From positions 1 to 62,109 of IMG/VR virus record IMGVR_UViG_3300045107_000421: a stretch of 62,109 nt of DNA; one strand, 5' to 3'. The notes under the pieces were generated by a model, which was not told the origin of the DNA, made no database searches, and worked only from the letters and a program-made list of their open reading frames with translations. The position numbers and the translations under genes were made by a program. Positions 1-62,109 of the stretch are shown one piece after another (positions within the stretch are counted from its first letter, which is position 1; every line of letters begins with the position of its first letter). The stretch is from a virus.

Positions 1-1037
1 TAAGCGCAGAAGTAAGTATACTAGATATATTATTATCTATATATACAGCAACAAAAATTCCTTATTTATTAACTATTTCTTATAACATTTATAGTGATAT
101 ATTAATTTTTTTAAAAACTTTTTCTCTTTCTTCTGGTGTTTTTTATCCAAAACTTCCTATACCAAATACTAATGCTTCTTTGCTTCCTGATTCTATTATT
201 TACAATCAAAATACTTTTACTCTTCCTTCTATATATTCCTTGGGCACTAACTTATTTTTCATAAATATTCTAGATATTTCAAATGAAAATATAAATCCTT
301 GGATTAAAGAAATAGAAAGAGTATTTTTTGATGAAAATGCAGTAGGGTGGGACGTAAATACAAAATATTCTAACATTTCTGATCCTTTACAAGCTGCATT
401 AATAAAAACCTATCTAAATATTTATAAAAATAATTTTGATGCTTCGTATTTAACACAGATAAATAGCTTAATATCACAAGCTAATAATTTTCTTATTTCT
501 AACTACTATTCACTAAGTTCTGTATCAATAAATGGAGACGTAACATCTAATTCATATAATCCAATATATAGTTTGTCTCCAAATTATATCCGCATATATA
601 CAAATGATATTTATAAAAATATTTTTATATCTTTCTTTCTTGGAGAAGACTTACAAAAATATTTAACCCTTGGGGTTGATGGTACAGTTTTAGATTCCTT
701 GACTTATGTACCAACAAGTTACAAATTAATACTTCCATCTTTGCGTTCTACTATAACACTTTACAATCTTTCATTAATTTCTAGTTACAAAACAGAAGCA
801 ATTAAAGAATCAAACGCTATATCTTTAATACAACATGACACTAGACTTGCCGGAAACCTTTTAATTTCAACAATTGAATTTTCTGAACCTGTGAAAATAC
901 TTGCAATATTAAAAATCGGTAGTAGTATAATATCTTATGTGACTTCTCTAGTTCCTTCTACTACCCATACCGTACAGTTTTCTTCAACTGCTATAAATTC
1001 ATCAAATTATTCAATAGAGTTGTATACTCTTCTTTAG
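1..1037 (+). CDS. C-terminal part of a large virion (tail/fibre-like) protein, truncated by window start
   Basis: The reading frame is open from position 3 to the TAA ending at 1037, so the gene begins before the window. A TTG at 180 is not a convincing start because the frame runs on upstream without a stop. The visible part (about 344 residues) is rich in Ser, Asn, Ile, Leu and Tyr, with no Cys or catalytic motif. The last ~70 residues look beta-rich. I recognise no family. The same composition is seen in the downstream fibre-like genes, and the baseplate J gene lies 1.1 kb further on, so a tail or baseplate role is inferred from context only. Confidence 0.6.
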   Translation, partial: SAEVSILDILLSIYTATKIPYLLTISYNIYSDILIFLKTFSLSSGVFYPKLPIPNTNASLLPDSIIYNQNTFTLPSIYSLGTNLFFINILDISNENINPWIKEIERVFFDENAVGWDVNTKYSNISDPLQAALIKTYLNIYKNNFDASYLTQINSLISQANNFLISNYYSLSSVSINGDVTSNSYNPIYSLSPNYIRIYTNDIYKNIFISFFLGEDLQKYLTLGVDGTVLDSLTYVPTSYKLILPSLRSTITLYNLSLISSYKTEAIKESNAISLIQHDTRLAGNLLISTIEFSEPVKILAILKIGSSIISYVTSLVPSTTHTVQFSSTAINSSNYSIELYTLL

Positions 1038-1044
1038 GTGTGAT

Positions 1045-1224
1045 ATGGAATCTTTAAAAAGTTGGTATTCAAGAAAATTAGAAATTTTACAAAATAAAAA
1101 AGATTTAAAGGAAGTGCAGAACTTAATAAGTTTTTACTTACAAAAGAAAACAGAAAACAGTGAGTACAGTGTAAAAGATTGGAACGAAGAGTACAAAAAG
1201 TACAGAAAAAAATCGAAAATGTAG
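1045..1224 (+). CDS. Small charged protein, 59 aa, unknown function
   Basis: A 59-codon ATG-to-TAG frame fills the gap between the preceding gene (stop at 1037) and the next start at 1247. A TAGGTG stretch just before the ATG can serve as ribosome binding site. The product begins MESLKSWYSR and is strongly charged: rich in Lys, Glu and Tyr, with a basic C-terminus (KKYRKKSKM) and probably helical. It keeps the operon's strand and spacing, which argues for a real gene. No family is recognised. A TATAAT at 1225-1230 right after its stop may be a weak internal promoter for the next gene. Confidence 0.55.
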   Translation: MESLKSWYSRKLEILQNKKDLKEVQNLISFYLQKKTENSEYSVKDWNEEYKKYRKKSKM

Positions 1225-1246
1225 TATAATACAAAAGAGGGAAAAT

Positions 1247-1615
1247 ATGAGAAAGAAAGTAAAGTTAAATCCTTACGTTCAACTAAGAATGTTTTATAAA
1301 GGACTGGTATACAAAGTCTACAAAGAAAATGAAGATCTTTATTTGGAAGCAGACCCAGCAACCGAACAAGATTTAGTTAATTTCTTAGAAAACTTAAAAA
1401 GCATGAAATTTATTACTCAATACGAAGTAATAAATGAAGAAGAACAAACTCAAAAAATAGACACCACAAATCAAAGTGATACTAGTAATAACCAAGAAAC
1501 AGATACTGAAAACGTAAAATCTGAAAATATAGAACCTTCTCCTGAAGATAGCAAAGATAACAACAATTCTGACTCCAAAAAATCAAAAAAAGTCACAAAG
1601 AAAAATGACAAATAA
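1247..1615 (+). CDS. Small protein with basic head and long acidic/polar tail, unknown
   Basis: This 122-residue product has a GAGGG ribosome binding site before the ATG. Residues 1-63 form a compact basic part (starts MRKKVKLNPYVQ, with a YKGLVYKVYKENEDLYLEADP stretch). Residues 64-122 are a low-complexity tail of Glu, Asp, Asn, Ser, Thr and Lys that ends in a Lys-rich run, probably disordered. It sits between two small genes in the baseplate operon, 5 nt before the next start. No family is recognised. Small virion-associated proteins with such tails occur near tail genes, but no function can be assigned. Confidence 0.65.
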   Translation: MRKKVKLNPYVQLRMFYKGLVYKVYKENEDLYLEADPATEQDLVNFLENLKSMKFITQYEVINEEEQTQKIDTTNQSDTSNNQETDTENVKSENIEPSPEDSKDNNNSDSKKSKKVTKKNDK

Positions 1616-1620
1616 TTTTT

Positions 1621-2121
1621 ATGTTTACAATATCTAGCTCACAAGGAAGAGTTGTAAATTTTTCTGTAGACCAGAATATACAACTTCCTACTTCTTATTC
1701 AAATTTTTTAATATTTACTTCATATAGCGTGAATTCTGGTAATACTGAAATATCATTTTTCTCTTCTGCATATCAATATTACTCTAGTAATGAGTATTTA
1801 TTTTTAAAATTTAAAAATTTATCTGTAGATGTTTTATCAGCAAAAAATGAAATAGTAAACAAATTATATTTTTTAAATTTTGATCAAAATAAAATTATAT
1901 ATAGTTTAAAAAATATTACAGATAACGAAGTAAATTTTTATATAAAAAGTTATACGATAGATAATTTTGTAAAATATTTAAGTAATTTTCCGTATGTGAT
2001 AAAAGTTAATTTTTTATTTGACGAAATAGAGGCTTATGCTTTAAGTAGAACTTTTTCTAATTCTTTAACTGTAAATTCTTTTGACTCTGGAGATAGATCC
2101 TATAATATTTGCAAAAGTTAG
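1621..2121 (+). CDS. Hypothetical protein, probably tail/baseplate-associated
   Basis: This 166-residue protein starts with ATG 5 nt after the previous stop with no clear ribosome binding site, suggesting translational coupling. It is rich in Ser, Asn, Phe and Tyr with alternating hydrophobic residues, as expected for a beta-sandwich virion protein. Two hydrophobic stretches near residues 20-60 are not long enough for membrane segments. No motif is recognised. The stop codon at 2119-2121 overlaps the first bases of the next promoter, so this is the last gene before a new transcription start. Context suggests a baseplate or tail-tip component. Confidence 0.6.
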   Translation: MFTISSSQGRVVNFSVDQNIQLPTSYSNFLIFTSYSVNSGNTEISFFSSAYQYYSSNEYLFLKFKNLSVDVLSAKNEIVNKLYFLNFDQNKIIYSLKNITDNEVNFYIKSYTIDNFVKYLSNFPYVIKVNFLFDEIEAYALSRTFSNSLTVNSFDSGDRSYNICKS

Positions 2122-2145
2122 GTTTTCTGCAAGCTATGCTATAAT
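2119..2145 (+). promoter_or_regulatory. Phage promoter of the TTTTCTGCAARC/TATAAT family
   Basis: TAGGTTTTCTGCAAGC is followed by TATGC and a perfect TATAAT at 2140-2145. The same arrangement recurs about nine times in the window. No -35 hexamer is present at the usual distance, and the upstream motif lies where a phage activator could bind. The downstream gene starts with GTG only 6 nt after the -10 box, so its mRNA is probably leaderless. Confidence 0.75.
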
Positions 2146-2151
2146 CTATTT

Positions 2152-4215
2152 GTGCCAGATAGATTTGAAATACTTTCTTCTATAGAGAGTTTATTTTTAA
2201 CTATACAAAATAAAATTAACGCTCTAAGAAATGGAAGCGTTATAAAATCAATGTTTTATAGTGTTTCAACTGCTTTAGAAGAGGTATATTCATCTATAGA
2301 TGAAATAAAAAATAATAGTTATGTGCATACTGCTACAGGATCTTACTTAGATCAATTAATTTATGGATTATCTAAAATTGAAAGAATAAAAGGAACAAGA
2401 GCATTAGGATATGTAACCCTAATGCCTGTAAGCTTTAATATATCTGATTCTATAACTTCAAGTTCTTTATCAAAGTTAGTATTTAGTAGACTTGACGTGA
2501 ACTCTGGAGTTCTTTATACTCCACCTTTAGCTTCTACAATAAAAGTATCTACAACTAATGGAATATTTGATTATGCATTACTTCCTCCAATAAAACTTTT
2601 ACAAGCAACAGATGAATCATTTTTTGAAGTAAATCCAGACACTGGAAATCAAAAAATAGCAGAATTGATAGCTAACTATACAATATCTATATTACAGCAA
2701 AATCCAAATTCTTATATCAAATATTTAGTATTTCCTTTAATTTCTATTGATACTGGAAGCAATAAAAATATTAGTAGTGGAGTTGTTAATACTTTTGTAA
2801 ATGCTGGAAACTTTAAATTTTTAGTAGAAAATAATTTTGATTATGTATTAAATACTTCCTTACCTACAAACGAGCTTGTTGTAGATATTGATTCCATAGC
2901 AAAAGTAGAAGGAGGGATGCTTACTTTAGCCTATAGCTCTGAAATTAATGGAGGCATAGATGAGGAAAGCGATGAATCATATAGGCAAAGGTATTGGAGC
3001 TTTTTAGGATCTTTAACAAAAGGCACTCTGCAAGCAATACAAACAAAAATATATACACTTCTTCCTAATAGTTCAGCGCAATTATACACTACAAATAATC
3101 CTGGAATACTGGATTTATATATAACTTCTTCTAGTTCAATATCTAACTTTTTACCTTTGCTTTTGTCGCAACTTGAAGACGTTAAACCGGCAGGAACAAT
3201 AATTAACATAAGATTAGCGAAAAACAACTTATTTAATGTAATTCTTGAAACAGATAGCATATCATCTAACAATGATATTAACAGACTAAAACAATACTTA
3301 GGAGATAATTTAAATAAACTTGATCTTGGAGAAGAAATTAGTTATTCAAAAATTTGGCAAATATTAAGCAATGAATTTAATGTAAATAATATATATTTGG
3401 GATTTTCCCTTACCCCAGAATTATTTGAATTATATAAAAATACTTATAAAAATTTTATATGCATGACTTACTATAATGATGTTGTTCCAAACAGTTTGAG
3501 CGAAATTCCTACTAAGTGTTCTGACCCCTCCCAATATTTTACATATTCAGAATATTTAGATATTGTTAACCAAGGAAAATTGGCATTATACGTATATTCT
3601 AAAAATGGTTTTAATTCTTACAACAACTACATATCTTACCTATCTAAATTTTCTTTAACGGGCGGTAATTTATTTTTACAAGCACCACGTTATCAGGAAA
3701 AAACTATAGTTGAAAAAATATTGAACAATATTTACGGGGATATTTTAGGAGATAGTGTAAATAGGTATTATTACACTAATTTTATTAATGAAATTAAAAC
3801 TAATTGTAAAAATAAGCCTTTAGACCTATGTTTTAAGGAGGTTTCTTCAGTAGCATTTAATAATGCATCAAATTATTTAAACACTTTTACAAAAATAGGC
3901 TTGAGTTTAAGAGCAGTAGAAAGTATTGATCCAGTAGAAGCAAATTATTTAAAAATAAAATTCCTTACTCTTCCTATACCATCAGACAATGATATCGAAT
4001 TATGTGAGAATTTAATAAACGATACAACAGGATTCTGCTCAAGCAATTCTTACGAAATAAAGTTATTATATACTTTACTAAATGATGTGCAATATATACA
4101 GTACAAAGATCTGGATTCTTTTTCTAAAGAAAAAGAAGTTTGCAGAATTTCTTATTCTAATATAATAAATAAAGATTTCTACTCTAAGTACAACATTGGG
4201 GTGCGGAGGAAATGA
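2152..4215 (+). CDS. Baseplate J-like protein with C-terminal extension
   Basis: This 687-residue protein fits the baseplate J (gp6/J-like wedge) family, which builds the periphery of contractile-tail baseplates. The N-terminal region has the family pattern (helical start, then SYLDQLIYGLSKIERIKGTR near residues 63-82). A GGIDEESDESYRQRYW segment near 266-281 matches the usual D-E-[ST]-D-E-x-[FY]-R box. Residues after about 440 are not typical of the family; they carry several Cys pairs and look like an added domain. The GTG at 2152 is chosen because it lies 6 nt after the promoter -10 box; there is no ribosome binding site. It overlaps the next gene by 4 nt (ATGA), so the two are translationally coupled. 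Confidence 0.8.
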   Translation: MPDRFEILSSIESLFLTIQNKINALRNGSVIKSMFYSVSTALEEVYSSIDEIKNNSYVHTATGSYLDQLIYGLSKIERIKGTRALGYVTLMPVSFNISDSITSSSLSKLVFSRLDVNSGVLYTPPLASTIKVSTTNGIFDYALLPPIKLLQATDESFFEVNPDTGNQKIAELIANYTISILQQNPNSYIKYLVFPLISIDTGSNKNISSGVVNTFVNAGNFKFLVENNFDYVLNTSLPTNELVVDIDSIAKVEGGMLTLAYSSEINGGIDEESDESYRQRYWSFLGSLTKGTLQAIQTKIYTLLPNSSAQLYTTNNPGILDLYITSSSSISNFLPLLLSQLEDVKPAGTIINIRLAKNNLFNVILETDSISSNNDINRLKQYLGDNLNKLDLGEEISYSKIWQILSNEFNVNNIYLGFSLTPELFELYKNTYKNFICMTYYNDVVPNSLSEIPTKCSDPSQYFTYSEYLDIVNQGKLALYVYSKNGFNSYNNYISYLSKFSLTGGNLFLQAPRYQEKTIVEKILNNIYGDILGDSVNRYYYTNFINEIKTNCKNKPLDLCFKEVSSVAFNNASNYLNTFTKIGLSLRAVESIDPVEANYLKIKFLTLPIPSDNDIELCENLINDTTGFCSSNSYEIKLLYTLLNDVQYIQYKDLDSFSKEKEVCRISYSNIINKDFYSKYNIGVRRK

Positions 4216-6131
4216 AAAAGTTTAATCCTACAGAACTAAAATTTTTAAGGGCATCTGATGTTTTAAATTTAGCAAACATAAATACAGATGATTTATTGGA
4301 TTCTATAAGAAGAGTATTTGGAGAGGGATATTTTGGTGACGATCCAATAACAAATATATTTAATTTTAATATAAATGTTATAGGAAATGATTATTTCCTT
4401 GATGTTTCTTTGGGTAATAATAAAAAATTTATATACTTAGATAAAGAGGGAATTACGAAGCATGATTATAATGAATGTTTAACCTATAGCATTATATACG
4501 ACGACAACGTACCTTTAAATGGTTCTGTTTCAAATCCGATACAAGTTCCAAATTCCATATTATCATCAGAAAATGTAGTTTCTTATTCTAGTGGTTTATT
4601 TTCATTTGTATACGTAAATGGTCACCCACAAATTAAATCTGATTATAATATTAATCAAAATTTAAATTATACAGACGTATCTTTTAATAAGATAAGACAA
4701 GGAAAAATAAGTCCATTGCCAAAGGACATAAACGGAAAATTTAATAAAGATATAGTAACTAAGATATTGTGGAGTGATTTTAAAAGTAATTTCTGCGTAA
4801 ATAACGACCCATCTAATTGTTACATAGAGTTTCCATTGATGAACTGCTCTGTTACAAACAAAGATCTTGTTCTTGAAATTGAATCAACTGTAAACAATAA
4901 TGTAAACACTTCTTATTATCATATTCCAAAGGATGTACCTGTTTATAATACTCAAATATTATACAAAGTAAGCGATGATTCTCCAAATAAAATATATTTA
5001 TATTTATCAAGCTTGTTAATAAATGATGGGGATAAAGTTTCTTTCTACTTTTTGGAAAAACTTTCTAATAAACAGTTTTCTTCTAATAATGTAACTATTT
5101 CTCAGTTCTCTTTACCTTTTGAAAATTTGAGTTCAGAAACTTTAAGCTATATAAACGTTCTCACACTAGATAAAACAAGCGGAACACTAAAAAATTTATC
5201 AAATCTAAGTTCTTTATTGGCCGTAGATGTTTTACAAATAAGTTTAGATGGAACAATAAATATTAATTCTGGATTTTTGCCTGGACCGGATTCTTCTGTT
5301 TATGCTTTTGATTATGTATTAACTACACCATTACCAATAAGTGTAAATTTAGATATGCCAAATAATATTACATTTGCTGGAAAATTTGGCGGTACATTAA
5401 AAATACCAAATCCAACTTCTTCTCAAATATATAACTTATATGTAAAAAACATAGATTCTCCTGAACTTGGTCAAACTTTTTACAATTCATTATCTAAAGT
5501 TACATCACAGGCATCTATTCTTAATATAAGGCCACATTTACTTATTGTTCCTAATACTCAATCGGTTACTGGAGATTATGTATTACTTGGTCAAATAAAT
5601 GTTGTTAATCAAAATACCATTAACTTCTCCCCCTCTTCGAATGCTCTTACTCCATATCAAAACATGATTAATATTGCACAAGCTATAAATCCACCGCCTA
5701 AATGGAGAACTGTATCAATATACAAAACACTTTTACAAAGTGGAAGTACAAATAATTATATAGTAATTCCTATTCTTCCTATAATCACCGAAAATGGAAG
5801 AATTACTTCTATTAAATCAATATCCATGAAACTTCGTGTATATATAACAACTGGTAGCAACATTTCTGATACACCATTTACATTAGATCTAGAATGGCTT
5901 GATGGTGTAAATTTTTCAAGTACTTCGTTAATTTCTTCTCCAGCATCAACATCTACACAACAAATGTTTAGTTTTGGATTTAATAATTTGTTTAACAACA
6001 ATTCTTTGCTTTCTTATAATTATAATATTAACTCTGGTCCAAGTCCATATTTTATATTAAGGTTTGTTGGTGCAACAACAAATATTTTTGTTAATATAGA
6101 TTATATTACTATATTCTTTGAAGTATATTAA
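4212..6131 (+). CDS. Large baseplate/tail-fibre-like virion protein
   Basis: This 639-residue protein is coupled to the baseplate J-like gene by an ATGA overlap. The N-terminus (MKKFNPTELKFLRASD) is helical and could dock on the baseplate. The rest is rich in Ser, Asn, Thr and Ile with short alternating hydrophobic patterns, as in beta-structured fibre or adhesin proteins. Residues around 470-640 (QAINPPPKWRTVSIYKT onward) look like a separate C-terminal beta domain. No enzymatic motif is seen. Position and composition suggest a tail-tip or receptor-binding role; this is inference. Confidence 0.6.
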   Translation: MKKFNPTELKFLRASDVLNLANINTDDLLDSIRRVFGEGYFGDDPITNIFNFNINVIGNDYFLDVSLGNNKKFIYLDKEGITKHDYNECLTYSIIYDDNVPLNGSVSNPIQVPNSILSSENVVSYSSGLFSFVYVNGHPQIKSDYNINQNLNYTDVSFNKIRQGKISPLPKDINGKFNKDIVTKILWSDFKSNFCVNNDPSNCYIEFPLMNCSVTNKDLVLEIESTVNNNVNTSYYHIPKDVPVYNTQILYKVSDDSPNKIYLYLSSLLINDGDKVSFYFLEKLSNKQFSSNNVTISQFSLPFENLSSETLSYINVLTLDKTSGTLKNLSNLSSLLAVDVLQISLDGTININSGFLPGPDSSVYAFDYVLTTPLPISVNLDMPNNITFAGKFGGTLKIPNPTSSQIYNLYVKNIDSPELGQTFYNSLSKVTSQASILNIRPHLLIVPNTQSVTGDYVLLGQINVVNQNTINFSPSSNALTPYQNMINIAQAINPPPKWRTVSIYKTLLQSGSTNNYIVIPILPIITENGRITSIKSISMKLRVYITTGSNISDTPFTLDLEWLDGVNFSSTSLISSPASTSTQQMFSFGFNNLFNNNSLLSYNYNINSGPSPYFILRFVGATTNIFVNIDYITIFFEVY

Positions 6132-6149
6132 AATTTTTTTAGGTAGCAT

Positions 6150-8435
6150 ATGCCAATCGGACACTTAGAACCAATTGAAGTATATCAAGTACCGGTAAAT
6201 GACAACTTAACTTTACCGTTTCCTTCTCAAACTATTTCTGATGATATAAATATAATTAGAACTGTAATAAAAAGAATTTTAGGAACTTCTTCATATATAA
6301 ATACTACATCTCTAGAAAACCTTCAAGGTCTGTCTCAATTCAAAATTGATATAACAAACTGGAAGAATCTAATTTCTTTACCATCTGGATTAGTAAATGC
6401 AAACTCCATTGATTATAGCGTAGTAACTAACCCAAATACATACCCAGCAATATTAAACACAAACGCAGCTTGGGTTAAGCTTTTTAGTTTTTCGTCTTTC
6501 ATTGACCCAACTAATAAAGTTCTTTGGTCTGGTATATCATATACATCTTCTGATATAGATTCTGCTATTTCATCTACAAATACAATTACTACCATACAAA
6601 CAAATATAAATAACTTGTTATCTCAATTAAACGGGTTAATTAACAATGTAAATAATTTAAACATAAATAAAATATCGCCATCTTATTTTGAAATATTTGG
6701 AAGCAGTTTTTCTCCTGATGATCCTAACAATCCTAGCAGACTTCCCATATTGCAAAGGTTATATAATTTAGAAAATGCGATTACTGGAATTGCCAACGGT
6801 GGGTATATAACTCAAAATGATTTAAATAACGCACTTAATCCAATAAATAGTAGCATTTCTTTACTAACATCTCAAATAAATAATATTCCACCTAATCTAT
6901 CTACTACTTTAAGTGATATAAATTCTAGATTAAGCGCAATAGAAGACAATATTCCAATACATCTGTTTTCCTCTAAAACTGATAATAATGCCGCATTTAT
7001 AATAAGCCAAGCATTCATTAATTTATTTATCAATAATTCTACACAAAATATAACAAACTTCATATATACAGTTCAAAGTATAAAAGATAAAGGATATGAT
7101 TACTTTATAGTCCCAATTGATTTTCAAAATTTCCTGAATAATATAACAAATATAAAATCGTTTTTAAAAACTGTTAAAAATTCTTATTTAAATTCAACTA
7201 GAAAAAATCTTCCAAAGCCGGTTATTCTAATTGTATTTAACAAATATATAGATACTTCTTCATTCTCTCTATCTAATTTAATGAATGCGTTGTACAATAA
7301 TTTATTAAATGAAAAATTAGAAACCTTTTGTAATTTAGGATTCCAAATAGAATCTTCATATTTAAAAGTTGATGGTACTACTGTTGTTAATTTTAAAGAT
7401 ATTAAGGATTATTTAATTTATATATTTGGTTTATTGAAAGAAACTACATTTATCTTTAGTTATAACTTAGAAAGTTTATTTGGTTTACTTCCTCAAGACA
7501 TAATTAATAAAAGTATTCTTATAACGTCATCTCGTTATGCGTGGAAAAAGACTGTATCTTCAACTAATATTGACTTTAAAAACTATTACGATATAAAGTT
7601 TATTGATGATTTATATGAACTTACTCCATTCTGTACTCCACCAAATACAAATATTTTGTGTAATCTACTACCGGTAACACCAAATCTATATAGTGATCTG
7701 TCTTTTTTAGATTTAACATTGAATACGTCTAGTAGTCCTTATGTGTATAATTCTCCCAATAATGCATCTATTGCTTACCTAAAAGCAAAAAATAATTTTT
7801 TTGTAGATTTTATTGTAGATTCACCTGTTGAAACTTTTGAGTTTTTCCTAAACGCCACAGTATCACCCTGGACCTTAAATGCGATAAATGGACCTAAAAA
7901 AGATTTTATAAACAGATACCCAAAAATTTCTCTATACAATAAAGACACAATTAACAACGTATTAACTTCTTTAGAACCTTCTCTTCATTCTACTAATGAT
8001 GTTGGGTATGGATTATATGAAGTACCATCAAACTCTTCCGCTGGTAATGTTTTTGAATTTTCTAACTTTTTATCGTTTATTTTTAGTGAAAAAAGTTTTA
8101 ATGCAAATATTTCTATTGATGGAAAATTAAATTTATTACCTACTTACACATCTCTTGTTAATATATCTTTTTCTTCTGGAACGTTTACAGTCACAGATGC
8201 ATCTACTCCAGCAAATTCTGTTACATTTACTCTTTCCTCCAGTTCTTTACATTTTGTTTTACTTAATTTTTCTCAAAATACGACCACAAATGCTTTAGAT
8301 ATCTTAATAAAAATAGATAATAATTTATCTAATACTCTATCTATTGCGAACTTTACAGGTAATTTCAATCCAATTTTATTTTCAGTATCTAATATAGACA
8401 CCCAATCCCTACTTTTTAGCAAAATATATGTTTAG
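6150..8435 (+). CDS. Tail fibre-like protein with coiled coil and LamG-like C-terminus
   Basis: This 761-residue protein has an AGGTAG ribosome binding site before the ATG. It begins with a collar-like segment (PIGHLEPIEVYQVPVND). Residues ~140-270 are heptad-like and Asn/Ile-rich (INNLLSQLNGLINNVNNLN and a second block ending SRLSAIEDNI), typical of a trimeric coiled-coil shaft. Residues ~300-480 alternate hydrophobic strands and helices in a TIM-barrel-like way, but I see no catalytic signature. The last ~110 residues resemble a concanavalin/LamG-type beta sandwich. Most likely a long tail fibre. It overlaps the next gene by 8 nt. Confidence 0.6.
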   Translation: MPIGHLEPIEVYQVPVNDNLTLPFPSQTISDDINIIRTVIKRILGTSSYINTTSLENLQGLSQFKIDITNWKNLISLPSGLVNANSIDYSVVTNPNTYPAILNTNAAWVKLFSFSSFIDPTNKVLWSGISYTSSDIDSAISSTNTITTIQTNINNLLSQLNGLINNVNNLNINKISPSYFEIFGSSFSPDDPNNPSRLPILQRLYNLENAITGIANGGYITQNDLNNALNPINSSISLLTSQINNIPPNLSTTLSDINSRLSAIEDNIPIHLFSSKTDNNAAFIISQAFINLFINNSTQNITNFIYTVQSIKDKGYDYFIVPIDFQNFLNNITNIKSFLKTVKNSYLNSTRKNLPKPVILIVFNKYIDTSSFSLSNLMNALYNNLLNEKLETFCNLGFQIESSYLKVDGTTVVNFKDIKDYLIYIFGLLKETTFIFSYNLESLFGLLPQDIINKSILITSSRYAWKKTVSSTNIDFKNYYDIKFIDDLYELTPFCTPPNTNILCNLLPVTPNLYSDLSFLDLTLNTSSSPYVYNSPNNASIAYLKAKNNFFVDFIVDSPVETFEFFLNATVSPWTLNAINGPKKDFINRYPKISLYNKDTINNVLTSLEPSLHSTNDVGYGLYEVPSNSSAGNVFEFSNFLSFIFSEKSFNANISIDGKLNLLPTYTSLVNISFSSGTFTVTDASTPANSVTFTLSSSSLHFVLLNFSQNTTTNALDILIKIDNNLSNTLSIANFTGNFNPILFSVSNIDTQSLLFSKIYV

Positions 8436-10476
8436 ACTTAAATTAATAACAGAAAATGGGGTAACCGAAGAACTTGATTTTGATACTGAATATTATCAAT
8501 ATTTTGTTCCATTAGACGAAGATACTTCAAATCTCAACTTTACTATTAACATAAAAAATAATTTGCCAATTAATTCTCCCGGATACCCAAAAACTTTAGT
8601 CTTTAAAGTTAGCATGTCTCCTTCTATATTCCCATCAGATAATAAGCCTGTTTATATAAATGCAACCGTAAACAATAGCTCATCCGTAGTGTTCTCCTCT
8701 GATAATAATGCTATTTCTGGAGATTCATATATTGGAGTTATTTTTTCTGATGATATAGATTTAATAATAAATTTTAGCAATAGCGATGAATTACAAAATA
8801 AATTTCTTTTGGTTCCGTATTCAATAAAGCCACAAGAAGAAGCTAATATAAATTTTTCTGTTTATTATCAAGAAGTAGAATCTTCAGAGAATTTTTCAAG
8901 AAATAAATTTTACAGAATAGAAAAAATTTTATACGATTCTTCTAAATCTTTTGTCTCTATTTTAGAAAGCGATTATAATTTTTATTTGTCGAAGTTTTAT
9001 GAGTCTTATGCACTTGGGGATGTTTTATTCTTAATTAATCCAGGTTCATTACAAAATAATAATTGGGATATAAAAAATCTTCTCCTTCTTCAGTTAGTCG
9101 CGAATGGATTAGAAAAAGAAGCAAACGGATCTTTAAACTCATTTGTTTTAAACTATGAAAAAAATATACTTTCTAATTGTCTAATTTCTACAGTATCTTC
9201 TGGTACTTTTCCGTTCTTTTCTACAAATATAATATTTAATACATTAAATTTACAGACAAATTCAGTACTTGGAGTAATAAATTCAAAAGAATATTTTAAA
9301 AATCTTTTGTATTTTGTCATATATGAAATTACAAAGCCATATTTAATTAATCTTGGATATTATGCTACAACTGCATATAATAATGTTGAAAAAATATCAA
9401 ATTTACTTTATAGTCTTCTTTCAAATGGCTTTTCTAACAACGTAATTAAACAAAATATAGATCTAGCAAACGGAGTTTTTTATGGCGCAAATATTTCTGA
9501 AGATGAAAAAAATAAATATTTCGTTTCTTTTTATTTAATTTCTAAATTTTTTGTACAGTTTGTATATAAACTACAAAATAAAGGGTATATATCTACAATA
9601 CCCACATCACTAACTTCTTTAGAGAATTGGTTAGATTCTCATATTACTTATTATGTTGATGCGACCGAAAAAATAAATAACTTTAATAATCTTGATGATT
9701 CTTACGAATTAGATTTCATATTGACCCTTACTATATCTACAATCTTTTATTCTCTATCTGGTAAAGATATGTTTATATCTATTAATAACATTACATCTAT
9801 AACACCTTTATTATATGCATATTTTTCAAATTTAGCAAGATATATATCCGAAGTTTTTTATAATTTCAATGCAAATACCTTATCCTTAGTAAATTCTTCT
9901 ACAGATATCAACGCTTTGTTTAATAAGATTTTTATTAACGGTTTTTGGAACAGTTTTGCAACTAATACCCTTTTTAACATTAACTTAAGTTCACTTTTTA
10001 ATCAATTTGGTTTGACTAATCAATCAATGGTAATAGATTATTTAAAGGGAAAATATATAGTACAATTTACTACTTCATCTGCACCGACTAATATAAATAA
10101 CAAAATTTTATTAAATGGTTCTAATGTAGTCGCCGCATTTCCATATCCATATATAACTGCAAACCTTAGTAATAATTCGACTTTAGAGATAGATTCTAGA
10201 ATTTTTAGAGCAGTACAAAATCAATATGGGAATATTATTATTTATCCAAATTTATCTACTAAAACAAATTATTTAAATTATATACACACCTACATGAAAC
10301 TTTTATCAAGTAAAATTGAAAATTTATACTTCTTTTCAACAAATTCTACAACTATAAGCTTAGCTATAAGAAATTTAAATACAAATGCATATCTTACATA
10401 CATACTTCTTATTTTGTTAAATAATAAAGAGACTCAAAATAATTTTAATATTAAATTTTCTTTAAGCGCCATGTGA
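8428..10476 (+). CDS. Large fibre-like virion protein
   Basis: This 682-residue protein overlaps the preceding gene by 8 nt. Residues 1-150 look like a beta domain (ITENGVTEELDFDTEYYQYF). The central part is long, Asn/Phe/Tyr-rich and more helical. No motif or membrane segment is recognised. It ends with Met followed by TGA, one base before the tip (GTGACGAC) of a transposon remnant. The original C-terminus may therefore have been altered by the insertion. Probably a tail or fibre component by context. Confidence 0.55.
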   Translation: MFRLKLITENGVTEELDFDTEYYQYFVPLDEDTSNLNFTINIKNNLPINSPGYPKTLVFKVSMSPSIFPSDNKPVYINATVNNSSSVVFSSDNNAISGDSYIGVIFSDDIDLIINFSNSDELQNKFLLVPYSIKPQEEANINFSVYYQEVESSENFSRNKFYRIEKILYDSSKSFVSILESDYNFYLSKFYESYALGDVLFLINPGSLQNNNWDIKNLLLLQLVANGLEKEANGSLNSFVLNYEKNILSNCLISTVSSGTFPFFSTNIIFNTLNLQTNSVLGVINSKEYFKNLLYFVIYEITKPYLINLGYYATTAYNNVEKISNLLYSLLSNGFSNNVIKQNIDLANGVFYGANISEDEKNKYFVSFYLISKFFVQFVYKLQNKGYISTIPTSLTSLENWLDSHITYYVDATEKINNFNNLDDSYELDFILTLTISTIFYSLSGKDMFISINNITSITPLLYAYFSNLARYISEVFYNFNANTLSLVNSSTDINALFNKIFINGFWNSFATNTLFNINLSSLFNQFGLTNQSMVIDYLKGKYIVQFTTSSAPTNINNKILLNGSNVVAAFPYPYITANLSNNSTLEIDSRIFRAVQNQYGNIIIYPNLSTKTNYLNYIHTYMKLLSSKIENLYFFSTNSTTISLAIRNLNTNAYLTYILLILLNNKETQNNFNIKFSLSAM

Positions 10477-10477
10477 T

Positions 10478-10668
10478 GTGACGACTCCCAATTCTAAAGA
10501 ATTGGGCTTCTCGCAAGAAGCGAAGACTTTGTCAGAGCCTTAGCCAAGATATTTTGTGCTGCTGCAATATCCCGATGAAGGGTTGTGTTGCATTTGGTGC
10601 AGGTATAGGTACGTATCCAAATTTGTTTGCATTCATCCTACACATAAAGGTGTAGGCTTTCTGCAAAC
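10478..10668 (-). mobile_element. Deleted IS605-type element (MITE-like), tnpB-element ends only
   Basis: Read on the minus strand this has the left-end hairpin (GTTTGCA at 10625-10631 pairing with TGCAAAC at 10662-10668, inner stem CCTACAC/GTGTAGG). It then joins directly to the last ~40 codons of tnpB and ends with the right-end hairpin (CCCAATTC/GAATTGGG at 10487-10506) and the tip GTCGTCAC. It matches the right end of the full tnpB copy at 40106 almost base for base. About 1 kb of tnpB is missing, so it can move only if a transposase acts in trans. There are no target duplications, as expected for the family. Confidence 0.8.
10494..10622 (-). pseudogene. tnpB: tnpB 3'-end fragment
   Basis: On the minus strand the frame encodes the final part of the TnpB zinc finger and the third RuvC segment (IRTYTCTKCNTTLHRDIAAA) and ends in SSLLARSPIL followed by TAG, as in the intact copy near 40 kb. 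No start codon precedes it in frame; a TAG in the left-end hairpin blocks the frame. It is a remnant that probably persists because the DNA also encodes the guide-RNA scaffold and right end. Confidence 0.85.
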
Positions 10669-10679
10669 TGTGCTATAAT
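10653..10679 (+). promoter_or_regulatory. Phage promoter fused to IS left-end hairpin
   Basis: TAGGCTTTCTGCAAAC, then TGTGC, then TATAAT at 10674-10679 with a TGC extended -10. The upstream motif is at the same time the outer arm of the IS left-end hairpin, so promoter and mobile element share these bases. The ATG at 10691 lies 11 nt downstream of the -10 box, giving a very short or absent leader. Confidence 0.75.
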
Positions 10680-10690
10680 TGTTTTAGAAT

Positions 10691-11611
10691 ATGCCAGACA
10701 AAACATTTTCACTATTTTATGGACAAAATACGGTAATAGATCCAATGGGGTCTATAATAATAAATACAACATCTCAATTAAATCCAAATTATGAATGGGC
10801 GTATGTAAATGAATTAAATAGTATTGGACTTCCAGATCCTTCAAAAAAAGTAAATGTTCAATTAATAGGCTATAAAGATACAACATCATATAAGATAAAA
10901 TTTTTGGAATTTATAAAGCAATTTAATAATTCGAATCTATATGTAGGAAGTTCTGCATGCTTAACCTCTCCAGATAACATATCATGTAATGGATATGGGC
11001 CTTATATAATTAATGGAAAAAGATATTACATAGATTTTATAGTATTGTATTTTGTTAATACAACAGTAATAGATCCAAACGTAGATAACGAAAACAATTT
11101 TATACTTTCAAATCCAATTTTTTCTGTTGATACTTCAAGGTGTACACCAGATTATGGAATTTTTATTGCAGCACCTATAATACACCAAACCGTAATTAAT
11201 GATCCATCTAAACCAGCATATTTAAATGCTATAGCTGGTACCTCTAACTCCTACAATACTATGTTTCTTACAAATAATCCAACATATTCAAATCAGTTGG
11301 GATTTTTTAATCAAATTATTAAATATAGATTTTCTGTTCTTCAATCAAATAATACAAATGATTTTATGGATAATATAGACCCCACTACTGGAAATTTTGT
11401 TTTGGCTGTACAAAATTTAATCAATTATGGTCAAACAAGCATAACTTCGGTAAGTGAAAATAATGGCCCTGTCAATTTAAAACCACAATATAACAATGTC
11501 CCACCATTTAGAAACCAAACGTATTATCCATTTTTATTATTTAGATATATAAGTGAGGACGCTCCAACAAAAAGAGTACTTCTAAATTTCACATTTGCAC
11601 CATACGCCTAA
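10691..11611 (+). CDS. Virion-like protein, unknown family
   Basis: This 306-residue protein has no Shine-Dalgarno sequence; its ATG lies 11 nt after a promoter -10 box. It starts MPDKTFSLFYGQNTVIDP and is rich in Asn, Pro, Tyr, Thr and Ile. Three Cys occur (SSACLTSPDNISCNG near residue 98, and DTSRCTPD near 153). No family is recognised. The next gene starts 1 nt after its stop. The pair stands between fibre genes and the protease-scaffold gene, so a minor structural role is likely but unproven. Confidence 0.55.
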   Translation: MPDKTFSLFYGQNTVIDPMGSIIINTTSQLNPNYEWAYVNELNSIGLPDPSKKVNVQLIGYKDTTSYKIKFLEFIKQFNNSNLYVGSSACLTSPDNISCNGYGPYIINGKRYYIDFIVLYFVNTTVIDPNVDNENNFILSNPIFSVDTSRCTPDYGIFIAAPIIHQTVINDPSKPAYLNAIAGTSNSYNTMFLTNNPTYSNQLGFFNQIIKYRFSVLQSNNTNDFMDNIDPTTGNFVLAVQNLINYGQTSITSVSENNGPVNLKPQYNNVPPFRNQTYYPFLLFRYISEDAPTKRVLLNFTFAPYA

Positions 11612-11612
11612 A

Positions 11613-11951
11613 ATGCCAGCTATAAATGTATCATTTTTTAACAATTATTATCCAACAGTTCCTTTATATGGAATAACTACTTTATTAAATAGTGATTCTC
11701 CTCTTGGGAATATTGCAATAATGTCAGTTATCAATAGACAGTTTAGTGTCATAAGAGATTGTTCTAAAACAGTTACTGTTGTAACTTATGGTTTTGATGA
11801 AACCTTAAGTACAAGAATTTCTTTTGGTATTACATCTTTATCTTCTTTTAATGGTAATTTATCATTAGAAGGATTTTTAGACAAAAATAATCCCTTAATT
11901 GATTTGTTTAATAATCTTCCGAACTTTTTTAAGGATTTAAAAGAAGACTAA
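11613..11951 (+). CDS. Small hypothetical protein
   Basis: This 112-residue protein starts at the ATG at 11613, immediately after the previous stop. A TTG start 18 nt upstream is possible but overlaps the upstream gene. Sequence begins MPAINVSFFNNYYPTVP; the body alternates hydrophobic and polar residues (VTYGFDETLSTRISFGITSL) like a small beta domain and ends with an acidic helix. No family is recognised. It is the last gene before a new promoter at 11972-11999, so it is probably co-transcribed with the preceding gene only. Confidence 0.55.
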   Translation: MPAINVSFFNNYYPTVPLYGITTLLNSDSPLGNIAIMSVINRQFSVIRDCSKTVTVVTYGFDETLSTRISFGITSLSSFNGNLSLEGFLDKNNPLIDLFNNLPNFFKDLKED

Positions 11952-11971
11952 AAATTTCTTTTTAAAATACA

Positions 11972-11999
11972 TAGGTTTTCTGCAAACGTGTGTTATAAT
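11972..11999 (+). promoter_or_regulatory. Phage promoter without IS neighbour
   Basis: TAGGTTTTCTGCAAAC, then GTGTGT and TATAAT at 11994-11999. No IS hairpin or fragment is present here, so the motif exists independently of the mobile element. It shares a 19-base identical run with the promoter at 40110. The ATG at 12011 is 11 nt downstream. It drives the protease-scaffold gene. Confidence 0.8.
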
Positions 12000-12010
12000 T
12001 TATATATAAT

Positions 12011-13576
12011 ATGAAAAATAACATAGTTCATATACCTTTATACGCTTCATTTAAAGCTTTACAATCATTTCCTTCTGAAAATAACGTTACAGAAAATTCA
12101 TATAACAATGTTACTCCAGAAATAAAACCAATAAAAGGAGACATTTTTGTAAAAAACGATAAAATTAGTGTAATTCCTGGAGATTGGATTCTTTTTGGTA
12201 CAGCTTCTACCCCTGATGTTGATTTAGTAAATGATTCAATACTTGATATGCAATATGCTTTTGGAGATTCTTTAAGAGAGTTTGTAGAAAATGGAAAAAT
12301 TTTTTATGAGCATGGATACAAACATGCTGGCGATAAAAACAAGCACCTTGATATAGACGTTCCAATAGGTAAACCTATAGCCGCAGAAATTCATGAAAAT
12401 AAACTTTACGTTTGGATACTTTTAGATAAAAATCATGAATTGGCTCAAAAAGTTTATAAGCATTTAACAAACGATGATAATAGATTTTTTAATAAAATAG
12501 GTTTGTCTATAGGGGCAATTCCTATGGGGAAACCTACTACAAAAGTAATTGGTAATTCATATGTAAATGTACCACCAAAAATGAGACTTTATGAGGTGTC
12601 TGTTACTGGTCAACCAATAAATATAAATACTTATGTAAAAATCTTAAAAAGTTTATATAATACTATAGAAAAAGCGTTGGAGGATAAAAACATGGAAGAA
12701 AAATTAAAGGACAGACTAAAAAATAAAGAAGAAAACCTCGATGAAAAAGATAAATTAAGTTTAGATCTATCTGACGAATCTCCAGAAGAAGAAAACAATG
12801 AAAATAGAGAACTAGAAAATATGGATCAAAAACCAGAAGATGAAATGGAAAATAAAGAAGAAACTGAAGTTGAAGAAGACTTAGAAAAATCTGAAGAAGA
12901 AAAAGTAATGTTTAATTATATTCTGGACAAACTAGATTTTATTGAAGAAAAGTTAAATGATGTATTAAATAGAGGACCAGAAAAACAAGAAACAGAAGAA
13001 ATTGAAGAAACACCTTCTGTAGGTACCGAAGAATTAAAATCTGTATTAAACAGGATGGAAAAAATAGAATCTCATCTTTTTTCTATAGAAAAAACATTAA
13101 AGAGTGCTGTTGATCTTATTGAATATCAACTGGAATCAGCAAAAAATTATAATAATACAAATAGTCTTGATGAAAAATTTGAATCACTAAAATCTGCTTT
13201 ATTAAATGAAGTAAAAGAATTTGTTTCTAAGGAAGTTTCTAACGTAACAAAAAGTCTAGGATCTTTACAAGAAGAAGTAAAAAATATTCCTACTACAAAA
13301 TCATTTAAGGTAGGAGTAAATTCTTCTCATCCCGAAATAGGGTTAATGGACCAAAATTTTGAACAAAAAGTGAAATCTATTATTTCAAATAAGTCTAAAG
13401 TAAATGATCTAGAGAGAAGAATGCAAGAATTCCTTGATTTTAAAGGAAGTCCATATCAAATTAGCGAAAAGAAAAAGGAGCTTGTAGAGTACGTAAAATC
13501 AGCATACGACTTAGATCAAAATGAATTTGAGTTAATTTATAGGAACTATAAATCTAAGAAAAAGATTTCGGAGTAG
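12011..13576 (+). CDS. Prohead protease fused to scaffold-like domain
   Basis: The first ~210 of 521 residues fit the phage prohead protease families (S78/XkdF-like). They include GDWILFGTASTPDVD, then a candidate catalytic His in FYEHGYKHAG near residues 97-106, and a candidate Ser in GLSIGAIPM near 163. Residues ~225-310 are extremely acidic, and ~310-440 are heptad-rich coiled coil (LKSVLNRMEKIESHLFSIEK). The tail is basic. Long acidic coiled coils next to a protease are typical of capsid scaffolds, so this is probably one polyprotein that directs assembly of the capsid encoded next door and then digests itself. Catalytic residues are assigned by eye. Confidence 0.65.
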   Translation: MKNNIVHIPLYASFKALQSFPSENNVTENSYNNVTPEIKPIKGDIFVKNDKISVIPGDWILFGTASTPDVDLVNDSILDMQYAFGDSLREFVENGKIFYEHGYKHAGDKNKHLDIDVPIGKPIAAEIHENKLYVWILLDKNHELAQKVYKHLTNDDNRFFNKIGLSIGAIPMGKPTTKVIGNSYVNVPPKMRLYEVSVTGQPININTYVKILKSLYNTIEKALEDKNMEEKLKDRLKNKEENLDEKDKLSLDLSDESPEEENNENRELENMDQKPEDEMENKEETEVEEDLEKSEEEKVMFNYILDKLDFIEEKLNDVLNRGPEKQETEEIEETPSVGTEELKSVLNRMEKIESHLFSIEKTLKSAVDLIEYQLESAKNYNNTNSLDEKFESLKSALLNEVKEFVSKEVSNVTKSLGSLQEEVKNIPTTKSFKVGVNSSHPEIGLMDQNFEQKVKSIISNKSKVNDLERRMQEFLDFKGSPYQISEKKKELVEYVKSAYDLDQNEFELIYRNYKSKKKISE

Positions 13577-13635
13577 TTTTGTGAAAAATATTCAAATACA
13601 TGCGTTATTATTTATTAAGGGAGGTATAAAGAAAT

Positions 13636-15051
13636 ATGCCATATGAACATTTAAAACATTTAGATGAAGCAACATTAAAGGCGCTAAACGCCGCTGGTCA
13701 AGTAGCAGAAAGTTTAGAAAGAGAGGACTTAGAAGGTGAGCTTACTCAACTAAACGTACTAGACACTCCTCTTACTGACATGCTTTCTAAAAATTCTGTA
13801 AAAGCTCGTGCTTATGAGCACGAATACAACGTTGTAACTGCACGTCATGATAAAATTGGTTTCGCTGCCTTTAGAGAGGGGGGTCTACCTAGAACTGTAG
13901 AGGTACAAGTAGCAAGAAGAAGAATCAGGCCAATGCTTGTTGGGCACCGTATTACTGTAACTGAGTTGGCTACCCGTACCACTCAAAACGGTGTAATGCA
14001 AATTGACGAACTTGCTAAACGTGAAAAGATGATCGCTGTAGCAAACGAATTTGAATATTTAGCTTTCTATGGCGATAGCACTCTTGGTGACGATGTTCCT
14101 GGGTCTCCAAACAACCTACAACAAGACGGACTTGTAAATATTATTAAGAGAGGTGCTCCACAAAACGTTCTTGACGCTAAAGGTGCTCCTCTAACTATTG
14201 ACCTACTTTGGGAAGCAGAATCTAAAGTTGTATCTACTCAAGCATTCGCTAATCCAACCGCAGTATTTATTTCTTATATTGACAAGCTAAACCTACAAGC
14301 TTCTTTCTATCAAATTGCAAGAGTAATGAATACTTCTGATAGACGCGCCGGTCTTCTTGGTGCTGATGCTCAATCATACATTGGTATTCGTGGAGAACAC
14401 ACTCTATATCCTTCTCAATTCCTTGGTGATTTCCATAAGTTTAACCCCGCTCGCTTCGGTGCTGAAGTGGGTGACTTTGCTTCGCCACCTTCTTCTTGGA
14501 CTATAGACGTCGCATCTCCATCACTTCAAGCAAGCGCTTACCCAACAGGACTAGGAAGCGCTAGCGTCGCTACTGCGTATGGATATGCATTTAAGGCCGC
14601 TAACTTCTATGGTGAGAGTGCGGCAAAGTACGCTACAGCAAGCTTTACAACTTCAGACGCAAACAAAGCTGTAAAGTTTGACTTCCACGGACTAACTAAT
14701 GTAAAGTGGCTTGATGTATATAGACAAGACCCAAATTCTAGCGAATACAAGTTTTACAAGAGAGTAAAGGTATCTACTACTAACGGTGACTTTACTTGGA
14801 TTGATGATGGTCACGAAACTGTAACTACTCCTACTGGAGTTTACAGATGGCAAAAGATTCCTGGTACTGGTTCAGTATTAGGACTTGATTACAATGTAAC
14901 TACAATGGCTAGCTGGATTGGTATGGAGCTATATAGACTACCACCTGCCCTAACTCATGACTATGTAGTATGGAAGGTTGCTTCTGTATTCTCCAGAGCA
15001 CCAGAATTTAACTTCATTATTGTTAACGTAGGACAATCACCTATAGTATAA
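13636..15051 (+). CDS. Major capsid protein
   Basis: This 471-residue protein has a strong ribosome binding site (GGGAGG, 10 nt before ATG). It follows the protease-scaffold gene and is followed by a strong terminator. The N-terminal ~280 residues resemble HK97-fold major capsid proteins (helical N-arm, then AYEHEYNVVTARHDKIGF and MLVGHRITVTELATRTT). Residues ~300-415 look like an inserted Ig/Fn3-type domain (AYGYAFKAANFYGESAA, LDVYRQDPNSSEYKFYKRV), a common decoration in tailed-phage capsid proteins. The gene is visibly richer in G+C, with a different codon choice from its neighbours, as expected for the most highly translated virion gene. Confidence 0.8.
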   Translation: MPYEHLKHLDEATLKALNAAGQVAESLEREDLEGELTQLNVLDTPLTDMLSKNSVKARAYEHEYNVVTARHDKIGFAAFREGGLPRTVEVQVARRRIRPMLVGHRITVTELATRTTQNGVMQIDELAKREKMIAVANEFEYLAFYGDSTLGDDVPGSPNNLQQDGLVNIIKRGAPQNVLDAKGAPLTIDLLWEAESKVVSTQAFANPTAVFISYIDKLNLQASFYQIARVMNTSDRRAGLLGADAQSYIGIRGEHTLYPSQFLGDFHKFNPARFGAEVGDFASPPSSWTIDVASPSLQASAYPTGLGSASVATAYGYAFKAANFYGESAAKYATASFTTSDANKAVKFDFHGLTNVKWLDVYRQDPNSSEYKFYKRVKVSTTNGDFTWIDDGHETVTTPTGVYRWQKIPGTGSVLGLDYNVTTMASWIGMELYRLPPALTHDYVVWKVASVFSRAPEFNFIIVNVGQSPIV

Positions 15052-15070
15052 ATTAGTTATTCAAATGAAT

Positions 15071-15105
15071 AATCCGCCCGTATAGGCGGATTATTCTATT
15101 TTTTT
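15071..15105 (+). terminator. Rho-independent terminator after major capsid gene
   Basis: Perfect 8-bp stem AATCCGCC (15071-15078) / GGCGGATT (15085-15092) with a 6-nt loop, followed by ATTCTA and a run of seven T (15099-15105). It lies 20 nt after the capsid stop and would isolate capsid mRNA from the connector genes. Confidence 0.9.
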
Positions 15106-15123
15106 AGTTAATATATATTTAGA

Positions 15124-15789
15124 ATGTTTAAATTTAAAGAATTCCCTTCAGAAAGATTATATAAAATTTCTAAAAATATTATAGAAAAAGCCTTTTTTAT
15201 GGGTGGCTATAGAATAAATTATTACTCTGCAAATGTATGTAATTATAAATTCCCTAACGGTAATCCTTGTATAGACGAAAGAACCTTAACCCCATCCATA
15301 AACTGTCCAATATGCGGAGGGAGTGGTGTGACTTATAATGAACCTAAAGAAATAAGAGCAATTATAATTGATAATCCTGATGAGCCAAGAAAACAGAGGG
15401 AAGGTGTCATATTGTATGATACATTTAGAATGGTTGTTCCTTCTGAAGTTCCAGTAAAAATGCTTACATACAAAAATGGAGATCGTATCTTTCTAGTTAG
15501 AGATAAATTTGAAATTTTTTCATCTAATAATACAGTATTTACTATAGTGTTTGTTGATAACGAACCAAAAGATATTTGGTTAGCAGGAATGCTTTATAAA
15601 ACATTTAAAGTATCTACACACTACTTAGCCACCAGAGTCGCGGAAGGAAATAAAGATATTAATCTTAACGATAAACAATACACTGAAGTGACATCTACTA
15701 TAAATAAAGAATATAAAATTAACTCATCTTCAAACGAAGATATTGAAAAAATATTAGAAAATATTCTAATAGAAGTTAACGGGGGCTAG
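15124..15789 (+). CDS. Head-tail connector-like protein with four-Cys motif
   Basis: This 221-residue protein directly follows the major capsid gene and terminator. Residues 39-64 hold four cysteines (C39, C49, C61, C64, the last pair in NCPICGGSG), a probable structural zinc site as seen in several phage head-completion proteins. The remainder is beta-rich, with IRAIIIDNPDEP near 79-90 and LAGMLYKTFKVSTHYLATRVAEG near 155-177. Position between capsid and tail sheath supports a neck/adaptor role. The start is the ATG at 15124; no ribosome binding site is seen. It is followed 2 nt later by the next gene. Confidence 0.55.
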   Translation: MFKFKEFPSERLYKISKNIIEKAFFMGGYRINYYSANVCNYKFPNGNPCIDERTLTPSINCPICGGSGVTYNEPKEIRAIIIDNPDEPRKQREGVILYDTFRMVVPSEVPVKMLTYKNGDRIFLVRDKFEIFSSNNTVFTIVFVDNEPKDIWLAGMLYKTFKVSTHYLATRVAEGNKDINLNDKQYTEVTSTINKEYKINSSSNEDIEKILENILIEVNGG

Positions 15790-15791
15790 GG

Positions 15792-16436
15792 ATGGCTGAA
15801 TCTTATTCTTTAAACGATCTTAAATTTATTGGAGAAAACAAAGATTCTGATTTGAAAGTTTTTACTTATGCAAATCCAAAACTTATAATAGTTGAATATT
15901 TAAAAAATATTTTTTCGAATATAAAATTAAATGATTCTATAATCATTTCTACTTCTTTCCCAACTGAAAACTTTTTCTCCGCATTTAGACAAAATAGTGA
16001 TAATGCAAATTTAATGTTTAAATATAAAAGAGGAGTTAATGTTTTATTAAATAATCAGAGCTTACAAAAATATTTGGGTAACGTATTAAGGGGCGATAAA
16101 TACGGGTATTTAGAAAATTTCAATATATCTGTATTAACATGGTCTTTCGATCCTATAGATAGAGATATTTTAGGGGATTTATTAGTAAGAGTTTTATTTT
16201 TGGCGCAAGAAACGCAATATTTTTTAAAAAGGGGCTTAACAGATTTTTATATAGATTCTTATAATGACAACCAAGATGAAAAATTAATAATTAATCATGC
16301 TTTATTTTATAGAGATATTAAAGTTGTAGGAAAAAGGTTAATATTTGCTACAAAACCAGCAGAAGGATCAAATATACCATTAATACAAGATGTGATAACT
16401 ACTGAATATATGTTGCAAATTGATGTAGAAATTTAA
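15792..16436 (+). CDS. Tail completion / neck-like protein
   Basis: This 214-residue protein starts 2 nt after the previous stop; the purine-rich GGGGGCTAGGG before ATG can bind ribosomes. It is mixed alpha/beta with no motif, for example KLIIVEYLKNIFSNIKLNDS near residues 29-48 and VLTWSFDPIDRDILGDLLVRVLF near 111-133. Its place directly before the tail sheath gene is where myoviruses usually encode the neck or tail-terminator protein. That is the best guess, from gene order only. Confidence 0.5.
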   Translation: MAESYSLNDLKFIGENKDSDLKVFTYANPKLIIVEYLKNIFSNIKLNDSIIISTSFPTENFFSAFRQNSDNANLMFKYKRGVNVLLNNQSLQKYLGNVLRGDKYGYLENFNISVLTWSFDPIDRDILGDLLVRVLFLAQETQYFLKRGLTDFYIDSYNDNQDEKLIINHALFYRDIKVVGKRLIFATKPAEGSNIPLIQDVITTEYMLQIDVEI

Positions 16437-16504
16437 AAAATCGAACATCTAGGTGCTCAAAAAAACCAAACAAACATTCTAAAATATTAGAAGGAGGTAA
16501 TAAC

Positions 16505-18460
16505 ATGGCGGTAACAGTATACTTTGATGGAAAATTAATTAAACAACTAGGTACTTATGTAAAAACAGACCTAAGTGCGGTTAGAACTATAAATGGAGTT
16601 GGAACAGGAATCACTGCTTTATTGGGATTAGCGGAAGGTGGAGAACTTAATAAAGTTTACAAATTTACTTCTTATCAAGAAGCTGCTTCTATACTAAAAG
16701 GAGGCCCACTTCTAGATCATATTAAAGCAGCCTTTATAGGTGGTGCTGGTGAAGTAGCTGCTATAAGAATAGGACTAGGTGCCGCTGAATCATATATACA
16801 AATTCCAGTACAAGTAGATGCTACGGATACAACAAACACAAATAAATTATTGTTTACATCTTACGAAAAATCTAACAAATCTAATCAAATTTATATTTCT
16901 TTTGAACTAGATACTAATTTTACAAGCAGTCCAAACGACGATACGCTTATTGTTACAATATATCAAAAACATCCGGATTTTTCGCTTACTAAAGAAGTTT
17001 ATTCATTTCCTTTAACATTCAATTACCCAACCGTTTTAGTAAAGAGAAACCAAACTCTTTTCTTTGTAGATAAGGCTATTGTTAGTGCAGCGTTAGCTAC
17101 TGGAAGCAGTTGGCAAACTACTTTAATAAATCTACTAAAAGATCAACTTTTACCAACTGATTATGTACAAATATTTAGTACACGTACTAACTATAACGAT
17201 CCAGATGTTCCTGTACAAATACCCCTAGGACTAATGATTTATGAATTAGTATACGGAGGTCTTTTTGGATATCAAAAATCCAGATTAGTATCCACTGTAT
17301 TTGGAACTGTTTCCGATTTACTTTCTAACCCATTACTATTTGATAATACTGTTGCTACTTTCTTTGATGGAACAAATTATAAAACCTTTACAGATCTAAG
17401 TACAACTAATCTATTTATAAAATCCCAATACACAATAAGAACTCTGACACAACCTTTTAACAGTTATATTTTAACAACTAGAGTTTTCTCGCTAAGTGGA
17501 GGATCTAATGGGGACGATGGTACTGGATATTATACAACGACAGCTAATTCTATTTCTTCCTGGTTAACCGGACTCAGTGCTTTAGAAGAAGAAGAAATTA
17601 ACTTTGTTGTACCTGCGTATAGATTTAAGAAAGAAGATAATATAAATACTAGAATTAGCTTCTTTAAAAATATTTCTTCTTACATCTTGGCTCATATAAC
17701 TACAATGTCCCAAGTAAATAAAAGAAAGCCAAGAATCGGAATTTTTGGATTCCCCGCGCCATCTCCAAATGAAAGCGTTAATACTGACGAATATCTAAAT
17801 GATAAAGGAGTGCTTAACACTGCTTCTTCATTATTTGGTGGAACCGATAGAGCGCAAGTTATTATATTTCCATTTTACTCATCTGTGTTAAATGATTCAG
17901 GAACAACCGAACTCCTTGGAGGAGAGTTTTTTGCTTCTTACATTGCGGGCCTACATTGCAACAGAGAGCCACAAGAAAGTATAACTTTCCTTCCAGTTGG
18001 TGGACTTGGAGCAGATCCATTATATAATTGGAACTTTTCTCAAAAAGATACTCTAATATCTAATAGAATTTTATTTGTAGAAAAAGTTAAGAATTCATTT
18101 GGTGCAACAGTTTATAGAATTCATCATAACCCAACTTCTTGGCTTGGTCCTGTTACACAAGGTTTCCAAGAAATGGTGTTACGTAGAATTGACGACTTCT
18201 TGAATGTATATGTTTATAAGAATGTACAAGAACAATTTATTGGTAGAGAAAGCTATGGACAAAGAACTGCTAACGAAATAAAAGGATATGTAGAAACCTT
18301 ACTATCTGGGCTTACTGGTCAGCAAATATCTGCATTTAGAGATGTTACCGTAACTCATAATGATGATTTAACAGTATATTATGTAGAATTCTTCTATCAG
18401 CCTGTAACCGAAATTAAATTTATTCTTGCTACTATGAAGGTTTCCTTTGATCTAGCGTAA
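16505..18460 (+). CDS. Contractile tail sheath protein
   Basis: This 651-residue protein has a strong ribosome binding site (AAGGAGG) just after a small palindrome (TTCTAA/TTAGAA at 16477-16492). It fits the tail sheath family: N-terminal AVTVYFDGKLIKQLG and TSYQEAASILKGGPLLDHIKAAFIGG near residues 57-82 match the start of the sheath. The conserved C-terminal domain carries LHCNREPQESITFLPVGG near 484-501, RRIDDFLNVYVYKNVQEQFIG near 560-580, and a final strand FFYQPVTEIKFILATMKVSF that in known sheaths exchanges with neighbouring subunits. It is followed by two tube genes, completing a contractile tail module. Confidence 0.9.
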   Translation: MAVTVYFDGKLIKQLGTYVKTDLSAVRTINGVGTGITALLGLAEGGELNKVYKFTSYQEAASILKGGPLLDHIKAAFIGGAGEVAAIRIGLGAAESYIQIPVQVDATDTTNTNKLLFTSYEKSNKSNQIYISFELDTNFTSSPNDDTLIVTIYQKHPDFSLTKEVYSFPLTFNYPTVLVKRNQTLFFVDKAIVSAALATGSSWQTTLINLLKDQLLPTDYVQIFSTRTNYNDPDVPVQIPLGLMIYELVYGGLFGYQKSRLVSTVFGTVSDLLSNPLLFDNTVATFFDGTNYKTFTDLSTTNLFIKSQYTIRTLTQPFNSYILTTRVFSLSGGSNGDDGTGYYTTTANSISSWLTGLSALEEEEINFVVPAYRFKKEDNINTRISFFKNISSYILAHITTMSQVNKRKPRIGIFGFPAPSPNESVNTDEYLNDKGVLNTASSLFGGTDRAQVIIFPFYSSVLNDSGTTELLGGEFFASYIAGLHCNREPQESITFLPVGGLGADPLYNWNFSQKDTLISNRILFVEKVKNSFGATVYRIHHNPTSWLGPVTQGFQEMVLRRIDDFLNVYVYKNVQEQFIGRESYGQRTANEIKGYVETLLSGLTGQQISAFRDVTVTHNDDLTVYYVEFFYQPVTEIKFILATMKVSFDLA

Positions 18461-18477
18461 AATAATATGGAGGAAAC

Positions 18478-19134
18478 ATGACACCAAGATTTAGTCCATA
18501 CGCTAGCATTAAAACATTAAGTTTTAATACTTTATTAGAAAATAGCTCCATAGAGGACGCTTTAAATAATATAGTTAATATTCTAAGTAATCCTGAACTT
18601 ATCTATGGAGCACTATCGGATAATTTTAAACTGTTCAAAACGGTTGGACTTGCAAATGATGTTTCAGTAAGTGAAAGTTATGAATCCAGACCAATATGGG
18701 GGATTGGCGAACCAACTAACCCTATCGTGGTGCCAAATAATTATTCTGCAACTATATCAATGTCAAGAATGACATTAGATACTCTATCTGTAAGGGATTT
18801 CACTACATTACCTGATTATTGGTATGTTCCAAAAATTCAAAATACTGTAGAAAGCTTTTTTAATAACATACCAAAAGCTAGAATGGTTTTAGATTATCCA
18901 TTTTATACATTTTTATATATAACTTCTGTAGAATTTCCTCCTGACCCACGTAATGCTGCAACAAGACTAATACAAAGAAGTTTGTTTGCATTTATGCCAG
19001 CAGAGTATTCAATCAGAATAAGCGGAACAGACACTATGATAATGACTGATGTAAGAGGAACCGGTAAGCTTGTAAACATACGAGGGCTACTAAAAGTATT
19101 AGCAGAAACCCTGAAAGAGATAGTTAAACCTTAA
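18478..19134 (+). CDS. Tail tube protein (paralogue 1)
   Basis: This 218-residue protein has a GGAGG ribosome binding site 5 nt before the ATG and lies 17 nt after the sheath gene, the usual tube position. It shares with the next gene the pattern GLAxxxxxSESxxSR, then G(E/N)P, VPxxYxxTISMxRxTL (around residues 59-102 here), so the two are paralogues. The fold is probably the beta-barrel of tail tubes. It likely forms the inner tube or the tube-terminating ring. The order sheath-tube-tube is seen in large myoviruses. Confidence 0.7.
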   Translation: MTPRFSPYASIKTLSFNTLLENSSIEDALNNIVNILSNPELIYGALSDNFKLFKTVGLANDVSVSESYESRPIWGIGEPTNPIVVPNNYSATISMSRMTLDTLSVRDFTTLPDYWYVPKIQNTVESFFNNIPKARMVLDYPFYTFLYITSVEFPPDPRNAATRLIQRSLFAFMPAEYSIRISGTDTMIMTDVRGTGKLVNIRGLLKVLAETLKEIVKP

Positions 19135-19145
19135 CAGGAGGATAT

Positions 19146-19916
19146 ATGGCAGTTCCTATTAAAACATCACAATTTGCAGAGTTATATATAATTGGAGTTA
19201 AAACACAGAATAACACTAATACAAAAGGAGAATATGGAACTGATACCCCTGATTTTTTAAATAATCAAAAGATAGATTTTTCAGATCCAGAAGGAAGAAA
19301 TTATAAAGCTGAAGTAGAAAAAATCGGACTTGCTACAAATTTAAGAATTAGCGAGTCTTTTGGATCAAGAAGTACAACTGTTATAGGAAATCCTGCACCT
19401 ATTTTTGTTCCTGGATTCTATGAAGGTACTATTTCAATGGATAGAGCAACTATATTGTTACAATCTTTTAAAAGTGGTACCTTCAGCCTTAACGCATTAG
19501 TTGCATATAACCCTAAAACATATTTTTATGAAAGCGGAAGTGTTAGTGGGGTAAGAAGATATTCACTAAGATCTTTAGGCGGACCTGTAGAAATTCCTAC
19601 GGATTTTTTAAATGACTCTACTGTTACTAGTTTTATTTCTTCCAGAGAATTTGAATATAATGAAACTTTTGTACCCCCATTTTTGTTTATTGTCGCGCTA
19701 AAGGATAAAATTATAGATCAAATTAGCAGAAATACTGGATTGTATGTTGCTATGATAAGAGACTTCAATGTTGCATTCTCTGCTGATAATGCTATAATTA
19801 TGGAGGATATTACTGCTGTAGCAAAACCATTACCTAGAACAGGGTGGTTCCAATCTATTAGCGAGTACTTTGAGACTGGTCCTAGCTTTGGTTATACTTA
19901 CGTTAATAGAAAGTAG
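19146..19916 (+). CDS. Tail tube protein (paralogue 2)
   Basis: This 256-residue protein has an AGGAGG ribosome binding site before the ATG, 11 nt after the first tube gene. It contains IGLATNLRISESFGSRSTT (near residues 59-77) and VPGFYEGTISMDRATILL, closely parallel to the first tube-like gene. It carries an extra N-terminal ~30 residues and a central insertion (KTYFYESGSVSGVRRYSLRS). A duplicated tube gene could give a main tube and an initiator or terminator ring; which is which cannot be told from sequence. Confidence 0.65.
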   Translation: MAVPIKTSQFAELYIIGVKTQNNTNTKGEYGTDTPDFLNNQKIDFSDPEGRNYKAEVEKIGLATNLRISESFGSRSTTVIGNPAPIFVPGFYEGTISMDRATILLQSFKSGTFSLNALVAYNPKTYFYESGSVSGVRRYSLRSLGGPVEIPTDFLNDSTVTSFISSREFEYNETFVPPFLFIVALKDKIIDQISRNTGLYVAMIRDFNVAFSADNAIIMEDITAVAKPLPRTGWFQSISEYFETGPSFGYTYVNRK

Positions 19917-19949
19917 TTTGTTTTGGTTTTCTAAAACCTCGATAAAAAT

Positions 19950-20261
19950 ATGGAAAATGAAATAACTATAAATAGTGAGACTAACAAGTCTAGCATTAAC
20001 TTTAATTTATCTTCTTTTGGCGGTCTTTTAAATAACAAAAATACTCTTGGGTCACATTTAAGAAATTTATATAAAAAAGAACCGTTAGAAAATGATTTTT
20101 TACAGTTATTAGAGGCGGCTTTTGAAAAAATAAAAGACAAAATAAATGAAGAATTAAATAATAAAAATAAGATTACTATAGTAACGACAAATGGAAAGGA
20201 AACTTTTTATTCTGATATTTTAGAAAAGTTTTTGCGAGAAAAATTAATTCTCAGTCACTGA
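19950..20261 (+). CDS. Small helical protein after tube genes
   Basis: This 103-residue protein begins MENEITINSETNKSS, then has FNLSSFGGLLNNKNTLGSH and a helical, Lys/Glu-rich C-terminal half (LQLLEAAFEKIKDKINEEL). It is the last plus-strand gene of the structural block and overlaps the convergent terminase gene by 18 nt. Tail assembly chaperones often follow the tube gene, and size and composition would fit, but no slippery site or second frame was found, so this remains a guess. Confidence 0.5.
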   Translation: MENEITINSETNKSSINFNLSSFGGLLNNKNTLGSHLRNLYKKEPLENDFLQLLEAAFEKIKDKINEELNNKNKITIVTTNGKETFYSDILEKFLREKLILSH

Positions 20262-22106
20262 TGTTGTTCCAAATAGTTTTTTTGCAAACTTGGATTCCTC
20301 CTCTTTTACAATTTGATTTAATTCTGAAGACAAAAATTTAGTTAAAGATATATTATTTGGGTTAGATATATCGTTAATTAATCCTCTTGGTGCTCCTACT
20401 ATTGAAATTGTGTTCAAAGGCAAATTTACTAGCAAATTTGTCAATATTGCAACTGTATCGGCCATATCTTTTGATGTATCAGGTTTGTGGTCAACCTTTT
20501 TCTTTTCTCTATCTTCTATTAAATTTATCATTTCCCAATAAAGTATTGGGTGATAGTATAAACTAATTCCTCCATTATCTAATTTATCTCCAGAAACTGA
20601 CGCTGCTTCCCCAAAAATTCTTTCTCTTAATAAAGAGTAGTTTTCATAAGTAACATATTTGTTATATATAACCTTTGAGTCAGTATATTTCCTTTGCAAC
20701 CATTGGGCGGTGGACGCAGAATTGTAAATATCAAAGAAAAAATACTTTATTTTAAAATTTAGTTTATCTGTTAGTTTTTCTATTAAATTATGTACTGCTG
20801 ATATTTGAATTTCTTCTTCGCTAAACATATATCCAGTAAATCTAAAAACGAAATCTATTACTGGTCTATTTATAAGTTTTCCTTCTCTTGAATAATAGTA
20901 TTCACGGTGACCTAAAGCAATTGCGTAAGCATCCCCTTCTGTAGATACTCTTCCTAAACCTGGGTCTGCTACTAAAACATAATCAACTCCTTCTTTGCCG
21001 ACAAAATTTTGTTTAAATGGAAGATCATATGGATTTAATGTTATATATTCTCCGTTTTTGTATGTAATTGACTCGCTTTTAGGGTTTTTATAAAAATCAT
21101 CAGAAGGTAGAGAAAAATCAAGAGGATGAAATTCTTGAGACTTTAGAGCTTTTTTTAACCTATCTACATCTTTAAACCAAGCATCAATAGCTTGTTCAGG
21201 AGGATTACAGGCATAAATTGTTTCCGCTTCTACTGGATTTCTTTCAAATTCAGTTCTAAAGGTATCTTTTGTAATATCATTTCTTGGATTGAATTCCCAA
21301 GTCGGGTATTTTGCAACAAAGGCATTTTTATCTTTTTCATAATCATTATGAAGCTTTTTTATCATTCCATTAGAACCAGAATAACGCATATAAGAAATAG
21401 CAAAAATTTTTTCTTTACCATTAAATCTTGATCGAGATGACGAGCGAAGCATAGTCCACATCTTATCGGGATTTCTAAAAGTATCTGCATCAATTTCGTC
21501 TACTACACCAACTAAAATATTTTTACCTTCTAGAGAATCAGATTCACTGTGACCAGAAACAAGATGAATATTTTTTGGAAATACTATATACCTATCTTTT
21601 ATATCCTTAGAGGGGTCAAATCCAAATTGTAAAAATGCTTTAGATCCTGCACTTCTTATATAATTTTTTAGAGGATCAAAAAATACAGATGTTGCTTGGT
21701 CAGCAGAAGCAGCAACATTAAGAAATGTTATTATTTCGGAACTAGGTATACCAAAGAATTTGTGAGGATTTCTCATACAAAGCAATTTATAAACAAGCCT
21801 CATAAAAATTACTCTTGTAATAAAATCTTTTCCGCCACCCTTTCCTACCCAAAGTATTATATAATTTATTAAATTTTCAAAATTATCGGCTATTTCTAAT
21901 ACTTTTCTTTGCGGATTTGAAAGACCATAAAGATTTATTCCTAAATAATCTTTACTTTCAACAAAAGTTAAAATATCTACAGGCTCTACCTCATATAATG
22001 AGGACCCCGGTAATACAGAATTATCTACTGCTTCATAAGTTTTTCTTTCTAAAATAGACTTTAGATCGTTTACCAAGTCTAAATTATTATTCTGTTTCTT
22101 TGACAT
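20244..22106 (-). CDS. terL: Terminase large subunit
   Basis: This 620-residue protein is the DNA-packaging motor: an ATPase followed by a nuclease. The Walker A-like GKGGGKD lies at residues 88-94, and the Walker B with catalytic Glu in ILVGVVDEID at 197-206. The coupling region follows near 255 (KIFAISYMRYSG). The RNase H-like nuclease has Asp in DYVLVADPGLGR near residue 380 and DMADTVAIL near 570. Length is normal for the family. The ATG at 22106 lies inside the end of the upstream gene (20-nt overlap), giving a small/large terminase pair. Confidence 0.9.
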   Translation of the reverse strand: MSKKQNNNLDLVNDLKSILERKTYEAVDNSVLPGSSLYEVEPVDILTFVESKDYLGINLYGLSNPQRKVLEIADNFENLINYIILWVGKGGGKDFITRVIFMRLVYKLLCMRNPHKFFGIPSSEIITFLNVAASADQATSVFFDPLKNYIRSAGSKAFLQFGFDPSKDIKDRYIVFPKNIHLVSGHSESDSLEGKNILVGVVDEIDADTFRNPDKMWTMLRSSSRSRFNGKEKIFAISYMRYSGSNGMIKKLHNDYEKDKNAFVAKYPTWEFNPRNDITKDTFRTEFERNPVEAETIYACNPPEQAIDAWFKDVDRLKKALKSQEFHPLDFSLPSDDFYKNPKSESITYKNGEYITLNPYDLPFKQNFVGKEGVDYVLVADPGLGRVSTEGDAYAIALGHREYYYSREGKLINRPVIDFVFRFTGYMFSEEEIQISAVHNLIEKLTDKLNFKIKYFFFDIYNSASTAQWLQRKYTDSKVIYNKYVTYENYSLLRERIFGEAASVSGDKLDNGGISLYYHPILYWEMINLIEDREKKKVDHKPDTSKDMADTVAILTNLLVNLPLNTISIVGAPRGLINDISNPNNISLTKFLSSELNQIVKEEESKFAKKLFGTTSVTEN

Positions 22107-22872
22107 CTATATCTATGATCTCCTTTCTGTCTTCAAGAATTTTATTTTTTCTTTTAGCTACCTGAACAACAAAATTTACAAAATCATCTAAAGATGTTGA
22201 TTCTAATAATGCTCTTGCATATTCATCTTGATTTAGCTTTTCATACAATTTTACAGCAACAGAAGGATCTAGATCTGTCATAATTTCGTAAATAGCTTTT
22301 ACAAAAGCTACTTCTCTTTGCTTATCAAGAACCTTCTCCATTAAAGATAAATATGCATTTGTTTGTTCTACAGCCAATTTTAGCAAAATTTCATTTCTTC
22401 TTATACTATCTCTCCAAGCATACATTAATTTTTTATTATCTATAGTTTTATCTAAACCATTTTCTGTTAGAGACTTAGCAATTTCTTCTCTTAATTTTTT
22501 AGAAAATGCTGCGTTAAAGGCGATTTCTTTGGAAAGAAGAGACACAGAATTAAAAAAAGAATATAAAACTCCTAAATGAGAACTAGGTTCTACGAATATA
22601 AGTTCTTGTAATTTGTCATCATCAAAATACCAAAGATAAAAATCTGTTAACAGCTTATGTATTATACTAGTAGAAACAGAGTGTCTTTTTGATATTTCTG
22701 ATATGCTTAAGTTATTTATTGTATAATCTTCTAAAACAAGAGTAATTATATCTTTTTGTGAAAGAGATCTATGCCTTTTTTGTGTTTCTTCTAAAGATGA
22801 AAACTCTAATATAGATTCTTTTAGATTTTCTTTATCTAAAGATTTAAATTCAGCTAGATTAATTTTGTCCAC
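22087..22872 (-). CDS. Probable terminase small subunit
   Basis: This 261-residue protein directly precedes and overlaps terL. It is almost entirely helical. Residues ~55-78 form a helix-turn-helix (NLSISEISKRHSVSTSIIHK), as expected for the DNA-recognition domain of a small terminase. The middle is a long coiled-coil-like region suited to ring assembly, and the acidic C-terminal tail (DRKEIIDIDVKETE) could contact the large subunit. The start is a GTG at 22872 that abuts a TATAAT-like box, so the true start could be further in; no alternative Met is close. Function rests on HTH plus gene order. Confidence 0.65.
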   Translation of the reverse strand: MDKINLAEFKSLDKENLKESILEFSSLEETQKRHRSLSQKDIITLVLEDYTINNLSISEISKRHSVSTSIIHKLLTDFYLWYFDDDKLQELIFVEPSSHLGVLYSFFNSVSLLSKEIAFNAAFSKKLREEIAKSLTENGLDKTIDNKKLMYAWRDSIRRNEILLKLAVEQTNAYLSLMEKVLDKQREVAFVKAIYEIMTDLDPSVAVKLYEKLNQDEYARALLESTSLDDFVNFVVQVAKRKNKILEDRKEIIDIDVKETE

Positions 22873-22900
22873 ATTATAATTTTAACATAAAAACAATTTT

Positions 22901-23170
22901 TTAAATAAATTTTTCAATTATTTCTTTATCATCAAACCCTTCTCTCAAAATTTTTAATTTTTTTAAAAACTCTAAAATTGTTTTATCTGGAGTAAATGGG
23001 CTTGATATTACATGATCTTTATAATTCATTATGCTTTCTATATCATCCCTGCACTTTATTACATATTCATTTTCTATATCAGCACAAAGACCTTCTAAAG
23101 CAACATATTTTATTCTTTTTTTGTTGCTTATTATACTATCTATATAAAAAACTTTTATTGGTTTTTCCAC
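22901..23170 (-). CDS. Small hypothetical protein, start redefined by promoter
   Basis: The longest frame starts at 23203, but its first 11 codons are the translated promoter (they contain TGCAAAC and TATAAT). The GTG at 23170, 6 nt after the -10 box, gives an 89-residue product beginning MEKPIKVFYID, exactly as in the leaderless baseplate J-like gene. The protein is mixed alpha/beta (IKYVALEGLCADIENEYVIKC) with no recognised family. It is upstream of the small terminase gene on the same strand, separated by about 30 nt, and may be co-transcribed with packaging genes. Confidence 0.55.
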   Translation of the reverse strand: MEKPIKVFYIDSIISNKKRIKYVALEGLCADIENEYVIKCRDDIESIMNYKDHVISSPFTPDKTILEFLKKLKILREGFDDKEIIEKFI

Positions 23171-23176
23171 TACTTT

Positions 23177-23201
23177 ATTATAGAACAGTTTGCAAAAAAA
23201 C
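23177..23201 (-). promoter_or_regulatory. Phage promoter for terminase-side operon
   Basis: On the minus strand GTTTTTTTGCAAAC is followed by TGTTC and TATAAT (plus-strand ATTATA at 23177-23182). It is a slightly diverged member of the TTTTCTGCAAAC family. GTG at 23170 follows after 6 nt. Its upstream motif overlaps the -35 region of a divergent plus-strand promoter. Confidence 0.7.
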
Positions 23202-23219
23202 AAAATTTTTTGATATAAT
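23190..23219 (+). promoter_or_regulatory. Sigma70-like promoter overlapping a divergent phage promoter
   Basis: TTGCAA (23190-23195), 18 bp, TATAAT (23214-23219); ATG at 23229 follows after 9 nt. The -35 box shares its bases with the upstream motif of the minus-strand promoter, so the two directions may compete. Confidence 0.5.
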
Positions 23220-23228
23220 TAAATATAT

Positions 23229-23834
23229 ATGTTAATAATTAATATTATAGGACAAATTGTTGCATTAATATTTTCTTTACTAAAGCTTTTTTCAATATTT
23301 AAAGACTTAAATGTTCAACATAAAAGTGATGGCGCTATAATAAACAGCAAAGCTGAAGAACAACCTAAAAACGATTCTGTTAAAGACAATAATTCTAATC
23401 AAGAAAATAAAGTCAACAATAATATAAAAAATGAAAATATTGATTCAACAAAAAACAATGAAACAAACTTTTTGCAAAATAAATCATATTTTTATACTCA
23501 CTGTAAGAATACTAAAACATTTGACAGTTTACCTGATAAAGTAAAAACTTTATATTTTACAGAATTCAACGATTATATAGAAAAAAATTCTTTATGCGAA
23601 AAGTATGAATTTAACAATGGGGAAAATAAATCACAAGAATCATTTCCAATAAAAAACAAAGAAATAGAAGCAACATTAAATAGAGAAAAGGAAAAAAACA
23701 GATTAATTAACAAAATATTCTTCATAATTAATAATTATGGAGATAAAACTAAATTCTTAAAACTTGATGATGATATACAAACACTTAACCCAAAAGAATT
23801 CGAATCTTATGCCGAGAAAAATTTCAAAAGATAA
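23229..23834 (+). CDS. Membrane-anchored protein with disordered region
   Basis: This 201-residue protein starts 9 nt after a -10 box without a ribosome binding site. Residues 1-24 (LIINIIGQIVALIFSLLKLF) form a single hydrophobic helix, a membrane anchor or uncleaved signal. Residues 30-95 are low-complexity Asn, Lys, Ser, Glu. The rest is charged and helical (YFTEFNDYIEKNSLCEKYEF). It forms a two-gene plus-strand island with a small HTH gene that overlaps its end by 26 nt, lying between minus-strand terminase and baseplate operons. No family is recognised; an early or lysis-timing role is possible but unsupported. Confidence 0.55.
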   Translation: MLIINIIGQIVALIFSLLKLFSIFKDLNVQHKSDGAIINSKAEEQPKNDSVKDNNSNQENKVNNNIKNENIDSTKNNETNFLQNKSYFYTHCKNTKTFDSLPDKVKTLYFTEFNDYIEKNSLCEKYEFNNGENKSQESFPIKNKEIEATLNREKEKNRLINKIFFIINNYGDKTKFLKLDDDIQTLNPKEFESYAEKNFKR

Positions 23835-24186
23835 AATTATCTTACTAGAAAAGGCATTTGAATTGTACGTTCAAAATAAAAGCACAAATTATTTTGAATT
23901 ATCTCAACAATTTAATTTACCTTATTCTACTCTAAGAAGATTTATTATAAATAAAATGAAAGAATTTGATATAGAAAATAATAGAAAGTTTATTGAATTT
24001 CCTTATGAGGGTTTTGAGTGCTTAAACGAAGGTGATACTTTTTCTTGGTATGATGGGGGGGCAATTTTTAAATTTGTCAAAAAAGAAAAAATATCAGATG
24101 AAATTTTTTGGCTTGCCGTAGAAACAAAAACAAAAACAGAAAACTTTTTTCTTTCAGAAACTTTAGATACTTGCAAAAGAAATTAA
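23809..24186 (+). CDS. Small helix-turn-helix DNA-binding protein
   Basis: The frame opens at 23764, but ATG at 23809 (MPRKISKDKIILLEK) gives a natural N-terminus with a 26-nt overlap with the upstream gene. The 125-residue product has a clear helix-turn-helix at about residues 24-45 (YFELSQQFNLPYSTLRRF), like the DNA-binding part of Fis/homeodomain-type or small-terminase proteins. A C-terminal beta part follows (GDTFSWYDGGAIFKFVKK). It is a candidate transcription regulator, and therefore a candidate partner of the phage promoter motif; nothing in the sequence proves this. Confidence 0.6.
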   Translation: MPRKISKDKIILLEKAFELYVQNKSTNYFELSQQFNLPYSTLRRFIINKMKEFDIENNRKFIEFPYEGFECLNEGDTFSWYDGGAIFKFVKKEKISDEIFWLAVETKTKTENFFLSETLDTCKRN

Positions 24187-24674
24187 AAAACCTGCATATC
24201 AAGTATTAGTTTATATTCAAAATTTCTAGGCTTAATATCCAAATTAATTTTTATGTAATAAGATTGATTTTCTCTTATTAAAGAAGCTGTTATATCATTT
24301 ACGTATTCAATGTCTTCAAATTCTTCCAAATTACTATTCATCAGTCTAACTAGAGCATTTAAATCTATTTGATTATTCATTTTTCCAATAAAAAATTCAA
24401 TATTTGTACCAAAATTTGGAAATCCTGGTAATGTTCCTCTAGGGGTTATTAAATAAAAATATAATCTTTGCACAAAAGCTTCTAAGTTATATACAAAAAT
24501 TAAATCACTATCATTAAAATCTATATCTCCATCATAATTTAGTCTGATATCATTGGGTAAAGTTTGTTGCTGATTTTTAAAGTTTAGTTGTCCCTTATAT
24601 GGATCGAATACAGAAAGTACATTGTCTCTCTGTATATATGTGTTAACTATTTGTAAAGAATTCCATCTAGGCAT
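24183..24674 (-). CDS. Baseplate wedge protein, GPW/gp25 family
   Basis: This 163-residue protein fits the gp25/W lysozyme-like baseplate family. The core LEAFVQRLYFYLITPRGTLP, then GFPNFGTNIEFFIGK near residues 65-97, matches the family pattern of a helix, an 'L-T-x-x-G' turn and 'P-x-F-G-(S/T)-x-(L/I)'. A C-terminal beta-meander (SYYIKINLDIKPRNFEYKLIL) follows as expected. It connects the central hub to the wedges in contractile tails. It overlaps the upstream gene by 8 nt and ends convergently against the HTH gene (4-nt overlap). Confidence 0.8.
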   Translation of the reverse strand: MPRWNSLQIVNTYIQRDNVLSVFDPYKGQLNFKNQQQTLPNDIRLNYDGDIDFNDSDLIFVYNLEAFVQRLYFYLITPRGTLPGFPNFGTNIEFFIGKMNNQIDLNALVRLMNSNLEEFEDIEYVNDITASLIRENQSYYIKINLDIKPRNFEYKLILDMQVF

Positions 24675-25236
24675 TAGCTATATTTTTTAATAAACTATAG
24701 ATTTTTTCAGTAAGATCTTCGTTCATGTCATCTATTGATAACTTAATGATATGGATTAGTTTTTGTTTGAATAAATCTAAATTATGTATATCATCTTTTA
24801 GTATTTTTAGGGCATTTTTAGTGAGTTTATAATCCTCATAAAAAAATCTCACAATTTGATTAGCTATATAGCATTCATCGTCTGCTATGAAAACTCCATA
24901 AAATTCTTTATTTTTTAATACTATGGCGTAGTTTACATAACAAAATTCTTTTGCAAGTCTAAGAAGAAATAATTCTTGTTTTGAATTTTTAAAAACACCT
25001 TCTGGTTCCCCAATAAAATAAATTTTTCCGTTTTTTAAATCTTTATCAGTAGTTATAATTTTTTCATCAACAAACGAGTAGAAATTATTATCATCTTGTC
25101 TTAAATGTGGTAGGATGATACCATCACTATATAACCATCTGTCTTCATATGAGAAAGTTCTAGAAAACTTATCAATATTTATAGATAATTTTTCTTTTAT
25201 ATATTCTAATATTTTTTTATTTTTGATTTCTAACAT
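24667..25236 (-). CDS. Hypothetical protein in baseplate operon
   Basis: This 189-residue protein starts 4 nt after the stop of the fibre gene and overlaps the gp25-like gene by 8 nt, so it is translationally coupled to both. The N-terminal part is charged (MLEIKNKKILEYIKEKL), the middle is beta-rich (GKIYFIGEPEGVFKN; YAIVLKNKEFYGVFIADDECYI) and the C-terminus is helical (DLTEKIYSLLKNIANA). No motif is recognised. The tight coupling with a gp25-like protein suggests a baseplate or baseplate-assembly role. Confidence 0.55.
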   Translation of the reverse strand: MLEIKNKKILEYIKEKLSINIDKFSRTFSYEDRWLYSDGIILPHLRQDDNNFYSFVDEKIITTDKDLKNGKIYFIGEPEGVFKNSKQELFLLRLAKEFCYVNYAIVLKNKEFYGVFIADDECYIANQIVRFFYEDYKLTKNALKILKDDIHNLDLFKQKLIHIIKLSIDDMNEDLTEKIYSLLKNIANA

Positions 25237-25240
25237 AATT

Positions 25241-26020
25241 CTAGAAGCTAGATATTTGATTAAATATTATATATGGATTTGTTTGCATTACAACATTTCC
25301 ATTAAAGTTTGCTGTATTACTTACATTTAAATTATTTAAATTTGACGTACCTAAAACTGATAAATTTCCATTTATTGTTGAGTCTCCTGATATATTTAAA
25401 TTGCTGTTTCCATTTATATTTCCAGTTATAGTTAATGTAGAACTTCCATTTATTGGTCCATTAACTGATAAAGTACCGGTTACATTTGTATTGTTATTTA
25501 AATTTGTTACTCCAGAAACAGTTAATGTTCCTTGTAACGAAGAATTTCTACCTACATTTAAATCTCTACCAACCGATAAATCCAACCCTATATTTCCATT
25601 ACCACCTGCATTTATATTATTAGTTATAGTAGCATCTGTTCCTACGGAAAGGCTAGTTAAAACAGTAAAGTTTTGTCTAACAATACCAGTACCATAAACA
25701 TCTAAATTTCCTGTTGCAGTAACATTTTTATGTTTTCCATGATTCGCGGGATCATTATCTGTCGAGTAATGTTCAACTTCAAAATCTGATTTTAATTGAA
25801 GATAGCTATTATAAATAAATGTTAAATTGTAAAAAGGAACTTTATACCATTTAACATTTGGGTCTTGTTTATCTTGTCCAAAAACATCTAGAATAACGCT
25901 TCTTATAAAATTTAAATCTTGTTCTAAAGTTAATGAAGATTCTGCTAGTAGAACGTCTAATCTATCGTTAAAAATAGATGAGTTATAAATTTCTTGTTGT
26001 GTTATATAACAAACTGACAT
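25241..26020 (-). CDS. Tail fibre/spike with repetitive beta-strand tip
   Basis: This 259-residue protein has an N-terminal ~100-residue anchor (SVCYITQQEIYNSSIF). It then has about ten short repeats of the pattern hydrophobic-x-(V/I)-x-G-x-(S/T)-x-(L/I)-N-(G/N) (such as DLSVGRDLNVGRNSSLQGTL), each 12-18 residues. These are typical of trimeric beta-helix or beta-prism fibre shafts. Similar repeats end the large gene at 48612-50387, so both may belong to one receptor-binding apparatus. No chaperone or peptidase motif is visible. Co-directional with the gp25-like gene. Confidence 0.65.
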   Translation of the reverse strand: MSVCYITQQEIYNSSIFNDRLDVLLAESSLTLEQDLNFIRSVILDVFGQDKQDPNVKWYKVPFYNLTFIYNSYLQLKSDFEVEHYSTDNDPANHGKHKNVTATGNLDVYGTGIVRQNFTVLTSLSVGTDATITNNINAGGNGNIGLDLSVGRDLNVGRNSSLQGTLTVSGVTNLNNNTNVTGTLSVNGPINGSSTLTITGNINGNSNLNISGDSTINGNLSVLGTSNLNNLNVSNTANFNGNVVMQTNPYIIFNQISSF

Positions 26021-26062
26021 GGTGTGTAAAGTATTTTACAAAAATTTTTTGAGTAACTATTT

Positions 26063-27469
26063 TTAAACATTTCTAAAAACATTAAACATAAAGTTATTCG
26101 GTGGGCAAGCATTATATATTGGTGGTACTTGTATTACATCATTATTTGATGTACCGTATTGTATTGCATATACTACGCTTATTCCAGTATATAATGAAAC
26201 ATCTCTAACTGTACCACCGCCTATATCAAATCTAAGTAATGGTCTTAGATGTAGTTCAATTCTATTTGAGCTTGTTTCTGTGTATTTTGAAGTAGAATAT
26301 GGCACAGCAAATCCGTTTGTCGGATATAAAAGTCTAGATTTTTTATCACTTCCTACAATTATATTACAGTCTGTATCTATTTTATATAATGCTCCGTCTC
26401 CTCCAGGGCTTAAATATGCGGTGTTAAATTGATAGTTTATTTCATAATCAGAAACCCCACCTGATGAGAAATTTCCAACATTAGTTAATTTAGCAAGACT
26501 TGGAAGAGGGTTATAAAAATAAACCCAATATCCACCGCCACCTAAAGAAGGTGCCCCTAGACTTACTCCTCTGTCTGGATATACTTGCTCTATAGATGCT
26601 ATGTATAACTTATTAAAGTTATCTATAGCATTTCTAAGATCAGACGGAACAGATGCGTCTTTATTAATTAGGGGCCAAAGAGGTATATAGAAATACCTAT
26701 TAGTCACCGATGCATTATATAAATTATTATATAAATCGCCTTCATATGTATATATACCATCCAAACTTCCTGGGGTGTTAATCATTGTAACGTTATTTGC
26801 GTCAATTGAGTGAAAAGCAGTTGAGCCGCCATCTTGAAAATCCTTAACATATGGAGTATATCCAGTATTTTTGTAAGAACTTACATTAATATACCAGGGC
26901 TCTCTAGCCCAACCAACTCCTCTTGCTAGTGTTTCACTACCATTTGAATAAATAGATGTTACTGCATTTGGAGCTAAAGGAGTTAAATAATAATTTTTAG
27001 GATTATTCCAATTAATTGCGTCTTCTAAAGAGTCAAATTGAAAATACCAAGCTTCTATAGAAAACGGGCTTAATTTTGCTCTATCAGAAGAAGGAGCTGT
27101 AGATGTATCCCAAGGAGCCACACTATAATTTTTCATTGAAAATGAGTACAAAATCATAGCTCTAAAATACAAATAATTAGACTGTTTACCTAACTGTATA
27201 GTAACAGGACTATAATTTACAGAGCAATTTTGCCCAGCATTAGCTTTATATAAGGTAATTGAATTATTGCTTGCATCGTATGTAATATAGTTTTTCTTAG
27301 GCAAATCGGTACCGGAAGGCGGACAATACCCCTCATCTGTACCTTGAGATTGCAATTTAACGCATGTAGCTGTAGATGGTAAATTATTTCCCGTTATAGG
27401 TGTATCTGAAACACATAAAAATCTGTTAGAAGATCCCGTTTTTTGCGCTATTGTAAAGTAATATGGCAT
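26063..27469 (-). CDS. Virion protein, probably fibre/adhesin
   Basis: This 468-residue protein has an AGGT-containing leader before ATG. It is Ser, Asn, Tyr and Pro rich with Gly-rich turns (SLGAPSLGGGGYWVYFYNPL). Several cysteines occur in the first 80 residues (FLCVSDTP, ATCVKLQ, GYCPPSG, GQNCSVN), plus DTDCNIIVG later, so disulfides or metal sites are possible. No enzyme motif is recognised. It lies between a small protein and a spike gene of the baseplate operon and is likely an extracellular-facing virion component. Confidence 0.55.
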   Translation of the reverse strand: MPYYFTIAQKTGSSNRFLCVSDTPITGNNLPSTATCVKLQSQGTDEGYCPPSGTDLPKKNYITYDASNNSITLYKANAGQNCSVNYSPVTIQLGKQSNYLYFRAMILYSFSMKNYSVAPWDTSTAPSSDRAKLSPFSIEAWYFQFDSLEDAINWNNPKNYYLTPLAPNAVTSIYSNGSETLARGVGWAREPWYINVSSYKNTGYTPYVKDFQDGGSTAFHSIDANNVTMINTPGSLDGIYTYEGDLYNNLYNASVTNRYFYIPLWPLINKDASVPSDLRNAIDNFNKLYIASIEQVYPDRGVSLGAPSLGGGGYWVYFYNPLPSLAKLTNVGNFSSGGVSDYEINYQFNTAYLSPGGDGALYKIDTDCNIIVGSDKKSRLLYPTNGFAVPYSTSKYTETSSNRIELHLRPLLRFDIGGGTVRDVSLYTGISVVYAIQYGTSNNDVIQVPPIYNACPPNNFMFNVFRNV

Positions 27470-27475
27470 ATATAC

Positions 27476-27925
27476 CTATTGTATGTCTAATGATTTTGAT
27501 AAATAATTTATTAAAATTAAATCAGAGACATTTACAACTAAACTTTGCGGTCTAATATAATTTACTACAAACTTATCTAAGTTTAACATATTTTTTATAT
27601 TGATTTCATAATTTTTTGAAAATTCTACAATATTGAAATTACCAAAGTCAAACATATGTACTATATATTCATTTGATATTGTGTTTATCTCTAAAATCAG
27701 TTCTGAATTGCTGGGAATTTTGTTTTCAATTGTATAAACAAAAGAATTTAAAGATGATAAAACTGCGTTATTGGTTATAGTTGAAATTAAATAATCATCT
27801 ACATATGTTTGTATTGTAAAATACTCTGATACATTGCTTATGCGCGATAACTTAGTAAGATCAATTATTAAACTTTGATCTTTTTGAGAATTATTTTTAT
27901 AATAAAGTTCTAATAATTTATTCAC
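27476..27925 (-). CDS. Hypothetical protein
   Basis: This 149-residue protein overlaps the upstream thioredoxin-like gene by 8 nt and ends 6 nt before the next start. It begins MNKLLELYYKNNSQKDQS and shows alternating hydrophobic residues (YFTIQTYVDDYLISTITNNA; ELILEINTISNEYIVHMFDF) typical of a beta-sandwich. No cysteine or catalytic pattern is seen. It is translationally coupled within the operon and is probably a small structural or assembly protein; not recognised. Confidence 0.5.
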   Translation of the reverse strand: MNKLLELYYKNNSQKDQSLIIDLTKLSRISNVSEYFTIQTYVDDYLISTITNNAVLSSLNSFVYTIENKIPSNSELILEINTISNEYIVHMFDFGNFNIVEFSKNYEINIKNMLNLDKFVVNYIRPQSLVVNVSDLILINYLSKSLDIQ

Positions 27926-28256
27926 TAACCTTCACCTTGTTTTTTATGGAATCAAACTGTTCTTTTACTAAATTATATCCTGGTATAACTTGAACAACAT
28001 TATCATTTTTATCAAAAATACCCAATACAGGAGTTATATATTCATACTTAGCAAGCTCTGGATTTGTTTTTAAAAAAAAGTCATGAATTTTTTTATATTT
28101 ATTTTTAAAATTTTCTTCTTCTGAAAATATTTGTTCAATTCCTGAATCAAAAATAAATTCTGCATTTTCAGAAATAAGTTTTTTACAATGAGCGCATGAT
28201 CTAGATAAAAACAATACTAATTTTACTTCTTTTATATTTTCTTTTTTAGTTTCCAT
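27918..28256 (-). CDS. Thioredoxin-like protein (CAHC)
   Basis: This 112-residue protein has the thioredoxin/glutaredoxin layout: a first strand VKLVLFLSRS, then the redox motif C21-A-H-C24 followed by KKL, and a candidate cis-proline in ITPVLGIFDKND near residues 75-86, then VVQVIPGYN. The region between is longer and more charged than in glutaredoxins. It may supply electrons to the phage ribonucleotide reductase encoded 3 kb upstream in the same direction, or help disulfide formation; both are inference. It overlaps the next gene by 8 nt. Confidence 0.7.
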   Translation of the reverse strand: METKKENIKEVKLVLFLSRSCAHCKKLISENAEFIFDSGIEQIFSEEENFKNKYKKIHDFFLKTNPELAKYEYITPVLGIFDKNDNVVQVIPGYNLVKEQFDSIKNKVKVSE

Positions 28257-28264
28257 TTTTGCAC

Positions 28265-28573
28265 CTAAAAAAGTTCTGCTACCCTTTTCAATAGATATTT
28301 TACAACATAATCTGAAAATTGTGTATCTAACAATTTAACTTCATTTTTTCCCCACTCTTCCTTATTATACAGAATTGAAATAAGTTCATTTATAGGAAAT
28401 CCTATAGAAGAAAAATTATAATCTCCTTCTAAATTTAACTCTTTTGCTAATATTTTCTTTAATTTATTAAAGCTAGTTAAAGACTTTTTAAAAAATATTT
28501 TATTTGTATTTGATTTATTTAGCGAAGGTACTATGGTTTTTATTATTTCATCAGTTTTTACATTAACCATCAA
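28265..28573 (-). CDS. Small hypothetical protein
   Basis: This 102-residue protein overlaps the upstream membrane-protein gene by 11 nt. It is Lys/Asn/Leu-rich and mostly helical (KSLTSFNKLKKILAKELN; LDTQFSDYVVKYLLKRVAEL). No Cys, no motif and no membrane segment. It sits between genes for a membrane protein and a thioredoxin-like protein, all coupled, so the three may act in one process, which cannot be named from the sequence. Confidence 0.5.
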   Translation of the reverse strand: MMVNVKTDEIIKTIVPSLNKSNTNKIFFKKSLTSFNKLKKILAKELNLEGDYNFSSIGFPINELISILYNKEEWGKNEVKLLDTQFSDYVVKYLLKRVAELF

Positions 28574-29042
28574 GAGCCTCCAAAGTTTTTTTGTATATAA
28601 GTATAAAAAATGAAGATGCTACGGAATAAGAAATAATATAAAGTGGAGTTTTAATTATTAACATTAAAATTAAAATCATCCAAATAGGAAAAGATAATGA
28701 CAAAAATAAACCAAATTTACCTAAATTAAAAGGAAAAATTTTTCTTTCTTTTACAAAATTAAACAAAGAGCTTTCTTTATAAGAATACAAAGAACCTAAT
28801 ATAATAAAAAGAAATGCAAAAAAATTACTCAATATATCAATTGAATAATCTATTCTATAATTCAAAAAAACAAAATAAAATAAAGAGATCCAAAACCCCA
28901 AACATATAAAACAATGATTTAATTCAGAAAAATGCGAGCTAAATATTTTAAAGGCATGTTTTATATATACTATATATACATATACAATAAAGAAACTTAT
29001 AGAAGAAACAAGGATTAGTACTTCTAGTGGAGACAATAACAT
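28563..29042 (-). CDS. Polytopic membrane protein with CxxC-GFW motif (DUF1360-like)
   Basis: This 159-residue protein has about four membrane segments: ~residues 6-28, 44-62, 70-88 and 108-150 (two close helices). After the first segment comes HCFICLGFW (C44, C47), the C-x-x-C-x-G-F-W signature of a small phage/bacterial membrane family known as DUF1360. Its biochemical role is unknown to me. It follows a short CSC-containing gene and precedes a helical gene and a thioredoxin-like gene, giving a run of Cys-motif proteins near the membrane. Confidence 0.65.
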   Translation of the reverse strand: MLLSPLEVLILVSSISFFIVYVYIVYIKHAFKIFSSHFSELNHCFICLGFWISLFYFVFLNYRIDYSIDILSNFFAFLFIILGSLYSYKESSLFNFVKERKIFPFNLGKFGLFLSLSFPIWMILILMLIIKTPLYIISYSVASSFFILIYKKTLEALDG

Positions 29043-29044
29043 TT

Positions 29045-29254
29045 TCAGAACTCCAAAAATTTAATTACTTTATTGTAATCCTCTAAATCTAAGTTTTCTT
29101 TTATATTCTCGAAAAAATTTTTTATTTTTTCTATACCATCCCCAATTAATACTCCATTAACATATAGTTTAAAAACCCCTTCATTATTAATAACCCGAAA
29201 TGTATCAACAAATTTACACGAACATGATTCCTTAGTTTTAACTACTATGTCCAC
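29045..29254 (-). CDS. Small Cys-containing protein
   Basis: This 69-residue protein uses a GTG start with a perfect AGGAGG a few bases upstream. It begins MDIVVKTKESCSCKF and continues VFKLYVNGVLIGDGIEKIKNFF, which reads like the strand-helix ending of a glutaredoxin-like fold with the redox CxC moved to the N-terminus. It is too short for a full thioredoxin. It is directly followed by the CxxC membrane protein gene. A small redox or metal-binding partner is possible; unproven. Confidence 0.5.
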   Translation of the reverse strand: MDIVVKTKESCSCKFVDTFRVINNEGVFKLYVNGVLIGDGIEKIKNFFENIKENLDLEDYNKVIKFLEF

Positions 29255-29268
29255 AACACCTCCTATTT

Positions 29269-29610
29269 TCAGCCTTTCGGTGTGACCGAAAACGCCTGTA
29301 TCTGATCTAGCGGAACTATTAAATACTTTGAATTGTTATCATTTATACCTACATCTAATTCAATCACATTATATGTAGCTTTTGCGTTAAAAAAAACTGT
29401 GCATCCTTCGTCCATTGAATTTAGTACTTCATTAAAATTCTCAAACTCCTTTGTTACAAAAGACGATTTTTTTAAAAGAAGTCCATAATTTGTAGGTTTA
29501 TCGTCCACTGGAATAAATAAGCCACTTTGGGTGTATCTTTCCTCACTTTTTGATATTCTTATTAAAACAGAATTTATTAATTGTACTGAAGAAAAAACTT
29601 CTTTTAGCAT
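29269..29610 (-). CDS. GroES-like co-chaperonin
   Basis: This 113-residue protein follows the cpn10 plan. The early strand NSVLIRISKSEERYTQSG leads to LFIPVDDKPTNYG in the position of the mobile loop and 'G-I-x-x-P' box. Then come a turn DEGCTVFFNAKATYN equivalent to 'GDxVLFxKYAG', and the terminal KYLIVPLDQIQAFS equivalent to 'YLILRExDILA'. Length is near the usual 95-110. Phage co-chaperonins such as T4 gp31 adapt host GroEL to fold capsid protein. The match is by pattern only and the loop is diverged. Confidence 0.65.
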   Translation of the reverse strand: MLKEVFSSVQLINSVLIRISKSEERYTQSGLFIPVDDKPTNYGLLLKKSSFVTKEFENFNEVLNSMDEGCTVFFNAKATYNVIELDVGINDNNSKYLIVPLDQIQAFSVTPKG

Positions 29611-29625
29611 ATTTTTTCCTTATTT

Positions 29626-30069
29626 TTAATTTTGGTTATCTTTTTCTTCAGTTTTGATTGCTTCTAGTTCCTTAAGAATTTCTTTTTCATCAATGTTATC
29701 TACAGTTACGTAATCCATTGGAATTCCTTGTGGAGAAATTTCTACTTTGTAATTTGACATAAAATCCAAAGCTAGTTTTTCAAGTTCTTCTTGAGAAATA
29801 TTTTTTAAATCTTTTTTTAGAAAATCTGAAACATAGTAATTTACTAATTGACTCCTGATTATATTTACTAAAACTTCTGTATTTTGAGAATATAGTTCAA
29901 ATTTTTTTGTAGGAACAATAAACATTAGAATAAAAGCTGGTTGTTGATTTTCCGTTACGACTTGTTTATTTTCATAAACAGCAGTATACACACCTAAAAA
30001 AGATGGGACGTACATGTTCTTTTTTTCCGATTCGGTAATAATTGGGTTTCCATTTTGATCTAAAAGCAT
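29626..30069 (-). CDS. Hypothetical protein, GroES-neighbour
   Basis: This 147-residue protein lies 15 nt upstream of the GroES-like gene. It starts MLLDQNGNPIITESEKKN, has a beta-rich middle (PAFILMFIVPTKKFELYSQ) and a helical acidic C-terminus (DEKEILKELEAIKTEEKD). No motif is recognised. The gene before it begins 11 nt upstream with a similar leader (CTCCTTT complement), so a polycistronic mRNA of small proteins is likely. Confidence 0.5.
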   Translation of the reverse strand: MLLDQNGNPIITESEKKNMYVPSFLGVYTAVYENKQVVTENQQPAFILMFIVPTKKFELYSQNTEVLVNIIRSQLVNYYVSDFLKKDLKNISQEELEKLALDFMSNYKVEISPQGIPMDYVTVDNIDEKEILKELEAIKTEEKDNQN

Positions 30070-30080
30070 TTTTGTCTCCT

Positions 30081-30281
30081 TTAAATATTAACAATTTCTT
30101 CGTTTGGTGCGGATTGTTGTTGAATTTGTATAGTTCTTATTGCATCTAATGCACCTTCTAGATAAATTAATCTTTCGCTTACTAGCTTTTTTCTAGTTTC
30201 TAGGTCTTTTAGCATTTTTTCAACTCTAGCTAGCTCGTTTAAAAGCTGTTCTCTTTCTTCGTTTAGCTTATTTATGTCCAT
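30081..30281 (-). CDS. Small coiled-coil protein
   Basis: This 66-residue protein has a good ribosome binding site (AGGAGAACG before ATG). Nearly all of it is a single long heptad-patterned helix (LNEEREQLLNELARVEKML, then KLVSERLIYLEGALDAIR), followed by a short polar tail. It resembles phage accessory coiled-coil proteins and could be a prefoldin-like or assembly factor beside the GroES-like gene. No specific family is recognised. Confidence 0.55.
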   Translation of the reverse strand: MDINKLNEEREQLLNELARVEKMLKDLETRKKLVSERLIYLEGALDAIRTIQIQQQSAPNEEIVNI

Positions 30282-30319
30282 TTCGTTCTCCTAGATTAAT
30301 TTTTTTATTTGCTTAGCGC

Positions 30320-30793
30320 CTAAAAATCCTCTTGATTAAGCATTATTTTATTTAATGTGTTGTTTACTGGATTTAAGTAATTAAGCAAACTACTATAACT
30401 ACTCATTTTTGCTTTAACGACTTCATATTCTTTTTTTAAATATTCTAGTTTTTCTTCAACTGCTTTTAGTTCGTTATATTTTATTTGAGATTTGCTTTGA
30501 AGTTCGTTCTTTAAAAATTTAATCGCGTCTCTTCTATTGTTATTTTCAACATTATAGTAAGTGTGGTTATTATCAAAAGATCTGTCTAAATCTAGTGATT
30601 TTTCTAAAATTTCACAAAATCTAATGTTTTGATTTAAATGCCTCCATTTATCTTCAAGTTTCTTTTCCTCTGCACTCAACTCTTCTATATTTTTTTCCAA
30701 TTCAATATACCTTTTGTGTAATCTATTATACTGTTCTTCTACTTCTTTAGTCCAATTATCAATTACTTCAAACTCGCGCATAAACCTCCTCAC
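30320..30793 (-). CDS. Coiled-coil protein
   Basis: This 157-residue protein starts MRREF-like (MRRFMREFEVIDNW) after a GAGG leader; the second Met is an alternative start. It is almost entirely charged heptad helix (EEQYNRLHKRYIELEKNIEE and VEEKLEYLKKEYEVVKAKM), with a short break near residues 70-80 (SFDNNHTYYNVENNN). Such a helical hairpin could scaffold or bind DNA or protein. It lies just downstream of the ribonucleotide reductase genes and may be in the same transcript. Confidence 0.5.
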   Translation of the reverse strand: MRRFMREFEVIDNWTKEVEEQYNRLHKRYIELEKNIEELSAEEKKLEDKWRHLNQNIRFCEILEKSLDLDRSFDNNHTYYNVENNNRRDAIKFLKNELQSKSQIKYNELKAVEEKLEYLKKEYEVVKAKMSSYSSLLNYLNPVNNTLNKIMLNQEDF

Positions 30794-30819
30794 TAATACT
30801 ATATCATAAATTTAAATTT

Positions 30820-31479
30820 TTAACTACACTTACTCCACCCGCAATCCAAACAAGTAAGACAGCCCTCCTCTATCTTAACATTATTTTCACCACAAGATGG
30901 GCAAGTAAAAGAATTTTTCTTTTTATTAATTTCTTTTTTCTCTTCTTTTATATCTGAATTATTATTTTGTTCTGATTCAAAGTTATTATTTGAAATAAGA
31001 GATTGAACAAAATCGTAATCGGAATAATAAGTAAGAACTTTAGATATTAGATCAGGGATACTTTTTATAAATTTACCTTTATCCTTACCAGGAAAACGAC
31101 ATATGTAAACTTGACCGGAATCAACTCCATCAAGGTGCTTAATTATCTTATCTATTGGAACCTTATACTTTAATAAGTTTGAAACCAATCTTGCCACCGT
31201 TTGAATAAATGCATTAATTTCTGGAGAAGTTGTAGAAGAATTTACAAAAAGTTCTACTAGTTCTTTATTTGAATTAAAATTCAGAACAAAATAATATGAA
31301 GCTTCATTGTATTTAATTCTAATTGTGAATCCTTTTACTATGTCTTCTCTTGTTAAAGTATCTTTTTGAGTTTCATTGCAGGATGTATTGTCTGTTGTTG
31401 AAAGATTTTCGATTTTTTCATTTGTTTTGCTGCTCTCTAAGAGCTTTACATTTAAAATTTTACTTGATATATCAACCAT
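30820..31479 (-). CDS. Class II ribonucleotide reductase C-terminal part (TSCPD domain plus zinc/redox tail), separate gene
   Basis: The product (~219 aa) has a region VKGFTIRIKYNEASYYFVL to FPGKDKGKFIKSIPDL typical of the TSCPD domain found at the C-terminus of class II (B12-dependent) reductases. It ends with six cysteines, CPSCG and GCLTCLDCGWSKC, the zinc ribbon and redox-tail ending of NrdJ. The reductase catalytic gene ends 9 nt upstream on the same strand without these parts, so the enzyme is split. The tail would re-reduce the catalytic cysteines in trans. ATG at 31479 has an AAAGG ribosome binding site; a GTG 6 nt earlier is possible. Confidence 0.8.
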   Translation of the reverse strand: MVDISSKILNVKLLESSKTNEKIENLSTTDNTSCNETQKDTLTREDIVKGFTIRIKYNEASYYFVLNFNSNKELVELFVNSSTTSPEINAFIQTVARLVSNLLKYKVPIDKIIKHLDGVDSGQVYICRFPGKDKGKFIKSIPDLISKVLTYYSDYDFVQSLISNNNFESEQNNNSDIKEEKKEINKKKNSFTCPSCGENNVKIEEGCLTCLDCGWSKCS

Positions 31480-31488
31480 ATACACCTT

Positions 31489-33885
31489 TCACATTTTTCC
31501 ATAGATGTTTTCTTTTATTGCTTCATAAAGGTTTGCAGCTACATGCTCTTCCCCATCATAAAACACCTTTTCAGAACCTTTTACTACAATTTTTTCTCCA
31601 TTATCTAACTCAAACTCAATAGACATATTTTCTAAATCTTTTTCTTTAACAAGAACTCCTACAGAAAACTTTGGATTAAATCTAAATGTTGTAAATCCTT
31701 TTAACCTCATTTCATGTGCTGATAGGTAAGCCTTTTTAAAATCTTCAAAAGGATAATCAGTTGGAATATTGCAGGTTTTTGAAATAGCAGAATCTACATA
31801 TTTTTGTGCCGCAGCTTGCACATTAACGTGTTGTTGTACTGTAATCTCATCTGTTGTTACAAAATAATCTTCTTTCTTAAAATTACCAAACATATTTTTA
31901 TAAAGAATTGCTGCAAAATCAAATACTTCTTCCTGAACCTTAGTTTTCTTTCCTGGTACTCTTATGTTTCTTAGATACGATATAGAAAATACTGGTTCGA
32001 TACCATTAGCTACATTGTTTCCCCAAGTTAATGACATAGTTCCGGTAGGGGCAATAGAAGTTCCGTGAGAAAATCTTAGAGGAAGATTTTCTATACTATC
32101 TTTATCCTCAGAAAATATGGAAGATATTTCATTAACGTGGTTTTTTAAATGTGGAAAAACTCTAAACCAATCTTTTACGCTAATATCAATCTGTGCAGGA
32201 GAAATAAGGTTGGACATATATATATTTGCAATAAGCGAGCTTTTTTGTATTGTTTTCATAATATTTTCAGTAAAATCAATAGATTCTTTTTCTCCATAAA
32301 TTAATCCGCTCATAATAAACAAATCTGCAATTCCAGAAATTCCAAGTCCATGTCTACGCTTTACGTATGCGTTTCTTTTTAAATCTACCAAGGGCAAATT
32401 AGTAATATCATTGACAAAATCAAGGAAAATGTTCATTAAAAATGCTGTTTTTTCCAGGTTTTCAAAATCAAAATTATTATTATGTTCTTCTTTGGAAAAA
32501 GGAGATTTTACGAATCGGTGAACAAAAATAGATCCAAGATTACACGAACCATATGGTGGTAAAGGCTGCTCACCGCATGGATTGGTTGTTCTTATATATT
32601 CTTTTTCATTTAAAATGTTGTTTTCGTTAATTCTATCTATAAAGATGATTCCGGGTTCTGCATAATCATATGTAGAATTCATTATTACATCATATAGTTC
32701 TGATGCCTTTGTGTTATTGTATACTTTCTTTTTATAAACTTTTACAAACCCTTCAGTCACTTTTTCATATTTCATTAGCATATGAGAATCTTCAAAAACA
32801 AAATAATTAAAATCAGAATAATCAAATGGTGTTCTTTCTTTTTTTACAATTGCCACTTTTTCATTCTTAAACGTCATATCTCTTATCAACTCATCTTTTG
32901 GAATAAAAGAATCAAACTCCCAAAACCATTGCTCAAAATCTAAATCATTTTTCACTGCATTAATAAATTTATCCGTTAGAGCCAAGGAAATGTTAAAGTA
33001 ACGTAAAGTTCCATCTTTTCTTTTTGCTTGAAAAAATTCTATAGATTCAGGATGCTGTATATCAATAACAGCCATTTGTGCTCCTCGTCTGCCTCCAGCA
33101 GACATAATAGTAGAGCACATCTTGTCATAAATTTCTACAAAAGATGTAACGCCCGAGGTATCTGCACCTGCACCTTGCACAAATGAACCTTTAGGTCTAA
33201 TAGTTGAAAAATCATAACCAACGCCAGCTCCGCTTTTCAAAGAAAGCGCGGCATCTTTTAAAACATCCATAATTCCTTCCATAGAATCAGGGATTTGACT
33301 CATAACAGTACAATTAATGAGAGAAGTAGCAGTTTTATAAACTGAAGAACCAGCATTTGCCATAATCCTTCCACCACCAGCGCTATATCCCATAGCGAGC
33401 ATGTAAAAAAAGTTAACAAACAAATTTCTAAATGTCTTGTAATCAATTTTAGTACTGTACCTAGTACTAACCAAAGATACTGCTAGGGCTACCCTAGCTA
33501 TAGTATGAAATGGAGTTTTATCAACGGGATACATTTCGTTGTCAATGTCTTTGTACTTTAATTGATATTTTTGAGAATAAACCTCATATGAAATATTTTG
33601 TAAAAAGAAATCTTCTATTAAATCTTCTGTTTTGTAAAAACTTTTTAGAGAGTTTTTAATTTGATCAATTAATCCGCTTTTATTTAAAGCATTAAATGCG
33701 TTATCAATAGTTTCTTTATCAAGATAATTTTCTGGTTCTCCATAATTTAATGCTTCTTCAAAGCTACTTATAAACTTTGATCTGTTGTTTGAAAATTTGT
33801 TAAAAATATCAATCAAAAAGTTATCAATTTCCTCATAGTTGTATTTACCTTCGTCAACTAATAAATAACGATCTAATATATCCAT
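31489..33885 (-). CDS. nrdJ: Class II (adenosylcobalamin-dependent) ribonucleotide reductase catalytic subunit
   Basis: This 798-residue enzyme would convert ribonucleotides to deoxyribonucleotides. Visible signatures: first catalytic Cys in NCTVMSQIPDS (C192); SLKSGAGVGYDFSTIRPKG and SAGGRRGAQMAV in the barrel; the core NPCGEQPLPPYGSCNLGS around residues 435-452 with catalytic Asn, Cys and Glu; and SFAPTGT-type loop GTSIAPTGTMS. It resembles class II NrdJ rather than class I: no NrdB gene lies nearby. The usual C-terminal TSCPD/zinc tail is missing and is encoded by the next gene. The start has a strong AGGAG ribosome binding site. Confidence 0.88.
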   Translation of the reverse strand: MDILDRYLLVDEGKYNYEEIDNFLIDIFNKFSNNRSKFISSFEEALNYGEPENYLDKETIDNAFNALNKSGLIDQIKNSLKSFYKTEDLIEDFFLQNISYEVYSQKYQLKYKDIDNEMYPVDKTPFHTIARVALAVSLVSTRYSTKIDYKTFRNLFVNFFYMLAMGYSAGGGRIMANAGSSVYKTATSLINCTVMSQIPDSMEGIMDVLKDAALSLKSGAGVGYDFSTIRPKGSFVQGAGADTSGVTSFVEIYDKMCSTIMSAGGRRGAQMAVIDIQHPESIEFFQAKRKDGTLRYFNISLALTDKFINAVKNDLDFEQWFWEFDSFIPKDELIRDMTFKNEKVAIVKKERTPFDYSDFNYFVFEDSHMLMKYEKVTEGFVKVYKKKVYNNTKASELYDVIMNSTYDYAEPGIIFIDRINENNILNEKEYIRTTNPCGEQPLPPYGSCNLGSIFVHRFVKSPFSKEEHNNNFDFENLEKTAFLMNIFLDFVNDITNLPLVDLKRNAYVKRRHGLGISGIADLFIMSGLIYGEKESIDFTENIMKTIQKSSLIANIYMSNLISPAQIDISVKDWFRVFPHLKNHVNEISSIFSEDKDSIENLPLRFSHGTSIAPTGTMSLTWGNNVANGIEPVFSISYLRNIRVPGKKTKVQEEVFDFAAILYKNMFGNFKKEDYFVTTDEITVQQHVNVQAAAQKYVDSAISKTCNIPTDYPFEDFKKAYLSAHEMRLKGFTTFRFNPKFSVGVLVKEKDLENMSIEFELDNGEKIVVKGSEKVFYDGEEHVAANLYEAIKENIYGKM

Positions 33886-33972
33886 ATATTCTCCTTGGAT
33901 TTTCTATGTTAGCACATTTTTTAGATGGTTAATTGAGGAAAGTTTTTAAGTGGTTTTTAACCTACATATGTA

Positions 33973-34545
33973 TCAGTATTGTCCATCAGGAGGAGAAAAA
34001 ACGAGATTATCATTACAATTCCCGCAAGACATTTTGTAATCATATAAAAAGATTCCTAAAGAATCAACTATATCGTGAGAAATTTTTTTATTTAATGTGC
34101 TGCATGTTATTTCTTCAACTTTACTAATAACAAAGTCTTTATATAAAGGCTTTTTTATATTGGAAGACCCGAAAAGTTCTTTTTTCCAAATATGTGCTGG
34201 TATAAATTTTATATACTTAGCATTTAAATTAAAAACTTGCTGTAATGAAAATGCATAATTAATTCTTACTATAGTCATTAGTTCTTTTATTTTAAACCCC
34301 CCCTTCCTAAATCCAAAAACATCTGCTTCTAAAAAAATTCTATCTAGTTTTTTTATTTTATAATTTTCCTTTAATTCTTTAAAGTTTTTAACTAAAAACT
34401 TTCTGTGCCCGTCTATAGATACAAAATCTATTCCGTCAAAACTGTTTTTATATTTAATAATATCTAAATTTATGATGTTCAAATCCTCAATTAATGCGAG
34501 ACCTGTATTTCTTAAGGCAACGTCTAAAAATAGTGAGAAGCCCAT
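33973..34545 (-). CDS. RuvC-like Holliday-junction resolvase
   Basis: This 190-residue protein shows the RNase H-fold resolvase pattern. First strand SLFLDVALRNTGLAL has catalytic D8; strand RIFLEADVFG has E73 followed by a basic loop and helix (IVRINYAFSLQQVF); and helix ISHDIVDSLGIFLYDY carries the H157-D158 and D161 acids. It would cut branched DNA from replication or recombination, complementing the RecA and Rad52-like proteins encoded at 60 kb. The start lies 7 nt after a TATACT box, suggesting a leaderless message. A short Cys pair near the end (MSCGNCND) could bind metal. Confidence 0.75.
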   Translation of the reverse strand: MGFSLFLDVALRNTGLALIEDLNIINLDIIKYKNSFDGIDFVSIDGHRKFLVKNFKELKENYKIKKLDRIFLEADVFGFRKGGFKIKELMTIVRINYAFSLQQVFNLNAKYIKFIPAHIWKKELFGSSNIKKPLYKDFVISKVEEITCSTLNKKISHDIVDSLGIFLYDYKMSCGNCNDNLVFSPPDGQY

Positions 34546-34552
34546 TGTGTTT

Positions 34553-34581
34553 AGTATACACTATATGTTCTTACAATACAA
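34553..34581 (-). promoter_or_regulatory. Sigma70-like promoter of the resolvase gene
   Basis: Minus strand TTGTAT (plus ATACAA, 34576-34581), 17 bp, TATACT (plus AGTATA, 34553-34558), then 7 nt to the ATG. The -35 box touches the left end of the adjacent mini-element. Confidence 0.55.
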
Positions 34582-34609
34582 GTTTGCAGAAAGCCTGTGA
34601 TTTTAGGAG

Positions 34610-34636
34610 TAGGCTTTCTGCAAACTGTGCTATAAT
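34610..34636 (+). promoter_or_regulatory. Promoter inside mini-element
   Basis: TAGGCTTTCTGCAAAC, TGTGC, TATAAT at 34631-34636. Here the -10 box is on the inner side of the left-end hairpin, so the element would transcribe its own interior. Expected transcription start is near 34643. Confidence 0.65.
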
Positions 34637-34641
34637 AAACT

Positions 34642-34800
34642 TGTGCAAAAGAAGCACACCAAATCCTACAAAGCTGAAAATGCTGGTAGGTACTTGAATT
34701 ATAAGATTCAAGGTAATCATCGGGAAAATAAGAAAATACCGATAATGGCTTGGACGGAGCCTTCGTTAATTACGAGAAGCCCAATTCTTTAGAATTGGGA
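34642..34800 (+). ncRNA. Candidate structured RNA (omega-RNA-like) in mini-element
   Basis: Immediately after a good promoter there is a chain of hairpins. They are TGTGC/GCACA (34642-34658); CCTAC+AGC/GCT+GTAGG (34665-34690); CTTGAAT/ATTCAAG (34693-34712); ATCGG/CCGAT (34719-34743); GGCT/AGCC (34747-34761); and the right-end stem (34780-34799). CCAA (34659-34662) can pair with TTGG (34750-34753), closing a multi-branch junction. The 3' part equals the TnpB guide scaffold. A 49-codon GTG frame (34643-34792) ending in TnpB-like SPIL also exists, but the stems argue for RNA function. Pairing was judged by eye. Confidence 0.55.
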
Positions 34801-34823
34801 GTCGTCACGTGCGGTGTCGTCAC
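34801..34823 (+). repeat. Duplicated IS tip GTCGTCAC
   Basis: GTCGTCAC occurs at 34801-34808 as the right tip of the mini-element and again at 34816-34823 after 7 bp (GTGCGGT). The second copy supplies the TGA stop of the hydrolase gene on the minus strand. It may mark an older insertion or an imprecise event at the same place. Confidence 0.6.
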
Positions 34824-35527
34824 ATGTACCAGGTTCGATTATAAGAAATATCAAAATCTTTTTCTAAATCTATATTTACTCCATGCACAGAACCCTTACC
34901 AAGTGCAATGGTAAGTTTTCTATTTAATACATCATTTTTCCACTGTGGGTTAGCTAATTCAGCAATTACATTTGCTAGTATTTTATATTTTTCCCACTCA
35001 TTTTGCGGATTTTTAGTGCTTATATACCTAGTATATAAAATTTTATGATCTTTTCTTAGACCACCATTTTGTACAGTTATGTCAAAACATAAAGCTGCTC
35101 CTCTTTCTGTAGTAAAACCAAGTTCATTTAAACAATCGTTAGATTTTATAAAGTAAGGCTCCGCAGAAACTACAAATGCGGATATAACAGAAGGCTCTTT
35201 AGCTAGATCAGAAAATTTTTTAGACCAACCAGGAAGAACATTTCCATTTTTGCCTAAGATATTGTGTAAAACAAAATACCTCAATGAAGAATTTGAGGAC
35301 AAACTTTTAACAAAATCAGAACCAAGATATTTTTCCAAAACTTCTTGAGGAATCCTTTTTAAAACGTAAAAAAGAGTGCTTTGTCCAATATTCCACTGTA
35401 AAGGACCGTAAGACAAAATTTGTCCATCAAAATTTCCAGCAACCCTACCCCAATCTCGTGAAACTTCAAATTGAGATACTAGATCTATAAGTTTCTTTTT
35501 AAGTTCTAATTTAATTTTCTTTTCCAT
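34820..35527 (-). CDS. Probable lysozyme-like cell-wall hydrolase (endolysin candidate)
   Basis: This 235-residue soluble protein has no signal peptide. The stretch VAGNFDGQILSYGPLQWNIG (residues ~29-48), plus later FDITVQNGGLRKDH and ALGKGSVHGVNIDLEKDFDI, resembles lysozyme-superfamily glycosidases. In these a Glu/Asp-containing start is followed by '(Y/F)GxLQ(W/Y)N'; I cannot name the subfamily. As the only cell-wall-hydrolase-like gene in the window it is the best endolysin candidate. The ATG follows a TAAAAT box by 6 nt (leaderless). Its stop lies in transposon tip sequence, so the last residues may be altered. Confidence 0.55.
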   Translation of the reverse strand: MEKKIKLELKKKLIDLVSQFEVSRDWGRVAGNFDGQILSYGPLQWNIGQSTLFYVLKRIPQEVLEKYLGSDFVKSLSSNSSLRYFVLHNILGKNGNVLPGWSKKFSDLAKEPSVISAFVVSAEPYFIKSNDCLNELGFTTERGAALCFDITVQNGGLRKDHKILYTRYISTKNPQNEWEKYKILANVIAELANPQWKNDVLNRKLTIALGKGSVHGVNIDLEKDFDISYNRTWYM

Positions 35528-35533
35528 AGAAAT

Positions 35534-35559
35534 ATTTTACAAAATATGTTTGCAGAAAG
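35534..35559 (-). promoter_or_regulatory. Promoter of the hydrolase gene, variant spacing
   Basis: Minus strand CTTTCTGCAAAC (35548-35559), 8 bp, TAAAAT (plus ATTTTA, 35534-35539), then 6 nt to the ATG. The spacer is longer and the -10 weaker than in the other family members, so this is a tentative assignment. Confidence 0.45.
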
Positions 35560-35602
35560 CCTACGCTTTTAAGCGTAGGATGAATGCAAACATATTTTGT
35601 AA
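35537..35602. repeat. 66-bp near-perfect palindrome based on IS left end
   Basis: An 18-bp arm TTACAAAATATGTTTGCA (35537-35554) is exactly complementary to 35585-35602. Inside, after a 5-bp mismatch, CCTACGC (35560-35566) pairs with GCGTAGG (35573-35579). The inner part is the IS left-end hairpin, but no tnpB or right end follows. It lies between the divergent hydrolase and fibre genes and overlaps the start regions of both promoters. It could be a solo left end, a cruciform regulator, or a block to read-through in both directions. Confidence 0.85.
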
Positions 35603-35603
35603 G

Positions 35604-35626
35604 TTTTCTGCAAACTTTGCTATAAT
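35604..35626 (+). promoter_or_regulatory. Phage promoter for large fibre gene
   Basis: TTTTCTGCAAAC, TTTGC, TATAAT (35621-35626). ATG at 35634 follows after 7 nt. It lies directly beside the palindrome but is separate from it. Confidence 0.8.
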
Positions 35627-35633
35627 TTCTTTT

Positions 35634-38600
35634 ATGAGAACTTTAGGTTGTTCAGATATTAATGAATACACATCACCAGATATCATAGGTAATTCTTCTT
35701 TTGTTTTTCCTGATAGGGAAGCAATAAAAATACATACCTATCCAGATGTTTATTATATAAAATCCCCGACATGGAAAAGAAAGGGTTTTGTTGATATAAC
35801 TACAAAAAGTACTTTAAAGCAAGTTGTTTCTTCTTTTTTATTAAACAATTTAACTAAAGAAAAAGTTCTTCCTAAATTTGCCATTTTTGATGAAATTAAT
35901 AATAAGTACATTTTTATTGATCCCAGTAATACCGGTGTAGATTTAAGTTTAGTTAATTTAATACTTGACAAATTGCCGGATAATCATCCTGTAGACAATT
36001 ACTACAACGGCTTTTCTATTAATTATAATATTCAAGATATAAATAAATCCATAGGCGTGGCAGAAAGCTCTTTTGATAGTACTTACAATACAAACTTGTT
36101 TAATGTGGGTTTTTCTTTTGCAGGAATACTTACTATAGATATTTTTGTTGTTGTATATGGAAATGATTCTATTGATCCAACTTATAATTTTGTATCTCCA
36201 AGCATAGGACAAAATATATATCCAAAATATTACATATATAGTTTATACTTACCTTTTACCTACGACGGCAATTATAAAGCAAATTCAGATAATATTTATG
36301 AAACTACTATTAATAATTTTTCTATAAGTAATTTTTATTACGAGAATAGTAAATATAGTAATAACTTAAATGATTTTTATTTTTTATCATTAATTCCGGG
36401 GAAAGAAATATTTTACAAAATAAATCCAGAAGGTCCGCTAACATCATTAAACTTTTCTAAGAATATTACTGCGGCTGAAAATATGGAATCTGTACCAATA
36501 GGAACTAATAAATTTTTCGGATACTCCCCAGAAGTAAATAATTTTGGGTTTAATACAGGCGGACAAAATGGATTTAAGGATTTTTATACTGATAATGGCG
36601 CTGTATTTTCTAATAATAATGATACTTATTGCACAATTGATGTAAAAACTTCTAATGTTCCAGTAAAGGTTTGCTTTCATTTTGATAAAGATTATTTATC
36701 TTTTTCGGGAAATTTTACATATTCTTTTAATACAATAAATAACCAAAATCCATTAAATAAATTGGGTATATTTGAATTTTTAAATCCACAAATAGACTCG
36801 GGAATTTTCCTAACTGCAAAAAATTTTTTAGATAATTTTTATCCCGCAATATATAATGTAATAAGTAATTTTTCTACAAGTACTATAAATAGTATACTTT
36901 CTTTAGGTACATATTCTAGTAGCTTAGGATCTTATTCCGGTTCTATAAGTCTTCCATCTATAAATTTTGGGAGATTGTTTGTATATAAAGCACTAAAGCT
37001 TTTCGTTGAGGATGAGTTTGCTCAAAATGATAAAAAATATTATTTTAATAAAAATACCTACAGCAATTTAAAGGCTTGGGTTTTAAACAATTTTTATTTT
37101 TCTGATCTGACAAGTCTATCAAGTAACAACAAACCGGTTGTGGTATTGTATAAGAATAATAACGACAAAAACAACCCAAACAGATTTATTTTATATTCGT
37201 ATGTTCCCGCGTATGATCAAACTCCCAGAGAGTTTACTTTGGATATTCCAGATTTTAATAATTTTAATGATTTCATATCTAGTTTAAATTCTTTAACATT
37301 AAATTATTTAACACAAACGTACCCAGGCGTTGATGTATCTTCCTCATCATGGCAATCTGAAGATATGATGTTTTTAACTCAGCTACCATCTCACCAGGAT
37401 TTGTCAATAGTACGTAATGTTTTTACACACGTTCCATTGGTGTCCTTAAAAAATAACTCAAATGCCTTAAATGAGTTTTTACAATTTCTTTCTGATATAT
37501 TTAATTATGGCAACAAATATTCACCTACAAGATTTTTTTCATTATTCTCATATTTTGGACCATCAAATATTAATTCTGATAATGAGTTTACTTCAAAAAC
37601 TGATATTATATCAATAAATAATAATATAGTTGATTTTATACCTCCTTTAGATTTACCATTGTCTAATTACGTTAATAACAATATTAAACCTTATATATTA
37701 AACAGTGAATATTTTTCATTTATTGACGTAGGAGGATACACTACATACTTAAGCGAGGACACATATGTTTACGATCCGCTTTCTGTAAGAATAAAATTCA
37801 AAGGTGAAAGTTTTTCAAAAACACAGGCAACAAATGATGCCTCTTTATCCTACCCCGTATTTGATTTTATTTTTGTTGAGTATTTACCAATTGTTTTTAA
37901 AGATAAAAATTTAAATTTAAATATTAAATTAAATAATAACGATTACCTCTCAACTAGTCAAATATTAAACTATTTTAATGGACGGGTATCTCTAGCCGAA
38001 TTTTCTTCTAGCCCCGATAAATCTCCAAGAAGTACCGTACATGTTTTTAGACCATATGTTTTTAATATTGATGTTATCAACCCTGAAAACCAAGATTTAC
38101 AGGATTTAATTCCGGCAACGTTCATATATACATACAATTTTTCGTTTAAAAACTTGTTAAACAGTAGTTTTGATTTTAATTATTATTTGCCTTGCTACTT
38201 TTCTTTTTTATCTCAACATTTAGATATATGTATAGAGAATTTTCTTTACAATGAAGAAGTCATTTCTAATGATCAATATTATATAAATAAATTTTCAAGT
38301 TTTAGTCTAAATGTTACTAATTACTTAATAAGTAATAAAAATGCCGTAATTAATGAATTGCTTTTAGATATTAATAACTATAATATAAATAGCGATAATT
38401 CACTATTTATTAGTGATAAAAAACTTTTCCCGCATGGATATAAATTTGAATCTGGAAAAACTTATTACATAATAGCTTTAAATGCAGATGGCGACGCAAA
38501 CTTAATTATTAATAAATCCTCTGGTTTTGATACTAGAAACGATCCTTTGGATTCAAGTACATATGAATTTATACGCCCTGTTTTTCTAACTTCTACCTCT

Positions 38601-38759
38601 TATTGTTATAATCTAAGAATTTTAGATACTTCTATACAAAATTTATATATTCCTTATCAACTTATAATTGACACGCCATCGCAAAGTTATAGAATGCTAA
38701 ACCTTCCCTATTCAATAAGCAATGAAATTTATGTGCTTGTTTTGCATCCAAACCCGTGA
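35634..38759 (+). CDS. Very large fibre/adhesin-like virion protein
   Basis: The frame opens at 35550, but codons before 35634 are the palindrome and promoter; ATG at 35634 (MRTLGCSDINEYTSPD) lies 7 nt after the -10 box. The 1041-residue product is Asn, Ser, Phe and Tyr rich, with long stretches of alternating hydrophobics and no membrane segment or enzyme motif. The composition is like the fibre genes at 4-10 kb. Its stop codon TGA is provided by the tip (GTGACGAT) of an inverted transposon remnant, so the native C-terminus may have been longer. Likely tail fibre or capsid decoration. Confidence 0.6.
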   Translation: MRTLGCSDINEYTSPDIIGNSSFVFPDREAIKIHTYPDVYYIKSPTWKRKGFVDITTKSTLKQVVSSFLLNNLTKEKVLPKFAIFDEINNKYIFIDPSNTGVDLSLVNLILDKLPDNHPVDNYYNGFSINYNIQDINKSIGVAESSFDSTYNTNLFNVGFSFAGILTIDIFVVVYGNDSIDPTYNFVSPSIGQNIYPKYYIYSLYLPFTYDGNYKANSDNIYETTINNFSISNFYYENSKYSNNLNDFYFLSLIPGKEIFYKINPEGPLTSLNFSKNITAAENMESVPIGTNKFFGYSPEVNNFGFNTGGQNGFKDFYTDNGAVFSNNNDTYCTIDVKTSNVPVKVCFHFDKDYLSFSGNFTYSFNTINNQNPLNKLGIFEFLNPQIDSGIFLTAKNFLDNFYPAIYNVISNFSTSTINSILSLGTYSSSLGSYSGSISLPSINFGRLFVYKALKLFVEDEFAQNDKKYYFNKNTYSNLKAWVLNNFYFSDLTSLSSNNKPVVVLYKNNNDKNNPNRFILYSYVPAYDQTPREFTLDIPDFNNFNDFISSLNSLTLNYLTQTYPGVDVSSSSWQSEDMMFLTQLPSHQDLSIVRNVFTHVPLVSLKNNSNALNEFLQFLSDIFNYGNKYSPTRFFSLFSYFGPSNINSDNEFTSKTDIISINNNIVDFIPPLDLPLSNYVNNNIKPYILNSEYFSFIDVGGYTTYLSEDTYVYDPLSVRIKFKGESFSKTQATNDASLSYPVFDFIFVEYLPIVFKDKNLNLNIKLNNNDYLSTSQILNYFNGRVSLAEFSSSPDKSPRSTVHVFRPYVFNIDVINPENQDLQDLIPATFIYTYNFSFKNLLNSSFDFNYYLPCYFSFLSQHLDICIENFLYNEEVISNDQYYINKFSSFSLNVTNYLISNKNAVINELLLDINNYNINSDNSLFISDKKLFPHGYKFESGKTYYIIALNADGDANLIINKSSGFDTRNDPLDSSTYEFIRPVFLTSTSYCYNLRILDTSIQNLYIPYQLIIDTPSQSYRMLNLPYSISNEIYVLVLHPNP

Positions 38760-38962
38760 CGATTCCCAGTTCTAAAGAACTGGGAATTGTAACCCTACAC
38801 CTTTAAAAAATTGAGGGGGTGTGGGGGAGCTATAATTCCCCGCTTTTCAAAGCGGGGATACATGGACTCCCTCACATAATACAATGGTAATAAATTTTTG
38901 GTATAATGTACAAGCGATTGAATAGTGTGACATTCCTGAATATGGTATAATAAAGGTCAGCA
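38756..38962. other. Nested transposon debris upstream of tnpB
   Basis: This 200-bp gap holds: an inverted right-end copy (GTGACGATT then stem ATTCCCAGTTC/GAACTGGGAAT, 38762-38787); a G-rich hairpin CCCTACACC/GGTGTGGGG (38793-38826); a perfect stem CCCCGCTTT/AAAGCGGGG (38838-38857) that looks like the right-end hairpin of a different IS200/605 subgroup; and two TGG-TATAAT boxes (38902-38907 and 38946-38951). It suggests at least two insertion events. Confidence 0.55.
38944..38951 (+). promoter_or_regulatory. Extended -10 promoter of tnpB
   Basis: TGG followed by TATAAT (38946-38951), 11 nt before the tnpB ATG; AAGG in between may bind ribosomes. A second TGG-TATAAT lies at 38902-38907. The 61 kb copy has TGA-TACAAT at the same 11-nt distance. 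Confidence 0.55.
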
Positions 38963-40090
38963 ATGATCAAGTCTTTCAAGTACCGACTGTATCCAACCAA
39001 GCCTCAGATCAAGGATTTAGAGAAAACCTTGTTTCTGTGTCGTCAATTGTACAATACTGCTTTGGAAAAAAGACGTGACGTGTACAAAAGTTCCAAAAAG
39101 ACCATTAGCCGTTACGAGCAAAATAGTCAACTTCCTAAACTAAAGGAAGAGTTTCCAGAATACAAGAATATACATAGTCAAGTTCTTCAGGATGTGCTAC
39201 AAAGGTTAGATAAAGCCTACCAAGGCTTTTTTAGGCGTATAAAGAAAGGTGAAACACCTGGTTTCCCAAGATTCAAGGGTGAAAATAGGTATGACAGCTT
39301 CACCTTTACTCAAGTAAGCAAAACAGGAATCAAGATTCAAGAAGGTAAAAACAGAGTTTTGGTTCATAAGATTGGTTCTATCAAATGCAAGTTTCACAGA
39401 CCGCTTGAAGGTCAAATAAAGACAGCTTCTATAAAAAGGGAGAATGATGAATGGTATGTCATTTTCACCTGTATCACAGAACCAAAAAAACTTCCTGTAA
39501 ACCAAGATGCAGTTGGAATAGACCTTGGTACTAACCCAAACTTCCTAACCACCTCTGACAGTGAAATGGTTCCTGCTCCTAGGTATTTCAAGAAGTCTGA
39601 AGATAGGCTTGCCAAAGCACAACAAATAGTTTCAAAAAGAAAACCTGGTAGCAACAGAAGAACCAAGGCTAAGAAACTAGTTGCCAAGGTACATCGAAAA
39701 ATAGCAAACCAAAGAAAGGATTTTCATCACAAGGTAGCAAAGGACTTGGTGAATAAATATGGAACCATAGTACACGAAGACCTAGATATAAAACAACTTG
39801 CTCAAACTAGAACAGCTAAAGGTATCCTAGATGCAGGTTGGGCACAGTTCCTAGCAATACTTGCCTACAAAGCGGAGGAAGCTGGTAGGCAAGTAATAAA
39901 AGTAGACCCAAAATACACAAGCCAAGATTGTCCTGTTTGTGGTAACAGAGAAAAACACCCACTTTGGATACGTACCTATACCTGCGCCAAATGCAATACA
40001 ACCCTTCATCGGGATATTGCAGCGGCACAAAATATCTTGGCTAAGGCTCGGACGGAGCCTTCGCTTCTTGCGAGAAGCCCAATTCTTTAG
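38963..40090 (+). CDS. tnpB: TnpB RNA-guided nuclease (IS605 OrfB)
   Basis: This 375-residue, apparently intact TnpB cleaves DNA under guidance of an RNA made from its own 3' end and is the ancestor family of Cas12. The N-terminal domain starts IKSFKYRLYPTKPQ. The RuvC catalytic acids are D187 (VGIDLGTN), E272 (VHEDLDI) and D351 (LHRDIAAAQN). The zinc finger has C323, C326, C341 and C344 (CPVCG, CAKCN). All key residues are present. It ends in LLARSPIL inside the right-end scaffold. No tnpA is nearby. A second, incomplete copy begins at 61268 and a 3' fragment lies at 10494-10622. Confidence 0.93.
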   Translation: MIKSFKYRLYPTKPQIKDLEKTLFLCRQLYNTALEKRRDVYKSSKKTISRYEQNSQLPKLKEEFPEYKNIHSQVLQDVLQRLDKAYQGFFRRIKKGETPGFPRFKGENRYDSFTFTQVSKTGIKIQEGKNRVLVHKIGSIKCKFHRPLEGQIKTASIKRENDEWYVIFTCITEPKKLPVNQDAVGIDLGTNPNFLTTSDSEMVPAPRYFKKSEDRLAKAQQIVSKRKPGSNRRTKAKKLVAKVHRKIANQRKDFHHKVAKDLVNKYGTIVHEDLDIKQLAQTRTAKGILDAGWAQFLAILAYKAEEAGRQVIKVDPKYTSQDCPVCGNREKHPLWIRTYTCAKCNTTLHRDIAAAQNILAKARTEPSLLARSPIL

Positions 40091-40106
40091 AATTGGGAGT
40101 CGTCAC
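40007..40106 (+). ncRNA. Probable TnpB guide RNA (omega/reRNA) scaffold
   Basis: In known TnpB systems the guide RNA overlaps the 3' end of tnpB and runs through the right end into the flank. Here CATCGGGA (40007-40014), the stem GGCTC/GAGCC region, GCTTCT/AGAAGC and CCCAATTC/GAATTGGG are conserved in all copies, including tnpB-less ones. The guide would begin at 40107 and read TCGTAGGTTTTCTGCAAACG, which is the phage promoter motif. The 5' boundary is arbitrary. Confidence 0.5.
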
Positions 40107-40109
40107 TCG

Positions 40110-40135
40110 TAGGTTTTCTGCAAACGTGCTATAAT
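40110..40135 (+). promoter_or_regulatory. Phage promoter directly after tnpB right end
   Basis: TAGGTTTTCTGCAAAC, GTGC, TATAAT (40130-40135), starting 3 bp after the transposon tip. ATG at 40143 follows after 7 nt. The spacer is 4 bp instead of 5. Confidence 0.8.
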
Positions 40136-40142
40136 AAATTAA

Positions 40143-40790
40143 ATGGTCAACCTATATATAAAAGAATATTTTAAATTTGGAGAAAAATTAACTTTTCTAG
40201 CTAGAAAAAACAATACTAATGATTTGACTTTAACTATTTTTATTTATACAAACAATTTATATGTGTACTTTAATTTGATACAAAACAAATGGAGTACATC
40301 TTCTTCACCAAACTCCACAACATATCAACATAGTGTATTTTTAAATGATTTTGAAGTTGGAAAATTTTATTATATAGTAGAAATTCCCTCGTCTGTTTTA
40401 CCAAAACCATCTATATTAGATATAAAAATATCTGATGGTATTTCAGAAGATAGCAAATTTATTCATTATGGAAATTATTTCGTCAATCCTTCGTTAGTAA
40501 AAATTTATGGAAATATTTATGATGCTTTAGGAAATCCGCTAAGTGATAAAGTTTTATCTTTTACTGTAGCAAATACTCTTACTTATACAGATAATTCTCC
40601 ATATAGTTCTATGACTACTTCAACAATAACCGACTCTAGTGGATATTTTGAAATAAACTTAAATAGATCCTACGATTATATAGCTTCTGTTCCCGAATTA
40701 AATTTTAGTAAATTAGTAAAAGTTTCTAACATACCTGCAAATACAAACGCAGCAGAATTAATATTCTCTAGTACAGATAGGCTATGTTAA
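40143..40790 (+). CDS. Virion protein with carboxypeptidase-regulatory/Ig-like domain
   Basis: This 215-residue protein has a leaderless-type start 7 nt after the -10 box. Residues 1-115 form one beta domain (FKFGEKLTFLARKNNT). Residues ~118-200 (VKIYGNIYDALGNPLSDKVL and ITDSSGYFEINLNRSYDYIA) match the pattern of CarboxypepD_reg-like beta-sandwich domains, where 'G-x-V-x-D-x-x-G-x-P' is followed by 'T-D-x-x-G-x-F'. Such domains decorate virions or bind other virion proteins. It overlaps the next gene by 7 nt. Confidence 0.6.
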   Translation: MVNLYIKEYFKFGEKLTFLARKNNTNDLTLTIFIYTNNLYVYFNLIQNKWSTSSSPNSTTYQHSVFLNDFEVGKFYYIVEIPSSVLPKPSILDIKISDGISEDSKFIHYGNYFVNPSLVKIYGNIYDALGNPLSDKVLSFTVANTLTYTDNSPYSSMTTSTITDSSGYFEINLNRSYDYIASVPELNFSKLVKVSNIPANTNAAELIFSSTDRLC

Positions 40791-41182
40791 AAATTGTAAA
40801 AATAGAAACATCTAGTCTATTTCCAAGACCTATTGAAAATGCTAGGGTAGAAGTATATCCATACCCACAAAATGTATATTTTGTGCAAGATAATAGAAGA
40901 ATTTATTTGCCTACTACAGTACAGACCGTTCATACAAACAATTATGGTAACGCAGAAGTTCAATTAATAGCAAATGATGTATTAACACCAAAACCAAACT
41001 TTTATGTTTTTGTTTTATTCTTCAATCTTAAAAAATATTATTTCGCCGCAAAAATAACATCTGATATGGACGATATAATTTATCTTAAGAATATTCTTAT
41101 ATATCCAGACCCAAATAAAATTTCAGATTGCTCTATTTCTCCAAATGGCGTAAAAATATTAGGAGAAGATGTTTTTATTTGA
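40784..41182 (+). CDS. Small virion-like beta protein
   Basis: This 132-residue protein is coupled to the previous gene by a 7-nt overlap. It begins MLKIVKIETSSLFPRPIENARVEVYPYPQ. The pattern 'ENARVEVYP', then VHTNNYGNAEVQLIANDVL, resembles the Ig/carboxypeptidase-regulatory fold of its neighbour, so the two may be duplicated or interacting domains. No enzyme motif. Probably a neck or tail accessory protein by context. Confidence 0.55.
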   Translation: MLKIVKIETSSLFPRPIENARVEVYPYPQNVYFVQDNRRIYLPTTVQTVHTNNYGNAEVQLIANDVLTPKPNFYVFVLFFNLKKYYFAAKITSDMDDIIYLKNILIYPDPNKISDCSISPNGVKILGEDVFI

Positions 41183-41186
41183 AGTG

Positions 41187-41206
41187 TATTTTTCCGAAGA
41201 AAAATA
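41187..41206 (+). other. Hairpin between virion genes
   Basis: TATTTTTC (41187-41194), loop CGAA, GAAAAATA (41199-41206): a perfect 8-bp stem 5 nt after one gene and about 30 nt before the next. No T-tract follows, so it is more likely an mRNA processing or stability element than a terminator. Confidence 0.5.
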
Positions 41207-41234
41207 TACAATATTTAAAGGAGGTTAATAAATA

Positions 41235-42722
41235 ATGAATTCTTCAAATTTACCAAACTATGTGGAGGAGTTGCATACTTTTGAATTTACTACTAAATCT
41301 GATATTTTAAGATTAAATTATATATCTTTTTTCATTGGAGTAATGAATAAAGGTACTGTTCCAGTAAAGGTATATTTTAGTGAAAGTACTGTAGATTCTT
41401 GGGTAATTGTTAATCCTTCTTCTTATGGAGAATTTTCTGTATCCACAAATTATATAAGATTTGAGTATGTTGGTACTGGTACATATGATGTTATATTTGA
41501 AACATTTACTTTTGCTTCCGATGATTTATTAGCTCCTAGATTTCCAAACCTTTATATACAAGATATAAATAATAACTATGTATTATACAATCCATTAAAC
41601 ACAGATGGATTTTTTACCGAAACGTATGCATATGGGGATTCACTTGCAGTAAACAGACCCTATAATTCAGAGTCTTTATTGGAAGTTGATTACTGGTTTA
41701 ATGGAACTAAATTAGCGTCAACTGATGGTAATTTTTCAACAGATTTATTCAATACACTAATTTCTAGTTTTATAACATCTATATTTCCTACTTCAGATGA
41801 AAATGATGTATTAAAACCACTTCCAGGAGGTCAAATATCTGAAATACAAGCAAGGATTAAAAATTTTTGGGAATCTTTAGATAGACCGCTAAATGATGAA
41901 TATGTAGGTGGATGGGCACAGATAAGTGAATTTAATAGGAAGATTAGTTTACTTTCTTTTAATCTTTCATCGGGAGATAAATTAGGATTTCCTTTTACAA
42001 TATTAGGATATAATATTACCAATTTATCTTCAACAAACACCGCAACTGTAAAAATATACAAAGATAGCATCACATTTACTACAATAAATATAAACGCATC
42101 TGATATTTATGTTGCTTCTTTGCAAGAAGCAGTAGCTTTTGAAGTGGTTTCTGGTGATATAAAATTAGAGTTTACCGGAAATGTTGTAAAAATGATTGAC
42201 TTCGCTCCAATAATAAATATTTTCTATCCAATTGGCTTTAGTGAATCTAGTGGAATTCCAAATGATGCGTTTACTCTTTTTCAAAATTATCTAACAGAAT
42301 TTGAAAATAATTTAACTAACGCTAGATTTACAGGAAGGGTATTTAAATATAAATGGGTTCAACATGTACCTGAAACTAGAGAAGTATGGGATGCAGATTA
42401 TTGGGAAATAAAATATGTTCCACAAAATCTACCATTACCATATAATTCTTTACAAATATATTTACCAGCTTTTTACATGTACTCAAATATAGAAGATAAA
42501 ATTATCGCTAGAGTTTGGGATGAGAACTATGCTGTTTTAGGAGAATATGGAAAACCAAAAAATGTAGAAAATATAATAAATAATGATAACATTATTACGG
42601 TTTTAGGAAATGATTTCTCTGTTTATCCCGCTGGAACACAAAGAAAGCAAGCTAAAAAAGAGTTTTTTGATAAATATTTAATGGAAATATATTTAGGGAA
42701 CAACGCTGGAACTTGGAATTAA
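41235..42722 (+). CDS. Virion protein with internal repeat
   Basis: This 495-residue protein has a perfect AGGAGG ribosome binding site before ATG. Two segments look alike: residues ~12-95 (LHTFEFTTKSDILRLNYISF) and ~232-325 (FNRKISLLSFNLSSGDKLGF). Both alternate strands ending in a 'TxTVKI / VPVKVY' edge, suggesting duplicated beta-sandwich domains. The C-terminal part is more mixed (FTGRVFKYKWVQHVPETREVW). There is no enzyme motif. Strong translation signals and position with structural genes suggest an abundant virion component, possibly a capsid decoration or fibre base. Confidence 0.6.
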   Translation: MNSSNLPNYVEELHTFEFTTKSDILRLNYISFFIGVMNKGTVPVKVYFSESTVDSWVIVNPSSYGEFSVSTNYIRFEYVGTGTYDVIFETFTFASDDLLAPRFPNLYIQDINNNYVLYNPLNTDGFFTETYAYGDSLAVNRPYNSESLLEVDYWFNGTKLASTDGNFSTDLFNTLISSFITSIFPTSDENDVLKPLPGGQISEIQARIKNFWESLDRPLNDEYVGGWAQISEFNRKISLLSFNLSSGDKLGFPFTILGYNITNLSSTNTATVKIYKDSITFTTININASDIYVASLQEAVAFEVVSGDIKLEFTGNVVKMIDFAPIINIFYPIGFSESSGIPNDAFTLFQNYLTEFENNLTNARFTGRVFKYKWVQHVPETREVWDADYWEIKYVPQNLPLPYNSLQIYLPAFYMYSNIEDKIIARVWDENYAVLGEYGKPKNVENIINNDNIITVLGNDFSVYPAGTQRKQAKKEFFDKYLMEIYLGNNAGTWN

Positions 42723-42759
42723 ATTAAAATCTTCATTAATTTAATTTAAAATATTAAAT

Positions 42760-43935
42760 ATGCCAAAGGAATATGAACATTGTAAAGAGTCTTACTTAAA
42801 AAAAGGAGTTTCAGAAAAAAAAGCAAAAGCAATTTGCTCTGGAATGTATTATAATAGAAACGGAGTAACAGTGAAAGAAGCTCATAAACGGGGGTTAAAA
42901 AGTATGCTATATTTTTCTCGTACAAAAGAAGCACTAAAAACATATCTAACTTTAGAATTCGGAAACGTAAATGATTTTGTTATAGTTAGAGTTCCAAAAC
43001 AAATGAGGGATCACACTACTTTAAAATCTCTTTTCCCAAAGCTTCAAAATACTGAATATAATTATGTGGCAATTAGTAAATCTGCTGTAGATGTATCTAC
43101 AGATGGAAACGTAATACTTTCTATAGAGAAAATAATAAAAGAAACAAAAGAAAACCAAACTTCTGAACAAAATAAAGAAAATGTTGCGCATACAGAAGGT
43201 GCTTATTCAGCAGTTAAGGATGGTAAGCTTACAAATAAAGAATCTTGTGATTACAAGTCTGGCGAACTTCAAGAAGAAATAAAACACACCCCAATAATGA
43301 CACAAAAATCTGTAAATTCTTCTGAAGGTATGAATTCAGTTTTTGAAAAGCTTCGTGAAGGTAAGAAATTGATGAAAGATGAAAAAGCAATGCTTCATGG
43401 TTACCTGGAAGCTAAAATGAGCTTAGGAGCTTTAACAAAAGAAGAAATGGATTCGATAGTTGATATGCTTGATAAAGATGAAGAAATGGACAAAAGTCTT
43501 TTAGAAAAAATAGAAGGTAAGGTTCAAAATGAACCAGTCGAAGAAGGTGCTGTTATCATCGAAATGCAAGATAATGATAAAAATGAAAAAGAAAATATGG
43601 GAATGGAACCTATGGAAACAGAAACCATGACTTCTGAAGAAAATAATCCTGAAGAAGAAAAAGCCTTAACCGCAACTACTTCAACTTCTGAATCTATGGA
43701 ACATGAAGATATGGAAAACCCAATGGCACTAACAAAATCTATGCTTTCTGCTCATAATTCTGTTTCTAAAAATGAGCCTATTTTTGAAATTAGACAAGAA
43801 GCTCAAAAGTTTGCCCGTCAATTTAACCTTAAATACTCTGATAGAGTAGGAAAAAAAGCTGTTGTAAAATCTACATCAGTAGAGCAGAAAAGAAAGTTTG
43901 GTAATAAAGCTAAGTTTTTTGTAGAATTTGAGTAG
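42760..43935 (+). CDS. Acidic Met/Glu-rich virion-associated protein
   Basis: This 391-residue protein starts MPKEYEHCKESYLKKG; the first 45 residues contain KKAKAICSGMYYNRNG, a short pattern seen at the start of various phage internal or head proteins. Residues ~45-110 are a compact domain. Residues ~130-340 are low-complexity and rich in Glu, Met, Lys and Asp (MLDKDEEMDKSLLEKIEG), likely helical or disordered and possibly scaffold-like. The C-terminal ~50 residues are basic (KFARQFNLKYSDRVGKKAVV). Followed by a terminator. An internal head protein or second scaffold is a guess. Confidence 0.55.
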   Translation: MPKEYEHCKESYLKKGVSEKKAKAICSGMYYNRNGVTVKEAHKRGLKSMLYFSRTKEALKTYLTLEFGNVNDFVIVRVPKQMRDHTTLKSLFPKLQNTEYNYVAISKSAVDVSTDGNVILSIEKIIKETKENQTSEQNKENVAHTEGAYSAVKDGKLTNKESCDYKSGELQEEIKHTPIMTQKSVNSSEGMNSVFEKLREGKKLMKDEKAMLHGYLEAKMSLGALTKEEMDSIVDMLDKDEEMDKSLLEKIEGKVQNEPVEEGAVIIEMQDNDKNEKENMGMEPMETETMTSEENNPEEEKALTATTSTSESMEHEDMENPMALTKSMLSAHNSVSKNEPIFEIRQEAQKFARQFNLKYSDRVGKKAVVKSTSVEQKRKFGNKAKFFVEFE

Positions 43936-43950
43936 TTGAAAAAAACAAAA

Positions 43951-43985
43951 AAAGGAGAGAAAATATCTCTCCTTTTTCTTTTTTT
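43951..43985. terminator. Bidirectional terminator between convergent operons
   Basis: Perfect 10-bp stem AAAGGAGAGA (43951-43960) / TCTCTCCTTT (43966-43975) with loop AAATA, followed by TTCTTTTTTT on the plus strand and preceded by an A-rich run (T-rich on the minus strand). It separates the plus-strand virion block from the minus-strand lipoprotein operon. Confidence 0.9.
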
Positions 43986-43989
43986 GTAT

Positions 43990-45324
43990 CTACCAAACCC
44001 AATTTACCTTTCTTCTTTTATCAAACTTTCCGTCTCCATTAGAATCCCAAAGCATCCAAGAAACAGCACCTTCTTTATATATTACATATGTTAAAGTTCC
44101 AAAATAAGCAGGATCTGCGGTTACTGATGGCTTTAAAGGCAAATCAACCTGTATCCTATCAGAAATCAATGTGGCTGATTTAATAACTTTAAATTCTGGT
44201 TTTGGTACAAATATTTCTTGTACATTTACGTCCGTATATATCTTTTTGTAAAATTTCATTACTGTTAAATTATCTTTTCTTTGTTCCGTTGCGTTTTTAT
44301 CGGATTCTATATCGGCGAAGAAATTAGAAGAGGAATAACCATAAGGAACTGTGAATTCTCCATCTTCCCATGTTTGAATTTTTTCACCAGCTCTTACAAT
44401 ATGTGTTTCTATTGGCTTTTTATCTTTATATACATCTATTTGCGCAACTTTTGTATTAAATAAGTTTTTTAAGTTTGCAGCGATCCAATCCATTCCGTCA
44501 ACAACTATAATACTTTCTAATTTACTAGGCAACCCAAACCCATAGCTTCCTGGTTCATCTGTACTTGAAATTACATAACTTTGATTTGTTTCTTTATTGG
44601 TTTTATACACTCTAACAATTGGAGTATTTGGTTCTTCGGCGTATGCTATTTCTATATAATCACTGGGAGTAAAGTAATAATTAAATTTTTGTTCTTCACT
44701 TTCAAAGGACACATCATTAAGTACTTTGTAATTTCTAACTTCAATTTCTTTTTCTCCGTATTCTGTAGCTAAAGAAATTTTGTAAAGTCTAGAAAGCATT
44801 AAGCGGCCTTCTTCTTTTGCTTTTTCTATAGAAGGTTCATCTAATTTTAATTTATCTTTTAGTCCGTCGCACAAAGTAATCAATCTTGTAGAATACCCTT
44901 CTTTTTCTACTGTAGTAGTTTTTCTATCTATAGAAAATATTTTTATTAAATCAGATTGAATTTTATAGGCAGTAAAACATTTAGAAAGTATCGTCAGAGA
45001 AGCATTAAGTCTTTGAACCGCTGGGGAGGCCCCTTTCCATGTTACATAATTAAGAAAACCCTTATCTTTTAATGCAAAACTTAAATCTTCATTTAGTCTC
45101 AATATCGTGTCATAAACATCATAAACAGAAAGTACTTCTCTATTAATAACTCTTCCATCTGCGGTTTCTTTGGTTCCCCATTTTTGTAAAGCATAGTAAA
45201 AAGCTACCATTTTTTGTTCATCTGTCCAATCAGATGGAGCATTAGAGTAAAAAGCTCCGGGCATTGTTACGGCACAACTGGTTAACAAAAACAAACCAAT
45301 GATTATAAAAATATTCTTTAACAT
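43990..45324 (-). CDS. Secreted lipoprotein, unknown function
   Basis: This 444-residue protein has a classic lipoprotein signal: MLKNIFIIIGLFLLTSC with lipobox LLTSC and lipidated Cys17. The mature part is mixed, with helical N-terminal ~180 residues and beta-rich remainder (FNYYFTPSDYIEIAYAEEPN, VAQIDVYKDKKPIETHIVRA). The C-terminus SWMLWDSNGDGKFDKRRKV has an EF-hand-like DSNGDGKFD loop that could bind calcium. It starts 2 nt after the stop of the secreted metalloprotease gene, so the two are co-expressed and probably act together at the cell envelope. I recognise no family. Confidence 0.7.
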   Translation of the reverse strand: MLKNIFIIIGLFLLTSCAVTMPGAFYSNAPSDWTDEQKMVAFYYALQKWGTKETADGRVINREVLSVYDVYDTILRLNEDLSFALKDKGFLNYVTWKGASPAVQRLNASLTILSKCFTAYKIQSDLIKIFSIDRKTTTVEKEGYSTRLITLCDGLKDKLKLDEPSIEKAKEEGRLMLSRLYKISLATEYGEKEIEVRNYKVLNDVSFESEEQKFNYYFTPSDYIEIAYAEEPNTPIVRVYKTNKETNQSYVISSTDEPGSYGFGLPSKLESIIVVDGMDWIAANLKNLFNTKVAQIDVYKDKKPIETHIVRAGEKIQTWEDGEFTVPYGYSSSNFFADIESDKNATEQRKDNLTVMKFYKKIYTDVNVQEIFVPKPEFKVIKSATLISDRIQVDLPLKPSVTADPAYFGTLTYVIYKEGAVSWMLWDSNGDGKFDKRRKVNWVW

Positions 45325-45326
45325 TT

Positions 45327-46799
45327 CTACTTTCTCTCCTTATATGAATCAACTTTTAGTCCGTTGAAAACCTCTTCTTTTATTTTTTTCAAAAAACCAT
45401 CGTACTTTCCATTTAGTATATTATTAAAAACAACTTCTTTGCCGTAGGTTTTATAATCTTCTTGTACAACTTTGTTTAATTCTTGTAATGTTTTTGATTT
45501 ATTAGCTGTAAATGTATATGGTTGAGGACAAAAATCTCTTCTATTTCTAAACGATTGAAAGGAGTTGTCTGAGGGCTTTTTATCTGACTCTATAGAATTA
45601 CCTACGTCCTGTTTAGCTCTTTCCCAAGTGTCTTCAATTAGTTTTTCGTTTGCACTCAACCATTTTTGTGTATTCTCAAAACCACTTAACCCCGCAAGCT
45701 CAAACTGACTTGAAAAGCTCAAAGAAAGAAATGCATTATCCCAACATAAATTCATGTTAGTAGATACAGCAAAAAGAGGGTCTTCATAAAAGTCTGTAAA
45801 GAACTTTCTGACCCAATCAGTTAAATATTCTTTCATTTTTTCCCACTGCTCCTGGTATTCTTTAATTCTTGCTTCATTAGTCCATCTAATACCAGCTGGC
45901 TCTGCTTTAAAATCAAATACTGTTCCAGAATTCATATAATCAAACCCAAAAAACGCATGAATTAAATCATTTAAAGGAAGCAAATAAGGGTGTAAAAGTT
46001 CCCAATAATAATCACTGTTCCAAACTCCAGAAGCTAGTTCAGCCATAATTTCGAAATCTACGTAACTTCCTAAAGGCAACCATTGCAGAGAATTTTGATT
46101 ATGCGACAACTCATGTTGTACTACTGTGGGTTTTCCATATAGGCAATCATAAAACATAGCCTCTGGGTTTAAGAAAACCCTAGAAACTCCTCCTCTATAA
46201 AAAGATAGATATACCATACCCCAAGGTTCCATTGGAGTAATATAAATTTCATTTGGTACAAAATCAGACTTGTCAAGAATATATGGCAAAAACATTAAAT
46301 CTCTTAAAGTTACTGTACCTAATTGTGAATCATTTATTTCTTTGTTGTATTTTTCAAAATCTTTAATTGGAACGAAATTAGAATAAACCTTATAAAGGTT
46401 ATCAACTCCATCTTTTAAATACTGAACTATAAAATCCGAAAAATCTTCTAAATCTTTTTCTGAAACCTCTTTTACTCCTCGTGCAGTTTTATAATAAATT
46501 TTGTTATTTATTTTTTGATAGTCTCTAAAATATATTTTAAATTGCTTTCCATATAAAATCCTGCTATTCCACATTCCTTCGCCAACATCATTAGGCCAAG
46601 TACTAAAAGTTTCGTTCCAAATTTGCCTAGTTTGTGATAAATAAAATTTTTCTAATTTTCTTAATTCAATTAAATCTTTAGTAGGGGCGCACTTCTCTAA
46701 TCCCAATTCTTTTATGTAATGTGGAGGATCAAAATTTGCAAAATTCTGCGCAAACGATACTCCAACCAACACCAAAAAGCTTATTAGTGTTCTTACCAT
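45327..46799 (-). CDS. Secreted zinc metalloprotease-like protein
   Basis: The frame opens at 46817, but ATG at 46799 gives a clean signal peptide (VRTLISFLVLVGVSFAQ, cleavage after about residue 18). In the 490-residue product, VVQHELSHNQ holds the zincin motif H229-E230-L-S-H233. A downstream FEIMAELASG supplies E250 or E254 as a possible third zinc ligand, the arrangement of gluzincins. The rest is mostly helical with conserved aromatic residues. A secreted protease is unusual in a phage; it could act on host envelope or released proteins. Immediately followed by the lipoprotein gene (2-nt gap). Confidence 0.7.
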   Translation of the reverse strand: MVRTLISFLVLVGVSFAQNFANFDPPHYIKELGLEKCAPTKDLIELRKLEKFYLSQTRQIWNETFSTWPNDVGEGMWNSRILYGKQFKIYFRDYQKINNKIYYKTARGVKEVSEKDLEDFSDFIVQYLKDGVDNLYKVYSNFVPIKDFEKYNKEINDSQLGTVTLRDLMFLPYILDKSDFVPNEIYITPMEPWGMVYLSFYRGGVSRVFLNPEAMFYDCLYGKPTVVQHELSHNQNSLQWLPLGSYVDFEIMAELASGVWNSDYYWELLHPYLLPLNDLIHAFFGFDYMNSGTVFDFKAEPAGIRWTNEARIKEYQEQWEKMKEYLTDWVRKFFTDFYEDPLFAVSTNMNLCWDNAFLSLSFSSQFELAGLSGFENTQKWLSANEKLIEDTWERAKQDVGNSIESDKKPSDNSFQSFRNRRDFCPQPYTFTANKSKTLQELNKVVQEDYKTYGKEVVFNNILNGKYDGFLKKIKEEVFNGLKVDSYKERK

Positions 46800-46843
46800 A
46801 TAAAATAGATAGCACATTTAAGTATAATAAATCGTAGGGTTTA

Positions 46844-48217
46844 TCACTTTTTTAGCTTTGTTTCTAGTTCTTTTTGAAGGTTTATATTTAACATCTTTTC
46901 AATCTTCTCATCATACATAAATATAGCCATAGGAAGTTTTTTATTAGACGTTTGTCTTAAAATTCTTCCTATAAGCTGTATACTAGAAACCTTACCGTAA
47001 ACAAACAATGTTGATATGATAGTATCTAAAGCTTTATAATCAAATCCTTTGGAAACAGTACCATAGGTCGCAAATATAAGTTTGGTAGTATTATCTATAC
47101 TAGATTTTTGTTTTGACGTTAATACTTTTGCAAAAGAAAAAACTTTAGATAAAAAATTAACTGTCTCTATTCTAGACACCACTACTAATATTGTTCTGTT
47201 TTGATCTAAATTTAATTTAATTTGAGAAATTAAATCTCTTCTAAAATCTTCATTTTTTTCAAGTACTGTTTGATAGTTAGAAACTAGAGCATACTGCTGT
47301 ATTCCAGGCCAAGTCCTAAATTTTAAGTTATAATTTTTCTTTATGGTTTTAACTTGTAGAAGATTTTTTAAAGCATTTCTATAACCAAATCTCTCTGCGT
47401 CTATAATCACTGGACCAACAGTAAATTTGTGCATAGGAAAATTATTTATTTCTGGAGTTGCGGTAAGTCCAAATAAATAATAAAAATTAGGAAACAGTGA
47501 TACACTTTTTGCAAAAGCCTTAGCAGCGGAAGTTGTATGTGCCTCGTCATAAATTATTGCATTATAAATTGATTTATCAAATAAATTAAGATATTTTTGA
47601 TAATCTTTTTTTATTAATGAAATAAGAAATTGTACAGTTGTTACTAAAAAATCAGAGGTATTTTTTTCTAGTTGATCTATATTTTTTGAATTTAATTTTT
47701 CTATATTTACTTTTTCAAATATTTCTTTAGCTCTATCAATCCATTGTTCAACTAGAACATCTCTATCAACAACAATAATTGCAGGAACTTTAAGTCTATT
47801 TAAAAGAAAATAGGCGAAAATAGTTTTTCCTGACCCTGTAGGTGCTTTAACAATTCCATTTCTTTCGTTTTTAGACACTATATAATCTATAGCTTTATTC
47901 TGCCATTCCGTAGGAGTAAAAAGTTCTTTTAATGGATTATTAAAATATAGTGTAGATTTAGGAGATATTTCTTTTTTGTCTGTAATTAAATTTGTCAAAC
48001 CAGACATTTCTGCAATTCTTGTAGGTAATATTATGCTTCCAGAATTTTCTTCTTCTTCGCTGTGAAGAATTACAGATTCTGGAAAAAAATTGTTTTCAAG
48101 CAAAGGAAAATATAACTTTTCTTTATCAAAATTAGAATAATTTATTCTAAAGCAATTTATATATTTTTTAGCACTTATTTGTGACTTATGGTTTGTAGAT
48201 TGACTTTCAGGCAGCAC
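46844..48217 (-). CDS. SF2 DNA helicase, UvsW-like
   Basis: This 457-residue helicase has the motifs in order: Walker A APTGSGKT (125-132), Walker B DEAH (224-227), motif III LTATPE (near 256), and in the second RecA-like domain FATYGTVSKGFDYKALD (near 388) and QLIGRILRQ (near 418-426). This resembles the UvsW/SSL2-type helicases that remodel recombination and replication forks in T4-like phages. It fits with the RecA, Rad52-like and RuvC-like genes elsewhere in the window. The GTG start at 48217 sits at the expected transcription start of a canonical promoter, so the message is leaderless. Confidence 0.85.
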   Translation of the reverse strand: MLPESQSTNHKSQISAKKYINCFRINYSNFDKEKLYFPLLENNFFPESVILHSEEEENSGSIILPTRIAEMSGLTNLITDKKEISPKSTLYFNNPLKELFTPTEWQNKAIDYIVSKNERNGIVKAPTGSGKTIFAYFLLNRLKVPAIIVVDRDVLVEQWIDRAKEIFEKVNIEKLNSKNIDQLEKNTSDFLVTTVQFLISLIKKDYQKYLNLFDKSIYNAIIYDEAHTTSAAKAFAKSVSLFPNFYYLFGLTATPEINNFPMHKFTVGPVIIDAERFGYRNALKNLLQVKTIKKNYNLKFRTWPGIQQYALVSNYQTVLEKNEDFRRDLISQIKLNLDQNRTILVVVSRIETVNFLSKVFSFAKVLTSKQKSSIDNTTKLIFATYGTVSKGFDYKALDTIISTLFVYGKVSSIQLIGRILRQTSNKKLPMAIFMYDEKIEKMLNINLQKELETKLKK

Positions 48218-48224
48218 AAAAAAT

Positions 48225-48253
48225 ATTTTAACGCAAACCCCTCACGATGTCAA
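48225..48253 (-). promoter_or_regulatory. Canonical sigma70 promoter of helicase gene
   Basis: Minus strand TTGACA (plus TGTCAA, 48248-48253), exactly 17 bp, TAAAAT (plus ATTTTA, 48225-48230), then 7 nt to the GTG start. This differs from the TTTTCTGCAAAC family and may be read by unmodified host polymerase, so early expression is plausible. Confidence 0.75.
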
Positions 48254-48346
48254 TAAACTTTTGAACATGGAGTCCTTCAAAATTAAAATATACCTACAAA
48301 AAATTTTTAAAAAATTTATATTAAAATATAAATAGGAGAAATAATT

Positions 48347-48631
48347 ATGCTAAACTATATACCAACACTAATCGCTTTAATTTCATATGTAACAAAGTAT
48401 CTACCAACCGTAATAAATGTAGTGAAAACAGTAGAAGAGATTGCTAAAAATAAAACTATGACTTCTTTGGAAAAGAAGCAAAAAGCTTTAGATCTTTTAG
48501 ATGAGGTATTAAATTTTACAAATTTACCTGAAGAAAAACAAAAGGATATAATTAATTTTATATCAGGTTTAATTGATATGGTAGTTTCTGTTCTAAATAT
48601 GAAAAACTTTTTTAACAAGGCACAACATTAG
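48347..48631 (+). CDS. Small membrane-associated protein, holin-like candidate
   Basis: This 94-residue protein has a good AGGAG ribosome binding site. The first ~27 residues are hydrophobic (LNYIPTLIALISYVTKYLPTVINVV); then comes a charged helix (MTSLEKKQKALDLLDEVLN) and a second amphipathic/hydrophobic stretch (IINFISGLIDMVVSVLNM). It is the only plus-strand gene between 44 and 61 kb, isolated between divergent and convergent operons. Size and two hydrophobic segments allow a holin, but no family match is certain, and an amphipathic scaffolding role is equally possible. Confidence 0.5.
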   Translation: MLNYIPTLIALISYVTKYLPTVINVVKTVEEIAKNKTMTSLEKKQKALDLLDEVLNFTNLPEEKQKDIINFISGLIDMVVSVLNMKNFFNKAQH

Positions 48632-50387
48632 AACCAGAAAAACAAGCTAATTGTTTTCCATTAACAGTAGCTGCTCCGCTAGCAGAAAATCCAGAACCCA
48701 TTGTTACTAAACTGTTAAAAGTAGCGGGACCGTTGAAAGTAGATATTCCTTGAACAGTTAAAGTATCATTTAAATTTGTATTACTATTAACTATTAAATT
48801 TTTATCAATATACACCATCCCGTCAATGTGTATATCTATATCTCTATCATTGTTGGTAAGCATAAATTGTTTATCTTTAAAATACATTGTATTTGGTTGA
48901 CCAGACAAAGAATTCATAAAAATAAGTTCATTTGTATTGGCATCTAAAGTAAGTTCAATTTTACGGGTAGATTCTAATCTTAATTTAAAAATTGAGTTAG
49001 AACCAACAGATAGCGAAGCATACCCTATATTTCCATTTTGTTTTGCTCCGTATGCTATAGTTTGTGAAGAGTTTAAGGAGAAATAATCAAAATTTGTTCT
49101 ATTTAAGGAAGAATCTTTATTTCCTTTAAGTAAAAGAAGGAAGGAGTAATCACTTAGACTTCCCCCACTGGTTTGCAATGAGTAAAAATTGTTTTTCTCT
49201 GCATTTAATAAAAGTATATGTTGATATTGATCTTTATAAAACTGTTCAAAAATCAATGAAGGATTTGTACCTATAAAAGATCGCTTATAAGATGAGTTGC
49301 TTTCTAATAATATAGACGATCCATCTAGGTTTCTAATTCTTACTTGTCCGAGATCTTTTTGTTTTAGTGCGGAAAACTGCTGGTCATAAGCGCTTTTTAG
49401 TGTTACAAAGGTATCTTCTTTTGATATTTTATATAATCCAAATTTATTTCTTCCTATTTTTACTTCATAAAACTCTTGTGCATAAAAAATATCAAAAATA
49501 TCTTCTTTTAACTTTAGTGATTCGTAAGGTGTATCTTTATTTATAATTTCGTCATAAGCAGTAAATAAAAATTTATCATCACCTATTTTTTGCCTAAAAT
49601 CTAATAATGGATATTTATCGGTTTTGTATTCATCTATAGCAGTTAAATCAAATTTATTTTCTTCTTCTAGTAAAAGTTTTTTTTCATTAGTCGCCGACTT
49701 AGAATGTAAAGAATCAAAAACTGGATCTGGCCTAAAAGGAAATAAATTATCTTTATTAAGGTTTATTAAAAAATCTTTTTCTTTTGGATTATGAGAAAAA
49801 TAAAAAATTTTCTTTCTGGATTCTAAGTCTTCGTTTTTATCATCTACTATATCGGCAAATTTATTATCATAATCAAAAACGTCATAAAATCTTTTATATA
49901 AAACTAAAGAAGGAAATTCAACAAAAAATTTATATTTAAAATTAGGTTCTTTTGCTCTATATGAATCTATTGCAGATAAATAAACAACAGAATTATTATA
50001 AACTTCTCCAACCGAATATCTATATGTAAGTTGAGGTAGTATCGGTCTTGCTAAAGAAAGTTCTTCATGAGAAATTGCTTCCTCTTTATTTCCCGCATTT
50101 ATTTTCGTTAGTTGTTTTGTATAAAGGTGAGATATATAAACAGAAAATCCATTTCCTAAATGTTTTACTAAAATATAGTCTCCAACATTTAAAACAAAAT
50201 TTTTACTAGGAACATAAATAGTAATAGTTTCTTGCCTAGGCGTGTCTACTCTATGTCCTGTAGCATAAAAATCTGATTTTCCAGGGTCTGCATCTAAAGG
50301 ATCATTTATATAAGTAACCCTTACTGGAAAATACTCTGCTTCGTTATCATACAAAGAAAGCGTTTCTTTTATAAAATCAAATAGCAT
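48612..50387 (-). CDS. Baseplate/spike protein with repetitive C-terminal tip
   Basis: This 591-residue protein begins with a domain ~1-110 that looks like an OB-type beta barrel (ITIYVPSKNFVLNVGDYILVKHLGNG), as in spike and hub proteins. Residues ~350-480 carry beta repeats. The end (DKNLIVNSNTNLNDTLTVQG, then GVSTFNGPATFNS-like repeats) resembles the beta-helical shaft of the 25241-26020 fibre. The last residues hold two Cys (LACFSGSNVVPC). Position just after a large baseplate gene and next to the portal suggests a baseplate spike or hub. It overlaps the convergent small membrane gene by 20 nt. Confidence 0.6.
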   Translation of the reverse strand: MLFDFIKETLSLYDNEAEYFPVRVTYINDPLDADPGKSDFYATGHRVDTPRQETITIYVPSKNFVLNVGDYILVKHLGNGFSVYISHLYTKQLTKINAGNKEEAISHEELSLARPILPQLTYRYSVGEVYNNSVVYLSAIDSYRAKEPNFKYKFFVEFPSLVLYKRFYDVFDYDNKFADIVDDKNEDLESRKKIFYFSHNPKEKDFLINLNKDNLFPFRPDPVFDSLHSKSATNEKKLLLEEENKFDLTAIDEYKTDKYPLLDFRQKIGDDKFLFTAYDEIINKDTPYESLKLKEDIFDIFYAQEFYEVKIGRNKFGLYKISKEDTFVTLKSAYDQQFSALKQKDLGQVRIRNLDGSSILLESNSSYKRSFIGTNPSLIFEQFYKDQYQHILLLNAEKNNFYSLQTSGGSLSDYSFLLLLKGNKDSSLNRTNFDYFSLNSSQTIAYGAKQNGNIGYASLSVGSNSIFKLRLESTRKIELTLDANTNELIFMNSLSGQPNTMYFKDKQFMLTNNDRDIDIHIDGMVYIDKNLIVNSNTNLNDTLTVQGISTFNGPATFNSLVTMGSGFSASGAATVNGKQLACFSGSNVVPC

Positions 50388-50393
50388 ATATAT

Positions 50394-52385
50394 CTATTTT
50401 ACAATATTTAGCGCCGGAATCACGGGCATATAAGAAATATTTACATGTTCAACTTTCATAGGATCATTAAAATCAGTATAACTAGTTTTTACTTCATACT
50501 CTTTTTCTGTGTAAAAATCTTGAATTTTATTATAATTTATTATTGATATTTTATCATTTGATAGTAGTATTGTATATAATTTTGGTAGGTATAAATTATA
50601 AGTTTTATCTTTTTGAAATCTATTTATGTTTGAAGTTATAAATTTTGAATAATCAAGAAAGTTTAAAAATGGGTATGAAGAAAAAGTATCAAAATTATCT
50701 GAATATGATATTCCTATCATTATTGGTAAAACATTCCTGTTTTTTCTTTCTACTAAAGTTATTGAGTGAGTCCAATAAAAATCTTTTAAATTTTCTTGGT
50801 GCAAAATAAAATAATTTGTTTTTTCTAAAAAGTTTTCAGTGTTTGTATACATAAAAAAACTATTTTCAAACAATATTTTAATAAGATCAGAAAAGATCAT
50901 CCTATAATAAGAAACGTCTGTATATAAAGAATTTTTTTGTGTATATATTCTTAAAAATAATGAATACAATTTATTTATATCAAAGTTATCAAATTTATTA
51001 ACAAATAAAAGATCTTTTATTAGTTGTTTTTGTCGTTTTTTGTCACCATATGAGTTATGAAACTTTATTGAAAAATCAGAAAAATTTGAAAAAATTTTAA
51101 AAAAAGAGTCTTCTTTTATAAAATCTTTATAAGTATCAGCAAAAATAACTTCTTCTTTGGATTCATTAGTATCTAAAATTAAATTAAATTTATTTATTTT
51201 TTCTTTCTGCCGCAGCAAATATAACTCATAATTTATTTCTAGTCCAGAAAGAACTCTAATTGGATAATAATAAATACCAAGATCATTTTTTACTCCAAAT
51301 TCTTTAGACGAACTATATTCAGCAAACAATTTCCTATTTACAGCATTGTGGGATAGATAAGTTATTTTTTCAAAGATATTATTTTTATATAAATCTACCA
51401 ATACGCTTGATTCATATATTGGGTAAAAGGAAGAAAAATCTTTATTTGATAAAAAAGAATCTTTCATTAATATATTTTCTTGATCTACTAAAATTTTTTT
51501 ATCATCCTCTTTTTCAATAAATACAGTTAGTATTTCAAAATTTTCGTCTACTGGAACTCTTAAAAAATAAAAAATCTCTAAATATTCATTTATTTTTTTC
51601 TCATCACCAAACTCTTCTATAGAAAATTTTAAAAATGTTGGAAAACTTTTATATCCTAAATTAACTAAATTAAGTGCATCACTTTTAGACCAATTAGATG
51701 TATCTAAAAAAATTTTCACCAAATCTTTTTCATTCGATAAATCAACTTGGTATATTTTTGAAATTTTTGTTAAGGACTCAAATTTTAAATCTTGTTTTGT
51801 ATACAATAAAGCCAGCGTTTTATAAAAATATGGGCTTTCTAGCAAAATTTTCAAATTTTTCTTTTCTCTTCTATTTGTAAAAATAAAAAACAATGAATTT
51901 TCTAATAGATATTGAATTTTTGCCGCTTCAGAAGACAATATATCTGATACGTATTGTTTTGTAACAAATAAATTTATATCATTCTTCTTTGAGTTATAAG
52001 ATAAATTCATTAATTCTATTAAATTTTCCAGCAAACCAAATGATTTTAAAGAAAAAATCAACCTGGAAAATTGTTCGCTTAAGTAAAAATATTCTGTATC
52101 CCTTTCTTTATTTTCTATTAATAAACTATTTGTTAGCTCTATTAGTTTACTTTTATATAAATTTAATTGTTTTATAAGGTAAAATTTGTCTAAATCTTTT
52201 TCATTTTTTACATGGTTTACAAAATTGATAAAAATATTAGAGTTATCAGATTTTTCCCCAAAAAAATTTATTAAGTTTTTAGATATTTTGTATATTTCAT
52301 CAACTAAAAACTCCAGCCAAGTTTCACTTGACGTGAAAATGTCTTTTATATTTGGGTATGTTTTATCTAATTTAGATTGTAACAT
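50394..52385 (-). CDS. Large baseplate/tail-like protein, unknown
   Basis: This 663-residue protein overlaps the portal gene by 14 nt and precedes the spike gene by 6 nt, so the three are one operon. The N-terminal ~300 residues are helical and Lys/Leu/Glu-rich (MLQSKLDKTYPNIKDIFT; IYQVDLSNEKDLVKIFLDTS). The C-terminal part is more mixed, with Phe- and Tyr-rich strands. No motif is recognised. Coupling to portal and spike suggests an assembly or baseplate component. Confidence 0.55.
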   Translation of the reverse strand: MLQSKLDKTYPNIKDIFTSSETWLEFLVDEIYKISKNLINFFGEKSDNSNIFINFVNHVKNEKDLDKFYLIKQLNLYKSKLIELTNSLLIENKERDTEYFYLSEQFSRLIFSLKSFGLLENLIELMNLSYNSKKNDINLFVTKQYVSDILSSEAAKIQYLLENSLFFIFTNRREKKNLKILLESPYFYKTLALLYTKQDLKFESLTKISKIYQVDLSNEKDLVKIFLDTSNWSKSDALNLVNLGYKSFPTFLKFSIEEFGDEKKINEYLEIFYFLRVPVDENFEILTVFIEKEDDKKILVDQENILMKDSFLSNKDFSSFYPIYESSVLVDLYKNNIFEKITYLSHNAVNRKLFAEYSSSKEFGVKNDLGIYYYPIRVLSGLEINYELYLLRQKEKINKFNLILDTNESKEEVIFADTYKDFIKEDSFFKIFSNFSDFSIKFHNSYGDKKRQKQLIKDLLFVNKFDNFDINKLYSLFLRIYTQKNSLYTDVSYYRMIFSDLIKILFENSFFMYTNTENFLEKTNYFILHQENLKDFYWTHSITLVERKNRNVLPIMIGISYSDNFDTFSSYPFLNFLDYSKFITSNINRFQKDKTYNLYLPKLYTILLSNDKISIINYNKIQDFYTEKEYEVKTSYTDFNDPMKVEHVNISYMPVIPALNIVK

Positions 52386-55359
52386 AATCTTCTATCAATT
52401 TATACTCTTCTTTTTCTAATTTCTCTCCCAACATGTGTTTTCTTACCAATGACTTTGTTATAGGATTTTTTATATTATTAATACATTTTTCTACCAATTC
52501 AAAAAAATCTAGTGAATCTACAGTCTGATCAACATTCATTAATTTACTAATAAAACTAGTTGCAATCTCTTGATTGCCTTGCTCAAAAATAACATAATTT
52601 ATAATATTTAAAAATCTAGAAAATTCATAATCTGAATCTTCGTTGATAGAGTGTAGATAATTAATTAAGTACTCTATAGCTTCTTCTAAATTTTCAATAT
52701 ATATATTAGCGTATAGTTTATTTAAATTAAAGTTATTTTCATTTTCTAATAAATCTAGTTTTATATCTTCTTCATTATATTCTTTTTCAAAATCATATGA
52801 ATTTACTAGTAATACATACTTAGTTATAGTGCTCACTTGTTTATTTTTTGAATTTAATAAATGCATTATAAAATTTTCCCCATATTTATTTGTTGCTTTA
52901 GCGATAGCAAACAGAGATAGTGGGCCGTAAACACATGAAAGCCTATTTTTTAACTCTTCATTTGAGAACATTTCTTCTTTAATTAAATCTATATATTTAT
53001 TGGGTGAAAACAGGAACGCATATTCATCATACCCATATATCTCGACAAGTTTATTGAAATTATTTTCTTTATAGTCTTCTGGTAGTAGAGAATACAAAAT
53101 TAAATTATTTTTTTCTTTTACTGGTAAAATTTCTTCAAAAATTTTTTGGTCTGAATGTATATATAGTACATCTGGTTTTTTATAAAAATCTCTATTTAGC
53201 TTATCTAAAAGCGTTACAATATTTCCTTGCATTGGAGTGCATATATGTAAATTTATTTTTGAGAATTTATCTATTTCATTACTTTCTATAGAAATTTTTG
53301 GTAAAGAAGAGCAATCGTAATGTAATGACATTAATTCTAATATTTTTTTATAATCAAAATCAAAATTACTATTTGCTAAAAGATGTACTTCTAACAACCC
53401 ACCTTCCCCTATAACTAATTTTCCATTAGAAATCTTACTATTAAAATTGTGTTGAATAAGTTCTTCTGGTGTGACTTCTAAATCATTTTCTAAGTCGTTA
53501 GATATGAATTCTACTATAGATTCAGATCCTATTGTTTTTAAAACTCTCTTAAGTAACTCTTCGTCATTAAGATAGTTGTTGTCATTTATTAATTCAACTG
53601 TATCTTTAACATCAAAAGACTTTTGAAGCATCTGTTTCAATGCATCTAAGCCTTGTGCACCTTGATCTTGTCCTACATCTGGAGTATTTAAAAGGCTTTC
53701 TAAACCACCTAAACCTCCCGATGCTCCAGCACCACCACCTGGACCTGAAGAAGCATTAGGTGCACCTCCTAAAATACCTTGCATACCACCCATATCCATT
53801 CCAGGCATACCCCCAAGCGCTCCCCCAGGAATACCGCTACCAGGAGATTCTTTATTTTCTTCTGGTTTAGGCGGCTCCCAATTACGTAATCCAGAAAATG
53901 GAGCATCACCCCAAGGTACTGGATCTAAACCTTTTTCCATTCTAAGTTCATTAATTGTTCTAAAACCAGAATTTAACATTCCTTGAACACTTGACCACCA
54001 TTCTTTTTCTTTTTCAAGGTCATCTTCTTTAAACCATAATTTAATATCTCTTTGCGGTCTAAATTCATCTATAACAGAATCAAATCCTCTTGATATATTT
54101 GCTAATAATGGCTCTAATCCTTTAGCTTTAGTCATCGAAGCCATTACTTCTGCTGTAGCTCTATTTACATCAGAAGTTATTCCTACATCTTGAGGTGAAA
54201 CTTGATAAACAGCGCATATCTTTCTTGACACATATTCAGCAAGTTCTTTGAATTGCATATCTCTCCTTTTTCCTTTAAAATCAATCCAAGTAAATTTTCC
54301 TCCAGATAAAATTGGAACTTGCGTATAATCACCCATCATTATAGCTTGAAGTTGTCTTTGTATTGATTCAAGCTGTTCTCTGCTTAATTGTGGATATACA
54401 TCTCCATCTTTTACAGAAGGTGGTTCTATAGTAATTACACCTTCTGGTATAGACCCACCTTTTCTATAATAATCTAAGTTTCCTTTATCAATAAAAATAT
54501 CAGAAAGTATAGCTTTATAAAGTATTTCTATTGGTGCTATTGAATATCCATACATATAAACATCTGGAGTTATATTTTGTCTAAATAAAATAATATCTTT
54601 TTTATCAATATATTCATTAACAATGGCTCCATCAACTTCTTGAACATAGTTTTCAACTACTCCATTATTTTCATTTACAACAGGTTTTATTGTTGTACCG
54701 TCAACTGGTACTAAAGAAATTAATTTTCCACGATCATCTCTAACTTTAAGAATTGTTCCTCTATCTATTGTCAATATATCATCAAGCACCATTGAAAGCA
54801 AATGTTCCCAATTATTAACTTCTGAAAAATATGGGTCTGGTTTGTTTAAAAAGTTTATTATTTTTTTTGTGTCTCTTATTCTATTTAAATAATATTCTAT
54901 ATGTTTTTCTTCTATGTGATTTAATATTGTTTTTTCCGATTCATTTAATTTATTTTTAAAGTTTTGAATTGTGAACGGTTCTTTTATATCAGAATTTTTA
55001 TATTTTCTATAAAGCTTTAATATTGCGATAGCATCAGCTTCATCTATAGAAGGTAAATATAAAAGAGATTCAGGAGAATATTCAAGTATAGAAAATCTGA
55101 ATGTAGGTTCTTGATTATTATATGGAACTACAATTTTTTCTTTTTTCAATACCTGGTTTCTTCTAAAAATAATAATTGAATATACTATTGTAGAGTTCCA
55201 GGCCAACGCTCTATAGGTAAGTAAAGGTTTAAAACCTGGATAATCTTTTCCTCTTCCCAAAGATAACGCTTGATTTACTCTAGAATTTAAATATAATACA
55301 GGTTTTTTTTGCTTATCTGGAGTTACATTAATTATTGATTTGATAACATCTTCTAGCAT
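52372..55359 (-). CDS. Portal protein with long C-terminal extension
   Basis: This 995-residue protein is nearly twice the usual portal size. Residues ~1-480 have the portal pattern: LDDILTIDRGTILKVRDDRG and DIILFRQNITPDVYMYGYSI (clip and wing), AVYQVSPQDVGITSDVNRATAE near the stem, and RTINELRMEKGLDPVPWGD, the classic 'N-E-x-R-x-x-x-G-L-x-P-x-x-x-G-D' signature near 447-465. Residues ~490-560 are a Gly/Met/Pro-rich linker (GGALGGMPGMDMGG). The last ~400 residues are an acidic helical domain of unknown role. It would form the head vertex for packaging. Start follows a GGAG-type ribosome site. Confidence 0.85.
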   Translation of the reverse strand: MLEDVIKSIINVTPDKQKKPVLYLNSRVNQALSLGRGKDYPGFKPLLTYRALAWNSTIVYSIIIFRRNQVLKKEKIVVPYNNQEPTFRFSILEYSPESLLYLPSIDEADAIAILKLYRKYKNSDIKEPFTIQNFKNKLNESEKTILNHIEEKHIEYYLNRIRDTKKIINFLNKPDPYFSEVNNWEHLLSMVLDDILTIDRGTILKVRDDRGKLISLVPVDGTTIKPVVNENNGVVENYVQEVDGAIVNEYIDKKDIILFRQNITPDVYMYGYSIAPIEILYKAILSDIFIDKGNLDYYRKGGSIPEGVITIEPPSVKDGDVYPQLSREQLESIQRQLQAIMMGDYTQVPILSGGKFTWIDFKGKRRDMQFKELAEYVSRKICAVYQVSPQDVGITSDVNRATAEVMASMTKAKGLEPLLANISRGFDSVIDEFRPQRDIKLWFKEDDLEKEKEWWSSVQGMLNSGFRTINELRMEKGLDPVPWGDAPFSGLRNWEPPKPEENKESPGSGIPGGALGGMPGMDMGGMQGILGGAPNASSGPGGGAGASGGLGGLESLLNTPDVGQDQGAQGLDALKQMLQKSFDVKDTVELINDNNYLNDEELLKRVLKTIGSESIVEFISNDLENDLEVTPEELIQHNFNSKISNGKLVIGEGGLLEVHLLANSNFDFDYKKILELMSLHYDCSSLPKISIESNEIDKFSKINLHICTPMQGNIVTLLDKLNRDFYKKPDVLYIHSDQKIFEEILPVKEKNNLILYSLLPEDYKENNFNKLVEIYGYDEYAFLFSPNKYIDLIKEEMFSNEELKNRLSCVYGPLSLFAIAKATNKYGENFIMHLLNSKNKQVSTITKYVLLVNSYDFEKEYNEEDIKLDLLENENNFNLNKLYANIYIENLEEAIEYLINYLHSINEDSDYEFSRFLNIINYVIFEQGNQEIATSFISKLMNVDQTVDSLDFFELVEKCINNIKNPITKSLVRKHMLGEKLEKEEYKLIEDYVTI

Positions 55360-55368
55360 AGCGCTCCT

Positions 55369-56019
55369 TTAAGTTATAGTTAAAAACTCTAATTTATAGA
55401 ATACAAGATGAGAAGAAAAAAGATTATTTATACTTTTAACAAAGTAATCTGAATAAACAACTCTTTTTATAATTTCATTATTTTGAGAATCTACACTTAT
55501 ACCTAAAGTATAAGGCAAGCTTAAATTTGAAAACACCAAAGTATTATTGTCATAATTATTTCCATAATAAAACAAAAACACATTATATTTGTATTTTAAG
55601 CTAGTACAGATATCTGGATCATAATAAATATTAAGACATGAAGGAAGAAAAGCTTCGTAAAATATAAAATTTATTATACCTTCTTTCGTAGTAGAGTTTT
55701 CATAATATTCACTTATAGTTTCTGGAATTTCATTTTTTAAGTTAAATGAGTTGGAAACATCTTTATATCTTGTAGTTGAAAAATAATTATTTTTATCAGC
55801 TAAATAATTATTAAAGGCTTCATTTTTTAATACTGCATAATGTTCATCTTTTACAAATGGAACTCTAGATTTTAAAAATTTATAAATATAAACGTAAGCA
55901 ACATATATAGCTACTAATATTGGAAAAAGTATTTTTAAAATATTATTTTTTCCGTTTTTTACGTTTTGATAAACGGAAGTGTTATAATTGTCAAAATTTA
56001 TTTCAATTCTATTATCCAT
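55369..56019 (-). CDS. Membrane-anchored protein upstream of portal
   Basis: This 216-residue protein has one clear membrane segment at residues ~28-50 (ILFPILVAIYVAYVYIYKFL) after a polar N-terminus, so the N-terminal ~27 residues would be on one side and the ~165-residue beta-rich domain on the other. Cysteines occur only as ILPSCLNIY and DICTSLK. It is the first gene after a phage promoter and lies 9 nt before the portal gene. A virion-assembly or membrane-docking role is possible. No family is recognised. Confidence 0.6.
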   Translation of the reverse strand: MDNRIEINFDNYNTSVYQNVKNGKNNILKILFPILVAIYVAYVYIYKFLKSRVPFVKDEHYAVLKNEAFNNYLADKNNYFSTTRYKDVSNSFNLKNEIPETISEYYENSTTKEGIINFIFYEAFLPSCLNIYYDPDICTSLKYKYNVFLFYYGNNYDNNTLVFSNLSLPYTLGISVDSQNNEIIKRVVYSDYFVKSINNLFSSHLVFYKLEFLTIT

Positions 56020-56041
56020 TTTACGATAAATTTTCTATTAT

Positions 56042-56063
56042 ATTATAGCAAAATTTGCAGAAG
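56042..56063 (-). promoter_or_regulatory. Phage promoter for portal operon
   Basis: Minus strand CTTCTGCAAAT (plus 56053-56063), TTTGC, TATAAT (plus ATTATA, 56042-56047). No IS hairpin is nearby. The ATG follows after 22 nt, so this gene has a short leader, though no Shine-Dalgarno sequence is obvious. Confidence 0.7.
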
Positions 56064-56104
56064 ACATACAATTTTAAATACAAATACCGCCATTTTGAAA
56101 AAAC

Positions 56105-56138
56105 AAAGCCTAGCATAAGTTTTTGCTAGGCTTTTATT
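56105..56138. terminator. Terminator of the DNA-metabolism operon
   Basis: Stem AAAGCCTAGCA (56105-56115) / TGCTAGGCTTT (56124-56134), 11 bp, loop of 8. On the minus strand it is followed by T-rich GTTTTTTC, ending transcripts from the recombination and nucleotide genes just before the portal promoter. Confidence 0.85.
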
Positions 56139-56155
56139 AGAAAAATTAAAAATGA

Positions 56156-56371
56156 TTAAACCTGCTCAAATTCAAAATTTCTCAACGCTTTTCTCAAATT
56201 CTTCAATAGATTCTGTAGTTCTAGAGAATGTTTTCTAGTAGCACTAAGTCCAACTTTCTTTCCATTGGAAATTTTTTGTAGAGACATCAACAAAAGTCTA
56301 TACTCTTCTTCTAGATTTACGGTAAAGTCTTCTAGTTCCTTTGCGCTTACATCGTTTAGTTTATACTTCAT
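56156..56371 (-). CDS. Small helical protein
   Basis: This 71-residue protein has a GAGGTG leader before ATG and starts MKYKLNDVSAKELEDFTVNL. It has heptad-like helices (EEYRLLLMSLQKISNGKK; RKHSLELQNLLKNLRKALRN). It is basic in the middle and short enough to be a coiled-coil accessory. It is the last gene before the operon terminator and follows an OB-fold-like protein gene by 8 nt. No family is recognised; a replication-accessory or regulatory role would fit context. Confidence 0.55.
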   Translation of the reverse strand: MKYKLNDVSAKELEDFTVNLEEEYRLLLMSLQKISNGKKVGLSATRKHSLELQNLLKNLRKALRNFEFEQV

Positions 56372-56379
56372 GATTCACC

Positions 56380-56982
56380 TCACAAAACAAAGTCCTCTTC
56401 ATGGTCTGGTACAGATTCTGTAAATTTATTATTTTCTTCACTATTTACGCTGTTATTATCTACTTCTTTATATTGAGCGACTAGTTCCTCATCTTTTAGA
56501 TCTGTATAAAGGAAATCTGCTATAACAGAAAACTTACCTTCATATACATCTAAAATTCCATCAACCATAATTTTCTTACCTACCAAATCTTTGTTTAAAT
56601 CGTAACCGCGATTTTTGAAAACGGTAAGAAAGGTTCTAGTAACTTTTACATTTTTTGAATCCAACATTACACGATATCGCTTATCGTATTCATATACACC
56701 AAAAACTGTTCCGGTTAGAGAGACAATTCTCCTTTCCTTTTGAGGAGTCTTAGAGAACATTACGTGTGTAGGATACACAAAATCTCTAGACATACCATTA
56801 GAAAGCATACCTACAACTAGTACATACAAATCTTTTCCATCTAAATTAGCAAACTTCTCCGAATTAAACTCTTTAGTAAACTCAACTACAAACCTTTTAT
56901 CGTCAATAACAACTTCAAAGTTTTTATGATTTACCTTTCCCAACTTACCAACTAAAATTGCCGTGTTTTTGTCAGTAATCAT
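56380..56982 (-). CDS. OB-fold-like single-strand DNA-binding protein candidate
   Basis: The frame opens at 57024, but ATG at 56982 (MITDKNTAILVGK) lies 9 nt after a perfect AGGAGG, so this is the start; product 200 residues. Two consecutive beta-barrel-like halves are seen: TAILVGKLGKVNHKNFEVVI, and VSLTGTVFGVYEYDKRYRVMLD followed by GKKIMVDGILDVYEGKFSVIAD. An acidic disordered tail ends DHEEDFVL. This two-OB layout with a short acidic tip resembles SSB proteins, whose tail recruits partners. Context (dUTPase, ThyX, RecA) supports a replication/recombination role. Confidence 0.6.
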   Translation of the reverse strand: MITDKNTAILVGKLGKVNHKNFEVVIDDKRFVVEFTKEFNSEKFANLDGKDLYVLVVGMLSNGMSRDFVYPTHVMFSKTPQKERRIVSLTGTVFGVYEYDKRYRVMLDSKNVKVTRTFLTVFKNRGYDLNKDLVGKKIMVDGILDVYEGKFSVIADFLYTDLKDEELVAQYKEVDNNSVNSEENNKFTESVPDHEEDFVL

Positions 56983-57037
56983 GACAGACTTCCTCCTATA
57001 TGATATTGTACCACAAAACCTCAAAATTTACAACATT

Positions 57038-57580
57038 TTACGAGATGTACCCTGAAGATCCAAACCCTTTATCTTTTCTCTCTGTATTAAAAAACTCACT
57101 ATAGAACTGATCTTTATCTACGTACTCAAGGCTAAATCCACCCCCTAAAACTCCAACAAGTACAAGTTGTGCTACCGCTTTTTCATTGTCTATGTTGTAT
57201 ATACCTTTTTTATTAAAAATCAGTCCAATTTTTATACTTCCTCTATAAGAGGAATCAATAACTCCATTAAACACATTTATTCCACTTTTAAAGAAATTTC
57301 CACTACGTCCGTGTACAATCCCGTGTACGCTTTTTGGAAATGCAAATACGTATGGTGTGTCTACAATAACTACAGATGGCTCTTTTTTAATTAGAACTTT
57401 TAAAGTCCCCTCTTCGCTACTGTAAAAATCGTAATAATTGGAAAAATTTTCATAAAAATCAGAAGAATTTTTTAGACAGCTATTAACATCTGGATATAAA
57501 TCAATTCCTGCATTATTAGAATAATCAAGCTTAAGGTCTTTAGCTGTTTCAATTGTTTTTGTGTAAAAAATTTTTTCCAT
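57038..57580 (-). CDS. dut: dUTPase
   Basis: This is a ~180-residue trimeric dUTPase, converting dUTP to dUMP and thereby supplying ThyX and keeping uracil out of phage DNA. The five motifs appear in order: NNAGIDLYPD (near 23-32), HGRSGNFF, GVIDSSYRGSIKIG with the catalytic Asp, KAVAQLVLV, and the glycine-rich tail RKDKGFGSSGYI. There is an insertion of about 40 residues between motifs 1 and 2 (NSSDFYENFSNYYDFYSS). ATG at 57580 is preferred over a GTG 6 nt earlier. A dCTP deaminase is less likely because the motif 5 tail is typical of Dut. Confidence 0.88.
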   Translation of the reverse strand: MEKIFYTKTIETAKDLKLDYSNNAGIDLYPDVNSCLKNSSDFYENFSNYYDFYSSEEGTLKVLIKKEPSVVIVDTPYVFAFPKSVHGIVHGRSGNFFKSGINVFNGVIDSSYRGSIKIGLIFNKKGIYNIDNEKAVAQLVLVGVLGGGFSLEYVDKDQFYSEFFNTERKDKGFGSSGYIS

Positions 57581-57588
57581 AATCACTT

Positions 57589-57768
57589 TTATTCTATAGT
57601 TTCAATTTCTAATACAAGGGAAGGATCTCCGGCCATTTCTAGAGCTTTTTCTTTGGATTTAAAAGCAAACAGAATTTTACATTCTTCTTCATCTTCTGCC
57701 CATTTTAACTTAAATGGCCCTGCATCAATAGCGTCTTCTATACTATAAATTTTCATCACGATATACAT
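57589..57768 (-). CDS. Small hypothetical protein
   Basis: The product is about 59 residues from ATG at 57768 (MYIVMKIYSIEDAIDAG); a GTG 6 nt upstream is equally close to the GGGAGGGG ribosome binding site. Short mixed fold with acidic core (KWAEDEEECKILFAFKSK) and ending EIETIE. It lies between the dUTPase and thymidylate synthase genes with gaps of under 20 nt, so it may be part of nucleotide metabolism, but no motif supports this. Confidence 0.5.
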   Translation of the reverse strand: MYIVMKIYSIEDAIDAGPFKLKWAEDEEECKILFAFKSKEKALEMAGDPSLVLEIETIE

Positions 57769-57785
57769 TTTCACGTTTCCCCTCC

Positions 57786-58601
57786 CTATGCAAACAATAC
57801 CTCAAGCATTCTTTCTAGCTCTTTTTTTCGAGTTTTTGAAGTTTGATATTGTATCATGTTTTTAAAAGCCTCTAATATTTTTATCCTCTCCTCTTTGGGT
57901 AAGCAGTGTAGGTCTTCTCTGCTTATCCTCATAGACTCCATAATATAGCTCTTGAAAGCGCTGTATGTGATTGGTGTTATATTTTTGACAAAATACTCTA
58001 TTGCATTGGCGACTTCTCTTATTTCTTTCTGTGCATGATTATCTAATCGTAACCTCAAAAAATTCATAAGATTTCTTAAATCCTGTTTATAATAATACTT
58101 AGTAAATGTTCCTAAAGGAAGCACTGTTCTAGACAACTCTTTTGTTAATTTTTTTTCGTGTAGAAGTTTGTTATATACTTCAAAAGACTTTTTGTTTATA
58201 TCGTCTACCAATACTTTCACTTCTTCTAAATAGTTTTCATTTTCTATTAATTCTGACTCTTGTTTGTTAGTTTGAGAATCTATTCTATATTCATTGGGTA
58301 CAAAAAATTCTTCTTCATATTGAGTATATCTTCCGCTAATTTCGTTAAATGATGCCGTTCTATGTCTAAACATTTGCCTAGCAACAAAAATTGGTACTTT
58401 AATAATGAACATAAATTCTACCATTTCGAATGGAGACATATGTTCATTTCTAAGTAAATATTTTATTAAATCTTCATCTGATCTTTTCTTTTTACCGCCA
58501 TAAGAAACTCTTGCAGAATTTGCAATTGTTTCATCTGATCCCATATAATCTACCAATTGAACAAAGCCACCATAAGATAGATTTATTATTTCTCCGCGCA
58601 T
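57786..58601 (-). CDS. thyX: Flavin-dependent thymidylate synthase
   Basis: This 271-residue enzyme makes dTMP from dUMP using FAD, NADPH and methylenetetrahydrofolate. The diagnostic ThyX motif RHRTASFNEISGRY (residues 79-92) is complete. ARVSYGG near 30-36 and YYKQDLRNLMNFLRLRLD near 175-192 match the conserved FAD/dUMP-binding regions. Length is typical. Genes for dUTPase downstream and the split class II reductase at 31-34 kb complete a phage deoxynucleotide supply route. Start ATG lies 3 nt after the previous stop. Confidence 0.93.
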   Translation of the reverse strand: MRGEIINLSYGGFVQLVDYMGSDETIANSARVSYGGKKKRSDEDLIKYLLRNEHMSPFEMVEFMFIIKVPIFVARQMFRHRTASFNEISGRYTQYEEEFFVPNEYRIDSQTNKQESELIENENYLEEVKVLVDDINKKSFEVYNKLLHEKKLTKELSRTVLPLGTFTKYYYKQDLRNLMNFLRLRLDNHAQKEIREVANAIEYFVKNITPITYSAFKSYIMESMRISREDLHCLPKEERIKILEAFKNMIQYQTSKTRKKELERMLEVLFA

Positions 58602-58604
58602 ATT

Positions 58605-59117
58605 TCAAAAACTATTCTTTCTTAGATTTGTGTTTAGTTGATCTAGCCTAAATTTTACGGAATAATGTAGTATTTCCATTACTTTATATAAACCTTCTAA
58701 GTAATGTAAATAAGATTTATAAATCTCTATTTTTCTATTCATTCCCATTATTTCTTCGTTTATAGAAATGATGCTTTCTACCTCGCTATTCGTAACTTTT
58801 TTTCCAGTTTCATTTTGTATATTAGCTCTTATTTCTATAGAAAGCGCCGCTGATTTAGTGTTCAATTCAATTTGTTTAGAATGAACAATAGCCTCAATAA
58901 GACTTTTCTTATAATTTATATGATCTAACCAAGATATTGTAGTAAAAAGTGCTTTTGATAATTCCTCTGGAGTGAAAGAATCAACAACCGAAAAATCAAT
59001 AAATCCATTACCTTCTACAGGAAGGTAAAGAGATGAAGCTATATCATTAAAATTTATTCTATATGCTTCATTTATTTCTTCGAACAATTTTTCAAATATC
59101 TGTATCTTGTTCGCCAT
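58605..59117 (-). CDS. Hypothetical helical protein
   Basis: This 170-residue protein overlaps the HNH gene by 26 nt. It is largely helical (MANKIQIFEKLFEEINEAYR; EEIMGMNRKIEIYKSYLHYL), with a short linker SLYLPVEGNGFIDFSVVDSF near 27-46. No Cys, no motif. Placed between HNH/RecA and ThyX in a tightly packed operon, it may assist recombination or replication; I do not recognise it. Confidence 0.5.
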   Translation of the reverse strand: MANKIQIFEKLFEEINEAYRINFNDIASSLYLPVEGNGFIDFSVVDSFTPEELSKALFTTISWLDHINYKKSLIEAIVHSKQIELNTKSAALSIEIRANIQNETGKKVTNSEVESIISINEEIMGMNRKIEIYKSYLHYLEGLYKVMEILHYSVKFRLDQLNTNLRKNSF

Positions 59118-59586
59118 CTTTTATTCCCAATAATACACTATCAAACTTCTGTTTTAAAGTCAACAGATCAATTTTTTCATGTTTCATAGATTTCATTAAA
59201 GTATGTAGCACAAGATTTATGTTTACATAATTTTTTCTAGAAAAAAATATTTCCAATATTGTAAACACCCACAAAAAAACATATTTTTCATCTCCAAACC
59301 ACTTTTTATAAATAGAAAAACCTTCTTTGTGTCTGTTTTTATGATGAAATTCACATAAAGGTATTGCTGTAAAATCAGTTATTCTTTTGTACCCAGAAAA
59401 GCAAAAAGATAAATTTTCATGATGAGCAATTAAAGTATTCTTTAGCTCATTTTTTATTTGTAAGTCTATATTAGAGTAACATACTATACATTCTAATTCA
59501 TGAATAAATTTTAAATATTCTTTTCCTAATTCTTTAAATTTTTTCTCTCTTAATAAATTTTTTAAATCTTCGCAATTATTATTCGT
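59092..59586 (-). CDS. HNH-like / zinc-binding nuclease candidate
   Basis: The preferred start is ATG at 59586, overlapping the recA stop by 8 nt; an upstream start at 59613 would overlap more. The 164-residue product shows a Cys-pair then His pattern: ECIVCYSN, LIAHHENLSF, then ITDFTAIPLCEFHHKNRH. This matches the layout C-x2-C, (A/S)H-H, 'D-x-x-x-(I/V)-P-L-C-x-x-H-H-x-x-x-H' of phage HNH recombination nucleases (NinG/DUF968-like). Coupling to recA supports a role in recombination or replication restart. Confidence 0.65.
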   Translation of the reverse strand, partial: TNNNCEDLKNLLREKKFKELGKEYLKFIHELECIVCYSNIDLQIKNELKNTLIAHHENLSFCFSGYKRITDFTAIPLCEFHHKNRHKEGFSIYKKWFGDEKYVFLWVFTILEIFFSRKNYVNINLVLHTLMKSMKHEKIDLLTLKQKFDSVLLGIKDGEQDTDI

Positions 59587-60565
59587 CATGGTCGTTTTCA
59601 GATAAAACATCAACAGAAGAAATTTTTTCTTTTATTTTTTGTTCCATTATATTTTTATAGTCTTGGTTATTCATTATTTCTTCAAGCATTGCAGATGCGC
59701 CATGAAATCTTTTACCAGTAACTTTTTCATTATACCAAGCACCCGTTTTTTCTACTATTTCTAATTTTTGCAATAACTCCACATAATCTATAGAATATTT
59801 TCCATCGTAAAACAGCAAAAATTTTGCTTTCCTTTGTGGTGGAGCAAACTTATTTTTTTCTATAGTTATAAATATTTCATCTCCTACAGGAAATTCTTCA
59901 CCTTTAATTGATCTTTTTCTTGTATTCATTCTTATAGATGAAAAAAACTTTAATGCCCTACCTCCAGGAGTTGTTTCAGGATTTCCATATACACCTATCT
60001 TTTCTCTAACTTGATTAATAAAGAGAATAGAAGCTAAATTTTTTCTCAATACAGGAATCATTTTTGAAAGTGCATTGCTAAGAACTCGTGCTCTTACTCC
60101 TACATGTGTGTCTCCATATTCACCGGAATTTTGAGATACAGTAGGTGCAGCAACAACAGAATCATAAACTATGAATCCTACACCGTTTGATATTAAAAAT
60201 TCAACTTTATCAAGAGAATCTTCCAAAGACATAGGATTTACAATTATAAGATTATCAATATCTACGCCTAAAGTTGCCGCCCAATCAGGATCAAAAGAAT
60301 TTTCTGCATCTATAAACGCGCATGTTTTTCCCTTTTTCTGCATTTGAGATGCAATTATAAGAGACAAAGATGTTTTACCAGACGATTCTTGACCATAAAG
60401 CTCATATATTTTTCCTAAAGGAAGACCACCAATCCCTAAAGCATAGTCAACTGTGAGGATGCCAGTAGACACTACTTCTTCTTTATCATTCCTTACTTCT
60501 TTGGCTATTTTTATATCATCTTCACTAAACTTTTTTCTAAACTTCTTTAAAATATCCTCAACCAT
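59579..60565 (-). CDS. RecA-family recombinase
   Basis: This 328-residue recombinase fits bacterial RecA/UvsX. It shows STGILTVDYALGIGGLP near 33-49, Walker A GQESSGKT (58-65), AFIDAENSFDPDWAATLGVD (a RecA signature), Walker B GVGFIVYDSV, and loop LFINQVREKIGVYGNPETTPGGRALKF around L2. It forms filaments on single-stranded DNA and drives strand exchange. It overlaps the Rad52-like gene by 8 nt and the HNH gene by 8 nt, so the three act as one module. Length is shorter than host RecA (about 350), missing part of the C-terminal domain. Confidence 0.9.
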   Translation of the reverse strand: MVEDILKKFRKKFSEDDIKIAKEVRNDKEEVVSTGILTVDYALGIGGLPLGKIYELYGQESSGKTSLSLIIASQMQKKGKTCAFIDAENSFDPDWAATLGVDIDNLIIVNPMSLEDSLDKVEFLISNGVGFIVYDSVVAAPTVSQNSGEYGDTHVGVRARVLSNALSKMIPVLRKNLASILFINQVREKIGVYGNPETTPGGRALKFFSSIRMNTRKRSIKGEEFPVGDEIFITIEKNKFAPPQRKAKFLLFYDGKYSIDYVELLQKLEIVEKTGAWYNEKVTGKRFHGASAMLEEIMNNQDYKNIMEQKIKEKISSVDVLSENDHDE

Positions 60566-61154
60566 TTATACCCCCAAACATCAACTTTCCTTCTTTTTCA
60601 AAGTATGATTTTGTATCTTCGTACATCTTTTTTCCTTGAAGTCTGATATTTTCTAAGGCTTTTTTGATGTTGGGAGAATTACGCGATCTAATTTCTTCCT
60701 GATCTTTAACAAAAATTGGATCTCTTACAAACCATAAATAAAGCCCAATTCCGTGATTAGCGGCTGCTCTTCTTATTGCATCGGTTTCTGAGGATTTTGG
60801 ATCTAGCTTTACATCTTGTTTTCTTAGTTTGTCTACCTGTTCATCATATACCAAATATGAAGATCCAGTTCCAGTCATTGAAACATCCATAATAGTCAAT
60901 GTTACAATTGCAGTATGACCGGCAGCAACATGATCAGAACCAAAAGAAATTTGTAAAGGATGTATTTCTGTTTTTAAAGTCCAAAGACCAGGTATTAAAC
61001 TATTTAATCTATAAACAATGTATCTTACATCTAAATATGGTACAGCAAGAAATGATCCACTAGATAACTTTCTATCTAACCTTAATGATATTGCATCATC
61101 AGGAAATGGCTTTGTAAGTTCTATTCTTATTTTTGCTTTTTCTACTTCAGTCAT
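60558..61154 (-). CDS. Rad52-like single-strand annealing protein
   Basis: The frame opens at 61208, but its first 18 codons are the promoter and leader; ATG at 61154 (MTEVEKAKIR) has an AGGAG ribosome binding site 8 nt upstream. The 198-residue product has LTKPFPDDAISLRLDRKLS, FLAVPYLDVRYIVYRLNSLIPG and, later, SSYLVYDEQVDKLRKQD then ETDAIRRAAANHGIGLYLW. This is the Rad52/Rad22 (DdrA-like) pattern with its 'E-T-x-A-x-x-R-A-x-x-x-x-G-(I/L)-G-L-Y' core. It would anneal complementary strands beside RecA. Confidence 0.75.
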   Translation of the reverse strand: MTEVEKAKIRIELTKPFPDDAISLRLDRKLSSGSFLAVPYLDVRYIVYRLNSLIPGLWTLKTEIHPLQISFGSDHVAAGHTAIVTLTIMDVSMTGTGSSYLVYDEQVDKLRKQDVKLDPKSSETDAIRRAAANHGIGLYLWFVRDPIFVKDQEEIRSRNSPNIKKALENIRLQGKKMYEDTKSYFEKEGKLMFGGING

Positions 61155-61178
61155 TTTTTGGCTCCTATTAACATTAAC

Positions 61179-61202
61179 ATTATAGAACAGTTTGCAGAAA
61201 AC
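61179..61202 (-). promoter_or_regulatory. Phage promoter of the recombination operon, beside IS left end
   Basis: Minus strand GTTTTCTGCAAAC (plus 61190-61202), TGTTC, TATAAT (plus ATTATA, 61179-61184). The upstream motif is the outer arm of the IS left-end hairpin. It leads to a 24-nt leader with ribosome binding site before the Rad52-like gene. Confidence 0.8.
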
Positions 61203-62109
61203 CCACACCTTTAGGTGTAGGATGAATGCAAACGCGTACTATTAATATGATACAATATAGTTTAGTAATGATCAAGTCCTTCAAATACCGTCTGTATCCA
61301 ACCAAGCCTCAGATCAAGGATTTAGAGAAAACCTTGTTTCTGTGTCGTCAACTGTACAATACTGCTTTGGAAAAAAGAAAGGAATTATACAAAACCCACA
61401 AGAAAAGCATTGGTTACTATGAACAAGCTAACCAACTACCTAGTTTGAAGGAAGAGCGTCCAGAATACAAGAATGTAAATGCACAGGTTCTTCAGGATGT
61501 ATTGAAAAGGGTAGACAAAGCCTACCAAGGGTTTTTTAGGCGTATCAAAAAAGGTGAAACACCAGGATATCCAAGGTTCAAAGGCGAAGGAAGATATGAC
61601 AGCTTTACTTTTCCTCAAGCAAACGTAACAGGAATCAAGATTCAAGAAGGTAAAAACAGAGTTTTGGTGCATAAGATTGGTTCTATCAAATGCAAGTTTC
61701 ACAGACCGCTTGAAGGTCAAATAAAGACAGCTTCTATAAAAAGGGAGAATGATGAATGGTATATAATTTTCACCTGTATCACAGAACCAAAAAAACTTCC
61801 TGTAAACCAAGATGCAGTTGGAATAGACCTTGGTACTAACCCAAACTTCCTAACCACCTCTGACAGTGAAATGGTTCCTGCTCCTAGGTATTTCAAGAAG
61901 TATGAAAAAACACTCTCCAAAGCACAGAAAATAGTTTCAAAAAGAAAACCTGGTAGCAACAGAAGGAACAAAGCTAAAAGACTGGTTGCTAAAATCCACA
62001 AGAAAATAGCAAACCAAAGAAAGGATTTTCATCACAAGGTAGCAAAAGACTTGGTGAATAAATATGGAACCATAGTACACGAAGACCTAGATATAAAACA
62101 ACTCGCCCA
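61190..62109 (+). mobile_element. Second tnpB-only IS605-type element, cut by window end
   Basis: The left-end hairpin GTTTGCAGAAAA, CCCACACC, TTTA, GGTGTAGG, then TGCAAAC (61190-61234) is followed by TGA-TACAAT (61251-61256) and tnpB at 61268. The right end lies beyond the window. This is the only copy with the canonical left hairpin in front of a long tnpB frame, so it best defines the autonomous-like form. Confidence 0.8.
61268..62109 (+). CDS. tnpB: TnpB RNA-guided nuclease, second copy (truncated by window end)
   Basis: The open frame runs from ATG at 61268 through the last base (280 codons, no stop). It starts IKSFKYRLYPTKPQIKDLEK like the first copy. The first RuvC Asp (VGIDLGTN) and the second acid segment (VHEDLDIKQLA) are present; the zinc finger and third acid are outside the window. 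Identity with the first copy comes in blocks: near-perfect at DNA level over about 61650-61910 and the last ~110 bases, but clearly diverged near codons 40-70 and 210-245. This implies recombination between copies. TACAAT precedes the ATG by 11 nt. Confidence 0.9.
   Translation, partial: MIKSFKYRLYPTKPQIKDLEKTLFLCRQLYNTALEKRKELYKTHKKSIGYYEQANQLPSLKEERPEYKNVNAQVLQDVLKRVDKAYQGFFRRIKKGETPGYPRFKGEGRYDSFTFPQANVTGIKIQEGKNRVLVHKIGSIKCKFHRPLEGQIKTASIKRENDEWYIIFTCITEPKKLPVNQDAVGIDLGTNPNFLTTSDSEMVPAPRYFKKYEKTLSKAQKIVSKRKPGSNRRNKAKRLVAKIHKKIANQRKDFHHKVAKDLVNKYGTIVHEDLDIKQLA

Follow-up and report, generated by a model that had tools for sequence, protein, structure and literature searches.

What could a mini-element that has kept an insertion sequence (IS) right end and a TnpB guide-RNA scaffold, and has no gene of its own, be doing in a phage genome? 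The question is raised by positions 34582–34808 of a virus contig of 62,109 nt (IMGVR_UViG_3300045107_000421, positions 1 to 62,109; hereafter the window), which contain neither a tnpB ORF nor a TnpA ORF. A sequence-only reading had taken this locus for either a stand-alone guide-RNA gene or a HEARO-like mobile RNA, with both IS ends intact and a middle that is not tnpB; the last statement was borne out by a base-by-base check.

Matches of the baseplate protein encoded in the window were confined to the Thermus phages phiYS40, TMA, and YS40_Isch (44–45%), and the ribonucleotide reductase was 78% identical to that of a second contig, G001, the closest phage contig. The nearest relatives of the window TnpB (38963–40090) were those of Calidithermus, Meiothermus, and Thermus (61–66%) or, among phages, those of the Thermus phages TSP4, phiLo, and T72 (64–67%). 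Judging from these matches, the host of the phage is probably a member of the Thermaceae or a relative. The full IS copy at 38800–40106 (+) comprises a canonical left end (38800–38875), tnpB (38963–40090), and an omegaRNA scaffold (40045–40106). Its TnpB has intact RuvC motifs (GIDLG at 185, HEDL at 271, and HRD at 349) and zinc-binding cysteines and matches solved TnpB structures, and this copy is a candidate supplier of TnpB for the mini-element. For the 62-kb record, which may be partial, a TldR guide locus was rejected because TnpB keeps GIDLG, HEDL, and HRD, and no Y1 transposase was found in it. The guide position of the full copy (40107–40136, TCGTAGGTTTTCTGCAAACG) is the phage promoter motif itself, with sites of two to three mismatches at other promoters; a degenerate, inverted right-end hairpin at 38755–38793 overlaps the stop of a 1069-aa gene and adjoins the tnpB left end.

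Layout, promoter, and ends of the mini-element

The TATAAT box and the series of stems described from the letters alone were present on base-by-base inspection, all on the + strand. The stems are TGTGC/GCACA (34642–34646/34654–34658); CCTAC/GTAGG plus AGC/GCT, here called hairpin H (34665–34690, CCTAC-AAAGCTGAAAATGCTG-GTAGG), which is kept from the tnpB coding sequence at 39859–39894; CTTGAAT/ATTCAAG (34693–34712); scaffold helix S1, ATCGG/CCGAT (34718–34743), which replaces UCGGGA/UCUUGG of tnpB in register with the tnpB S1; and GGCT/AGCC (34747–34761), followed by TCGT/ACGA and then an 8-bp CCCAATTC/GAATTGGG hairpin. The core omegaRNA scaffold (34747–34808, +) consists of S2 (GGCTTGGACGGAGCC), S3 (TCGT/ACGA), S4 (CCCAATTC/GAATTGGG), and the IS right end (GTCGTCAC). 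Neither the predicted fold nor the scaffold model supported the closing pair CCAA/TTGG that had been proposed, and it was rejected because TTGG sits in the conserved scaffold stem GGCTTGGACGGAGCC. The two blocks said to be common to the mini-element and the tnpB 3′ end were found in both, CATCGGGA at 34718 and 40007 and GGACGGAGCCTTCG at 34752 and 40050. The predicted multi-hairpin transcript, to be followed by the guide, would extend over 34643–34808 (+), with its start placed from the position of the −10 motif, and has a predicted fold of −49.4 kcal/mol (z = −4.7 versus its shuffles). The same stretch holds an open frame of 49 codons (34643–34789, +; SYKAENAGR..., ..WTEPSLITRSPIL), a residual tnpB frame according to tblastn against tnpB, which is probably not the product of the locus.

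By analogy with TnpB omegaRNAs, the guide segment is expected in the flanking DNA at 34809–34828 (+, GTGCGGTGTCGTCACATGTA), within the 3′ end of a gene; the TMA homologue of this gene carries a peptidoglycan-binding annotation. When the window, G001, and TMA were searched with up to three mismatches in 16 nt, the only match of this guide was its own locus. Targeting of a related phage was rejected, with no site in TMA or G001, as was a site in phiLo, a single three-mismatch chance match on the repeated GTCGTCAC. Two copies of GTCGTCAC stand 15 nt apart at 34801–34823 (GTCGTCACGTGCGGTGTCGTCACATG), which gives the appearance of two nested right-end tips. The tnpB-less fragments in 33973–35527 and 10476–10691 lie between genes that are apparently not neighbours in TMA: around the mini-element, a ribonucleotide-reductase block adjoins a TMA_054 homologue, and around the relic, the baseplate region lies near a head protease. 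These fragments are possibly at rearrangement junctions.

The promoter (TTTCTGCAAACTGTGCTATAAT, 34615–34636, +) is of the phage type, with an extended −10 TGCTATAAT at 34628–34636. Its motif, TTTCTGCAAACTnTGCTATAAT, occurs seven times in the window, against 0.01 expected, the mini-element promoter being one of the seven, and the copies point toward RTG ORF starts, mostly 4–11 nt downstream. This promoter is identical at 22 of 26 positions to that of the YS40_Isch mini-element described below. A −10 directly before an ORF is a documented leaderless pattern in Deinococcus-Thermus (PMC12340547). The promoter motif GTAGGTTTTCTGCAAACTnTGCTATAAT with leaderless starts was noted at 2124, 10658, 11972, 23198(−), 34615, 35605, 40109, 56063(−), and 61200(−); at three sites the motif falls on an arm of the GTTTGCAG palindrome, and a left-end insertion at TTAT would therefore give the neighbouring gene an outward promoter.

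Of the two ends claimed to be intact, the right one is so, and the left one departs from the canonical form. The mini-element begins with a palindrome (GTTTGCAGAAAGCCT...AGGCTTTCTGCAAAC, 34582–34625, +) with perfect 15-bp arms, and this left hairpin (GTTTGCAGAAAGCC...GGCTTTCTGCAAAC) differs from the canonical IS left end GAGGGGGTGTGGGGGAGCTATAATCCCC..., which is present in Thermaceae, in Thermus phages, and before the window tnpB at 38963 (38800–38875), and which in the Thermaceae and Thermus phages reads TTA(G)-AGAAAAGAGGGGGTGTGGGGGAGCTATAATCCCC...GGGGATACATGGACTCCCCCAC. Instead of it, the mini-element, the relic at 10478–10668(−), and the truncated tnpB at 61190 carry a GTTTGCAGAAA-CC...TGCAAAC palindrome, which caps the tnpB fragments at 10668(−) and 61190(+) in the same orientation; a lone copy of the palindrome occurs at 35548. 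The relic is a second tnpB-less derivative (10478–10668, −), in which the left palindrome is joined to the final 144 nt of tnpB and the right end, and its scaffold is decaying (54.9 bits). The third copy (61190–62109, +) consists of the left palindrome and a second tnpB, of which the contig end has left only the 5′ part. Because the palindromes at 10668(−) and 61190 follow TTAT and an AG(A/C)ACA tip, resembling the canonical TTA(G/T)-AGAAAAG, the palindrome is perhaps a lineage-specific left end. That of the mini-element may be either such a phage-lineage left end or a promoter-associated palindrome.

Covariation of the scaffold and of hairpin H

The 62-nt scaffold of the mini-element shares 92% identity with the 3′ end of tnpB, and its S2–S4 part ends at the IS right end, as does the scaffold of a TnpB omegaRNA. 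The scaffold helices covary. From an alignment of 14 tnpB 3′ ends and derivatives, RNAalifold recovered the same four helices with no structure supplied, and when pairs were counted on a hand-written structure, 97.7% of the cells were paired with 27 double changes, compared with 25–63% paired and 0–4 double changes in slid-partner controls. A covariance model (CM), R1, built only from tnpB-linked scaffold copies, scored the mini-element at 70.0 bits over its full length (E = 1e−11), next to 71.0 bits for the intact tnpB copy at 40045 and 54.9 bits for the decaying copy at 10478. The five substitutions that separate the mini-element scaffold from that of tnpB broke none of the 19 pairs: there was one C-G to U-G wobble, one compensatory C-G to U-A change (two bases), and two loop changes. 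Because random sets of five substitutions also left every pair unbroken in 2.9% of trials, the absence of broken pairs alone is modest evidence against decay. S1 of the mini-element is shortened; its 5′ strand is kept and its 3′ strand is altered relative to tnpB, and five of the six pairs still form.

Hairpin H is retained from the tnpB coding sequence (AYKAEEAGR) in two phage elements, the mini-elements of the window and of YS40_Isch. In tnpB genes, the corresponding stem-AAAGCGGAGGAAGCTG-stem hairpin (KAExAG codons) covaries in bacterial and archaeal TnpBs (window 39859–39894; L009–L100). Across the TnpB clade, the flanks of H showed 57 double-changed cells and were 92% paired, versus 23–47% when slid, in a set biased by a filter for at least three pairs; in the unfiltered test of 50 distinct loci, 6.66 of eight pairs formed, versus a shuffled mean of 4.46 and a maximum of 5.2. 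This covariation suggests that tnpB mRNA carries, within the coding sequence and upstream of the scaffold, a conserved RNA hairpin. Inhibition mediated by its own mRNA has been described for AmaTnpB (PMC10278001). H and that inhibitory region both lie near RuvC-II, but their positions do not coincide, and a link between H and AmaTnpB mRNA inhibition is a lead only.

Related elements in Thermus phages and Thermaceae

The whole mini-element had no blastn match among annotated phages, pattern scans of viral contigs (right-end scaffold, mini-element core, left palindrome, and H plus scaffold) found no second copy, and G001 contained no such element. Phage relatives were reached solely through a search with a GC-rich consensus scaffold, which revealed tnpB-less omegaRNA mini-elements, unannotated or mis-annotated, in YS40_Isch and phiLo. 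The YS40_Isch element (about 91650–91900, −) runs from a canonical left end through TGTGCTATAATAAGTATGTGC and the hairpin ACCTACAAAGAGGAAGAAGCTGGTAGGT to GGCTTGGACGGAGCCTTCG and the right end. Its order, left end, TGTGCTATAATAA-N4-TGTGC, hairpin H, GGCTTGGACGGAGCCTTCG, and right end, matches that of the mini-element of the window module by module. A gene-start annotation overlaps it. YS40_Isch has one scaffold, and because the sole TnpB relative in this phage is 36% identical, a cognate TnpB would need another source. No scaffold was found in phiYS40 or TMA, and these phages offered no clean target site as an empty site for the YS40_Isch element: their right flank aligns to the exact element end, and the left flank is replaced. 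In phiLo, three mini-elements have both a left and a right end. One, at 150419–150650, is annotated as phiLo_140 (150415–150591), a 58-aa hypothetical protein; another, at 84076–84252, has a −10 right before the scaffold; and the third lies at 45561–45694. A −10 motif stands upstream of the scaffold in two of the three, and a copy at 31334 has the right end only.

Among Thermaceae chromosomes, scaffolds were found in 32 of the 50 genomes surveyed. In 11 genomes with 84 scaffolds of at least about 70 bits, TnpB was directly upstream of 37 and absent from that position in 47; many of these 47 solo scaffolds were at draft contig ends, and because drafts break at repeats, it is uncertain how large their share really is. 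In T. parvatiensis, whose chromosome is complete, three tnpB-less copies score above 100 bits. The Thermaceae mini-elements comprise a left end, an extended −10, a structured RNA, the scaffold, and the right end. Their commonest RNA module (ACCTTGAAACTTGGAGTAGGGGGTTCCATCGGGTAGTCCGATGGG...GGAGTCAAGGT, 138 nt queried; L157, L163, L164, L167, L168, L178, L182, and L186) lies between the promoter and the omegaRNA scaffold, was found in 16 of the 50 genomes, and shows compensatory changes in several helices. T. scotoductus has at least 13 copies of it, 99–100% identical and at different loci. The module matched nothing in Rfam or in phage records, and had only a partial match in one Allomeiothermus plasmid. 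The mini-element of the window is single copy, whereas its Thermaceae relatives are multi-copy and near-identical.

Explanations for the locus and comparison with known systems

The best-supported reading of these sequences is that the locus would be a stand-alone guide-RNA gene feeding TnpB made elsewhere. On this point the sequence-only reading stood, given the intact scaffold, the promoter of its own, and the tnpB-less homologues in Thermus phages and Thermaceae; its HEARO alternative was not supported. No transposase or accessory gene lies between the ends, as in PATE/MITE elements, and we consider it reasonably probable that the locus is a non-autonomous, tnpB-deleted IS200/IS605 derivative of this type, supplying an omegaRNA for TnpB in trans. 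The parts kept by such an element, through which it would act, are a promoter, the omegaRNA scaffold of TnpB, and the right end. Transcription by RNA polymerase would start just after TGCTATAAT, at about 34643, giving a transcript of about 166 nt plus flanking sequence, of which the last 62 (or about 91) nt would be the TnpB scaffold and the adjoining 16–20 nt of flanking DNA would become the guide. TnpB acting in trans, for example from 38963 of the same phage, would trim and bind this RNA and cut DNA matching the guide, that is, copies of the locus without the element. Such cutting would help the mini-element to persist or spread with no protein of its own, and its movement would need TnpA in trans.

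The locus might instead be what an internal deletion left of an IS605 tnpB copy, an inert relic that has a phage promoter upstream by chance and is still undecayed. Pieces of the tnpB frame do remain in it, the relic at 10478–10668 shows that such deletions occur and decay, and the mini-element and its neighbours lie at a junction unlike the gene order of TMA and G001. Outside the scaffold, however, the mini-element has diverged far from tnpB, yet all scaffold pairs are kept, one of them by compensatory change, and S1 has been re-formed by changed bases; moreover, YS40_Isch retains the same modules, and the Thermaceae relatives are multi-copy and near-identical. We therefore regard a relic as rather unlikely, although it deserves serious weight.

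It is very improbable that the locus encodes a small protein of 49 aa whose leaderless translation begins at the GTG at 34643. This GTG is 6 nt past the −10, as in neighbouring phage genes, the frame is open for 49 codons, and leaderless genes are common in Deinococcus-Thermus (PMC12340547); the frame, however, is the inherited tnpB frame, three of the four changed scaffold codons are non-synonymous with the base pairs kept, there is no Pfam match, and in YS40_Isch, phiLo, and the Thermaceae the RNA is kept and the peptide is not. Homologues that conserve the 49-codon frame and lose the stems had been named as evidence against an RNA; the relatives keep the stems and the scaffold instead, the Thermaceae mini-elements do not have the frame, and the YS40_Isch peptide between the common blocks is unrelated. 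A mobile structured RNA of an independent kind, HEARO-like or other, with no relation to TnpB would account for the several hairpins upstream of the scaffold and the lack of a protein gene, yet it is hardly credible: the 3′ third of the mini-element is TnpB scaffold according to the CM, and an Rfam search gave no match at gathering score in the window and no relevant match at E ≤ 1 for the mini-element or its relatives. An IStron was also rejected, as the window and the relatives tested matched no group I or II intron family in Rfam.

More interest attaches to the wider class behind the mini-element than to this one locus. A TnpB guide RNA normally arises as a by-product of tnpB mRNA, and guides are therefore tied to the nuclease gene. 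A promoter, a scaffold, and ends alone would uncouple the guide from the nuclease supply, like CRISPR arrays and cas genes, and protein-less transposons would profit from the TnpB of a relative, the host, or a phage. We tentatively suggest, as a possibility short of an even chance, that protein-less, promoter-driven TnpB guide-RNA elements form a distinct class that is actively spreading in Thermaceae and jumbo phages with TnpB in trans (the host enzyme in YS40_Isch-type phages), and that extra RNA parts, such as the 138-nt module and hairpin H, control the processing or activity of the TnpB complex. The many near-identical loci with differing guides in Thermus phages and T. scotoductus make a direct test possible, and the covarying hairpin of tnpB mRNA and the 138-nt module, neither of which is in Rfam, would provide new handles on TnpB RNA biology.

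Stand-alone, trans-acting IscB omegaRNAs were reportedly described by Altae-Tran et al. in 2021; like the mini-element, these are guide loci without a nuclease gene, and unlike it, they belong to IscB and are a different RNA. The usual TnpB omegaRNA is cut from tnpB mRNA, whereas that of the mini-element is predicted to be transcribed without tnpB. In both, the scaffold is the tnpB 3′ end plus the right end and the guide is flanking DNA, as in the omegaRNA/reRNA of IS200/IS605 elements (PMC8612924, PMC10278001), for which processed forms of 79–466 nt have been reported (PMC8612924, PMC10278001). A literature search that covered mainly open-access papers turned up no description, for Thermus or its phages, of elements that consist of a TnpB guide RNA alone and carry a promoter for it, which does not prove novelty. 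The earlier view that no phage element of this kind was described needs qualifying, since PATEs are known in bacteria (PMC7290912) and two Thermus phages carry unannotated mini-elements. In Halanaerobium hydrogeniformans, a PATE-like element has retained 58 nt of tnpB together with a complete right end, and PATEs share with the mini-element a left-end hairpin, the last part of tnpB, the whole right end, the lack of a gene, and an expected movement in trans (PMC7290912). The sections of that paper covered here do not treat the PATE as a guide-RNA gene, and the mini-element differs from what they describe in having a promoter directly before the RNA, a scaffold that is maintained and covarying, and a phage location (PMC7290912). 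Close counterparts are the phiLo, YS40_Isch, and Thermaceae mini-elements, which resemble that of the window in their scaffold, right end, and promoter-RNA-scaffold order; unlike it, most of them have the canonical GAGGGGG left end, and those of the Thermaceae often contain a large conserved RNA module that the mini-element of the window does not have.
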